A stretch of 45,158 bases of DNA, taken from contig JADLER010000192.1 in assembly GCA_020846025.1 (NCBI GenBank), positions 1 through 45,158 of the forward strand, given 5' to 3'. Source of the DNA: Bacteroidia bacterium (GTDB lineage Bacteria > Bacteroidota > Bacteroidia > B-17B0 > Aurantibacillaceae). Positions 1 to 45,158 of this stretch are shown here, one piece after another. The position numbers and the translations under genes are program-made. Position 1 is the stretch's first letter. Each line of letters starts with the position of its first letter. A model generated the notes under the pieces. That model worked only from the letters and a program-made list of their open reading frames with translations, made no database searches and was not told the DNA's origin.

Positions 1-854
1 AAGATAGCAACACTATTGGTAAAATTAACATGGAAAACATGACCTCCTGTCTCAATTTCAAAACCAACAGCCAAAGGATTGTAATAGCCCATTGGATTAT
101 TAGTTTGAAACTCAGAGAAATTATAAAAATAATCAGCTACAATAGCAACACGTTTGGTTAATTTAATTCGTCCACCAATACCTAAAGAGAATAACTCATT
201 GGTATCTTCTTTTCCATTACTTGTGTTCACTTGACGTTTAATAAAATTGCGATGTACAAATGAAGGAATTAGTTGTAAAGAGAACCAGTTATTAAATTTA
301 CGAGCAATTAGTAACTGACTACAATATTGAAAACGATGTGCCTCATTAGTTTTAGGACGAACCATACCAGCATATAAATTATCTGTTTTCATAGAAGTGT
401 AACCTAAATCGCCATAAAAGCATAAGGATAAAGGAATTTTATTGTCCTCTGTTTGGGTTAAAAAGCGCCATTTTACATTTCCGTCATACATCTCACGATA
501 TTTGCTTCTTCCAATACCTATGGTTAGTTTATCAGTAATGCCATAATCAAAAGATAATCGAATGTCAGAAGCATTGTCTATACCAAAGTAATTATGAGCA
601 GCATCATTTAATGGATTACTTAATGTAGAATTATAGATGTTACCAAAACGATGTGTAATTCTAAAATCTAGGTTGTTTTTCTTTACAGTCTCTATTGTTT
701 GGGCACTTACAATTTTTGTAGTTTTAAATGTGGCGTAAACTGGTTTTGAAGGTTCTTTTTTATTTGGATCTTTCACCAATTCTAGTAAATCATCCTGAGC
801 GAATGATGTGATAGAAATGGCAAGGGCAAATCCTAAAGCAATAATTTTTTTCAT
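1..854 (-). CDS. DUF5777-like outer-membrane beta-barrel protein (3' end cut by window edge)
   Basis: The reading frame opens with ATG at 854 and stays open to the left edge, so the C-terminus is missing (about 284 codons seen). It begins with a Sec signal peptide (MKKIIALGFALAISITSFAQ), followed by alternating aromatic and polar strands of the kind seen in outer-membrane barrels, such as DIRLSFDYGITDKLTIGIG and QLLIARKFNNWFSLQLIPSF. The pattern matches what I remember of the DUF5777 family, which is specific to Bacteroidota and has no known biochemical role. It lies 3 bp after a YceI gene and behind a haem-motif lipoprotein, so the three are very probably one operon. A link to lipid or redox carriers is inferred only from these neighbours. 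Sure of the gene, fairly sure of the family. Confidence 0.8.
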   Translation of the reverse strand, partial: MKKIIALGFALAISITSFAQDDLLELVKDPNKKEPSKPVYATFKTTKIVSAQTIETVKKNNLDFRITHRFGNIYNSTLSNPLNDAAHNYFGIDNASDIRLSFDYGITDKLTIGIGRSKYREMYDGNVKWRFLTQTEDNKIPLSLCFYGDLGYTSMKTDNLYAGMVRPKTNEAHRFQYCSQLLIARKFNNWFSLQLIPSFVHRNFIKRQVNTSNGKEDTNELFSLGIGGRIKLTKRVAIVADYFYNFSEFQTNNPMGYYNPLAVGFEIETGGHVFHVNFTNSVAI

Positions 855-857
855 AAT

Positions 858-1415
858 TTATTTTTTTACAAATGGTTCGAGAATAGCATTTACTTTTACA
901 TCTACAACTTCGGCAATATTTTGCACATACAACGATGGAACTTGAATTTTATAATCGGCAATTTTTATTTTAAATTCAGAGATTACGGTAATTTCAGAGC
1001 CTTTTACTTTTATGGTGCCATTAGCTTGAATTTCTTTGGTAACTCCATGTAAATCTAATGTCCCTTTAACGGTAGCAGGATATTCACCATCTTTAGAGAA
1101 ATCTATAGTTTCATTTATCTTACCTTTAAAAATACAAGTAGGATATTTGGTAGATTCAACATAATTTTCATTAAAATGTTCTTCCATTAATGGTTTTGGG
1201 AATTTAAAACTTATCATGGGTACAGCAAATTGTATATCATTAGTAGTAGTCCTTAACACTGCTGTTACATTCTTATTTGTAGCCTCAATATCTTCAAGTG
1301 GTGATTTAGAAAAGAACGAAATAGTAGAGGCATCGGCTTTTCCTTTATATAACTGTGCATAAGAAACTGAATTAAAAAGTAATAATAAGCAAAAGGCAAA
1401 AAATAATTTTTTCAT
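858..1415 (-). CDS. YceI family periplasmic lipid-binding-like protein
   Basis: A 185-residue protein with a clear signal peptide (MKKLFFAFCLLLLFNSVSYA). The mature part has the YceI lipocalin-like layout: an N-terminal strand with DASTISFFSKSPLEDIEATN, a middle VPMISFKFPKPLMEEHFNENYVES stretch that includes the typical 'MxEHFNENYxES' pattern, the YPTCIFKG strand, and a C-terminal LDLHGVTKEI strand. YceI proteins are periplasmic beta-barrels that bind isoprenoid or other long-chain lipids; the ligand here is unknown. The gene is the middle one of three on the minus strand, 29 bp downstream of the haem-motif lipoprotein and 3 bp upstream of the DUF5777 barrel. Translation starts at ATG 1415. 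Confidence 0.9.
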   Translation of the reverse strand: MKKLFFAFCLLLLFNSVSYAQLYKGKADASTISFFSKSPLEDIEATNKNVTAVLRTTTNDIQFAVPMISFKFPKPLMEEHFNENYVESTKYPTCIFKGKINETIDFSKDGEYPATVKGTLDLHGVTKEIQANGTIKVKGSEITVISEFKIKIADYKIQVPSLYVQNIAEVVDVKVNAILEPFVKK

Positions 1416-1444
1416 AATTAAAATTTTTATGGTTTATATATAAA

Positions 1445-1813
1445 TTAGTTTAAAGGGGCTCCAGCATCAAGCCAACATTGTATCATATTAATTTGAGCAT
1501 CGGGTAATCTACCTGCTGCTGGCATATAAGCAGGGCCATCAATGACGCGTGCTTTTATTCTACCACCATCGGCTTGAGTTTTAATATTATTATCAACAGT
1601 TAAATCTGGAGATTGACCACCAGACACATGGCAACCGCTTATGGCACAGTTTGCAGATATAATCGGTTTTATATCTTGAGTAAAGGTTACTGTATCACAA
1701 CTTGATGGAGTTGGTGTAGCAGATATATCTGGTTCTGGAGATACATCTTTTGTGCAACTAATTATTAAGCTAACACAAGTAATCGTTGTTAAGATTAATA
1801 CTGTTTTTTTCAT
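1445..1813 (-). CDS. Cytochrome c-like lipoprotein with a CX4CH motif
   Basis: A 122-residue lipoprotein: the signal sequence ends in a lipobox (LIISC, Cys20). The mature part contains C56-AISG-C61-H62, with four residues between the cysteines instead of the two of a standard c-type haem site, and a later YMPAAG (Met97) that could be the distal ligand. The segment DIKPIISANC followed by a C-terminal MIQCWLDAGAPLN resembles small single-domain cytochromes of Bacteroidota and Planctomycetes, where the sixth ligand is Met. Haem attachment is therefore plausible but not certain. It is the first gene of the operon with YceI and DUF5777; a perfect TAAATTTG -7 element lies 16 bases upstream of the ATG. 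It probably acts as an electron carrier or redox sensor anchored in a membrane. Confidence 0.75.
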   Translation of the reverse strand: MKKTVLILTTITCVSLIISCTKDVSPEPDISATPTPSSCDTVTFTQDIKPIISANCAISGCHVSGGQSPDLTVDNNIKTQADGGRIKARVIDGPAYMPAAGRLPDAQINMIQCWLDAGAPLN

Positions 1814-1829
1814 AAATACAAATGATATA

Positions 1830-1837
1830 CAAATTTA
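1830..1837 (-). promoter_or_regulatory. Bacteroidota-type -7 element for the cytochrome/YceI/DUF5777 operon
   Basis: On the minus strand this reads TAAATTTG, a full match to the Bacteroidota -7 consensus TAnnTTTG, 16 bases before the ATG at 1813. I see no clear -33 TTTG at the usual distance, so the call rests on the -7 box and position. Confidence 0.5.
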
Positions 1838-1894
1838 GTATTTTATCATGAATACTTTTATCTGTTCGTTTTTTAACAATTCATGTAATACGTT

Positions 1895-2932
1895 TTATTT
1901 TAAGTATTTCTTTATCAATTGCGGAATAGCTAAAGTTTCTAAGTCGCACCGATTTACTAACCTTAATGATTCATGCTTTCTTATTGGGCTTTCTAAATTG
2001 AGTTCGTAAAACGTAGTATGCAAATGCTGATGAGATAACATGTGTTTAGCAACTACTTGAATAGACTGCACTTTAAATTGAGAAGTTAATTGTAAAAGCG
2101 AGGTGTTCTCTAATAATTGATTGCTTGGCATTGGTTCTTGAGTTTCTATTAAAAAAAACTCATATAAATTTTGCCAAATATCTTTTTGTGTACGTTTTTG
2201 AACATAGACTTTATTTTTATAATTCAACACAAAATAATGTAAGTAACGATGTTTTATTGTTATTTTTTTCTGTTTTACAGGGCGTAAGCTAATAGTATTG
2301 TTTTTATAAGCTGAACAATGTACTTGAATTGGACAGGTTTCGCATAAAGGGTTTTGTGGTTTGCAATGCAAGGCTCCAAATTCCATAATAGCACTATTGT
2401 GCAAAGCTGGCTTTTTTGCATTTAGCAATTCATTAGCTAATAATTGAAATTGTTTTTTACCTTTTGTAGAATTGACAGGAAGATTAATATCAAAAACTCT
2501 TGCGTACACTCGGTACACGTTTCCATCTACAACTGCATAAGGTAAATTATAAGCAAAAGAGGCAATAGCAGCAGCAGTATAATCGCCAACCCCTTTTAAT
2601 TCCCTAATATCATCATAGGTTTTAGGAAATTGTCCTTTATATTCTTTACTCACAAACTTAGCTGCTGCATGAAGATTACGTGCTCTTGAATAATAGCCTA
2701 ATCCTTGCCACAACTGCAATACTTTATCTTCTTTAGCCTTTGCTAGAAGATTAACATTTGGAAACGCATCAATAAATTTTTGATAATAACTCAATCCTTG
2801 TGCAACTTGTGTTTGTTGTAATATAATTTCAGATAGCCAAATTTTATAAGGATCGTTAATGTCTCGCCATGGCAACGTTCGCTTATGATTCTGGTACCAA
2901 GCAATTAATTTATCAGATATGGGGTGAGGCAT
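1895..2932 (-). CDS. mutY: A/G-specific adenine glycosylase MutY
   Basis: A 345-residue base-excision repair enzyme that removes adenine mispaired with 8-oxoguanine. Visible features: catalytic Glu35 in SEIILQQTQV, helix-hairpin-helix LKGVGDYTAAAI (Tyr118), catalytic Asp136 in AVVDGNVYRV, and the 4Fe-4S ligands C190-X6-C197-X2-C200-X5-C206. The C-terminal part from about residue 225 is the NUDIX-like 8-oxoG recognition domain, including the strand-rich HYFVLNYKNKVYVQKR. I start at ATG 2932 (MPHPISDK); a TTG four codons upstream at 2944 would add MFYI and is less likely. The gene stands alone on the minus strand, divergent from the crotonase gene. Confidence 0.95.
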   Translation of the reverse strand: MPHPISDKLIAWYQNHKRTLPWRDINDPYKIWLSEIILQQTQVAQGLSYYQKFIDAFPNVNLLAKAKEDKVLQLWQGLGYYSRARNLHAAAKFVSKEYKGQFPKTYDDIRELKGVGDYTAAAIASFAYNLPYAVVDGNVYRVYARVFDINLPVNSTKGKKQFQLLANELLNAKKPALHNSAIMEFGALHCKPQNPLCETCPIQVHCSAYKNNTISLRPVKQKKITIKHRYLHYFVLNYKNKVYVQKRTQKDIWQNLYEFFLIETQEPMPSNQLLENTSLLQLTSQFKVQSIQVVAKHMLSHQHLHTTFYELNLESPIRKHESLRLVNRCDLETLAIPQLIKKYLK

Positions 2933-3015
2933 AATGTAAAACAAATGTATGAATTACTAACTGTTTGTACCCATGAAGCAGGATATAAAATGTAAACATA
3001 CTTTCAAAAAAAAAG

Positions 3016-3023
3016 TATATTTG
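3016..3023 (+). promoter_or_regulatory. -7 element upstream of the crotonase/hydrolase operon
   Basis: TATATTTG, a full match to TAnnTTTG, ending 26 bases before the ATG at 3050. A poly-A stretch precedes it; there is no obvious TTTG at -33. Confidence 0.55.
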
Positions 3024-3049
3024 TGCTTACTAACTAAAACAACATTAAA

Positions 3050-3808
3050 ATGGACGCTTTTATAAACTCTACAATTAAAGATGGCATTGGAACCATTACG
3101 TTTTTTCATCCTCAATCAAATTCGATGCCTGGTACACAATTAAGAAACTTAGCTGCCGAAATTGAAAAATTAGGGAAAGATACTCATGTAAAAGTAATTG
3201 TATTAAAAAGCGAGGGAGAGAAAGCATTTTGTGCAGGTGCTAGTTTTGATGAGCTTATCTCAATTAAAGATAAAGAAACTGGTTTAGTATTCTTTTCGGG
3301 TTTTGCCTCTGTAATAAATGCGATGCGCAAAGCTCCAAAATTTGTGATTGCACGTGTGCAAGGAAAAGCGGTAGGTGGTGGTGTAGGTATTGCTGCAAGT
3401 GCTGATTATACCTTTGCCTTAGATAGCGCCGCTATTAAGCTTAGCGAACTAGCTGTTGGCATTGGTCCATTTGTAGTAGGTCCGGCTGTTGAAAGAAAAG
3501 TAGGCACATCGGCTTTTTGTCAACTTACCATTAATGCTACCGAATGGCAAACGGCACAATGGGCTCGTGAAAAAGGCTTATATGCCGAAGTATTTAATAC
3601 TGCAGATGAAATGGATAAATCTATTGATACTTTAGCTAAACGATTAGCTAGCAGTAGCCCAGAGGCTATGGCTATGCTTAAAAAAGTAATGTGGGAAGGA
3701 ACAGAAAACTGGGATACACTTTTAATAGAACGCGCAGGCATGAGTGGCACACTTGTATTATCTGATTTCACAATAAATGCAATCAATAAATTTAAAGCAA
3801 AAGCCTAA
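3050..3808 (+). CDS. Enoyl-CoA hydratase/isomerase (crotonase) family protein
   Basis: A 252-residue crotonase-fold protein. The acyl-CoA oxyanion-hole segments are present: FCAGASFDEL (residues 60-69) and the GKAVGGGVGIAAS loop (105-117). The first catalytic Glu of classical hydratases (usually GGGxEL) is replaced by Gly113, while the second Glu is kept as Glu133 in LSELAVGIGP. The block GPFVVGPAVERKVG is one I associate with Bacteroidota proteins often labelled methylglutaconyl-CoA hydratase; that would fit leucine breakdown, but the missing Glu makes the exact reaction uncertain, and isomerase or hydrolase activity is possible. The alpha/beta hydrolase follows after 15 bp, so the two form an operon driven from the TATATTTG box at 3016. 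Confidence 0.85.
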   Translation: MDAFINSTIKDGIGTITFFHPQSNSMPGTQLRNLAAEIEKLGKDTHVKVIVLKSEGEKAFCAGASFDELISIKDKETGLVFFSGFASVINAMRKAPKFVIARVQGKAVGGGVGIAASADYTFALDSAAIKLSELAVGIGPFVVGPAVERKVGTSAFCQLTINATEWQTAQWAREKGLYAEVFNTADEMDKSIDTLAKRLASSSPEAMAMLKKVMWEGTENWDTLLIERAGMSGTLVLSDFTINAINKFKAKA

Positions 3809-3823
3809 TCATACTTCATAAAC

Positions 3824-4516
3824 ATGAAACAAATTATATTGTTACATGGTGCTATTGGCGCACAAGATCAACTAAGTCCTTTAGCCTCTCAACTCACATC
3901 ATTAGGTTATCAGGTTTTTAAATTTAGTTTTAGCGGGCATGGGAAAACGCCATTTAATAAGGATTTTAGCATCCAGCAATTTTCAAATGAGTTAGAACTA
4001 TATATAAAAAATAATCGATTAAATAAAGCAACTGTTTTTGGTTACAGTATGGGTGGATATGTAGCCTTATATTTGGCTCTTCAAAACCCTGAACTCATTG
4101 AAAAAATAATAACTCTAGGCACTAAATTCTATTGGGATGAGGCTGTTGCCCAAAAAGAAATTAAACTACTTAATCCACAAACCATTTTAGAAAAGGTGCC
4201 AATATTTGCCGAACAATTACAAAAACGACATGGAGAAAATTGGCAAACTTTACTAAAGGCTACCGAACAAATGATGTTGGGATTAGGTAAAGAAAATGTC
4301 TTACAAATATCGGATTTTAAAAATATTAAACAACCTACATTAATTGGCATTGCCGATAATGATACGATGGTAAGTATAGAAGAAACAACGCAAGTATTCC
4401 AGCAGTTACCACAATCTGCCATGTTCATGTTGCCCTTTAGTAAACATCCTATTGAGCAAGTAAACATTCATTTGTTAGCCCAACATATCGATACATTTAT
4501 ACATAGAACTATCTAA
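3824..4516 (+). CDS. Alpha/beta hydrolase
   Basis: A 230-residue single-domain alpha/beta hydrolase without a signal peptide, so cytoplasmic. The oxyanion loop is LLHGAIGAQ near the N-terminus, the nucleophile elbow is GYSMGGY (G-x-S-x-G), the acid is probably the Asp in GIADNDTMV, and the His lies in FSKHPIEQV. The cap between the nucleophile and the acid is short and helical (PQTILEKVPIFAEQLQKRHG). Substrate unknown; the family includes esterases, thioesterases and C-C bond hydrolases. Its position 15 bp behind the crotonase suggests an acyl-CoA or ester-related role, which is inference from context. Confidence 0.88.
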   Translation: MKQIILLHGAIGAQDQLSPLASQLTSLGYQVFKFSFSGHGKTPFNKDFSIQQFSNELELYIKNNRLNKATVFGYSMGGYVALYLALQNPELIEKIITLGTKFYWDEAVAQKEIKLLNPQTILEKVPIFAEQLQKRHGENWQTLLKATEQMMLGLGKENVLQISDFKNIKQPTLIGIADNDTMVSIEETTQVFQQLPQSAMFMLPFSKHPIEQVNIHLLAQHIDTFIHRTI

Positions 4517-4569
4517 AAGTATTAAGTAACTTTTTCATCCAAACTCGTAAATGAATCATCTTACTTAAA

Positions 4570-4581
4570 TGACTTTAGTCA
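4570..4581 (+). promoter_or_regulatory. Crp/Fnr-type palindromic operator upstream of the universal stress protein gene
   Basis: The sequence TGACTTTAGTCA is an exact inverted repeat TGAC-N4-GTCA, the half-site layout used by Crp/Fnr-family regulators such as Dnr/NnrR types. Its centre (4575.5) lies about 41-42 bases before the transcription start predicted from the -7-like box at 4605-4612, the usual class II activator position. Which regulator binds is unknown, and none is encoded in this window. Confidence 0.45.
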
Positions 4582-4604
4582 CAAAGGTTTTTATTTTTTA
4601 CTAT

Positions 4605-4612
4605 TACCTTAG
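4605..4612 (+). promoter_or_regulatory. -7-like element for the universal stress protein gene
   Basis: TACCTTAG differs from TAnnTTTG at one position. Transcription would start near 4617, giving a leader of about 36 bases before the ATG at 4653. No -33 TTTG is seen, which fits dependence on an activator at the palindrome upstream. Confidence 0.4.
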
Positions 4613-4652
4613 TAGAAGCAATGTGTAATTAACCTCATTAATAATATCACCT

Positions 4653-5477
4653 ATGAAAAAGATTTTAGTTCCTTATGATTTTTCAGAATCATCGCAATAC
4701 GCCTTAGATTATGCGACACAACTTGCTTCAAAATTTTCTTCATCATTAACCTTACTTCATGTGGCACAAATTCCTGTAATTGGAGCTGAATTTGGACTTA
4801 TCTCAGCATCATATCCAATGAATGAAAAAGAAAATAAAGTAGGGTTAACAGAACTAGCTACAAAAATTAGAGAAGACTTTTCATCTATTTACGAAGTAAA
4901 TACGCATTACGAGATTGGTAACCCAACAGACACCATTACTGAATATTGTAACCAAAAAGGATTTGACTTAATTGTAATGGGTATTAGCGGACACGGTAAT
5001 CAATTTATGAAAATAACATTTGGCAGCACTGCTATCTCAGTATCTAAACAAGTTATGACGCCTATGTTAATCGTTCCACCAAAGTGTAAATTTAATGAGG
5101 TACATAATATAGCCTATGCCTCTGATTACGACAAGGAAGTAGAAAGAAGTTTAGCTATTGATAGGGTAAAACAATTTAAAAATTTATTTCAAGCAAATCT
5201 ACAAATACTTCATGTATTACCAGAAGGACATGAATTAAACAAAACAGAATCTACTATTGATAAATTTATAGAACAAAAACTGCACACGGATAAACATGTT
5301 ACATATTCTATTTCTGACAACAATATATCAGATGCTTTACTTGAATTTGTAAAAGAACATCATTCAGATATGATAGTAGTTGAACCAAAGGAACATTCAA
5401 TATTTCATCAATTATTATTGCCAAGTATCACAAATCAGGTAGCATTTTTTAGTCCGGTACCTGTTTTAATTATATAA
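4653..5477 (+). CDS. Universal stress protein, tandem UspA domains
   Basis: A 274-residue cytoplasmic protein made of two Usp folds. Domain 1 (about 1-147) starts with KKILVPYDFSESSQYALDYA and ends with the glycine-rich nucleotide loop GISGHGNQFMKITFGST followed by MTPMLIVP. Domain 2 (about 150-274) keeps the fold (HNIAYASDYDKEVERSLAI, LLEFVKEHHSDMIVVEP, PVPVLII) but lacks the glycine-rich loop, so it probably does not bind ATP. Such proteins support survival under starvation, oxygen limitation or other stress by binding nucleotides and partner proteins. The gene has its own promoter region with a Crp/Fnr-like palindrome. It lies 97 bp upstream of the GAF/SpoIIE phosphatase gene. Confidence 0.9.
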   Translation: MKKILVPYDFSESSQYALDYATQLASKFSSSLTLLHVAQIPVIGAEFGLISASYPMNEKENKVGLTELATKIREDFSSIYEVNTHYEIGNPTDTITEYCNQKGFDLIVMGISGHGNQFMKITFGSTAISVSKQVMTPMLIVPPKCKFNEVHNIAYASDYDKEVERSLAIDRVKQFKNLFQANLQILHVLPEGHELNKTESTIDKFIEQKLHTDKHVTYSISDNNISDALLEFVKEHHSDMIVVEPKEHSIFHQLLLPSITNQVAFFSPVPVLII

Positions 5478-5524
5478 TCGGAATAGGAAACTAAAATATT
5501 ACCCTATTTTTAGCATTTCTCAGA

Positions 5525-5540
5525 AACATTTTGAAATGTT
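5525..5540 (+). repeat. Inverted repeat upstream of the GAF/SpoIIE phosphatase gene
   Basis: AACATTT and AAATGTT form 7-base arms around a 2-base centre (TG). A second, overlapping short repeat TTTCT-C-AGAAA lies at 5516-5526. The pair sits just before a -7-like TACCTTAC at 5553-5560 and could be an operator or an mRNA hairpin. There is no T-run, so it is unlikely to be a terminator. Confidence 0.3.
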
Positions 5541-5574
5541 AAAAAACTATTGTACCTTACACTTGTTATAGTGT

Positions 5575-8500
5575 ATGTCCGAATCGAACCCAATTCAAAA
5601 ATCGCAGACTTTACAAATTGAGAAGTTGTTGGACTTGTCGCGTGAAAGATGTAGGAATAATCCTCAAGAAGGCATAAAAATTGCCGAGGAAGTAATTTCT
5701 ATGTCCGATGCTATAAACTCATCAAAACATCGAGCACAGGCTATTGTATGCAAAGGAGCGTGTATGGTTTGGCTGGGCAATTATGATCTTGCATTAGAGA
5801 AACTTTTTGAAGGATTAGCTATATTAAAAGATGACAATGATGAGTATTTAGCACACGCTTACTACCATATTTTTTGTTCATATTATTTTTTAGCCGATTA
5901 TGATAATGCATTAAAGTATGCGCACGATATGTTGCAAAATGCTATTGCTTCAAGAAATTTAGAAAGTCAAGCCAATGCGTATAATGCTTTAGGAACTATT
6001 TATTATACAACCAACGAAGATGAAAAAGCAATTGAAACACTTACAGCTGGATTAACGATTGCACAATCATTAAACGACAAACATTTACTAGCTCGAATTT
6101 TAGATGGAATAGGAACAGCATATTTTAATCTACAACAACTCGATAAATCGATTGAATATAAAAAGCAAAGCCTTGAAGTGTCGCGTTCAATTGGCCTAAG
6201 ACAAATTGAATCCTACGCCTTAGATGGTTTAGCAAAATTATACCTAGAAGCAGAAGACTACTCAAATGCAGAGAAATATTTCTTTGAGTGTTTGCAAATG
6301 CGGAAAGAACTTGATTTTAAATCTGGCATAGCTGAAACTAACTATCAATTAGGAGATTTATTTCAAAAACTAAATAAGCTAGACTATTCACTGAATTATT
6401 TAAACGAAGCATTAAAAATAGCCGAAGAAACTCAAACTAAAGAGGTAATTTACAAAACACATAAGTCCTTATATAAAGTTTACGAGAAACAACATAATAA
6501 CACCAAGTTTATTCAACATTTTAAGAGTTATTATACGCTAAAAGAGGAATTCTTTAGTGAAAAAAACAGACAGAAGTTGAAAGGCTTAGAGATGCAAGTT
6601 AGCATTTCAAAAATTGAAAAAGAAAAAGAATTATTATCTCAAAAAAATAAACAATTAGAAGAACTTTCTAATAATCTAGTTACATTAAGTAATCTAGGTA
6701 AAAAGATTATTTCTTTGTTATCCATTGAACAAATTATTCAAACTACCTATCAGATTTTAAAAGACATTATGGATTCTGATGGTTTTGGAATAGGCATCTA
6801 TTCAAAAGAAAACAATACTTTGTTTTTCCCAGTCTATATTGAGAAAGGCGAACATTTAGCTTCTTTACAAATGGATTTGAATGATAATAACCGTTTAGCA
6901 AGTGTATGTTTCAATAAAGATGTTGAAGTGGTTATTAATGAATTTGAGAAAGAAGTTGGAAAATATGTACAGCACACTTATCAGCCCATTGCTGGACAAG
7001 CTACTCAGTCAATAATTTATTTACCGATAAAATCGGGTGATAAAAAACTAGGTGTAATAACCTTACAAAGTTTTACAAAAAATGCTTTTGATGATTATAA
7101 AGTAAATTTAGCAAAAAATTTAGTGGTGTATTGCGCAATTGCTATAGAAAACGCCCAACTTTATAAAGATCTTGAACTTAGAGTCCAAGAACGAACTAAA
7201 GAAGTAACCTATCAAAAAGAACAAATTGAAAAGGCCCAAGAAACAGCAAGACTCTTAAATGAAATTGGAAAAGAAATTATTTCTACTATTGATTTTGATT
7301 CAATTTTAAAAACATTGCATCAAAAAGTAGAACAATTAATGAATGCCGATTGTTTTGGTGTACGTATCTATTCGGAGAAAACTCAAGAAATTCATTATCG
7401 GTATGAGATAGAGAAAGGCGAACTACAAGAACCAGTAACTGTTATGATGAGTGATGATAATAATTACTCTGTATGGTGCGTGAAAAATAAAAAAGAGATT
7501 TTCATAAACGACAATCTAACAGAATATCATCAATATACAAAGAAGATTGTTGTACCAACTGGTGATATGCCTAGTTCGTTATTATTTTGTCCACTAAGTA
7601 TTGGCAGCAGAGTAATTGGCGTTATTACCGTACAAAGTTTTAATAAGCATGTTTATACAAGACAGCACTTAGATATGCTTAAGACTTTAAGCACATACAC
7701 TGCAATTGCTCTTGAAAACGCAAGCCATGTGGAAACACTAGAAGAAAAAGTAAAAGAGCGTACCACTGAAGTAATTGAACAAAAAGAACAATTAGAGCTA
7801 AGTTTTAAAAACAGTAGATTATTAGGAGAAATTGGAAAAGAAATATCTTCTTCATTACTCGTAGATGATATTATTTCTACGGTATATAATCAAGTAAATG
7901 CACTTATGGATGCCACTATTTTTGGAATAGGTATTCATCGCCCAGAACACAATGATTTATTTTTTTCGGGTGCAGTTGAAAAAGGAAAAAAATTAGGAAC
8001 TTTTTCTTTTGATCTATCAGAAGAAAAAACAGCAACACTTTGTTTCTTAAAAAATAAAGAGTTTGTAATAAATGATTGGGAAAATGAATACCACCAATAT
8101 GTTCCAAAGAACTACACACCTATTCAGGGAGAGAAACCAGAGTCATTAATTTATATGCCTTTAGTATCTAAAGGGAAAACAATTGGTGTTATGTCGGTAC
8201 AAAGTTTCACTAAACATATTTATACCGAACATCATGTGGATTTATTAAGAAGTCTTTCAATATATGTAGGTGGTGCATTAGAAAATGCAAGTTTATATAA
8301 AGGCATGGAAGAAAGAACGATTGAGGTTGTAAAACAAAAAGAAATTATTGAAGAAACTAATAAGCATATTACTGATAGCATTAGATATGCCAAGCGGATT
8401 CAGGAAGCATTCTTACCTACAACACATGACATTAATCAATCTCTTGGAGAATCATTTGTGTTATTTAAACCTAAAGACATTGTAAGTGGTGATTTCTATT

Positions 8501-9120
8501 GGTTAGAGAAAAAAGAAAATAAAGTATTACTAGCAGTAGCTGATTGTACTGGGCACGGAGTGCCAGGTGCATTTATGAGTATTATTGGATTTAATGGTTT
8601 AAACCAAGTAGTGAATGAATATAACATTACTAACCCAGCCAAGATACTTACACGTTTAAATAAAGTAATTACCAATACCCTAAAACAAAAAGTAGAAGAC
8701 TCTAAAATAAGAGATGGAATGGATATTACACTTTGTTCTATCGATTTTAGCACTCTAAAAATAGAGTTTGCAGGAGCTTATAATCCTTTATTTATCGTAA
8801 GAAATGGTGAATTAATAAAAATAAAAGGCGACAAACATCCTATTGGTAACTTTTTAGGTGAAGAAGATTTCGAGTTCACTCATCACGAATTTCAATTACA
8901 AAAGGGCGACAAGTTCTATTTGTTTTCGGATGGATTTATTGATCAATTTGGTGGCACAAAGGGTAAAAAACTGAAATATGTAGCCTTTAATGAATTATTA
9001 CTCAGCACCTATTCTAAATCTATGATAGAACAACAAGCAAGCATAGAATCATTTTTTGAAAAATGGAAACAAGGATTTGAACAAATTGATGATGTGTGTA
9101 TTATAGGCGTGGCCGTATAA
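5575..9120 (+). CDS. TPR + triple GAF + SpoIIE/PP2C-type serine phosphatase
   Basis: A 1181-residue soluble signalling protein with no signal peptide or membrane segment. Residues 1-330 are tetratricopeptide repeats (for example ALGTIYYTTNEDEKAIETLTAGL and YALDGLAKLYLEAEDYSNAEKYF), followed by a coiled coil. Then come three similar GAF sensor domains at about 372-530, 555-718 and 745-908, each followed by a coiled-coil linker containing (E)ERT-EV. The C-terminus from about 930 is a PPM/SpoIIE phosphatase: KDIVSGDFYW, ADCTGHGVPGAFMS, GMDITLCSID, FAGAYNPLFIV and FSDGFIDQFGG supply the metal-binding Asp and Gly residues. It probably dephosphorylates a serine on an anti-sigma-antagonist-like partner when the GAF domains bind a ligand; the ligand and partner are not visible here. 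Start at ATG 5575. Confidence 0.9.
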   Translation: MSESNPIQKSQTLQIEKLLDLSRERCRNNPQEGIKIAEEVISMSDAINSSKHRAQAIVCKGACMVWLGNYDLALEKLFEGLAILKDDNDEYLAHAYYHIFCSYYFLADYDNALKYAHDMLQNAIASRNLESQANAYNALGTIYYTTNEDEKAIETLTAGLTIAQSLNDKHLLARILDGIGTAYFNLQQLDKSIEYKKQSLEVSRSIGLRQIESYALDGLAKLYLEAEDYSNAEKYFFECLQMRKELDFKSGIAETNYQLGDLFQKLNKLDYSLNYLNEALKIAEETQTKEVIYKTHKSLYKVYEKQHNNTKFIQHFKSYYTLKEEFFSEKNRQKLKGLEMQVSISKIEKEKELLSQKNKQLEELSNNLVTLSNLGKKIISLLSIEQIIQTTYQILKDIMDSDGFGIGIYSKENNTLFFPVYIEKGEHLASLQMDLNDNNRLASVCFNKDVEVVINEFEKEVGKYVQHTYQPIAGQATQSIIYLPIKSGDKKLGVITLQSFTKNAFDDYKVNLAKNLVVYCAIAIENAQLYKDLELRVQERTKEVTYQKEQIEKAQETARLLNEIGKEIISTIDFDSILKTLHQKVEQLMNADCFGVRIYSEKTQEIHYRYEIEKGELQEPVTVMMSDDNNYSVWCVKNKKEIFINDNLTEYHQYTKKIVVPTGDMPSSLLFCPLSIGSRVIGVITVQSFNKHVYTRQHLDMLKTLSTYTAIALENASHVETLEEKVKERTTEVIEQKEQLELSFKNSRLLGEIGKEISSSLLVDDIISTVYNQVNALMDATIFGIGIHRPEHNDLFFSGAVEKGKKLGTFSFDLSEEKTATLCFLKNKEFVINDWENEYHQYVPKNYTPIQGEKPESLIYMPLVSKGKTIGVMSVQSFTKHIYTEHHVDLLRSLSIYVGGALENASLYKGMEERTIEVVKQKEIIEETNKHITDSIRYAKRIQEAFLPTTHDINQSLGESFVLFKPKDIVSGDFYWLEKKENKVLLAVADCTGHGVPGAFMSIIGFNGLNQVVNEYNITNPAKILTRLNKVITNTLKQKVEDSKIRDGMDITLCSIDFSTLKIEFAGAYNPLFIVRNGELIKIKGDKHPIGNFLGEEDFEFTHHEFQLQKGDKFYLFSDGFIDQFGGTKGKKLKYVAFNELLLSTYSKSMIEQQASIESFFEKWKQGFEQIDDVCIIGVAV

Positions 9121-9129
9121 CCATACATT

Positions 9130-12100
9130 TTAAAAAAATGCGCGCACTTGGGCGCCTCCAATATTTACTATTTTATTTCCCGGAGATTTTCTACCACTGT
9201 AGTTTAAACTAATTTGAATGTTATTAGTTAAATTTCGTTGATAGTTTAATTCCCAAGTATAATTATACCCTACTTTAAGTGCATTTAACATCTCGTATGC
9301 TACAGGCGTATTTTGATTATTAATGTCATTATAGGTGATATTAATAAAATTTAGTTTTCCGGTTAAGCTCCCTTTGTCTAGTTGATTGTACTTTAATTCT
9401 AAACCAAAATCATTCAGTTCTGCTTTTTCAAATCCATCTATAATAATATTATGTTTTTTATGATGCTTATATAATACACTGATTCTAAAAGCCGTATTAG
9501 GTTGGTAACTAATTTTTTGTTCTAAACTATAAAACTCAATTTTATAATTTCTATTAATTAACAACTCCGAACCATTTCTCTTAAAACCATAATTATTAGT
9601 ACTATTTATAGCCCATGCCTTTGTTACATTCCATCGCCAACGCCATTCGTGTGTGGTATTTTCTCTTATCTCAAAACCATTGGTAAGCAATTGTTTGGCT
9701 AAGTTGCTTTGATACGAATAATCAGTACCAAAAATAGCAGCGCTTTGATTAAAAAACACACTCTGTCTTAACGAATAATTTAAAGAAGTAAGCAAAGAGT
9801 CTTCTAACTTAATTTCAGCAGGATTAAAAGAAAATAAGTTGCCATTATCGTAAGATTTTTTATCAATACGGTAAGCGGATTGCGTAGCAAATCTACTAAC
9901 AAAATTCATAAACTTTCCAGATTGCTCTTTTAGTAAAGCAGATGGTCTTAAATTTAATGAAAAACTGAACTGGTCATTTAAAACCTTTACGTATTGGTTA
10001 GTAGGTGTATAAACTTTAATATAAAGTGCCTGATCTGAAAACTGAGCAATCTCAAATTCATCAAGTTCTGCTAAGCCATTATTATTATAATCTTTCCAAG
10101 CATATACTCCTTGTCCTGCAGGCACCAATAAGTAGTAGTATTCTTTTTTGTTTTCTAAACCATATCCGGTTTCATAATACATACTTGAACTTATAAATCC
10201 TTTCCATAATCTTGGAGAATATTCTATTCTGCTTAATAAAGTATTGTCGGGTTTTATAGTCATAGTATTACGCTTTACATTTAATTCACGATAAGTAAAT
10301 ACCACAGCAAATGGATGATTTCGGATACTATTAATATTAGCACTAAACCCCATGTTTTGCGCATAGGTAGAATCTTTTAAAACAGAAGTGTATGCTTGCA
10401 TATCTCTTCGTTCACGGTAAAAGAGTTTAAACAAATTTCCAGAAGTGTCTCTGTTTGTTATATTACCTTCCCATTCCCAAAACTGGTAACTTCTAGAAAG
10501 TAAACTGTCACTCAATGTGTTCTTAAATTTATTTTGTTCAAACTCGTCAAGAAAATTTAATTTTAGTTTCCAAAATGATTGTGATAGTAATGTTTTATGA
10601 CGATAAAAATTACTGAGTTGAGCATTGTAATTACTAGTAAGATAAGAGCCAGTATAGCTAACCGAGTTTGTATTAGTATTAAAAAAACTTTGCACATTAT
10701 GCTTTAGTCCTTTATAGTAAACACCTTCATCAAAGAAATTAATTCCATACAATAGTTTTAGTTTATTGCCTTTTTGAAGTCCCGTTTGAATAAAACCCAT
10801 ATTTTGATCAGTATTAATTGGCGCTGACAATGGCCTATTCCAATCCCTTTCAAATTCAATAGCCCTATATCTTTCAATAGGATTAAAATTCTTTTGCACA
10901 TATTCATATCCTATATTATATATAAGGTTTAACGATTCTTGTTTTATAGAAGTATCACTTTTTAAAACACTTTGATTATTACTATTTAACTTAATACCAT
11001 AACCATCATCGTTATATGAGTCAAATTTGCTAAATGTGTTGATATCGTTTTTAGTATAAACACCCTCTACATCTAATTGATGGTTTCTATTAAATTCATA
11101 ATTAACTCCTGCGCTTAACATTTGTTTCTTCTTGGGTGTAACTAAAGGAATAACTGGCTCATAATTTCCTTGCATTATTCCAGCAACTGGAGCAACCCAT
11201 TTATACACCTTGCCATTAGCTGTAGAGGTTATCTGAATGTAATTACCTGCATTTTCACCTACATAACTAAATTTTACTCTATATTTTGCACTATCCGGAT
11301 TAGAAGAATTAACGTAAATGTTTTGATATAAAATGGCCGATACAGTTGTGTCCTTTTTCCAATAAAACACATCGGTAGAGTTAAATGTTGCTAGCTCTGC
11401 CCCACTTGTTACAGCCTTAGTAAGAGTATCGCCTATTTGAAACATAGTTAATTTCTGTGAATCTGTGAGTGTTTGTTGCAAAGATTTATTTTTGTTGTCT
11501 TGCTCTCCATAAAAATGTAATCGGGCTTTCAGCTTTCCTGCTTCAATTTCTTCACCTATATAGTATAATGAACGAGCATAATTTCTTTCGGCATATTGAT
11601 ACTCCGCAATTATACGTTTGTCTTTAGTAATAATTTGTTTGGCAGTAAAAGTTAATTCTGCGGTATTATAATCAATGATGTAATCATTTTCCTGCCCTCG
11701 TTGAAGCAATTTGCCATCTATATAAATTCGTTCAGTTCCAGATAATACAATAATAAACTGCTCATTATCGGCACCACGTAAGCGGTAAGGACCTTGATTG
11801 TTTTCAATCCCCTGTATTATATACCTTGAGAATTTTCCTTTACTTACTGCACCACTTACTTGGGTTTTAAAACTTATGGTTTTCTTATTTGATAATGTAT
11901 CCGTATAATTATTAGCAAAGTAGGCTCCTTGCGCTCTTTTATAAAGATTCATAAAATAACTATTAGGGCGTTGTAACTGAAAATCACCTACTATTAGCTT
12001 AGTAGTTTTATTAGATAGTTGTACAAATACTTTATCAAACTCTTGCAATTGTGCTGTTGTTCCATCGGCTTGAAATGGGATATTATCATCTGTGGCTGCT

Positions 12101-12624
12101 AGTAATAAATCCACGTCTTGAGTAAGTTTACCACTTACTTGCAAGTTTAAGTTTGAATTAACTACTACATCTTGATTATTACCAAAACTAATGCCTCTAC
12201 TAATACTTCCATTTTTGTTTAATCCATCGCTTATAAAAAAATCATTTACTGGTGTTGAACCTGAAAAAGCAAGTGTAAGTGGATTAGCAGGTAAAGATAA
12301 ATCTTTACCTAACAATGATGCATCTTGATGAAAATAGACCTTCTCAAAATTATATGGAAATGTTTTATAATTTACTAAAATAGGTTCGCGAGGCTTTTGT
12401 TTAAAAATTATCGCTTTTAATGGGTAGTAAATTGTATAAGTAGATGTATCAATTAGTTCATTTCGTTGGCTTAGTTTTACAGTACCTGGAATAAGACTAA
12501 GAGAATCAAGAAAAAGGGTATCGGAGGTAATAAAAAAATATTTATGTTTAAGATTATTTTGAGCCTGAACTTGGTATGCAAGTCCATATAATACAATAGC
12601 TATACAAATAAATCTAAAACTCAC
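9130..12624 (-). CDS. Large outer-membrane beta-barrel-like protein of unknown function
   Basis: A 1164-residue exported protein that starts at GTG 12624: a stop lies a few codons upstream in frame, and the signal peptide MSFRFICIAIVLYGLAYQVQA begins right there. The N-terminal part holds a conserved-looking block (NGSISRGISFGNNQDVVVNS, then LQEFDKVFVQLS and VGDFQLQRPNSYFM, about residues 135-225). A segment RIYIDGKLLQRGQENDYIID follows near residue 300, of the kind seen in giant Bacteroidota surface proteins. The rest is a long run of amphipathic strands with aromatic belts, ending in VRAFF, a terminal Phe typical of barrels inserted by BamA. I do not recognise a characterised family; it might be a transporter, secretion or envelope-assembly protein. 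It converges on the phosphatase gene and diverges from exonuclease III. Confidence 0.75.
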   Translation of the reverse strand: MSFRFICIAIVLYGLAYQVQAQNNLKHKYFFITSDTLFLDSLSLIPGTVKLSQRNELIDTSTYTIYYPLKAIIFKQKPREPILVNYKTFPYNFEKVYFHQDASLLGKDLSLPANPLTLAFSGSTPVNDFFISDGLNKNGSISRGISFGNNQDVVVNSNLNLQVSGKLTQDVDLLLAATDDNIPFQADGTTAQLQEFDKVFVQLSNKTTKLIVGDFQLQRPNSYFMNLYKRAQGAYFANNYTDTLSNKKTISFKTQVSGAVSKGKFSRYIIQGIENNQGPYRLRGADNEQFIIVLSGTERIYIDGKLLQRGQENDYIIDYNTAELTFTAKQIITKDKRIIAEYQYAERNYARSLYYIGEEIEAGKLKARLHFYGEQDNKNKSLQQTLTDSQKLTMFQIGDTLTKAVTSGAELATFNSTDVFYWKKDTTVSAILYQNIYVNSSNPDSAKYRVKFSYVGENAGNYIQITSTANGKVYKWVAPVAGIMQGNYEPVIPLVTPKKKQMLSAGVNYEFNRNHQLDVEGVYTKNDINTFSKFDSYNDDGYGIKLNSNNQSVLKSDTSIKQESLNLIYNIGYEYVQKNFNPIERYRAIEFERDWNRPLSAPINTDQNMGFIQTGLQKGNKLKLLYGINFFDEGVYYKGLKHNVQSFFNTNTNSVSYTGSYLTSNYNAQLSNFYRHKTLLSQSFWKLKLNFLDEFEQNKFKNTLSDSLLSRSYQFWEWEGNITNRDTSGNLFKLFYRERRDMQAYTSVLKDSTYAQNMGFSANINSIRNHPFAVVFTYRELNVKRNTMTIKPDNTLLSRIEYSPRLWKGFISSSMYYETGYGLENKKEYYYLLVPAGQGVYAWKDYNNNGLAELDEFEIAQFSDQALYIKVYTPTNQYVKVLNDQFSFSLNLRPSALLKEQSGKFMNFVSRFATQSAYRIDKKSYDNGNLFSFNPAEIKLEDSLLTSLNYSLRQSVFFNQSAAIFGTDYSYQSNLAKQLLTNGFEIRENTTHEWRWRWNVTKAWAINSTNNYGFKRNGSELLINRNYKIEFYSLEQKISYQPNTAFRISVLYKHHKKHNIIIDGFEKAELNDFGLELKYNQLDKGSLTGKLNFINITYNDINNQNTPVAYEMLNALKVGYNYTWELNYQRNLTNNIQISLNYSGRKSPGNKIVNIGGAQVRAFF

Positions 12625-12685
12625 AAGGCTAATAACGGTTTATAAATATAGAAATTGTATTTTTAAGCCATAAAACAATTAAGCG

Positions 12686-13450
12686 ATGAAGATAATAACA
12701 TATAATGTCAACGGAATTAGAGCAGCTATGTCTAAAAACTTTACCGCATGGCTTCAAGCTGCAAATCCAGATGTACTGTGTCTTCAAGAAATAAAGGCAA
12801 CACCCGATCAGGTAAATGTATCGGAATTTGAGACACTTGGGTATCATTTGTTTTGGTATCCAGCCCAAAAAAAGGGATATAGTGGTGTGGCAATTTTCTC
12901 TAAAACAAAACCAATACACGTAGAATATGGCTGTGGTATAGAACTATACGATAATGAAGGAAGAATTATTAGGGCAGATTTTGAGAATTGTTCTGTTATG
13001 AGCGTATATCACCCTAGTGGTAGTAGTGGCGACGAGAGACAAGCATTTAAAATGCAATGGTTAGCTGATTTTCAAAAATACATTAACCAATTAAAACTTT
13101 CTTACCCAAACTTAATACTAAGTGGCGACTATAATATTTGCCATAAACCCATTGATATTCATAACCCCAAGGCCAATGCTAATACATCGGGCTTTTTGCC
13201 AGAAGAAAGAGATTGGATGGAAGGCTTCATACAATCGGGATTTACAGATTCTTTCAGATACTTTAACCAAAATCCGCACCAATACAGCTGGTGGAGTTAC
13301 AGAGCAGGAGCAAGAAGCAAGAATTTAGGTTGGCGAATTGATTATAATTTGGTAGCTAATCACTTAAACGATAATCTAAAAAGAGCTGCTATTTTACCCG
13401 ATGCCATTTATAGTGATCATTGTCCTGTATTGCTTGAAATTGAATTTTAA
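12686..13450 (+). CDS. xth: Exodeoxyribonuclease III (AP endonuclease)
   Basis: A 254-residue enzyme of the exonuclease III family, which cuts DNA 5' to abasic sites and removes 3' blocking groups during base-excision repair. Visible motifs: KIITYNVNGIRAA at the N-terminus, metal-binding Glu35 in LQEIK, SGDYNICHKPIDIHNP, the substrate-binding YSWWSYRAGARSKNLGWRIDY, and the catalytic Asp244-His245 in YSDHCPV. It has no signal peptide, unlike the EEP-family protein at 38171. Its promoter region lies between it and the divergent outer-membrane gene (61 bp), where a TATTTTTA sequence could act as a -7 box. It works in the same pathway as MutY, encoded 10 kb away. Confidence 0.95.
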   Translation: MKIITYNVNGIRAAMSKNFTAWLQAANPDVLCLQEIKATPDQVNVSEFETLGYHLFWYPAQKKGYSGVAIFSKTKPIHVEYGCGIELYDNEGRIIRADFENCSVMSVYHPSGSSGDERQAFKMQWLADFQKYINQLKLSYPNLILSGDYNICHKPIDIHNPKANANTSGFLPEERDWMEGFIQSGFTDSFRYFNQNPHQYSWWSYRAGARSKNLGWRIDYNLVANHLNDNLKRAAILPDAIYSDHCPVLLEIEF

Positions 13451-13491
13451 CATTTTTCTAACTATTTTTTAGTTTTTTAGGTTTTTTAGAT

Positions 13492-13499
13492 TATATTTG
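13492..13499 (+). promoter_or_regulatory. -7 element for the peptide-binding lipoprotein gene
   Basis: TATATTTG, a full match to TAnnTTTG, 29 bases before the ATG at 13529, behind a T-rich stretch. Confidence 0.55.
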
Positions 13500-13528
13500 T
13501 CATTACTTACTATAATGTACTTTACTGT

Positions 13529-15289
13529 ATGAGAAAAATTTTTATCCCACTACTTGCAGGTGTTGTTGCTATTGGTGTAACATCCTGCGGAAATGAAAAT
13601 AAAGAGGCTGCTGCTGGATCGGAAGGCAAAGGTGGCGTTTACTTAGGCGGAGTTATGCGCATGAATGAGGTTGAGACTTTTAAAAGTTTGAATCCAATTT
13701 CAGTGAATGAGGTGGTGAGTTATCATATCGGAACTCAACTTTTTGAAGGTTTGGTGAAGTTTGACCAAAATGATTTATCTGTTAAACCAGCCGTTGCTAG
13801 AGCTTGGGAAACCAATGCTAATCAAACAGAATGGACTTTCCATATTCGTAATGGTGTTAAGTTTATAGATGACCCATGCTTTGAGGGTGGAAAAGGTAGA
13901 ACTGTAACTGCAACAGATTTTAAATATTGCTATGATAAACTATGTTCTGCAGATCCAAATAATGCGCAATTTGATGTAACATTCAAAGATCGCGTAGTTG
14001 GAGCTAATGAAACATACGCTTCTACTAAAGCTGGAAAAGCATTACCGGTATCAGGCATTAAAGTTGTAAACGATAGTACTCTAGTTATCAATTTAATCAC
14101 ACCTTATGCTGGATTCTTAAACATCCTAGCCATGCCAGGGTGTTGGGTATATCCAAAAGAAGCTGTAGATAAATATGGTGCTGACATGAGAATTCACCCT
14201 GTTGGTACAGGCCCATTTTTCTTAGAAACAGCAAAAGAAGGAGAGGTGTTAATATTAAAGAAAAACCAAAACTACTACGGCGTTGATAAAAATGGAAATA
14301 AATTACCTTATTTAGATGGTTTGAAATACACATTTATTCGTGAGAAAAAAGCTGAAATTTTAGAATTTAAATCTGGTAACTTAGATATGGTGTACCGTTT
14401 ACCAGTTGAAGTTTTCCATGAAATTATGGGAGATTTAGAAAATGCTAAGAATCGTAAAACAGATTTCCAAGTATTAAACTCTACTGCCTTTAGTACTTTT
14501 TATTTTGGCTTTATGAACTCTCATAAATTATTTGATAATAAAGATTTGAGACTAGCATTTAACTATGCCATTGATAGAAAAAAGATTGCTGACTTTACTA
14601 TTCAGGGCGAAGGAGATGCTGCAATTTATGGTATTGTGCCTTATGTTGAAGCATTTGAGAAAGATGGATACAATTATAAAAATTTAAAAGGCTTCACTTT
14701 AGACGTTGCAAAAGCTAAGGAACATTTAGCAAAAGCAGGATATCCAGACGGAAAAGGATTTCCAAAACTTACCTTACAAATTAATAGTGGTGGTGGTGAC
14801 AGAAATATCTTAATTGCCGAAGTAGTACAAAAAATGCTAAAAGAAAACTTGAATATTGATATAGATATTAATACTATTCCTTTTGCTGAACACCTTGATA
14901 ATATTGTGTCTGGGAAAGTAGATTTCTATCGTACTTCTTGGGTAGCTGATTATCCAGATCCTGAATCATTCTTAACTTTATTTTATGGCAAACATATACC
15001 TGCTGATCCAAATGAAAAATCTTATGTAAATCAAACCAGATTTAAAAATGCTCGTTTTGACTCTTTATTTGAAGCTTCATTTGTTGAGCCAGATGTTGCA
15101 AAACGATTTGGAATGTTGTCACAAGCAGAACAGATATTACTTGATGAAGCGCCATTTATGCCTATTTTCTATGATGAAAACTTCCGTTTAGAGCAATTAA
15201 ATGTGAAAAATTTCCCTGAAAATGCTATGAATTATATGGATTTAACTGAAGTATATTTAATTCCTAAAGAAAAAATGAAGAAAAAATAA
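13529..15289 (+). CDS. ABC transporter substrate-binding lipoprotein, oligopeptide/dipeptide (SBP family 5) type
   Basis: A 586-residue lipoprotein with lipobox GVTSC (Cys20). The mature part follows the family 5 (OppA/DppA) plan: LNPISVNEVVSYHIGTQLFEGL at the start, WTFHIRNGVKFIDDPCF, DFKYCYDKL, HPVGTGPFFLE, LKKNQNYYGVD, LRLAFNYAIDRKKIADF, VDFYRTSWVADYPDPESFL and the final QAEQILLDEAPFMPIFYDENF. These proteins capture peptides (some bind nickel or other ligands) for an ABC permease. No permease or ATPase gene is adjacent, so the partner must be elsewhere. It is monocistronic: own promoter at 13492 and a strong terminator at 15305. With the M17 and M1 peptidases nearby it fits peptide utilisation. 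Confidence 0.93.
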   Translation: MRKIFIPLLAGVVAIGVTSCGNENKEAAAGSEGKGGVYLGGVMRMNEVETFKSLNPISVNEVVSYHIGTQLFEGLVKFDQNDLSVKPAVARAWETNANQTEWTFHIRNGVKFIDDPCFEGGKGRTVTATDFKYCYDKLCSADPNNAQFDVTFKDRVVGANETYASTKAGKALPVSGIKVVNDSTLVINLITPYAGFLNILAMPGCWVYPKEAVDKYGADMRIHPVGTGPFFLETAKEGEVLILKKNQNYYGVDKNGNKLPYLDGLKYTFIREKKAEILEFKSGNLDMVYRLPVEVFHEIMGDLENAKNRKTDFQVLNSTAFSTFYFGFMNSHKLFDNKDLRLAFNYAIDRKKIADFTIQGEGDAAIYGIVPYVEAFEKDGYNYKNLKGFTLDVAKAKEHLAKAGYPDGKGFPKLTLQINSGGGDRNILIAEVVQKMLKENLNIDIDINTIPFAEHLDNIVSGKVDFYRTSWVADYPDPESFLTLFYGKHIPADPNEKSYVNQTRFKNARFDSLFEASFVEPDVAKRFGMLSQAEQILLDEAPFMPIFYDENFRLEQLNVKNFPENAMNYMDLTEVYLIPKEKMKKK

Positions 15290-15304
15290 TTCAGATTATT
15301 TTAT

Positions 15305-15338
15305 CAAAAAAACCGCTCAGATTTGGGCGGTTTTTTTT
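15305..15338 (+). terminator. Rho-independent terminator after the peptide-binding lipoprotein gene
   Basis: AACCGC (15311-15316) pairs with GCGGTT (15327-15332) around a 10-base loop, with an A-run before and eight Ts after, so it could work in both directions. It lies 15 bp after the stop codon. Confidence 0.9.
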
Positions 15339-15375
15339 ATAGTAATTCTATATATTTTTTTGTACATTCGCATAT

Positions 15376-16806
15376 ATGACAAGAATACTAAAGAAACAAA
15401 ACATTGATTCTAACCATAATTTTATCATTGTTTGCACTCAGTTTAAAAATAACCCAAAGTATAATTTAACAAAGGAACAATTAAATTATATTCAGGCTCA
15501 AGTAAATGACTCTAAAACGTGTATTACAATAAATGTACTGTCTCGAGTAATTTCTATTATAATGATAGATGAAACTCAAAATCATTATAAAACACTCGAA
15601 ACTATAAGAAAACATGGAGCTAGCATTTGCTACAGTTTAAACAATGAAAAGCAAACACTTGTGCAATGTGTAAATGAAACTTTATTTTCTGATTATTCAT
15701 TAGCCTTAGCAGAAGGCCTAGCCTTAGCCAATTATCAATTTATAAAACATAAATCTGATTCAAAAAAAGAAACAAACAGTTTATCTACTATTCAGGTTAT
15801 TGACAGTAAAATTACAGATAAGCAACTTAATAATTTATCTATTGCTATTGAGGCTACCTATAAAGCGCGTGACTTAGTGAACGAACCTGTAAATATCTTA
15901 AATGCTGAGGGCTTGGCTAATGCTTTTAAAGTAATGGGAAAACAATCGGGGTTTAAAGTAGAAGTATTTAATAAATCTAAAATAAAACAACTAAAGATGG
16001 GAGGATTACTTGCAGTAAATCAAGGCAGTATCGATCCACCAACTTTTTCTGTAATGGAATATAAACCTAAGAATGCCATCAATAAAAAGCCGTATGTATT
16101 AGTAGGAAAAGGAGTTGTGTATGATACAGGTGGATTGAGTTTAAAGCCCACTCCTAATAGTATGGATTTAATGAAATGCGATATGGCAGGTGCTGCTGCA
16201 GTGGGAGGAGCAATGTATGCCATAGCCAAAGCAAAATTAAATGTGCACGTAGTTGCTTTAGTACCATCTACTGATAACAGACCAGGATTAAATGCATTTG
16301 CGCCAGGTGATATTATTACCATGATGGATGGAAGTACTGTTGAAATGCTAAACTCAGATGCAGAAGGCAGAATGATATTAGCAGATGCTTTACATTATGC
16401 TAAACGTTATAATCCGGAAATGGTAATTGAATTATCAACCTTAACTGGAGCAGCAGCTGCAGCTATTGGACAATATGGCATTGTATGTATGGGAACTGCA
16501 ACTGATGAACAGAAATCTAAATTAATGTTGAGTGGATTACAAATGCACGAACGACTAGCTGAATTTCCATTCTGGGACGAATATGATGAATTATTAAAAT
16601 CCGATATTGCAGACCAAAAAAATCTAGGAGGTCCTTATGGAGGTTCCATAACAGCAGGTAAATTCTTAGTTAAATATACCAATTATCCTTATATGCATTT
16701 TGATATTGCCGGTCCTGCATTTATTACATCAAAGGATAGTTACCGGGGCAAAGGTGGAACAGGTTATGGTGTAAGAATTTTATTTAATTTCTTTTCAAAT
16801 TTATGA
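15376..16806 (+). CDS. M17 family leucyl aminopeptidase
   Basis: A 476-residue cytoplasmic metallo-aminopeptidase that removes N-terminal residues from peptides. The C-terminal catalytic domain carries VGKGVVYDTGGLSLKP (metal-binding Lys and Asp), MKCDMAGAAAV (second metal Asp), the family signature NSDAEGRMILADAL (the usual NTDAEGR with Ser for Thr), and the ELSTLTGAAAAAIG loop. The N-terminal third (1-160) is the divergent macro-like domain. The start at ATG 15376 gives a normal family length. The next gene overlaps its stop by 4 bp (ATGA), so the two are translationally coupled. No signal peptide. It is probably the first gene of a four-gene operon running to 20281. Confidence 0.93.
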   Translation: MTRILKKQNIDSNHNFIIVCTQFKNNPKYNLTKEQLNYIQAQVNDSKTCITINVLSRVISIIMIDETQNHYKTLETIRKHGASICYSLNNEKQTLVQCVNETLFSDYSLALAEGLALANYQFIKHKSDSKKETNSLSTIQVIDSKITDKQLNNLSIAIEATYKARDLVNEPVNILNAEGLANAFKVMGKQSGFKVEVFNKSKIKQLKMGGLLAVNQGSIDPPTFSVMEYKPKNAINKKPYVLVGKGVVYDTGGLSLKPTPNSMDLMKCDMAGAAAVGGAMYAIAKAKLNVHVVALVPSTDNRPGLNAFAPGDIITMMDGSTVEMLNSDAEGRMILADALHYAKRYNPEMVIELSTLTGAAAAAIGQYGIVCMGTATDEQKSKLMLSGLQMHERLAEFPFWDEYDELLKSDIADQKNLGGPYGGSITAGKFLVKYTNYPYMHFDIAGPAFITSKDSYRGKGGTGYGVRILFNFFSNL

Positions 16807-17912
16807 TAAAATATGTAGTATATATTGTTTTTAGTTTTATTAGTTGTTTTGGATACTCACAAAACACGGGGGAATCATTGATTATTGTTCATTACGACCC
16901 TAATAATCAAGAAAATTTAGGACAACTAATCTATCGCTATAACTTTGTAAATAACGTATATGCTGGGAGAGAAGAGATTATGAAAGTGGTAGGTCGAAAA
17001 AATGGCGTTGATTATGTAAGATGTGATAATGATAAAAACATGTTATATAAGGATAGATACCTTATTTCAGGGATTGGAAATGTGATTGATTTAAAAGATA
17101 AAAAGGTAATATATGATGGAAAAGGAAAAGTAGTAAGGTGTTCTAACGACAGTATAATTTATTACATTAACGATATCTTTAAAGGAAAATATTATGCTTA
17201 TTTCAATCTCAAAAACAACACCTACAATGAGATTAAAACACTCACTTTTAAACCCACACTTGGGCAAGATGTAGAGTTTGATAGAACTAAAGCGCCCTAC
17301 AAATTACTTTACTATCCACAAAACAAATCTAAAGTAGTATTAATGGATGATGCAGGACATGGCGGTATTAGTTCTAAAGATAAAAAAGCGGATATTCCAA
17401 TTTATTGGGTAGATAATAATACGTTTATTTTTCCAAATATTAAGGTAACTGACCTAGAAGGTACAATAGTTAAATATAATCTTAGTACAAAATCATCTAA
17501 AGTGTTAGGCACATTTAATTCTACAGCTAACGTACCAGCTACTTATCAATTAGTTAATAGTTCCGATTGTTATATTGAGTTTTATTTTAAAAATAAATTG
17601 TACTGTATTAATCCAGAAAAAGAAACGATGTTGCTTTCAAAATACAAAGAAGTAAATAAGAATTTTTCGATAGAAGTAGAACCAAGCCCAAAAGGTAGAG
17701 CTGTATATTATAAAGGAAAGGAAACAGGTCGTTTTCAGTTTCAGTTAGAAAAATTTAAAGCATCTGATAACTATGCCGCATTATTACGAGAAATTGTAAT
17801 GGGCGAAGAAACCTATCAACAGGGTATTGCTGTATATAGTACTACCTTGATGAAATGGGAAAGTATAGATGGTGAAGAAGTAGCCGCTATGGTTGGCTGG
17901 TTAAAAAAATAA
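16803..17912 (+). CDS. Secreted protein of unknown function
   Basis: A 369-residue protein with a signal peptide (MIKYVVYIVFSFISCFGYSQ) and no membrane segment or lipobox after it. I do not recognise the family. The body is rich in short beta strands with repeating 'xVIYDGKGKVV', 'YCINPEKETMLLSKY' and 'GRAVYYKGKETGRFQF' patterns, which suggests a beta-propeller or WD/PQQ-like fold; this is only a guess from the strand rhythm. Start is fixed by the ATGA overlap with the M17 peptidase stop; pdxA begins 3 bp after its stop. The tight coupling on both sides means it is expressed with the peptidase and pdxA, but a shared pathway is not evident. Confidence 0.7.
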   Translation: MIKYVVYIVFSFISCFGYSQNTGESLIIVHYDPNNQENLGQLIYRYNFVNNVYAGREEIMKVVGRKNGVDYVRCDNDKNMLYKDRYLISGIGNVIDLKDKKVIYDGKGKVVRCSNDSIIYYINDIFKGKYYAYFNLKNNTYNEIKTLTFKPTLGQDVEFDRTKAPYKLLYYPQNKSKVVLMDDAGHGGISSKDKKADIPIYWVDNNTFIFPNIKVTDLEGTIVKYNLSTKSSKVLGTFNSTANVPATYQLVNSSDCYIEFYFKNKLYCINPEKETMLLSKYKEVNKNFSIEVEPSPKGRAVYYKGKETGRFQFQLEKFKASDNYAALLREIVMGEETYQQGIAVYSTTLMKWESIDGEEVAAMVGWLKK

Positions 17913-17915
17913 ATT

Positions 17916-18968
17916 ATGCTAGATAATAAAATTGTTGTAGGTATTTCGCAAGGTGATGTTAATGGAATTGGTTTAGAAATTATCATTAAAACATTATCTG
18001 AGCCTGGTATCACAGATATTTGTATTCCTGTTTTGTTTAGTTCCCAAAAAACAATTTCTCATTATAGAAAATTATTGCAATTAGATGAATTCAACTATCA
18101 TCCAATAAAAGACATTTCACAAATTAATTCTAAAAAAGTTAATGTATTAAACTGTTATGATGAGGAAGTAACAATCGAATTAGGTAACCCAAGTGCATCA
18201 GCAGGCAAATATGCCAAACTTTCGTTAGAACAAGCATCTCATGCACTTTTATCTCATAAGATAGATGTAATTGTTACAGCGCCAATACATAAACATAACA
18301 TGAAAGAGGCAGGATTTAATTATCCTGGACACACCGAATTTTTTGGAGAGAAGATGAAAGGTACTCCGCTTATGTTATTATGTTCTGATAGCTTACGCGT
18401 AGCCGTATTAACTGGTCATATACCTATTAACTCAATTAGTCAATATATTACCAAAGACATTATCTTAAATAAAATACACCAATTACATCATTCACTAGTT
18501 CAAGATTTTGGAATTCGTAAACCAAAAATTGCAGTGTTAGGATTAAATCCACATGCTGGAGAAAATGGCGTAATTGGAAATGAAGAACAAACTCAAATAA
18601 TACCTGCCATTCATACAGCTAAAGAAAATATGATGGTTTTTGGTCCCTACTCTGCTGATGGTTTTTTTGGCAACAACCTTCAGTCACAATTTGATGGTGT
18701 TTTAGCTATGTATCACGACCAGGGTTTGATTCCTTTTAAAACCATAGCCTTTGGAGGTGGCGTGAATTATACAGCTGGATTGAACTACATACGCACTTCA
18801 CCGGATCATGGAACAGCTTATGATATTGCAGGTAAGAATATAGCAGACGCTACTTCATTTAAGCAAGCTATCTATACAGCAATTGACATATACAGAAACA
18901 GAGCCCTCCTACATGAAATTTCGGCCAACCCATTAGCATTTTCACCAATTAAAAAAGAAAGAGGATGA
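17916..18968 (+). CDS. pdxA: 4-hydroxythreonine-4-phosphate dehydrogenase PdxA
   Basis: A 350-residue enzyme of pyridoxal 5'-phosphate synthesis (DXP-dependent route) that oxidises and decarboxylates 4-phosphohydroxy-L-threonine with NAD. Family signatures are complete: GISQGDVNGIGLEI at the start, VTAPIHKHNM, YPGHTEFF (metal His), LNPHAGENGVIGNEE, GPYSADGFF, MYHDQGLIPFK (metal His) and RTSPDHGTAYDIAGK (metal His). Length is normal. It starts 3 bp after the unknown secreted gene and its TGA overlaps the ATG of the serine hydrolase (ATGA). No pdxJ lies in the window. Confidence 0.96.
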   Translation: MLDNKIVVGISQGDVNGIGLEIIIKTLSEPGITDICIPVLFSSQKTISHYRKLLQLDEFNYHPIKDISQINSKKVNVLNCYDEEVTIELGNPSASAGKYAKLSLEQASHALLSHKIDVIVTAPIHKHNMKEAGFNYPGHTEFFGEKMKGTPLMLLCSDSLRVAVLTGHIPINSISQYITKDIILNKIHQLHHSLVQDFGIRKPKIAVLGLNPHAGENGVIGNEEQTQIIPAIHTAKENMMVFGPYSADGFFGNNLQSQFDGVLAMYHDQGLIPFKTIAFGGGVNYTAGLNYIRTSPDHGTAYDIAGKNIADATSFKQAIYTAIDIYRNRALLHEISANPLAFSPIKKERG

Positions 18969-20281
18969 TAATGAAGAAGTGTTTTGCTTTCATAATTAGT
19001 ATCGTTATTCAAATTGCACTACACGCTCAAAGCCTTTATTTTCCGCCTTTAGCTGGTAGTGCGTGGGACACTATAACACCTAGTTCTATTGGTTACTGTC
19101 AACCACAAATCGATTCCCTTTATAATTATTTACAGACCAAAAATTCCAAATCTTTTATCTTACTTAAAGATGGAAAAATTGTACTTGAAAAATACTTTGG
19201 CACTTACACCAAAGACTCCATTTGGTACTGGGCTTCAGCAGGTAAAAGTTTAACTGGTTTTTTAACCGGTATTGCTCAACAAAAAGGATTTATTAATATT
19301 AATAACAAAGTATCACAATATTTAGGTAACAACTGGTCATCGGCTCCATTAATCAAAGAGAATTTAATTACAGTGAAACATCTCATTTCTATGACTAGTG
19401 GCTTAGAAGATGTCCCACCAACACCTTGTACTAACGAAGATACAGCTAAAGCCTGTTTAATCTATAAAGTTGATGCAGGAACTCGATGGGCTTATCACAG
19501 TGGAGCATACAGAAAAACACAAGATGTTATTAGTCAATCAGCAGGTCAAAATTATAATACCATAACTAATAATTGGATTGAAGCACAAACAGGGATGTCT
19601 GGTTTTTGGTATAACCAAGTATATTTTAGCAAAGCTAGAGATATGGCTCGTTTTGGCCTATTAAATCTTAATAAGGGCATTTGGAATACCGACACCTTAT
19701 TAAAAGACACATCTTATTTTAATCAAATGGTAAATAGTTCTCAAATATTAAATAAAGCTTACGGATATTTGTGGTGGCTAAATGGAAAAACTGATTTTAT
19801 GGTACCAACTAGTCAGCTCGTCATACCTGGTAGTATGATTCCTAACGCGCCTTCAGATATGTTTTGTGCCTTAGGAAAAAACGATCAAAAGATTTACATT
19901 GTTCCAAGTCAAAAATTAGTTGTTATTCGTCAAGGTAATAGTGCGGGTGGTTTTAATTTAGCCCTTTCATCCTTTGATAATACTTTATGGAATTATATTA
20001 ATCAATTATCTTGTGTAACTTCAATACAAGAAAAACAGAAGATACATACCTTCAATCTTTATCCTAATCCATCTCATAATGATATATCGATTGAGTTTGT
20101 AAACCAATCAACCACTCATCAAATAGAGTTATTAGACATAACAGGAAAATGTATTATGAAAGAAGTTACAGAAGCAACCACTCTTAAAATTAAACGTGAT
20201 AATATAACCAATGGTATCTACTTTTTAAAAGTAACCGATAAATCAGGAGAAACAGCTACTCAAAAATTAATATTCCAGTAG
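18965..20281 (+). CDS. Secreted serine hydrolase (beta-lactamase/penicillin-binding-like) with T9SS sorting domain
   Basis: A 438-residue exported enzyme. After the signal peptide comes a class C beta-lactamase-like fold: nucleophile motif S91-A-G-K94 in WASAGKSLTGF, then WAYHSGAY, where YHS stands for the usual YxN, and a long loop with RDMARFGLLNLNKG. The last 80 residues (from FNLYPNPSHNDISIEF to ATQKLIFQ) form a type A T9SS C-terminal domain, so the protein is passed through the type IX system to the surface or medium. Likely an esterase or peptidase; true beta-lactamase activity is not implied. The ATG at 18965 overlaps the pdxA stop; an ATG at 18971 (MKKCFAF) is equally good and has GAGG at better spacing. 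Confidence 0.88.
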   Translation: MIMKKCFAFIISIVIQIALHAQSLYFPPLAGSAWDTITPSSIGYCQPQIDSLYNYLQTKNSKSFILLKDGKIVLEKYFGTYTKDSIWYWASAGKSLTGFLTGIAQQKGFININNKVSQYLGNNWSSAPLIKENLITVKHLISMTSGLEDVPPTPCTNEDTAKACLIYKVDAGTRWAYHSGAYRKTQDVISQSAGQNYNTITNNWIEAQTGMSGFWYNQVYFSKARDMARFGLLNLNKGIWNTDTLLKDTSYFNQMVNSSQILNKAYGYLWWLNGKTDFMVPTSQLVIPGSMIPNAPSDMFCALGKNDQKIYIVPSQKLVVIRQGNSAGGFNLALSSFDNTLWNYINQLSCVTSIQEKQKIHTFNLYPNPSHNDISIEFVNQSTTHQIELLDITGKCIMKEVTEATTLKIKRDNITNGIYFLKVTDKSGETATQKLIFQ

Positions 20282-20422
20282 AATTACTGCTACACACTAA
20301 TGTCACTCCTTTTTCATTGAAGTAATAGAAACAAATGCTCACAACACTAACCTGTATAGTATTGTTTTATCTAAAAAAATAAACCGTATTTTTAGCCATA
20401 TTTATTTCTTTAAAGTTTAGTT

Positions 20423-21355
20423 ATGCAAAAGATTTTAATTACAGGTTCAAATGGTTTATTAGGGCAAAAACTAGTTTATAAACTCATTCAAAATACTGGT
20501 GTAACATGTATTGCAACTGCTCGGGGCGAAAATCGTTTGGTAAACAAAACTGGCTATGAATACGCAGAATTAAATATAGCTGATTATAACCATGTGGAAG
20601 CGGTATTTTCAAGATATCTACCAGATGTGGTTATTAATACAGCCGCTATGACGAATGTAGATGCTTGTGAAACAGATAAGGAATCGGCTTATTTATTAAA
20701 TACTAAAGCTGTAAGAAATCAAGTGGAGGTACTAGAAAAGCTGGCAAAACAACACGTTAATTACAAACCTCATTTTATTCATTTATCTACCGATTTTATT
20801 TTTGATGGCACCCATGGCCCTATTGATGAAACTGAAACACCAAATCCTTTAAGTTACTACGCCGAAACCAAATTAGAAGCCGAAAAAATAGTAATGGCAT
20901 CATCCTTAAATTGGGCTATTGCAAGAACTGTATTGGTTTATGGTATTGTAGATAATATGAGTAGAAGCAATATTGTATTGTGGGTAAAACAAAATTTAGA
21001 ACAAGGTAAAACAATTCATGTAGTAGATGATCAATTCCGTACACCAACACTTGCCGAGGACTTAGCTGATGGATGTTTATTAATTGCAAATAAAAGGGCA
21101 ACAGGTATTTATAATATATCTGGAAAAGATTTTTTAAGCATCTTAGAAATCGCTCATTTAGTAGCCGATTATTATCAATTAGATAAATCATTAATTAAAC
21201 CGTCCAAATCGGAAGACATAAAACAACCCGCAAAACGACCTCCAATTACAGGGTTTATAATTGATAAAGCTAAAAACGAATTGGGTTATAATCCACGTAG
21301 TTTTGTAGAAGGTATTAAGTTCTTAGAGGAACAACTGATAACAATGAAAAAGTAA
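20423..21355 (+). CDS. SDR-family sugar nucleotide reductase, RmlD (dTDP-4-dehydrorhamnose reductase)-like
   Basis: A 310-residue extended short-chain dehydrogenase. The NAD(P)-binding GSNGLLGQKL (residues 8-17) is at the N-terminus, followed by VVINTAAMTNVDACE, HLSTDFIFDGTHGP and the catalytic Tyr146-x3-Lys150 in SYYAETK. The C-terminal half has the RmlD-type VVDDQFRTPTLAEDLA and a GIYNISGKD segment. The substrate could be dTDP-4-dehydrorhamnose or another 4-keto sugar nucleotide. No rmlABC genes are near, so a role in rhamnose synthesis is not supported by context. Stands alone, converging on the leucine-rich-repeat gene with 11 bp between stops. Confidence 0.87.
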   Translation: MQKILITGSNGLLGQKLVYKLIQNTGVTCIATARGENRLVNKTGYEYAELNIADYNHVEAVFSRYLPDVVINTAAMTNVDACETDKESAYLLNTKAVRNQVEVLEKLAKQHVNYKPHFIHLSTDFIFDGTHGPIDETETPNPLSYYAETKLEAEKIVMASSLNWAIARTVLVYGIVDNMSRSNIVLWVKQNLEQGKTIHVVDDQFRTPTLAEDLADGCLLIANKRATGIYNISGKDFLSILEIAHLVADYYQLDKSLIKPSKSEDIKQPAKRPPITGFIIDKAKNELGYNPRSFVEGIKFLEEQLITMKK

Positions 21356-21366
21356 CTGAAGAAACT

Positions 21367-21975
21367 TCACCATTTACATCGGCAACTCGGCGACATATAA
21401 ACAGTTGCTTTCGGTAACATATCAGTAATGCTTTTTTGAATGGGATCACTTATTAAAATGTTGCGAAGATCCAATACCTTTAATGATTTTAACCCGGAAA
21501 GTGTAGAAGGGTATTCATCAAAATTATTACTCCATAAATCTAAAACCTCCAATTTTTCTAAATTACCTATTTGTGGCGGTAACATAATGAGTTCATTTTG
21601 ATTGAGATTGAGGTATTTTAAATGCGTTAAATTTCCAATTTCTTTTGGTATATGTTCGAGCCCTGTTTTACTACATGCCAAATATTGAAGCATAGAAAGT
21701 TTATCAATGCTATCGGGCAGTTCTTTAATAGAGTTCTTACTAATATCTAAGTATTGTAAGTTTTTAAATTGCAACACCTCATTAGGAAATGTTTTTAATT
21801 TTTGTTTTCGTAAAATTAATTTTACAACAGCATCTGGATTTTTTAGAGCTACTTGTAAATCGGTATATGCAGTCAGTGTATCCAACGTTAACGAATCTAG
21901 AAGTTGTGCATTTGAAACTTGAGATACAAACAAGCAAACAACTACGGTAATTATTTTAACTAAAGATTTAAACAT
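21367..21975 (-). CDS. Exported leucine-rich-repeat protein
   Basis: A 202-residue protein with a signal peptide (MFKSLVKIITVVVCLFVSQVSNAQ) and about five 23-residue leucine-rich repeats of the form LxxLxxLxLxxNxLxxLPxxIGNL (for example LKYLNLNQNELIMLPPQIGNL and LEVLDLWSNNFDEYP). The tail ends in a Cys-containing SPSCRCKW. LRR proteins of this kind bind other proteins; the partner is unknown. Its start overlaps the end of ribF by 8 bp, so it is coupled to ribF and, further up, to the MORN/vWA gene. Confidence 0.88.
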   Translation of the reverse strand: MFKSLVKIITVVVCLFVSQVSNAQLLDSLTLDTLTAYTDLQVALKNPDAVVKLILRKQKLKTFPNEVLQFKNLQYLDISKNSIKELPDSIDKLSMLQYLACSKTGLEHIPKEIGNLTHLKYLNLNQNELIMLPPQIGNLEKLEVLDLWSNNFDEYPSTLSGLKSLKVLDLRNILISDPIQKSITDMLPKATVYMSPSCRCKW

Positions 21976-22891
21976 TTAAACAGGCTATTTTATCTTGCGC
22001 AATAGCTACTTTGAGTTCTTCTAAGTTAGCAAATTTTTTCTCATCTCTAATTCTTTTCACAAATTCAACTTTTAGAGGTTCGCCATAAATATCTTTATCA
22101 AAATTAAAAATATTTACTTCTACTTTTATTTTATGATCGGTATCGGTAGTTGGATTAGTACCAATGTTTAACATTCCCTTGTAGTGTGTGTTTTTATGAT
22201 ATACATTTACAGCGTACACGCCCTTCTTAGGAATTAGTTTGCTTTTATCGGCTATAAATAAATTTGCCGTTGGGTAACCAATGGTTCTTCCGAGTTGTTT
22301 TCCTTTTACAACAATACCATTTATAAAAAAATGGTAACCTAAAAAGTCATTAGCAATTGCTACATCACCGTCTTCTAAAGCTTTTCTAATTCGAGTACTG
22401 CTAATGTTTAGTTGATTAATTTCTTGTGCTGGAATTTCTTCAACTTTAAAAATGCCGAGTGATGAAAGTTCTTTAAGTGTTTGAATATTGCCTTCTCTAT
22501 TGGCTCCAAAGCGATGATCGTAACCAATAACTAGGGTTTTTGTTTGAAGAGCTTTTACCAAAATATCAAAAATATAGTCTCTTGCTGGCATTTGAGAAAA
22601 AGCAGTACTAAATGGATATACTAATACATTATCTACGCCAAAGTGCTGAAGGAGTTCGCATTTTTCTTCGGTAGTTGTAATCAGTTTTAAATCTCTTTGT
22701 TCAGGAAATAACACCTTTCGAGGATGAGGATCGAAAGTAAAAACAATCACTTCGCCACTCTGTTGTTGTTTTAATTCTTTTAAGCGATTAATTATTTTTT
22801 GATGTCCTAAATGAACACCATCAAAAGTACCAATGGTAACTATGGCATTCTGAAATTGAGGCAATGTATGTATGTCGTTAAAAATTCTCAC
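21968..22891 (-). CDS. ribF: Bifunctional riboflavin kinase / FAD synthetase
   Basis: A 307-residue enzyme that phosphorylates riboflavin to FMN and adenylates FMN to FAD. The N-terminal FAD synthetase part has the nucleotidyltransferase motif TIGTFDGVHLGHQKII, FTFDPHPRKVL, YDHRFGANREGN and ISSTRIRKAL. The C-terminal riboflavin kinase part has GKQLGRTIGYPTANL, KKGVYAVNVYHKNTHYKGMLNIGTNPT and the conserved VEVNIFNFDKDIYGEPLKVEFVKRIRDEKKF. Start is GTG 22891; a stop lies a few codons upstream in frame. Middle gene of three on the minus strand, 12 bp after the MORN/vWA gene and overlapping the LRR gene. Confidence 0.96.
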   Translation of the reverse strand: MRIFNDIHTLPQFQNAIVTIGTFDGVHLGHQKIINRLKELKQQQSGEVIVFTFDPHPRKVLFPEQRDLKLITTTEEKCELLQHFGVDNVLVYPFSTAFSQMPARDYIFDILVKALQTKTLVIGYDHRFGANREGNIQTLKELSSLGIFKVEEIPAQEINQLNISSTRIRKALEDGDVAIANDFLGYHFFINGIVVKGKQLGRTIGYPTANLFIADKSKLIPKKGVYAVNVYHKNTHYKGMLNIGTNPTTDTDHKIKVEVNIFNFDKDIYGEPLKVEFVKRIRDEKKFANLEELKVAIAQDKIACLNV

Positions 22892-22903
22892 GCCCTTTTT
22901 CTT

Positions 22904-24061
22904 TTAAAATATTTTAATTCTCCCATTCTTTATGATGTAATCAACACCATTAATGGTAAATTTTTTATTTGTGCTTTTATTCATTAAGTCAGTAATATCT
23001 TGCTCAATAGTATGTATAGATCCATTAGTTTTATAAGCTATGTTTAAATAATCTTCTTCTATAGCCATACCTTCGTAAACACCACATAAAATAACCCTCA
23101 CAGGAACTTTAATACGGGGTAGAAGTTTAATATCTCTAACCTTTGCCCAGTTATCAGCAATTAAAATAATATTATCAACTTTTCCAGTTTTATTTAGTCC
23201 GTAAATAATACCCTCTATGACGTTTTCTGGAGCATCGCCACCTTGTCCTTTCTTAATCACCAATTCCATAGTAGAAACTAGTTCTTCTACATTTTTGGCT
23301 TTACAATGATACACGCCGCCTGTAGCGCCAATTTTTTTAGCTTCATCTCTTTTTTTATCACCGTCATTAAAAAATGCGAAATGCTGACTCGTTGTATCAC
23401 TCATAAAATTTAGTTTCATCCAAGTACTTATTTGTTGGGCATAAGGATACATGCTACCTGTTAAGTCTGCTACTATAAGTTTGTTATGCCATTTTTTATT
23501 TCGTTTTAATACATTAAAAACCACACTATTAGTAGTATCAGCAAGGTTAGGATTTAAGTCAGTATCAGCATCACTACTTCTGCTTTCAAATGAAAAGTTG
23601 CCGTTTTTGTCAAATACTTTATAGTAACCATCAAGATGTCCTTTGATATATTTTCCTTCTGCTTTCACTCTACCGTTCGAGTAATATTCTAGTTCTAACC
23701 CTTCTTTTACACCATCCTTATATGTTTCAAATAATTCTTTTTGACATTTTTTAGAGTAGTAAATTATAGGGCCATCTAGCTTCCCTTCTTTATAAAATTT
23801 TTCTGATTCTACACAATCTGGGCTATCAAACCAGGTAATTTCAAAGCCTTGTTTCTTGCAGTTTTTATAATTTACTTCGCTTTTTACATCGCCGTTAGTC
23901 CAAAACTCTTTCCATAAGCCTTGTTTTAAACTATCAGCGTTTATTACATTTATAGTGTCGCCTTCTATAACCTGATAACTTAATAGAGTTTGTGCGGGTA
24001 CTAAATGCACAACGAGTAATAATACCACAAAATAGATATATATGTGTGTGAGCTTTTTCAC
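22904..24061 (-). CDS. Exported MORN-repeat protein fused to a vWA-like domain
   Basis: A 385-residue exported protein starting at GTG 24061 (a stop lies just upstream in frame, and MKKLTHIYIYFVVLLLVVHL is the signal peptide). Residues 45-165 hold about five MORN/YwqK-type repeats such as GLWKEFWTNGDVKSEVNY, GPIIYYSKKCQKELFETY and GLELEYYSNGRVKAEGKY. From about 190 comes a von Willebrand A-like domain: LIVADLTGSMYPYAQQI, where D199-x-T201-x-S203 is a variant MIDAS metal site, followed by VDNIILIADNWAKVRD. Function unknown; the parts suggest a periplasmic or surface protein-binding role. First gene of the operon with ribF and the LRR gene; divergent from pheS. Confidence 0.8.
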   Translation of the reverse strand: MKKLTHIYIYFVVLLLVVHLVPAQTLLSYQVIEGDTINVINADSLKQGLWKEFWTNGDVKSEVNYKNCKKQGFEITWFDSPDCVESEKFYKEGKLDGPIIYYSKKCQKELFETYKDGVKEGLELEYYSNGRVKAEGKYIKGHLDGYYKVFDKNGNFSFESRSSDADTDLNPNLADTTNSVVFNVLKRNKKWHNKLIVADLTGSMYPYAQQISTWMKLNFMSDTTSQHFAFFNDGDKKRDEAKKIGATGGVYHCKAKNVEELVSTMELVIKKGQGGDAPENVIEGIIYGLNKTGKVDNIILIADNWAKVRDIKLLPRIKVPVRVILCGVYEGMAIEEDYLNIAYKTNGSIHTIEQDITDLMNKSTNKKFTINGVDYIIKNGRIKIF

Positions 24062-24075
24062 TACCTAAAAATGCT

Positions 24076-24083
24076 TAAATTTG
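24076..24083 (+). promoter_or_regulatory. -7 element for pheS
   Basis: TAAATTTG, a full match to TAnnTTTG, 21 bases before the ATG at 24105, within the short 43-bp divergent region shared with the MORN/vWA gene. Confidence 0.5.
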
Positions 24084-24104
24084 TCGTAATTATCAAATTA
24101 AATT

Positions 24105-25130
24105 ATGTTAGAAAAAATAAATAATTTATTACAACAGGTAGAAGAGTTTTCGGTTAGTAATAAAGAGGAATTAGAAGGATATCGTATAAAATGGTTGAGC
24201 AAGAAAGGCGAAATAACCTCGTTATTTGATGATTTTAAATCAGTTGCGCCCGATCTAAAGCGCGAAGTAGGACAAAGACTAAATGAACTAAAAACAAAGG
24301 CTCAAAATAAAATAAACGAACTAAAAGAAAAATATGAGAGCACAGCAGATAATGCAAATGCTCAACAACAAGATTTGACATTGCCTGGCGACCCAAGTAT
24401 TCAATTTGGATCTCGTCATCCTTTGTCTTTAGTTAAAAACCAGATAATTGAAGTGTTCTCGAGAATTGGATTTACAGTAAGTGAGGGGAGAGAAATAGAA
24501 GATGATTGGCATAATTTTTCGGCCTTAAACACTCCCGAAAATCATCCAGCACGAGATATGCAAGATACATTTTATGTAGAAACTAACCCTGATATAGTTC
24601 TTAGAACCCAAACCTCATCGGTTCAAGTACATATTATGGAAAATCAGAAACCGCCAATTCGCACCATTTCTCCAGGAAGAGTTTATCGTAACGAGGCTAT
24701 TAGTGCTCGTGCACATTGTCAGTTTCACCAGGTAGAAGGGCTTTATATTGATGAACAAGTGTCGTTTGCCGATTTAAAACAAACACTCAACTTTTTCGCG
24801 AAAGAATTATTTGGTACTGAAACTAAAATCCGAATGCGCCCTAGTTATTTCCCGTTTACAGAACCTAGTGCCGAGGTAGATATTAGTTGCACGATTTGTA
24901 AAGGAGAAGGTTGTAATGTGTGTAAACATACAGGATGGGTAGAAATTTTAGGTTGTGGGATGGTAGATCCTCAAGTATTAGAAAACTGTAAAATTGATTC
25001 GAAAAAATATTCTGGATTTGCATTTGGAATGGGAATAGAACGTATTACCATGTTAAAGTACAGAGTGAAAGACCTACGTTTATTCTTTGAAAACGATGTA
25101 CGATTCTTAAAGCAATTTTCGGCTGAATAA
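24105..25130 (+). CDS. pheS: Phenylalanyl-tRNA synthetase alpha subunit
   Basis: A 341-residue alpha chain of the alpha2beta2 phenylalanyl-tRNA synthetase. The N-terminal coiled coil (EKINNLLQQVEEF to about residue 85) precedes the class II catalytic core: HPLSLVKNQIIEVF, NFSALNTPENHPARDMQDTFYV, RTQTSSVQVH, GRVYRNEAISARAHCQFHQVEG (motif 2), FPFTEPSAEVDI, and GFAFGMGIERITMLKY (motif 3). Between the last two is a Cys cluster, CTICKGEGCNVC, with CX2CX4CX2C spacing. The beta-subunit gene pheT is not adjacent. The gene is well separated from its neighbours and has its own promoter at 24076. Confidence 0.96.
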   Translation: MLEKINNLLQQVEEFSVSNKEELEGYRIKWLSKKGEITSLFDDFKSVAPDLKREVGQRLNELKTKAQNKINELKEKYESTADNANAQQQDLTLPGDPSIQFGSRHPLSLVKNQIIEVFSRIGFTVSEGREIEDDWHNFSALNTPENHPARDMQDTFYVETNPDIVLRTQTSSVQVHIMENQKPPIRTISPGRVYRNEAISARAHCQFHQVEGLYIDEQVSFADLKQTLNFFAKELFGTETKIRMRPSYFPFTEPSAEVDISCTICKGEGCNVCKHTGWVEILGCGMVDPQVLENCKIDSKKYSGFAFGMGIERITMLKYRVKDLRLFFENDVRFLKQFSAE

Positions 25131-25176
25131 TTAATTTTTAGAAAAGATTAAATTATAATCTAAAAAACACAATATC

Positions 25177-25533
25177 ATGAAAACAATTACTTTAATGACT
25201 GCTTTTATATTTTTGTCATTTTTAAATTATGCACAAGTAGCTAGTAAATTAAGTTCAGTGCCGGATAAAAATAAGAAAGTATTAACGGTAGAGACTTCGT
25301 GTGGCGAATGTAATTTTGAATTACCCGGAAAAGATTGTGATTTAGCTGTTAGGATAGATGGTAAAGCTTACTTTGTTGATGGTGTTAATATACAAGAATA
25401 TGGTCATCCTCATAATAAAAATGGGTTTTGTGTAGCAGTGCGTCAGGCAGAAGTGCAGGGAGAGGTTGTTAATGGGCGATTTAAAGCAACTTACTTCAAA
25501 CTTATAGATACTGATGGAAATAAAACGAAGTAA
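25177..25533 (+). CDS. Small exported Cys-containing protein, DUF6370-like
   Basis: A 118-residue protein with a signal peptide (MKTITLMTAFIFLSFLNYAQ). The mature part contains C42-GE-C45, C54 and C85 in the pattern TSCGECNFELPGKDCDLAVRIDG ... YFVDGV ... GFCVAVRQAEVQGEVVNGRF, which I recall from the DUF6370 family of Bacteroidota; its function is unknown. The CxxC plus two further Cys could bind metal or form disulfides in the periplasm. It lies 46 bp after pheS and may be co-transcribed or have its own weak promoter. Confidence 0.75.
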   Translation: MKTITLMTAFIFLSFLNYAQVASKLSSVPDKNKKVLTVETSCGECNFELPGKDCDLAVRIDGKAYFVDGVNIQEYGHPHNKNGFCVAVRQAEVQGEVVNGRFKATYFKLIDTDGNKTK

Positions 25534-25575
25534 ATCTTATTTGATTTACTAAAACACTTATTATTATTAAAATAG

Positions 25576-25695
25576 GTGTCTTATATTTTGTCGATTTTTA
25601 AAATTGTCAATATACAAGAAAGTAAATTGGTTAGCGAAGAAAACAATGAGTATTACACTATGCTAAAGGTTGAAGTTTATCTACAAATCGACTAA
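25576..25695 (+). other. Possible 39-codon small ORF or gene remnant
   Basis: From GTG 25576 to TAA 25695 a frame reads VSYILSIFKIVNIQE followed by SKLVSEENNEYYTMLKVEVY and LQID, which looks more protein-like than random AT-rich sequence, with charged and strand-like parts. It could be the C-terminal remnant of a lost gene, a small peptide gene or chance. No strong start or promoter is seen. Confidence 0.2.
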
Positions 25696-25723
25696 AATAT
25701 TACTCTAAAATCCAAAAAAACTT

Positions 25724-25731
25724 TATATTAG
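25724..25731 (+). promoter_or_regulatory. -7-like element for icmF
   Basis: TATATTAG matches TAnnTTTG except for one base, 28 bases before the ATG at 25759. Confidence 0.35.
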
Positions 25732-25758
25732 GCATCTCATTTTTTATACTTATTTCCA

Positions 25759-28700
25759 ATGGAAACAACGCCATATCAATCTAAACATAAAATTAGAATT
25801 GTAACTGCTGCTGCATTATTTGACGGTCACGACGCTGCTATTAATATCATGCGCCGCATTATTCAATCGAGCGGTGCTGAGGTGATTCATTTAGGACATG
25901 ATAGAAGTGCGCAAGAGGTTGTAAATTGCGCCATACAAGAAGATGCCAATGCTATTGCTGTAACTAGTTACCAGGGCGGACATGTGGAATATTTTAAATA
26001 CATGTACGATTTGTTAAAAGAAAAAGGCTGTACACACATCAAATTATTTGGAGGTGGTGGAGGCGTAATTCTTCCAGAGGAGATTGAAGAACTGCATCAA
26101 TATGGTATTACTCGAATTTATAGTCCCGATGATGGTAGAGAATTAGGACTACAAGGAATGATAAATGACTTACTCCGATTAAGTGATTTTGCTACAGGCG
26201 CCAATTTAAAAGATGAACCTAAGAAGTTTCTAAATAAAGATTTTGCATCAATAGGTCGCATCATTTCTGCTGCCGAAAATTTTAGTGAAGAAAACGCAGC
26301 CTTATTAAAAGAAATTGAACAAAAAGCGAGTGCCTCATCAACACCAGTATTAGGCATTACAGGAACAGGAGGTGCTGGTAAATCATCTTTAATTGATGAG
26401 TTGGTTCGTCGTTTTATAATTGATTTTAAAGATAAACAAATTGCCATTATTTCTGTTGATCCCTCAAAACGTAAAACAGGTGGCGCTCTATTAGGCGATA
26501 GAATTAGAATGAATGCCATTCAAAACGACCGCGTATATATGCGTTCGTTAGCTACCCGTCAAAGTAATTTAGCACTTAGTAAATATGTGCAAGATGCGGT
26601 AAATGTATGTAAAGCAGCGCAGTTCGATTTAATTATTCTAGAAACTTCTGGTATTGGCCAGTCAGATACTGAAATAATTGAGCACTCTAATATGAGCTTA
26701 TATGTGATGACACCCGAGTACGGAGCGGCTTCACAATTAGAAAAGATAGACATGTTAGATTTTGCCGACATTATTGCACTAAATAAATTTGATAAACGTG
26801 GGGCTTTAGATGCTTTACGTGATGTTAAAAAACAATATAAACGCAATCATAAACTATTTGACATGAATGAAGAGGATATTCCAGTTTTTGGAACCATTGC
26901 CTCTCAGTTCAACGACCCAGGAATGAATCGCCTTTACAAGGCTGTAATGGATAAATTAGTTGAAAAAACAAAAAATAAAAACCTTACTTCAACTTTTAAG
27001 GTAACTGAAGAAATGAGCGAAAAAGTATTTATTATTCCTCCATCTAAAACACGTTACCTTTCAGAGATTTCGGAGAATAATCGCAATTATGATAAACGCG
27101 TTCAACAGCAATCCGAAATAGCTCAGAAATTATACGGTATTCATAAATCTATTGAAACCCTTAAAGAATCCAAGATTGAGGATAGAGATAGATTAATAAA
27201 AGGCTTACAAGAAGTTTACGAAAAAATAAAACTAGATTTAGATCCGCATCATTTTAAACTGATTGAAAATTGGGATGCTAAAAAGAAATTATATAGCAAT
27301 GAGTATTACGAATTTAAAGTGCGCGATAAAGTATTAAAAATAAAAACACATTACGAATCTTTATCACACACGCAAGTTCCAAAAATTGCATCGCCAAAAT
27401 ATAGCGCTTGGGGAGATATCTTAAAATGGAATCTTCAAGAAAATTTCCCTGGAGATTTTCCTTACACGGCTGGTATCTATCCGTTTAAACGTGAAGGCGA
27501 AGATCCAACACGTATGTTTGCTGGTGAAGGTGGCCCCGAGAGAACTAACAAACGTTTTCATTATGTAAGTAAAGGCTTACCAGCAGCTCGATTAAGTACT
27601 GCGTTTGATAGCGTAACTTTATATGGTAACGACCCTGATTATCGCCCTGATATTTACGGAAAAATTGGTAACTCGGGTGTCAGTATTTGTTGCTTGGATG
27701 ATGCTAAAAAATTATATAGTGGTTTTAATTTAGCTGATCCTAAAACTTCGGTATCAATGACGATAAACGGTCCTGCACCTACTATGGCTGCCTTTTTTAT
27801 GAATGCTGCTATTGATCAGCAATGCGAAATTTATATTAAAGCTAATGGATTAGAAAAAGAAGTTGAAAGCAAAATAGAAGCTATTTATAAAACAAAAGGT
27901 ACTAATAGACCAAAATATCAAGGTGATTTACCCGAAGGTAATGATGGCTTAGGATTAATGTTATTAGGTGTTACAGGCGATCAGGTGTTACCAAAAGAAG
28001 TATATGAAAAAATTAAAGCAAGCACCTTATCGCAAGTGCGCGGAACCGTACAAGCCGACATATTAAAAGAAGATCAAGCACAAAACACTTGTATTTTTAG
28101 TACAGAGTTTAGTCTTCGTGTAATGGGCGATGTACAGCAATATTTTATTGATCAAAAAGTACGTAACTTTTATTCGGTATCAATAAGTGGTTATCACATT
28201 GCCGAAGCAGGCGCAAATCCTATCTCGCAACTTGCCTTTACTTTAGCCAACGGATTTACCTTTGTAGAGTATTATTTAAGTAGAGGCATGCACATTGATG
28301 ATTTTGCGCCTAACTTATCCTTTTTCTTTAGTAACGGTATTGACCCAGAGTATTCGGTAATTGGGCGTGTAGCTCGACGCATCTGGAGTAAGGCCATGAA
28401 GTTGAAATATAATGGAAACGAAAGAAGTCAGATGTTGAAATATCATATTCAAACTTCAGGGCGTTCATTACATGCACAAGAAATTGACTTTAATGACATA
28501 CGTACCACTCTACAAGCCTTATACGCCATCTACGATAATTGTAATTCGTTACATACAAATGCTTACGACGAGGCTATTACAACACCTACCGAAGAGAGCG
28601 TAAGACGTGCCATGGCTATCCAATTAATTATTAATAGAGAATTAGGTTTAGCAAAAAACGAAAACCCTATACAAGGCTCATTTATCATTGAAGAACTAAC

Positions 28701-29139
28701 CGATTTAGTTGAAGAAGCCGTTTTACAAGAGTTTGATAGAATAACAGAGCGTGGAGGTGTATTAGGTGCAATGGAAACCATGTATCAACGCGGACAAATA
28801 CAAGAGGAAAGTTTGTATTACGAAACACTTAAACACACTGGCGAATATCCAATTATTGGTGTCAATACATTTTTATCTAGTAAAGGTAGTCCTACGGTTT
28901 TACCTAAAGAAGTTATTCGTTCAACCAAAGAGGAAAAAGAATATCAAATCTCTATGCTTGGAGAACTACATAAGTCACATAGTGATAAACATGCCGAGAT
29001 GGTATCACGCCTACAAACAGCAGCAATACATAACAAAAATATTTTTGCGGAATTAATGGAAGCTGCAAAATATATGTCGCTTGGGCAAGTTACCAAGTGC
29101 TTGTTTGAGGTAGGTGGTCAGTACAGAAGAAATATGTAA
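25759..29139 (+). CDS. icmF: Fused isobutyryl-CoA mutase IcmF (B12 domain + G-protein chaperone + mutase)
   Basis: A 1126-residue cytoplasmic adenosylcobalamin enzyme that interconverts isobutyryl-CoA and n-butyryl-CoA and related branched acyl-CoAs. Domain order is diagnostic of IcmF: B12-binding domain 1-145 with the base-off His24 in FDGHDAA; MeaI-type GTPase chaperone from about 195 with P-loop GTGGAGKS (202-209) and [11 protein letters not shown]; an insert region; then the large TIM-barrel mutase domain from about 560 with [23 protein letters not shown] and [20 protein letters not shown]. The Phe in YPFKR at the substrate site agrees with IcmF rather than methylmalonyl-CoA mutase, which has Tyr or Arg contacts there. 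The fused chaperone loads and protects the cofactor. No acyl-CoA dehydrogenase is adjacent. Confidence 0.95.
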
Positions 29140-29149
29140 CTGGTGTAAA

Positions 29150-29172
29150 GTTTTATATAGAGTTTATAAAAC
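29150..29172 (+). terminator. AT-rich stem-loop after icmF
   Basis: GTTTTATA (29150-29157) pairs with TATAAAAC (29165-29172), loop of 7 bases, 11 bp after the icmF stop. It has no G/C core and no following T-run, so it is at best a weak terminator or 3'-end stabiliser. Confidence 0.35.
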
Positions 29173-29239
29173 ACATCTTTTATTCTTTAGAAATTAATAA
29201 TTTATAGACAGATTTGGCACTTATCCAATTGTTTTTAAG

Positions 29240-29247
29240 TATATTTA
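29240..29247 (+). promoter_or_regulatory. -7-like element upstream of the membrane TPR/SpoIIE phosphatase
   Basis: TATATTTA matches TAnnTTTG except for the last base. It lies 18 bases before the ATT codon at 29266, which supports translation beginning there rather than at a codon further upstream. Confidence 0.35.
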
Positions 29248-29265
29248 TTTCTAAAACAAACTCTT

Positions 29266-31272
29266 ATTAAACAACTCTTATTATATACCTTACTTATTTT
29301 TCAATTAACTGCTTTTGCAAATGCAGATAGCTTATTGCATGCATATAAAAACAGCTCACAACCAAAACAAAAAGCAGAATTGATTTTAAAATATGGTGAG
29401 ATTATCTTACAAAGTAATATTGATTCGGCATTTGCATGTGGAAAAATCGGTCTTAATTTAGCCACCTCAATAAAAGATGAACTACTTAGAGCGGAGTCAT
29501 TTTTATTGATTGGATATGCCTATGAGGCGCAAGCTAATTATAAAAATGCCCTTACCTGTTTTTTAAAAGCAACTGAAATTAGTAAAACACTAAAAAATCA
29601 AGGGAAGTTAGCGCAGTGTTACACTGCTATGGGAGTTATTTATTGGTATCAAGGATTTTATGAAAAGGCTGAGGAATACTATAAAAAGAACATTGTAATA
29701 TGTCAGCAAATTGGCGACATTAACGGAATGGCTGCTAGTTATGGAAACTTAGCCATTTTATTTGATGAAAATGGTCAGTTAGATAGCGCTTTAATCTATT
29801 ATCAAAAAGCACTTAGTATTTTTGATCCAAGCACCAAACCAAAACAAGCAACCGCTTGTCTAGATAATATGTCGCTTATTTATAAACAAAAAAAGGAATA
29901 TAAATACGCTTTATTAAGTAACAAAGAGAGCTATAAGATTAGAGAAAAGATACAAGACACTATTGGAATGTTGGCTAGCATGAATAACTTAGGAAGCATA
30001 TTTATTGCGCAAAATAATCTAAATGATGCTATAGATATATCAAACAGAGTGCTACAATTAGCAACAAGACTTGGTTCTAAACAAGATATAAAAGCCGCCT
30101 GTTTAAATCTAAGAGATGTGTTTGAACTTAAAAAAGATTATAAATCGGCAAATCAGATTCTTAATAAATTAATGATGTTGAATGACAGTATTCGTAATAT
30201 CGAAAACGCCAATCAAATTGCAGAACTTGAAACCAAATTTAAGACCAAAGAAAAAGAAACTGAACTTACAGAAATTAAACATGAACAATTATTACGTGAA
30301 AAGGAAAATGCGGAGCGCTTAAGAACTAAAAATTATTTTATAAGCATCTTGTCTATCATAGGAGTATTTATTTTAGTTATTTCCTTCCTGTTTTATAAAC
30401 GATATAAAGAAAAACAACAAATTGCAGATGCTATTAGTAAAAAAAACCAAGCTATAGAAAAACAAAAATCTATAATTGATATGGCTTATCATGAATTATC
30501 TGAAAAAAATAAAGATATTACGGATAGTATAAGATATGCCAAACGAATTCAAGAAGCCATTTTCCCAACAACAACTTTTTTTCAAAGCTTATTTCCTAAA
30601 TCCTTTGTATTATTTAAACCCAAAGATATTGTAAGTGGTGATTTTTATTGGGCAGAGGAAGATAAGGATGGTTCGGTGTATGTGGCTGTTGTGGATTGTA
30701 CAGGACATGGTGTTCCTGGTGCATTTATGAGTATTGTGGGATTTAATTTATTAAACAATGCTATTCACGAGCATCAGTGTAAAACACCTGCAGATATTTT
30801 AAATAGGGTTAATCATGATTTAAACGAAGTTTTAAAACAAACAGAGCATGAAAGTGCTATAAAAGACGGAATGGAGATATCCATTTGTCAATGGAACAAA
30901 TCCACCAACGAATTTTTATTTGCAGGCGCCAATACCATTATCTACAAAGTATCTCAAGACAACATTGAAACAATAAAAGGAAACAAACATCCTGTAGGTA
31001 GCTTCTATGGTGAAGCCCTTAAACCTTTCCATAATATTCAATTAGCAATTCAACCTAATGATTGTTTTTACTTGTTTTCTGATGGATATGCTGATCAGTT
31101 TGGAGGTGAAAAAGGAAAGAAATATAAATACAAGCAACTCGAGAATTTCCTATTAAATATTTCTAAAAAAGAAATGACGCTTCAAGCCCAAAACTTATCT
31201 CAGGAATTTAACCGTTGGAAAGGAGATTTGGAACAAATTGACGATGTGTGTATTGTTGGTATTAAAATATAA
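29266..31272 (+). CDS. Membrane-bound TPR protein with SpoIIE/PP2C-type phosphatase domain (probable ATT start)
   Basis: From ATT 29266 the frame reads [M]KQLLLYTLLIFQLTAFANA, a complete signal peptide, followed by periplasmic tetratricopeptide repeats (AESFLLIGYAYEAQANYKNALTCF; YGNLAILFDENGQLDSALIYYQKAL), a coiled coil, one membrane helix (about 355-377, YFISILSIIGVFILVISFLFY) and a cytoplasmic phosphatase domain (about 445-668: KDIVSGDFYW, VDCTGHGVPGAFMS, FSDGYADQFGG). No ATG, GTG or TTG lies in frame between the upstream stop (29236) and TTG 29335, and a start at 29335 would lose the signal peptide, leaving the TPR side with no export signal. It is a one-membrane-pass signal transducer: a periplasmic sensor driving serine dephosphorylation inside. 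It shares the DSIRYAKRIQEA linker with the phosphatase at 5575. An alternative is that ATT is a mutation of a former ATG. Confidence 0.85.
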   Translation: MKQLLLYTLLIFQLTAFANADSLLHAYKNSSQPKQKAELILKYGEIILQSNIDSAFACGKIGLNLATSIKDELLRAESFLLIGYAYEAQANYKNALTCFLKATEISKTLKNQGKLAQCYTAMGVIYWYQGFYEKAEEYYKKNIVICQQIGDINGMAASYGNLAILFDENGQLDSALIYYQKALSIFDPSTKPKQATACLDNMSLIYKQKKEYKYALLSNKESYKIREKIQDTIGMLASMNNLGSIFIAQNNLNDAIDISNRVLQLATRLGSKQDIKAACLNLRDVFELKKDYKSANQILNKLMMLNDSIRNIENANQIAELETKFKTKEKETELTEIKHEQLLREKENAERLRTKNYFISILSIIGVFILVISFLFYKRYKEKQQIADAISKKNQAIEKQKSIIDMAYHELSEKNKDITDSIRYAKRIQEAIFPTTTFFQSLFPKSFVLFKPKDIVSGDFYWAEEDKDGSVYVAVVDCTGHGVPGAFMSIVGFNLLNNAIHEHQCKTPADILNRVNHDLNEVLKQTEHESAIKDGMEISICQWNKSTNEFLFAGANTIIYKVSQDNIETIKGNKHPVGSFYGEALKPFHNIQLAIQPNDCFYLFSDGYADQFGGEKGKKYKYKQLENFLLNISKKEMTLQAQNLSQEFNRWKGDLEQIDDVCIVGIKI

Positions 31273-31387
31273 GTTAATTTTTTACAGAAAATATCCATTT
31301 TTAAAATAAATAAATAACGATTTTTATTGAAAAAAATGGATTTAACATTTTAATAGATTAGATTAGTACTTTAAAAAAATAGGCAAT

Positions 31388-31407
31388 CGACTTTTGGAGA
31401 TAAGTCG
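31388..31407 (+). promoter_or_regulatory. Hairpin in the leader of the M1 peptidase gene
   Basis: CGACTT (31388-31393) and AAGTCG (31402-31407) form a 6-bp stem with an 8-base loop, about 30 bases before the ATG at 31437. It may shape the leader RNA or be a binding site; the 164-bp gap otherwise shows no clear promoter. Confidence 0.25.
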
Positions 31408-31436
31408 CAACTAAGAAACATTAATATCTCGTACCC

Positions 31437-33443
31437 ATGAAAAAAATCATCTACACATTCACCGCCGTACTTAGTTTAACACTAGCTATGGCGCAAACGC
31501 ATTATTGTGCTGAGCATAAAGCCAAGCAATTTAATGCTAAACTTCAAAATCAATTGAATCAAAAAACACAAAACGTAACTGCAGTACCAAAAGAAAATGA
31601 TTACGATTTAAAATTTTATCACCTCAATATCAATGTAGAACGAACCAGTTTGTTTATTAGTGGTAATGTACGAAGCCTAGCTAAAGTTGTGGTTCCAAGT
31701 ATGGATTCATTTGCTTTTGTATTGCATCAAAATCACACCATTGATTCGGTGTATGTTAATGGATTGCGTCGTAATTTTGTGAGGAGAGATAGTTTAGTAC
31801 TTGCAACGGTTGGAAGTGCTATTACTCAAAACCAATTAGTAGATGCTACTGTTTACTATCATGGTACCTGCCCATCAGGTGGAAGTGCAGCCATAGGTGA
31901 TGGTTATAATCACGCATCTTCTCCATCTTGGGGCAATGAGGTAACTTGGACTTTAAGCGAGAGTTTATGCGCCTATCAATGGTTTCCAAGTAAACAAGAT
32001 TTAAGAGATAAAATAGATTCGGTGTGGGTTTTTGCGACTACTGATTCTACTAATATGGTAGGCTCAAATGGTTTACTCAAAAATGTTGTAACTATTGGTA
32101 ATAAAAAACGCTATGAATGGAAAACAAATTATCCAATTGCATATTATTTAATATCAGTTTCTACTGCAAAATATAAACCTTATACATTGTATGCTAAGCC
32201 TCTTTATTTACCAAACGATTCTATTATGATACTAAATTATATATATGATAATGCTATCAATAATAGTTCGTGGATCTCTGGACAAAAAGTTGCTTTAAAT
32301 AAGATAGTACCTACCATTGAACTACAGTGTAAATTGTTTGGTATGTATCCATTTAAAGATGAAAAATACGGACATTGCATGGCGCCACTTGGTGGTGGAA
32401 TGGAACATCAAACGATGACCACTCTAGGTTTTTTTGATTTTGAACTAGATGCACATGAATTGGGGCACCAATGGTGGGGAGACCATGTAACATGTGCGGC
32501 ATGGAAAGATATTTTTATCAATGAAGGCTGGGCAAGTTATACTGAGTATTTATGTCATCAATATTTGGGTTCAATCTCTGGAACTACGCCTACCCAGAAG
32601 ATGCAAGATGTACATAGCAATGTAATGTCTCAACCAGGTGGAAGCTCGTATATCTCAAATGCAGATACCATGAATGCTAGTGTGATTTTTAGTTCTCGTT
32701 TAACTTACGATAAAGGAAGCGCAATTATACATAGTTTGCGCTATGAGATTAATAACGACTCTGTGTTTTTTCCTGCTATACGTGCTTTTCAAGCTGCGTA
32801 TGCTTTTAGTTCGGCAAGTGTTATTGATTTTAAAAATTTTATGGCAACCTATACAGGAATAAATTTTAATCAATTTTTTAATCAGTGGTATTATGGGGAA
32901 GGTTATCCAACATTTGCCTTAAGTTGGAATCACTCCAATAATGTTTTTTATCTCAAATCAACTCAAACTACCTCAAAACCAAGTTCTGTGCCTGTTTTTA
33001 TGACACATGTAGATTACAAAATTATACGTACATCAATGCCAGATACCATTATTAGATTGTATCATGGTCAATCTATTGAAAATTACACCTTGGCCTTAAC
33101 AGGCTCTGTAACTGCAATTTCAGTTGATCCTAACAATTGGATTTTAAACAAGGTAGGAGCTATTGTAAAAGATGTAACACTATCTACTAAAACTATAGAT
33201 GATGAAGATATAGCTATTTTTGTTGGACCTAATCCAACATCAGATGCCTTAAATATCTCTACAACTAAAAACGAAAAGGTGCAAGTGGAGGTTCTTGATA
33301 TGAGTGGTAAACAAATCTTAAAACAAACGTTTAATCAGCATATAGAGTTTGATATTTCTAAAATTGCAAATGGTATCTATTCTGTTCAAATAAAGGACAT
33401 GAATCATACGTTACTTAAAACAACCAAAATAGTTAAAAATTAA
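31437..33443 (+). CDS. Secreted M1 family zinc metallopeptidase with T9SS sorting domain
   Basis: A 668-residue exported aminopeptidase-like enzyme. After the signal peptide (MKKIIYTFTAVLSLTLAMAQ) lies the M1 N-terminal beta domain, then the exopeptidase-type GGGMEHQTM loop in place of GAMEN, and the zinc site HELGHQWWGD (His340, Glu341, His344) with the third ligand Glu363 in NEGWASY. The last 75 residues (VGPNPTSDALNISTTKNEKV to LLKTTKIVKN) are a type A T9SS C-terminal domain, so it is exported to the surface or medium. It probably digests extracellular peptides, a fit with the peptide-binding lipoprotein at 13529. Ends at a bidirectional terminator shared with sucB. Confidence 0.95.
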   Translation: MKKIIYTFTAVLSLTLAMAQTHYCAEHKAKQFNAKLQNQLNQKTQNVTAVPKENDYDLKFYHLNINVERTSLFISGNVRSLAKVVVPSMDSFAFVLHQNHTIDSVYVNGLRRNFVRRDSLVLATVGSAITQNQLVDATVYYHGTCPSGGSAAIGDGYNHASSPSWGNEVTWTLSESLCAYQWFPSKQDLRDKIDSVWVFATTDSTNMVGSNGLLKNVVTIGNKKRYEWKTNYPIAYYLISVSTAKYKPYTLYAKPLYLPNDSIMILNYIYDNAINNSSWISGQKVALNKIVPTIELQCKLFGMYPFKDEKYGHCMAPLGGGMEHQTMTTLGFFDFELDAHELGHQWWGDHVTCAAWKDIFINEGWASYTEYLCHQYLGSISGTTPTQKMQDVHSNVMSQPGGSSYISNADTMNASVIFSSRLTYDKGSAIIHSLRYEINNDSVFFPAIRAFQAAYAFSSASVIDFKNFMATYTGINFNQFFNQWYYGEGYPTFALSWNHSNNVFYLKSTQTTSKPSSVPVFMTHVDYKIIRTSMPDTIIRLYHGQSIENYTLALTGSVTAISVDPNNWILNKVGAIVKDVTLSTKTIDDEDIAIFVGPNPTSDALNISTTKNEKVQVEVLDMSGKQILKQTFNQHIEFDISKIANGIYSVQIKDMNHTLLKTTKIVKN

Positions 33444-33478
33444 TTCTACAATTTTCATTTTAAAGTTAGTAACATCAT

Positions 33479-33518
33479 AAAAAAAAGAGGCTACCTAAAT
33501 AAGTAGCCTCTTTTTTTT
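33479..33518. terminator. Bidirectional terminator between the M1 peptidase and sucB
   Basis: GAGGCTAC (33487-33494) pairs with GTAGCCTC (33503-33510) with an 8-base loop, flanked by an A-run and a T-run. It serves both convergent genes; the minus-strand sucB stop codon overlaps its T-run. Confidence 0.92.
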
Positions 33519-34773
33519 ATAACCCTAATAAAATTTCTTCAGGAACTTTACCACCAAATAACATACGGCTTGGATTCTCTAACATTTCTTTTACTTTTAC
33601 TAAGAATCCAACAGATTCTCTACCATCAATGATTCGGTGATCATAGCTTAATGCTATATACATCATTGGGCGTATAACTACTTGACCATTAACAGCCATT
33701 GGGCGCTCTACAACGTTATGCATGCCCAAAATAGCTGATTGAGGAGGATTAATAATTGGCGTACTCATCATACTACCAAACACACCGCCATTTGTGATAG
33801 TAAAGGTTCCTCCTTCCATATCAGCAATGGTTAATTTACCATCACGTGCCTTTACAGCTAAATTTTTAATACCTTTTTCAATATCTGCTAAACTCATTAA
33901 CTCAGCATTTCGCAACACTGGAACCATTAATCCCTTTGGTGCACTTACTGCAATTCCAATATCACAATATTTATTATATACAATTTCATCACCATCAATC
34001 ATTGCATTTACAGCCGGAAAATGATATAACGCTTCGGTAACTGCCTTCGTAAAAAAGCTCATAAACCCAATGTTACTACCATGAACTTCTTTGAATTTAT
34101 CTTTATATTTAGCACGTATCGCATAAATCTCACTCATATCCACTTCATTAAAAGTGGTTAGCATGGCGGTTTCATTTTTTACAGATACTAAGCGTTTAGC
34201 TACTGTTTTACGCAACGAAGTCATCTTTGTACGATCTTTATCTCTTCCGCCTTTCCATGAATTTGATAACACTTCTGCAACTGTAGGTAACCCATTTGAT
34301 AAGGCAGCTAACACATCTTGTTTTGTAATTCTACCATCTTTGCCTGTACCTTTTATTTGAGAAGATTGAATATTATTCTCAGTCATTAATTTTGCTGCTG
34401 CTACACTTGGGGTACCACTAGCATAATTAGATGCTGTTGTTGTGTTTGTAGCAACAGGCGCAGATTCTGCTTTCTTTTCAGCAACTACTTCTTTTTTCTC
34501 AGCAACTACTACTGTGGCTTTAGCTTCAGGTTTAACTGAGGTATCAATCTTTACAACTACTTGACCCACTTTCACAGTATCGCCCTCGGCAGCCAATACT
34601 TCAATTTTACCAGCCTCTTCAGCATTTAAAGTTAAGGTGGCTTTATCCGAATCTACTTCAGCTAACACCTCATCCTTTTCTACTACATCTCCTGTGTTTT
34701 TTACCCATCTAGCAATAACTACTTCGGTAATAGATTCTCCTGGGCTTGGTACTTTTAATTCTACAATTGCCAT
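33517..34773 (-). CDS. sucB: 2-oxoglutarate dehydrogenase E2, dihydrolipoyllysine-residue succinyltransferase
   Basis: A 418-residue E2 core of the 2-oxoglutarate dehydrogenase complex (TCA cycle), transferring the succinyl group to CoA. Order of domains: one lipoyl domain (1-80) with the lipoylated Lys44 in EVDSDKATL; an Ala/Lys/Glu-rich linker; the E1/E3-binding domain at about 120-160 ([20 protein letters not shown]); and the catalytic domain with [12 protein letters not shown], the [13 protein letters not shown] strand and the active-site His379-x3-Asp383 in YDHRIIDG. The EVDSDKA box points to succinyl- rather than acetyl-transferase. Lies 26 bp after sucA in the same operon. The E3 gene (lpd) is not in the window. 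Confidence 0.96.
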
Positions 34774-34799
34774 ATTATATTACGTTTAAATTTTATGTT

Positions 34800-37517
34800 T
34801 TATTTTACTAATACTTTTGCAAATAGTTTGGTCATAATTTCTTCGTTCTCTACATTATGCTTTTTGGTATAACCAGTTGCAGGGCTTGCCGCTGCTGCTC
34901 GTCCGATGTATTTTAGATTAAGTGAACGAAGATTATAATCAACAAAACGCCAAGGCCCCATATTTTCTGGCTCTTCTTGTACAAACAAGAACTCCTTAAC
35001 TTTTGAATATTGACTTAATACTGCATCTAATTGCTTTTGAGGGAAAGGATACAGTTGTTCTAATCGAATGAAGGCAATATCATTAACACCTTCTTTTTCT
35101 CTCCGCTCTATTAAATCATAATATATCTTACCTGAACAAAAAGCAATACGTGTTACTTTTTTTGCATCAACAGTATCATTTAAAACTTCTTGGAAATTTG
35201 ATTTCGTAAAGTCATTGAGCTTACTTACGCAGCTAGGATAACGCAACAACTTCTTTGGTGTAAAACATATTAATGGTTTCCTAAAATCACGTTTTAACTG
35301 ACGACGTAACACATGAAATTGTTGTGCAGGAGTAGTTGCATTTACAACTTGAATATTATTTTCAGCACAAGCTTGTAAGAAACGTTCCATGCGTGCCGAT
35401 GAATGTTCAGGCCCTTGACCTTCGTAACCATGTGGTAATAAAACCACTAAGCCATTCATTCTTCTCCACTTGTACTCGGCAGAAGTTAAATATTGATCGA
35501 CAATAATTTGTGCTCCATTAAAGAAGTCACCAAACTGTGCTTCCCAAATGGTTAAGGCGTTTGGCGCAGCAAATGCATACCCATATTCAAAACCTAATAC
35601 AGCATATTCACTTAAAAGAGAATTGTAAATATCTAGTTTTGCAGAAGCTCCAATATTATTAAGTGGTGTGTATTCTTCTTCGCTATCTTCTACCTTTACA
35701 ACCGCATGACGATGAGAAAATGTTCCTCGTTCTACATCTTGCCCGCTAAAACGTACGGGGCTTCCTTCTTTTAATAAAGTTGCATAAGCCATTAATTCTC
35801 CCATTGCCCAATCATAATTATCATTTGCAATCATGGCTTTGCGATCATCAAATAGCTTTTGAATTTTATTAAAAAACTTTTTGTCTTTAGGTAGTTCTAC
35901 AATTTTTTTCGCAATATCTAAAAATGTTTTTTCATCTACACTTGTTTTAGGTGAAACTTCAAAATCTTTATCAGTTGCTATTTTTAATCCTGTCCAGTTA
36001 CCTTGTAAAAACGAAGTGATTTTTGCTTTTTCTGTTTTTTTAGCTTCATCGAGATTATTATCTAACTCGGCTTTAAAGTTAGTTTCAATAGATTTTGCTT
36101 CATCTGCCAATGCGTTACCATCAGCTTGTAATTTTTTTACATACACATCTTTTGGGTTTGGATGTGAAGCAATGGCTTTGTATAATAATGGTTGGGTAAA
36201 GCGAGGTTCATCACCTTCATTATGTCCATATTTACGATAACATAACACATCAATAAAAACATCTTTATGAAAAGTTTGGCGAAACTCCATAGCTAACTTA
36301 GACACAAAACAAAGCGCTTCAACATCATCGCCATTTACATGAAACACAGGAGTTAATACTACTTTCGCAACATCAGTACAATAAGTAGATGAACGGGCAT
36401 CTAGGAAATTAGTAGTAAAACCAACCTGATTATTAATTACAAAATGAATAGAGCCTCCCGTTTTATATCCATCCAATTGGCTCATTTGAATTAATTCGTA
36501 AACTAAGCCTTGCCCAGCTACCGCTGCATCTCCGTGCAATATTACAGGACATGCTTTTGAGTTATCACCTTGATGTAAGCTATCTATTTTTGAACGAACA
36601 ATACCTTGAACTACCGAAGCGGATGTTTCGAGGTGCGAAGGATTTGGTGTTAAACTAATGTGTACTTTCTTTCCATCATCACTTATTAAATCAGATGAAT
36701 AACCCATGTGGTATTTAACATCACCATCAAATAATGAATCTTCACTTTCTCTTCCTTCAAATTCAGTAAACACATCTTTATACGACTTACCCATAATATT
36801 AGTAAGTACATTTAAACGACCACGATGTGCCATTCCAATTACATAATCTTTAATTCCTAAGTTAACACCATGTTCCATTAAGGCATTCATAGCAGGAATA
36901 ACAGCCTCTCCACCTTCTAACGAAAAACGTTTTTGTCCTACAAATTTAGTGTGTAAGTAATTTTCAAAAACCGAAGCCTGGGTTAATTTTCTTAAGATTA
37001 CTCGTTTTTCGTCATTAGTAAAGCTAGGTGTGTTCTTAGACTTCTCCATACGTTCCTGAAGCCAATTAAGAACTTTTGGTTCACGAACATATAAATATTC
37101 TACTCCAATACTTTGACAGTAGGTGTGTTCTAAGTGAGTTACAATATCTTTTAATTTAGCGGGGCCTATTCCTATCTCATTTCCAGCCTGAAAAACAGTT
37201 TCTACATCTTTTTCCGATAAGCCAAAATTTTCAAGACTTAAATTTGGTTCGTAGTTTCGGCGTTGACGTACAGGATTTGTTTTTGTAAACAAGTGACCTC
37301 TCTGACGATAGCCATTTATTAATCCTATAACCTTAAATTCTTTTGCTACATTTTCAGGAATACCGCCTTCTGTATCATAAGAAGTACGGGCAAATTCAAA
37401 CCCTTTAAAAAAATCTCGCCAAGAGGCATCAACTGAATTTGGGTCTTTGGAATATTGTAAAAATAAATCTTCAATAGCGTTTACATCGCTGGTTCCAACA
37501 TAGGAAAATTTGTCCAT
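34800..37517 (-). CDS. sucA: 2-oxoglutarate dehydrogenase E1 component
   Basis: A 905-residue thiamine-diphosphate-dependent decarboxylase that starts the 2-oxoglutarate dehydrogenase reaction. Visible are the N-terminal DKFSYVGTSDVNAIEDLFLQ E2-interaction segment, RKLTQASVFENYLHTKFVGQKRFSLEGGEA, GMAHRGRLNVL, the ThDP motif GDAAVAGQGLVYE to IHFVINNQVGFTTN, RKYGHNEGDEPRFTQP, and in the second half QFGDFFNGAQIIVDQY and VLLPHGYEGQGPEHSSARMERFL. Length is normal for SucA. It leads the sucA-sucB operon; a TAACTTAG element lies upstream at 37542-37549 on the minus strand. Confidence 0.97.
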   Translation of the reverse strand: MDKFSYVGTSDVNAIEDLFLQYSKDPNSVDASWRDFFKGFEFARTSYDTEGGIPENVAKEFKVIGLINGYRQRGHLFTKTNPVRQRRNYEPNLSLENFGLSEKDVETVFQAGNEIGIGPAKLKDIVTHLEHTYCQSIGVEYLYVREPKVLNWLQERMEKSKNTPSFTNDEKRVILRKLTQASVFENYLHTKFVGQKRFSLEGGEAVIPAMNALMEHGVNLGIKDYVIGMAHRGRLNVLTNIMGKSYKDVFTEFEGRESEDSLFDGDVKYHMGYSSDLISDDGKKVHISLTPNPSHLETSASVVQGIVRSKIDSLHQGDNSKACPVILHGDAAVAGQGLVYELIQMSQLDGYKTGGSIHFVINNQVGFTTNFLDARSSTYCTDVAKVVLTPVFHVNGDDVEALCFVSKLAMEFRQTFHKDVFIDVLCYRKYGHNEGDEPRFTQPLLYKAIASHPNPKDVYVKKLQADGNALADEAKSIETNFKAELDNNLDEAKKTEKAKITSFLQGNWTGLKIATDKDFEVSPKTSVDEKTFLDIAKKIVELPKDKKFFNKIQKLFDDRKAMIANDNYDWAMGELMAYATLLKEGSPVRFSGQDVERGTFSHRHAVVKVEDSEEEYTPLNNIGASAKLDIYNSLLSEYAVLGFEYGYAFAAPNALTIWEAQFGDFFNGAQIIVDQYLTSAEYKWRRMNGLVVLLPHGYEGQGPEHSSARMERFLQACAENNIQVVNATTPAQQFHVLRRQLKRDFRKPLICFTPKKLLRYPSCVSKLNDFTKSNFQEVLNDTVDAKKVTRIAFCSGKIYYDLIERREKEGVNDIAFIRLEQLYPFPQKQLDAVLSQYSKVKEFLFVQEEPENMGPWRFVDYNLRSLNLKYIGRAAAASPATGYTKKHNVENEEIMTKLFAKVLVK

Positions 37518-37541
37518 AGCCTTTTTGTTAAAAAAACGAGG

Positions 37542-37549
37542 CTAAGTTA
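37542..37549 (-). promoter_or_regulatory. -7-like element for sucAB
   Basis: On the minus strand this reads TAACTTAG, one mismatch to TAnnTTTG, 25 bases before the sucA ATG at 37517. Confidence 0.35.
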
Positions 37550-37611
37550 ATGATTTTTAATAGAAAAACGGTAAAAAAATAAGGAAATAATACAAGGCTA
37601 ACGTATTAGCT

Positions 37612-38094
37612 TTAGTTCAGGTTTTCTTTAGTTCCCACTTCATTTTTCAACGCTTTAAAAAATTCAACTAATTGTAATTTTTGAGCATCTGTAAGCACAG
37701 CGTTTTTATGCATAAAGGTGTATGATGACATTGGCATTTCATCTTCTTCTACCATCTCAATACATTCTTCTAGTTTATGGTGTTTTCGTTTATCAGAATA
37801 ATCTCCCCAAACAGAAAAGTTAAGATGATGACTTCCTTCATTAATGTGGTTTTTTATCCACCAAGAAACTGGTGCTACATTACTATACCATGGATAAATG
37901 GGTTGATTAGAGTGGCAATCGTAACAAGAAGATTTTAAAATGGCTGACACCTCTTGATTAGGAACCACCAATGAAATAAAATCTTTGTTGATATCAACAG
38001 GCTGGGTGGTTTTATCAATTCTAATTGACTGGATAAGTAGTAATAAAATACCCAATACTAACACTATTTTTTTAAAAGTGAATCGTTTTTTCAT
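37612..38094 (-). CDS. Haem-binding domain protein with CxxCH motif
   Basis: A 160-residue membrane-anchored protein: an N-terminal hydrophobic helix (about 10-24, IVLVLGILLLLIQSI) leaves the rest in the periplasm. The mature part contains C57-YD-C60-H61 in SSCYDCHSNQPIYPWYSNVAPVSWWI, the signature of the Bacteroidota 'haem-binding domain' family (Haem_bd), followed by HINEGSHHLNFSVWGDY and a C-terminal LEECIEMVEEDEMPMSSYTFMH, where a Met or His could be the second ligand. Binds one c-type haem; the partner is unknown. A TAAATTTG box ends four bases before the ATG, so the transcript may be leaderless. Divergent from the nuclease-like gene at 38171. Confidence 0.88.
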   Translation of the reverse strand: MKKRFTFKKIVLVLGILLLLIQSIRIDKTTQPVDINKDFISLVVPNQEVSAILKSSCYDCHSNQPIYPWYSNVAPVSWWIKNHINEGSHHLNFSVWGDYSDKRKHHKLEECIEMVEEDEMPMSSYTFMHKNAVLTDAQKLQLVEFFKALKNEVGTKENLN

Positions 38095-38098
38095 ATTA

Positions 38099-38106
38099 CA
38101 AATTTA
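38099..38106 (-). promoter_or_regulatory. -7 element very close to the haem-binding gene start
   Basis: On the minus strand this reads TAAATTTG, a full consensus match, separated by only four bases (TAAT) from the ATG at 38094. Used as a promoter it would give a leaderless mRNA; the TATATTTA at 38117-38124 is an alternative with a normal short leader. Confidence 0.35.
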
Positions 38107-38170
38107 TAACATTACGTAAATATAATTTACATATTTGTTTGTTTATATTTACACTGTATTTACTTAACCT

Positions 38171-39184
38171 ATGAAAAAATTAATTATTTCGCTTTATTTA
38201 GTATTTATAAGCATAATTGCAGTAGCACAAGGCACTCAAACCATAACAGTGGCATTTTATAATACCGAAAATTTCTTTGACACGAAAGATGATCCAGAAA
38301 AGAATGACGATGAGTTTTTACCCGAATCAAAGTTAAAATGGGACGAAACACGTTACCTAAACAAGCTAACAAAAATAGCCCAAGTATTAGATTCTACAGT
38401 AGTTGGCGAAGATTTACCTAATTTAGTGGGATTAGTGGAGGTTGAAAATAACGACGTGTTACAAGAATTAATTAATCAATCTGTTTTTAAAACTAAAAAT
38501 TATGCTTCTCTATGTACTAATAGTCCCGATGTAAGAAGTATTGATTGTGGTTTATTATATGATAAATCAATATTTACATTAGTGGAGTTTAAAGAACTAA
38601 ATGCTACGAATCCTACATTGGGTGATTATAAAACACGAAATATTTTATTTGCAACTCTTAAAACAACAAATGGCGATGTGTTTTATGTATTTGTTAATCA
38701 TTGGCCAAGTAGAAGAGAGGGTGTTGAGGCTTCTGAACCTAGACGTATTTATGCCGCTGAACAGTTAAGAAAACAAGTAGATGAGATTTTAAAGAAAGAC
38801 AAAGGAGCCAAGATTATTATTATGGGTGATTTTAATGATCATCCTGATAATAGAAGTATAACTAATATTCTAAGAGCATCTGACCAACCTAAGAATAATT
38901 TAGACCTTTATAACCCGTTTCAAACCTTAGATAAAAACAAACAAGGTACTCACTATTATAATAAAGAATGGCGCGTACTTGATCAAATTATTGTATCGCA
39001 AGGATTTTTAAGATCAAAAAAAGGATATGGCTTTCTACCTAAGAATGCGCATATATTAAAGAAAGATTTTGTGTTGTTTAAAAACGAAAAAACAGGCGAA
39101 GAAAGACCTAATAGAACTTATGGTGGCGAGAAATATTTTAATGGTTATAGCGATCATTTAGCTATATATATTATGTTGTATTAA
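38171..39184 (+). CDS. Exported endonuclease/exonuclease/phosphatase family protein
   Basis: A 337-residue protein with a signal peptide (MKKLIISLYLVFISIIAVAQ) and the EEP (DNase I-like) fold: TVAFYNTENFFDTKDDP at the start, LVGLVEVENNDVLQ (metal Glu), FVNHWPSRREG, IIIMGDFNDHPDNRSI (catalytic Asp and Asn) and the final GYSDHLAIYI (Asp-His). The location is periplasmic or extracellular, which points to nutrient scavenging from nucleic acids or phosphate esters rather than DNA repair, unlike exonuclease III at 12686. No lipobox or T9SS domain is seen. Single gene; converges with the MATE gene. Confidence 0.9.
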   Translation: MKKLIISLYLVFISIIAVAQGTQTITVAFYNTENFFDTKDDPEKNDDEFLPESKLKWDETRYLNKLTKIAQVLDSTVVGEDLPNLVGLVEVENNDVLQELINQSVFKTKNYASLCTNSPDVRSIDCGLLYDKSIFTLVEFKELNATNPTLGDYKTRNILFATLKTTNGDVFYVFVNHWPSRREGVEASEPRRIYAAEQLRKQVDEILKKDKGAKIIIMGDFNDHPDNRSITNILRASDQPKNNLDLYNPFQTLDKNKQGTHYYNKEWRVLDQIIVSQGFLRSKKGYGFLPKNAHILKKDFVLFKNEKTGEERPNRTYGGEKYFNGYSDHLAIYIMLY

Positions 39185-39212
39185 TTTCTTTCTATTTCCA
39201 TTATTCAGCAGA

Positions 39213-40568
39213 CTATGAATGTGTAGGTGATGCTTCTTTAACCTTTATTAAAAATTTAATACGGAAAAACAATGTAATACTTACAAATGCTAACCCTATG
39301 CTTAAAGCTAGCCACACACCATATACCTGCCATTGAAGCATAAAAGCAAATACATAACTTAAAGGGAGAGCAATTAACCAATAACCAATAAATGCGAGAT
39401 AGGTTGAAAATTTGTAATCTTCAACTCCTCTTAAGATGCAAATAGCAACTACTTGTGTACCATCAAATAATTGAAAAAATGCGGCAATTAATAATAACTT
39501 GGCTGAAATGGCGATAATCTCAGCATCAATACTAAAAATTTGAGGTAACAACTGGTTGAAACAAATAAAAACAAGCGCCATACAAGCCATTACCATAATT
39601 ACTAGTTGATACGATGTTTTAATAGCTTGTTTCATATCAACTAAATTATTTACAGCATAAAAATTTCCAACGCGTATCGTAGTAGCGCTTCCAATACCGC
39701 TAGCAAACATATAAGTAAATGCAGCTAAACTTAGAGCAATACCATGCGCATCAATTTGTTCTTTTCCAAACACACCAGCTATAAGTCCAGAGATAGCAAA
39801 TGCCGTAACCTCAAATGTAACCTGCATTGCAGAGGCAAGTCCGTCTTTCAATAAAGTCCAAAAGTGAGTGGCGGTGATTTTTGCTTCTTTATAATATTTA
39901 GTAAAACTATTAACACTTTGGTGGCGAAACACAAAAATTAAAAACCCCACTCCCATTAATAATCGAGCAAAAAACGTAGCCCAACAAGAACCCATATACC
40001 CCATCTCTGGCAGACCTGCATAGCCATAAATTAATAAATAGTTTAAAATAATATTTACAATATTGCCAATAACACTAATATACATAGCTGCTTTAGTATT
40101 ACTTAAGCCTTCGGTATATTGTTTACAAACAAAAAACAGAGATACTGGAATAATTGAAAATGACAATACACTAAAAAATGGAATAGCTAATTCTACAACA
40201 TCTTGTGGTTGTTGCATGTAATACAAGACAGGAGAAGCAGCATAAAGAATTAAAAAAAGAAGGATAGCTACTCCAAAATTAATATATAAAGCATTTTTAA
40301 AAACAAAGGCTTTTTCACGTTCGTTTTTATTCATGTGAGCATCGCTTATAGAGGGCGTTATCACAAAACTCATTCCTATACTAAACACTAATAACATAAC
40401 AAATAAGTTATTAGATAATATTCCAGCAGCTTGTTCGGTATTTCCTATTCTACCCAAAAATATATTATCCACCATACCAGTAACGATATGTCCAACTTGG
40501 GTAAGAATTAATGGTAAGGATAACTGAATAGTCTCTTTGTAATGCGAATATGTGGCCGATTTTGACAA
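39213..40568 (-). CDS. MATE family multidrug/cation exporter
   Basis: A 451-residue inner-membrane antiporter with about 12 membrane helices in two homologous halves. The N-terminal half has ETIQLSLPLILTQVGHIVTGMVDNIFLGRIG, the typical MATE opening, and the second half begins near LKDGLASAMQVTFEVTAFAISGLIAGVFG. Such proteins export drugs or metabolites in exchange for Na+ or H+; the substrate here is unknown. The start is TTG 40568, since the next in-frame Met (VTGMVD) would delete the first helix. A perfect -7 box lies so close that the mRNA may be almost leaderless. Divergent from hpt. Confidence 0.92.
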   Translation of the reverse strand: MSKSATYSHYKETIQLSLPLILTQVGHIVTGMVDNIFLGRIGNTEQAAGILSNNLFVMLLVFSIGMSFVITPSISDAHMNKNEREKAFVFKNALYINFGVAILLFLILYAASPVLYYMQQPQDVVELAIPFFSVLSFSIIPVSLFFVCKQYTEGLSNTKAAMYISVIGNIVNIILNYLLIYGYAGLPEMGYMGSCWATFFARLLMGVGFLIFVFRHQSVNSFTKYYKEAKITATHFWTLLKDGLASAMQVTFEVTAFAISGLIAGVFGKEQIDAHGIALSLAAFTYMFASGIGSATTIRVGNFYAVNNLVDMKQAIKTSYQLVIMVMACMALVFICFNQLLPQIFSIDAEIIAISAKLLLIAAFFQLFDGTQVVAICILRGVEDYKFSTYLAFIGYWLIALPLSYVFAFMLQWQVYGVWLALSIGLAFVSITLFFRIKFLIKVKEASPTHS

Positions 40569-40576
40569 AATGGGCG

Positions 40577-40584
40577 CAAATGTA
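40577..40584 (-). promoter_or_regulatory. -7 element for the MATE exporter gene
   Basis: On the minus strand this reads TACATTTG, a full match to TAnnTTTG, ending 8 bases before the TTG start at 40568. Confidence 0.5.
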
Positions 40585-40650
40585 TGATTTTATGCTAAAT
40601 ACCACAACTTAATAGTGTTATGAATAGGCTGTATTACACTAAATTGTTAT

Positions 40651-40658
40651 TATATTTG
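40651..40658 (+). promoter_or_regulatory. -7 element for the hpt-adk-obgE cluster
   Basis: TATATTTG, a full consensus match, 18 bases before the hpt ATG at 40677. Confidence 0.55.
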
Positions 40659-40676
40659 TAGTCCAAAATTCATTTT

Positions 40677-41216
40677 ATGCAGTCCATTGTCTTAAAAGAC
40701 AAAAGTTTTGTTCCATACATTACTGCCGAAACTATTTCGGAGCAAGTAAAAGTTATTGCCCAAAAAATAAATTCTGATTTGGTTAATGAAACGCCCTTAT
40801 TTTTAGTTGTGCTCAACGGTTCTTTTATGTTTGCGGCCGATTTACTAAAAGAAGTAACGATACCTTGTGAAATCTCTTTTATTAAATTAGCTTCGTATTA
40901 TGGAACTACAAGTTCGGGAGTTGTTACCGAAATGATAGGTTTAACTGAAGATGTGAAAGGTAGAACTGTAGTAATTATTGAAGATATCGTGGATACAGGG
41001 GTAACCCTAGAAAAATTAGTAACCTTGCTTACTAAAAAAGAAGTGAAACAAGTTAAAGTGGCATCATTCCTACTAAAGCCAGATGCATACAAAAAGAATA
41101 TAATTGTTGATTATGTGGGTATTAAAATACCTAATGATTTTGTAGTGGGTTATGGTTTAGATTATGACGGCTTAGGTAGAAACATGAAAGAAATATTTGT
41201 ACTAAACACTAAATAA
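40677..41216 (+). CDS. hpt: Hypoxanthine phosphoribosyltransferase
   Basis: A 179-residue purine salvage enzyme that makes IMP or GMP from hypoxanthine or guanine and PRPP. The PRPP-binding loop VVIIEDIVDTGVTLEKL (residues 98-114) is complete, as is the LVVLNGSFMFAADLLKE segment with the first flexible loop, and the base-binding VGIKIPNDFVVGYGLDYDGLGRNM near the C-terminus. Length is normal. First gene of the hpt-adk-obgE row, a gene order I recall as common in Bacteroidota. adk follows 28 bp later and is very likely co-transcribed. Confidence 0.96.
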   Translation: MQSIVLKDKSFVPYITAETISEQVKVIAQKINSDLVNETPLFLVVLNGSFMFAADLLKEVTIPCEISFIKLASYYGTTSSGVVTEMIGLTEDVKGRTVVIIEDIVDTGVTLEKLVTLLTKKEVKQVKVASFLLKPDAYKKNIIVDYVGIKIPNDFVVGYGLDYDGLGRNMKEIFVLNTK

Positions 41217-41244
41217 AAAATACCAACCAATAAAATTAAACATC

Positions 41245-42384
41245 ATGAGTAATATGTTAAACATCGTTTTATTTGGCCCTCCAGGCGCCGGAAAAGGAAC
41301 TCAATCTGAAAAGTTAATTCAAAAGTACGGCTTAGTACATTTATCTACAGGAGACATTTTACGAAGCGAAATAGCACGAGGTACTAAATTAGGAATGGAA
41401 GCAAAAGCCATTATGGATAGAGGTGATTTAGTAAGTGATGATATTGTAATCGGCATGATAGAATCAAAATTGGATGCTAATCCACATGCCGCAGGTTTTA
41501 TTTTTGATGGCTTTCCTCGCACGCAAGCTCAAGCAATAGCTTTAGACGATCTATTACAAAAAAAGGGGACTGCGATTAGTGCTATGTTGGCACTCGAAGT
41601 AAATAACGAAGAGTTAGTAAAACGCTTATTATTAAGAGGAAAAGACTCAGGGCGTGCTGATGATCAAAACGAAGATATTATCCGTAATCGTGTGAATGAA
41701 TATAACAATAAAACATTGCCACTTAAGAAGTATTACTCAGAACAAGCTAAATTCCATTCTATTAATGGCATTGGAACAATAGAAGAAATATTTAACGAGT
41801 TGGTTAATCGTATTGTTTTTGTAACAGCCGAAATTGAACTCACCATGTTAGAAAATGATATTGAACATTTAGATATGACGATTAATGATTTTGATGTAGC
41901 GACAGAGATTTCAAAAGAGCTACAACAAGATATTGAGGAAGTAAGAAAAACAACTACAAAATCAGTCCCTGCAAAGAAAAACAATAAAGCAAAAGCTGTT
42001 AAAAAAGTCACGAAAAAAGCGAGTGTAAAAAAAGTAGCAGCTAAAAAGGGAAGTAAAAAAGCAGCTAAACCCACTAAAAAAGTTGTAGTTAAGAAGGCAA
42101 AGAAAGTAGTTACTAAAAAGAAAGCTACACCTAAAAAGAAGGCTGCTGCAAAAAAAGTAGTAAAAAAAGCACTGAAAAAAGTAACAAAGAAAGTAGCTAC
42201 TAAGAAGAAAGTAGCACCTAAGAAAGTAGTAAGAAAAATAGCTGCTAAGAAAAAACCAACTGCGAAAAAAGTAGTGAAGAAAGCTGCGAAAAAAATTACT
42301 AAGAAAGTAGTTAAAAAAGTAGCACCTAAAAAACCAGTTAAGAAAGTGGTAGCTAAAAAAACAAATAAGAAAAAGAAGAAGTAA
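41245..42384 (+). CDS. adk: Adenylate kinase with a long lysine-rich, histone-H1-like C-terminal tail
   Basis: A 379-residue fusion. Residues 1-193 are a complete short-LID adenylate kinase (ATP + AMP = 2 ADP): P-loop GPPGAGKGTQ (11-20), HLSTGDILRSEI, the FDGFPRT motif (88-93) and the LID RGKDSGRADDQNEDIIRNRV without zinc Cys. Residues 194-235 are an acidic linker (LENDIEHLDMTINDFD, SKELQQDIEEV). Residues 241-379 are a tail of Lys/Ala/Val/Pro/Thr in KKVxKKAxKK-type repeats, 65 of 139 residues being Lys, very like histone H1 or bacterial Hc1-type DNA-binding tails. Most adenylate kinases end near residue 190-215. The tail may bind nucleic acid and place the enzyme on the nucleoid or ribosomes; that is inference. 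The single frame is continuous, with no stop between the parts. Confidence 0.93.
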   Translation: MSNMLNIVLFGPPGAGKGTQSEKLIQKYGLVHLSTGDILRSEIARGTKLGMEAKAIMDRGDLVSDDIVIGMIESKLDANPHAAGFIFDGFPRTQAQAIALDDLLQKKGTAISAMLALEVNNEELVKRLLLRGKDSGRADDQNEDIIRNRVNEYNNKTLPLKKYYSEQAKFHSINGIGTIEEIFNELVNRIVFVTAEIELTMLENDIEHLDMTINDFDVATEISKELQQDIEEVRKTTTKSVPAKKNNKAKAVKKVTKKASVKKVAAKKGSKKAAKPTKKVVVKKAKKVVTKKKATPKKKAAAKKVVKKALKKVTKKVATKKKVAPKKVVRKIAAKKKPTAKKVVKKAAKKITKKVVKKVAPKKPVKKVVAKKTNKKKKK

Positions 42385-42456
42385 TTATTGAGTAAAGAGT
42401 TTGAACAAAGCGTTTTTTTAAAAATGGACACTTAAGCTCTTAAAACATACAAGGTA

Positions 42457-43461
42457 GTGGATAATAATTTTGTTGATTACGTAAGAATTTGTTGCAGAAG
42501 TGGAAAGGGCGGTAAGGGCTCTACACACCTTCATCGAGATAAACTAACAGCCTTTGGTGGTCCTGATGGTGGTGATGGTGGACGTGGAGGTCATATAATT
42601 TTGCGTGGCAACAAACAATTTTGGACACTTATTCATTTAAAATATCGAAAGCATGTAATTGCTGAGGCAGGTGGAGATGGAGGTTCATCTAATCGCAGTG
42701 GTAAAGAAGGAAAGGATGAAATTTTAGATGTACCTCTTGGAACGATAGCTCGTGATTTAGAAACCGATGAGGTATTGTGCGAAATAACAGAAGATGGGCA
42801 GGAGTTTATTTTATTGGCAGGAGGACAAGGTGGAAAAGGAAATGCTCATTTTAAATCTTCAACCAATCAAACGCCTCGCTATTCCCAGCCAGGCGAAGAA
42901 GGAAAAGAAGAATGGAAGGTTTTGGAACTAAAAGTATTGGCTGATGTTGGTTTAGTTGGATTTCCAAATGCAGGAAAATCAACACTACTTTCAGTAGTAT
43001 CGGCTGCTAAACCTCAAATTGCTAATTATCCATTTACTACCTTAACACCAAACCTAGGAATTGTACCTTACCACGATTTTAAAAGTTTTGTAATGGCTGA
43101 TATTCCAGGTATTATAGAAGGTGCGAGTGAAGGTAAGGGTTTAGGTATTCGTTTTTTACGTCATATCGAACGAAACTCATCGTTATTGTTTATGGTAAGT
43201 TGCCAAAGTGATAATATTTACGAAGAATATAAAATTCTGTTAAACGAACTCAAACAATATAATCCTGAATTGTTAGATAAGGAAAGGATTTTAGCCATTA
43301 CCAAATGCGACACCATAGATGATGAGCTCATAGAAGAGTTAGAAAAAGATTTGAAAAAACGAATGAAAGGTAAATTTAAGATCCCTTACATTTTTATATC
43401 TGCTCAAAACGGTTACAATATTTCTAAATTAAAAGATATGTTGTGGCAACAACTAAATTAA
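42457..43461 (+). CDS. obgE: GTPase Obg/CgtA
   Basis: A 334-residue ribosome-assembly and stress GTPase. The glycine-rich Obg fold fills residues 1-158 ([52 protein letters not shown]). The G domain follows with G1 GFPNAGKST (168-176), switch [14 protein letters not shown]3 [17 protein letters not shown] and G4-like TKCD. The protein ends soon after, lacking the C-terminal OCT domain, as usual for Bacteroidota. Start is GTG 42457: the ATG at 42424 in the same frame is closed by a stop three codons later. Third gene of hpt-adk-obgE. Confidence 0.96.
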
Positions 43462-43474
43462 AAACAGTAAATAA

Positions 43475-43948
43475 CTACTGCTTTGATTTCTCAATCATCA
43501 TCCCAAAATCCATAACTAATGGTAAAGGATTCATCCTCATACCTTGTTCAAATGTAAAAATATATTTCCCACTCTCTGGAAACATCATATTTTTCTTTAG
43601 TGGAATTTGATTATCCCAAATATCACCCGCACCATCACCAGTCCATCTTCCTTTCTTATCAGCCAAAATACATTCTAAAGTATCTACCACTTTTTTACCA
43701 CTAGGATAAGTTGTCGTTAGAAACACATATAAGTTACTAAAAGGATAACTATCAGCATGTCTAACAGTTAAATACACGTCATGGTATATCTTATTATCAG
43801 TGATATCAACAGTATAAATTAATTTATGCTTCATATCCCAGCCCTCTTCTGGAATTGTTTGATATTCACTAAACACCACATTTTTATTGCAAGAAGCAAG
43901 CAATAAAACACTTATGAATATGATCAAATTATGATGGATTGCCTTCAT
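43475..43948 (-). CDS. gldH: Gliding motility lipoprotein GldH
   Basis: A 157-residue lipoprotein (lipobox LLASC, Cys20). The central part YPFSNLYVFLTTTYPSG, DTLECILADKKGRWTGDGAGDIWDNQIPLKK and YIFTFEQGMRMNPLP is the GldH signature. GldH is needed for gliding motility in Flavobacterium johnsoniae and belongs to the set of Gld lipoproteins linked to the T9SS machinery. Its start overlaps the end of ricT by 20 bp, so the two are coupled. Presence of gldH agrees with the two T9SS-sorted enzymes in the window; it does not by itself prove gliding. Confidence 0.93.
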   Translation of the reverse strand: MKAIHHNLIIFISVLLLASCNKNVVFSEYQTIPEEGWDMKHKLIYTVDITDNKIYHDVYLTVRHADSYPFSNLYVFLTTTYPSGKKVVDTLECILADKKGRWTGDGAGDIWDNQIPLKKNMMFPESGKYIFTFEQGMRMNPLPLVMDFGMMIEKSKQ

Positions 43949-45158
43949 TACCTTTTGGTTTATGTTTTTTATGATGCTGTTTATGTTGATTAGAATGTTG
44001 TGGTGGCTGTTTTATTTGATTATGGTTTGGTGTATGCTGTTGTGATTTTTGAGGCGCATGATGTTGTGTCTTCTTTTGATGTGGAGGTGGTGCTGCTGAA
44101 CCAGTTTGTGCTTGTTTGTTATCTGATTTATTGTGTTGTTGTTTCTTTTGATTTTGATGTTTAGGCTTCGACGACTTCTTTTTATGGTCAAAACGAGTTA
44201 GTGCATCTTGCCCTACCACATTTTCGTAATCTGGTTTTTTTACTGATGTTGCCTCTTTAATTTGTTTTGCTTCTAACAAATCCTCAGGTTTTTGGTTTTG
44301 AGCATTCATACTCAAAATATCTTTAGTACGCTCAATAGATAAAGGAATAAAAACATCGGGTTCGGTTGTATAACTCCACCAAATGATGCGTTTAAAAATA
44401 TCGGTCTTCTGATGAAATGCAACCCCTTTTTCAGTTTGTAATTTTTTATTATCAATTTCTGGAAATTCTTTTAAAGCATCTTGATAACTATCTAATTCAA
44501 AATTTAAGCAACATTTTAATTTACCACATTGTCCTGCTAACTTTAAAGGATTAAGCGACAGCTGTTGGTAACGAGCAGCTGAAGTAGAAACTGTTCTAAA
44601 ATCACTTAACCATGTAGAACAACACAATTCTCTACCACACGAGCCAATAGCACCCAGTCGGGCCGCTTCTTGCCTAGCTCCAATTTGGCGCATGTCAATT
44701 CTTATCTTAAACTCCTCCGCCATAACTTTTATCAACTCTCTAAAATCTACACGACCATCAGCCGTATAATAAAATATAGCTTTACTTTTATCGCCTTGAT
44801 ATTCCACATCACTAATCTTCATTTGTAATCCCAGTCTAAGTGCCAAGGTTCTTGATTTAAACATAGTTTCAACTTCTAAGGCTTGTGCCTCTCGCCACTT
44901 ATCAATATCTTGTTGTTTTGCTTTACGGTAAATCTTTTTAAACTCAGTAGTATTGGGATTTACACCTTTCTTTTTTAATTGAAGCTTCACCAGTTCGCCA
45001 GTAATGGAGATTACTCCAATGTCATGACCAGGAGATGCCTCAGTAGCTACCACGTCGCCAACATATAATGGTAAACTATTAACATTCTTATAAAATTCTT
45101 TTCTCGAATTTTTGAATCTAATTTCCACAATATCGCAAGGATCTTGTCCGTTTGGAAG
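43929..45158 (-). CDS. ricT: RicT/YaaT (PSP1 domain) protein with His/Gln/Lys-rich tail (5' end cut by window edge)
   Basis: The frame runs to the right edge: upstream of the GTG at 45128 it continues as LPNGQDPCDI, so the true start is outside and this is a 5' partial. The PSP1 domain contains VGDVVATEASPGHDIGVISITGE, FYYTADGRVDFRELIKVMAEEF, IGARQEAARLGAIGSCGRELCC and GQCGKLKCCLNFELDSY; the Cys pairs match the iron-sulfur-binding RicT/YaaT family, which in Bacillus acts with RicA and RicF in RNA maturation and phosphorelay control. The last 85 residues are low complexity, rich in His, Gln, Lys, Asn and Pro (for example QKKTQHHAPQKSQQH). Function of the tail unknown. Coupled to gldH by a 20-bp overlap. 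Confidence 0.9.
   Translation of the reverse strand, partial: LPNGQDPCDIVEIRFKNSRKEFYKNVNSLPLYVGDVVATEASPGHDIGVISITGELVKLQLKKKGVNPNTTEFKKIYRKAKQQDIDKWREAQALEVETMFKSRTLALRLGLQMKISDVEYQGDKSKAIFYYTADGRVDFRELIKVMAEEFKIRIDMRQIGARQEAARLGAIGSCGRELCCSTWLSDFRTVSTSAARYQQLSLNPLKLAGQCGKLKCCLNFELDSYQDALKEFPEIDNKKLQTEKGVAFHQKTDIFKRIIWWSYTTEPDVFIPLSIERTKDILSMNAQNQKPEDLLEAKQIKEATSVKKPDYENVVGQDALTRFDHKKKSSKPKHQNQKKQQHNKSDNKQAQTGSAAPPPHQKKTQHHAPQKSQQHTPNHNQIKQPPQHSNQHKQHHKKHKPKGNEGNPS

Follow-up and report, generated by a model that had tools for sequence, protein, structure and literature searches.

Long lysine-rich, histone H1-like C-terminal tails on unrelated N-terminal parts are described for the Pseudomonas proteins AlgP and PhaF; the H1-like KPAA domain of AlgP is required for granule spacing, the protein localises to polyphosphate granules, and for the KPAA domain of PhaF a role in tethering granules to the nucleoid is proposed (PMC9239181). 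Lysine-rich extensions are also described for housekeeping proteins. The H1-like lysine repeats of actinobacterial topoisomerase I (TopA) give processivity and hold the enzyme on DNA, and acidic terminal residues beside these repeats possibly bind the N-terminal part (review, PMC7398561), while the lysine-rich regions of the Pseudomonas proteins EngA and SrmB, with nine Lys per 20-residue stretch each, bind polyphosphate (PMC12077175). A case from Bacteroidota is the PgFur of Porphyromonas gingivalis, in which the loss of a C-terminal K-rich extension gives the gene-deletion phenotype; PgFur without the lysine-rich region still binds the hmu promoter, and next to no interaction of the truncated protein with DNA was noticed while it was purified (PMC6613475). 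The chlamydial Hc2 has lysine-rich repeats of varying number, but it is a free-standing DNA-binding protein, not the tail of an enzyme (PMC2848022), and the TcADKn of Trypanosoma cruzi places an adenylate kinase in the compartment of the chromosome, but as a eukaryotic isoform (PMC3567042). All of these reports are cited from excerpts.

Adenylate kinase (Adk) is usually regarded as a soluble, diffusible enzyme. The NCBIfam model NF010381 (PRK13808), an Adk model of 335 positions with about 140 positions past the core, suggests that Adk proteins with long tails are already on record; a search of open-licence PMC text found no lysine-tailed adenylate kinase among the matches listed, which is no proof of absence.

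The window, i.e., the whole 45,158-nucleotide stretch of DNA analysed here, encodes an adenylate kinase with a lysine-rich tail that resembles the tails listed above in part. Like AlgP and PhaF, it carries a long K-rich, H1-like C-terminal tail, but this tail contains 0 KPAA motifs and 5% Pro, is built of KK-pair units such as KK(A/V)xKK, and is attached to a metabolic enzyme. Topoisomerase I shares with the window protein the lysine repeats on a housekeeping enzyme, but its substrate is DNA, whereas Adk has no nucleic-acid substrate. EngA and SrmB are likewise housekeeping proteins with lysine-rich extensions; these are different proteins, and the regions are shorter than the tail in the window. 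The extension of PgFur is about 13 residues long and, unlike that of the window protein, belongs to a DNA-binding regulator. The window protein scored 198 bits with NF010381, far below the cut-off of 426, and 190 bits without its extension; for the 11 other models present in both lists, the extension lowered the score instead. A search for members of NF010381/PRK13808 covered 240 genomes from the class to which G370, a genome reached through a Sulfitobacter contig, belongs, and no protein exceeded the cut-off; the 30 best loci of this search encode tail-less Adk of 192–204 residues.

The adk frame and its three parts

The adk frame (41245–42384, forward strand) starts with ATG and, according to the frame list and its translation, runs through 379 codons with zero internal stops; it comprises a kinase core, an acidic segment of 52 residues and a 139-residue part in which 65 residues are Lys. 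An earlier note had read this gene as adk continued in frame into a histone-H1-like K-rich tail. The uninterrupted frame and the presence of the tail throughout the family confirm this reading, and the counts given there for the tail (139 residues, 65 Lys) are exact. The host assembly (3.24 Mb, 241 contigs), which belongs to an uncultured Bacteroidota lineage, is probably a MAG; the nearest named match is a contig of the MAG KLAP24, with 100% (rounded) identity over Adk residues 1–200. An assembly or frameshift artefact is ruled out, because 75 of the 77 complete adk frames of the window's family, which come from separate assemblies, end in a tail. Over the tail region, both other frames of the forward strand carry many stops, and the antisense frame at 41733–42431 (reverse strand) was rejected as a mere consequence of the lysine codons, which make it rich in Phe and Leu. 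The neighbouring genes, which are not part of the finding, are hpt upstream (phosphoribosyltransferase, 40677–41216, forward strand, Pfam Pribosyltran) and obg downstream (42457–43461, forward strand, Pfam GTP1_OBG and synteny).

The first part (residues 1–188; 41245–41808) is, judging by the family score, an adenylate kinase of the short-LID bacterial type. Pfam ADK (PF00406) covers residues 9–168 with 173 bits (cut-off 26.8), and NCBIfam NF001381 gives 236 bits for residues 1–188 (234 in another scan), above its cut-off of 187. A structure search with the model of the protein returned ordinary adenylate kinases, the best being the T. thermophilus Adk (PDB code 3cm0) with a TM-score of 0.91, normalised by target length. 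In an alignment of 32 sequences, the columns that we take to be the P-loop, DGFPRT and RG...GR.DD motifs are invariant or nearly so. The calculated pI is 5.7 for the core alone and rises to 10.2 in the full-length protein.

The second part (residues 189–240; 41809–41964, forward strand) contains 13 acidic and 5 basic residues. AlphaFold modelling, based on the 32-sequence alignment, prolonged the last helix of the kinase to residue 218 and placed a second helix at residues 224–237; the mean pLDDT was 92 for residues 191–200, 81 for residues 201–210 and 58–71 beyond, so that the confidence of the predicted helix past residue 210 is low to moderate. A heptad seam (F192, A195, L199, L202, I206, L209, I213, F216) is hydrophobic in 95–100% of 42 sequences from four genera, with Ala scored as hydrophobic and Tyr as the two exceptions at position 216, and the acidic residues between the heptad positions are invariant or nearly invariant in the same set. 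A consensus of the AExxLTxLExDIEHLDLTIxDF type was found in 63 of the 75 tailed Adk of the family (genera g1, g3, g6, g8 and g9); other linkers are present in genera g2, g5, g7 and g10. The segment was detected in 64 of the 87 family genomes and, barring two matches at E about 0.05, only on Adk, and its dN/dS is 0.00–0.06 in 11 of 14 close pairs, where defined. A search of PDB sequences with this linker gave no convincing match (best E 0.19). The acidic stretch described in the earlier note is present, not as a loose linker but as a predicted helix that is conserved. In place of the fold-back of the acidic part onto the tail that the earlier note had considered, the modelling suggests that it extends the last helix of the kinase and, at falling confidence, that the part with the heptad seam is more like a stalk or an oligomerisation element.

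The third part, the lysine-rich tail (residues 241–379 and the stop codon; 41965–42384, forward strand), has 65 Lys and 1 Arg among its 139 residues and zero Asp or Glu, which amounts to a net charge of +66. It contains 8–11 Lys per 20 residues, four KKK runs and a terminal KKKKK. It has the features of an H1-CTD-like tail, namely length, low complexity, richness in K, a scarcity of acids and regular spacing of the lysines. The likeness to H1 and AlgP tails proposed earlier is supported by composition and spacing, and the tail is truly fused and maintained across the family. The protein is not a linker histone H1: there is no globular winged-helix domain, and the only Pfam matches above cut-offs are ADK and AAA-type P-loop families.

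Conservation of the tail and its spread

An Adk match was obtained in 80 of the 87 family genomes searched, and the 80 sequences read comprise 77 complete frames and three cut by contig ends. The earlier note had pointed to related Adk proteins as the place to look for long C-terminal tails, and the 75 tailed frames out of 77 span nine of the ten genera. The tailed proteins are 307–490 residues long; beyond residue 245 they have a median of 138 residues, a median net charge of +58 and a Lys share of 32–52%, and in 68 of the 75 the final three residues are all K or R. The two complete tail-less Adk of the family (L161, L162) are the only two complete frames of genus g4, whose kinase is the most divergent in the family (47–48% identity) and whose placement in the family follows the grouping of the search collection. 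In one member of this genus (G044, L228), the Adk is tail-less, yet a DksA-type protein keeps a K-rich extension.

The lysines are regularly spaced. In 52 family sequences, K-K pairs are commoner at lags 1, 4, 5, 8 and 9 and rarer at lags 2, 3, 6 and 7, and the longest K run, counted with the last five residues dropped, does not exceed three (mean 2.75), versus about five in shuffles. The tail of the window protein follows the same pattern, more weakly at lags 1, 6 and 8; the unit of the tail is a lysine doublet, one per 4–5 residues. In comparison with the nearest relative (G086), Lys columns are unchanged in 66 of 67 cases and other columns in 48 of 74, and the dN/dS is about 0.00 for the core, 0.02 for the acidic segment and 0.15 for the tail. 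Tail dN/dS lies at 0.13–0.30 in eight of the 14 closest pairs examined, dS being saturated in the remaining six. Purifying selection acts on the tail lysines.

Compared with synonymous shuffles, 65 tailed genes from within and outside the family have fewer A7 runs than expected in each of the three phases (z-scores −11, −14 and −9), while A6G is not clearly avoided (z-scores +1.5, −2.0 and −1.8). Programmed frameshifting was considered when the avoidance of A_AAA_AAA was first seen, but the phase control, in which A7 proved to be avoided in every phase, led to its rejection; avoidance in all phases points to frame keeping in general, not to a ribosomal signal. It can reflect either mutational or ribosomal slippage, and the frame is protected in both cases.

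At the level of the class, 296 evenly drawn genomes were searched, and 294 had an Adk match; open-frame lengths are known for the best matches only, hence no class-wide tail rate is given. Outside the family, K-rich Adk tails were found in at least 10 further genomes of five families, namely f20 (six genomes), f6, f11, f36 and f42, and among 20 frames fetched mostly for their apparent length eight were K-tailed and 12 were not. Genus g29 of family f20 is mixed, with six tailed and four tail-less Adk among 10 sequences. At least 10 changes of the tail trait are needed on a tree built from 117 selected kinase cores, in which support is weak in places, the rows are non-random and gain is inseparable from loss; the fewest changes on a quick tree of 123 sequences are nine. 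The linkers of tailed Adk in the five other families differ from that of the window, and these sequence differences suggest that the tail was gained several times.

Other long adk frames of the class have a different make-up. In family f33, the hpt frame runs stop-free into adk, which predicts an HPRT–adenylate kinase fusion (L145 and L148, both read); two more loci (L151, L153) have a long hpt–adk frame, judging from frame length only. The long adk frames of family f9 are upstream open frames, and those of family f8 have a different C-terminal part. In one genome (G093, L152), Adk continues in frame into a different C-terminal part of about 330 residues, with a total length of 518.

Lysine-rich extensions on other proteins

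With the tail DNA as query, the host's own genome yielded 47 matches at E values up to 10, including the tail itself; of the others seven were read, and six of these sit in K-rich frames. The tail protein as a query against 12 genomes was insensitive, probably owing to bias correction, and did not recover the DksA-type protein of the own genome, K-rich though it is; searching with the DNA worked better. The extensions found in this genome are C-terminal in topoisomerase I (L242) and N-terminal in HemD, a uroporphyrinogen-III synthase (L238/L253, contig C218), and in a DksA-type zinc-finger protein (L226, contig C93), where an acidic stretch follows. A START_2 protein (L235, contig C94) has a K-rich N-terminal half, ribosomal protein bL21 (L236) a short C-terminal K/A tail, and a 138-residue protein with no Pfam match (L237, contig C202) is K-rich at both ends. 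A free-standing 55-residue protein (L234, contig C57, 13299–13426) is nearly all tail; it consists of KKAAPKKAAKK-like repeats with 72% DNA identity to a part of the Adk tail.

Two of these extensions recur in the family. The main copy of the DksA-type protein carries a K-rich extension in 26 of the 26 family genomes in which it was read (one cut by a contig end), and a second, short copy in one genome (G014) is without it. The general plan of the DksA/TraR-type proteins (L226, L202–L221, L227–L232) is an N-terminal extension of about 180–280 residues, K/P/A-rich and then strongly acidic, followed by the zinc finger. A K-rich N-terminus was also seen on DksA-type proteins in two f20 genomes (L104, L108), next to a gene that by its sequence looks like ileS. 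Each of the 13 family genomes in the class draw has the N-terminal extension of HemD, which measures approximately 85–160 residues, with 28–38% Lys in 12 genomes and 19% in what is left of the thirteenth, truncated at a contig end; at the other 17 loci returned from the class draw, no such extension was found (at most 21 residues). Twelve further long HemD frames were fetched: a K-rich N-terminal extension is present in four of four genomes of family f27, C-terminal extensions, some of them Lys-rich judging by the last 30 residues, occur in families f6, f28 (two) and f43, and four of the frames are without a lysine-rich part. The HemD loci with N-terminal extensions, in the family and in f27 together, are L238/L253, L254–L264, L278 and L283–L286. 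The K-rich tail is not a speciality of Adk; it is a habit of the lineage on several unrelated housekeeping proteins.

Possible roles of the tail

Because the tail is H1/AlgP-like, truly fused to the kinase and kept across the family, a polyanion-binding role may sensibly be inferred from the sequence and by analogy. Most likely, it would tether the protein to polyanions in general, with the nucleoid and perhaps polyphosphate as targets, in the manner of AlgP, PhaF and actinobacterial TopA, and the other tailed proteins of the own genome fit such a tether better than a regulator specific to Adk or a ribosome factor; DNA, RNA and polyphosphate are indistinguishable by sequence as ligands of the tail. 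In our view, the tail is probably a disordered polycation tethering Adk to intracellular polyanions, most likely the nucleoid, with the acidic helix as a stalk and the whole arrangement as a habit of the lineage. The evenly spaced lysine pairs would grip the nucleoid (DNA and nascent RNA) through many weak contacts, and the helix would hold the tail away from the active site; it may also pair two kinases or bind a partner. The presumed benefit is a balancing of ATP, ADP and AMP local to the nucleoid. A selected, family-wide H1-type tail implies that the location of nucleotide balancing matters in these cells. Against the tether reading, the cells can do without the tail, since it is absent in genus g4 and variable within genus g29 of family f20, and PgFur binds the hmu promoter without its lysine-rich region. 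Close tailed and tail-less relatives offer a natural experiment.

Perhaps, although this is a tentative and rather doubtful suggestion, the H1-like tails constitute a shared address, by which Adk, HemD, the DksA-type protein, TopA, the START-like protein and bL21 are gathered in one polyanion-rich compartment and the helix oligomerises Adk. The compartment would be the nucleoid or a polyphosphate–nucleoid condensate, and the lysine doublets would do the gathering. If so, nucleotide balance, transcription control, supercoiling and haem synthesis would be co-located and tunable by salt, acetylation or polyphosphate, and the coiled-coil-like helix would make Adk oligomeric, so that several tails act jointly. 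In the class, six families have tailed Adk, and the own genome has tails on HemD, the DksA-type protein and TopA as well; together, these provide a testable case for polycation tails as a modular bacterial address.

A specific coupling to polyphosphate, in which the tail binds polyphosphate and sets Adk at granules where polyphosphate kinases make or use ADP and ATP, seems unlikely. It draws on the localisation of the H1-like-tailed AlgP at polyphosphate granules (PMC9239181, excerpt), on the nine Lys per 20 residues in the polyphosphate-binding regions of EngA and SrmB (PMC12077175, excerpt), set beside 8–11 in the window tail, and on ATP regeneration by Adk together with polyphosphate:AMP phosphotransferase, as given in the title of a reference cited in PMC8776046. 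However, the TopA, DksA-type and bL21 tails of the own genome point to nucleic acids, and the protein was rejected as a PASK polyphosphate target: under the composition rule quoted in the excerpted text of PMC12077175 (D, E, S or K making up 75% of a stretch of 20 residues), the best stretch reaches 0.60 versus 0.75, and four of 52 family members conform to the rule.

A tether to RNA, by which the tail keeps Adk on ribosomes or rRNA, appears more unlikely still. Polycations bind RNA, as is generally known, and the own genome encodes bL21 with its short K/A tail, but bL21 is the only ribosomal protein among the other tailed proteins found there. The earlier note had seen a ribosome link in the neighbouring obg. 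Wherever the loci are long enough, obg lies 3' of adk on the same strand whether adk is tailed or tail-less (tail-less: L041, L042, L044–L048), so the adjacency is uninformative, and with tails on TopA, the DksA-type protein, HemD, the START-like protein and others in the own genome, this link is not supported.

It is also conceivable, with a small probability, that the tail is a near-neutral low-complexity expansion, which arose in an AT-rich genome when repeats slipped and is tolerated with no specific role. The patchy distribution in the class (at least 10 changes, or nine on the quick tree), the similar tails on unrelated proteins and the fast divergence of the tail sequence would agree with this. 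The conserved Lys columns, the tail dN/dS where it is defined and the regular K spacing speak against it, as do the avoidance of A7 runs by 9 to 14 SD in every phase and the tail on 75 of 77 frames, in most of them preceded by a conserved helix.

It is hardly credible that the tail is made apart as a small histone-like protein, via an internal start at 41845 (the first base of the interval given in the earlier note) or via frameshifting: an ATG is present there and slippery-looking A-rich heptamers occur within the tails, but the ATG is not a conserved second start, since many relatives have A, Q, N, S, G or H in place of this Met, A7 is avoided in every phase, and both other frames close soon.

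The window also contains a gene for a PSP1-domain protein (43929–45128, reverse strand) with a long His/Gln/Lys-rich C-terminal tail.
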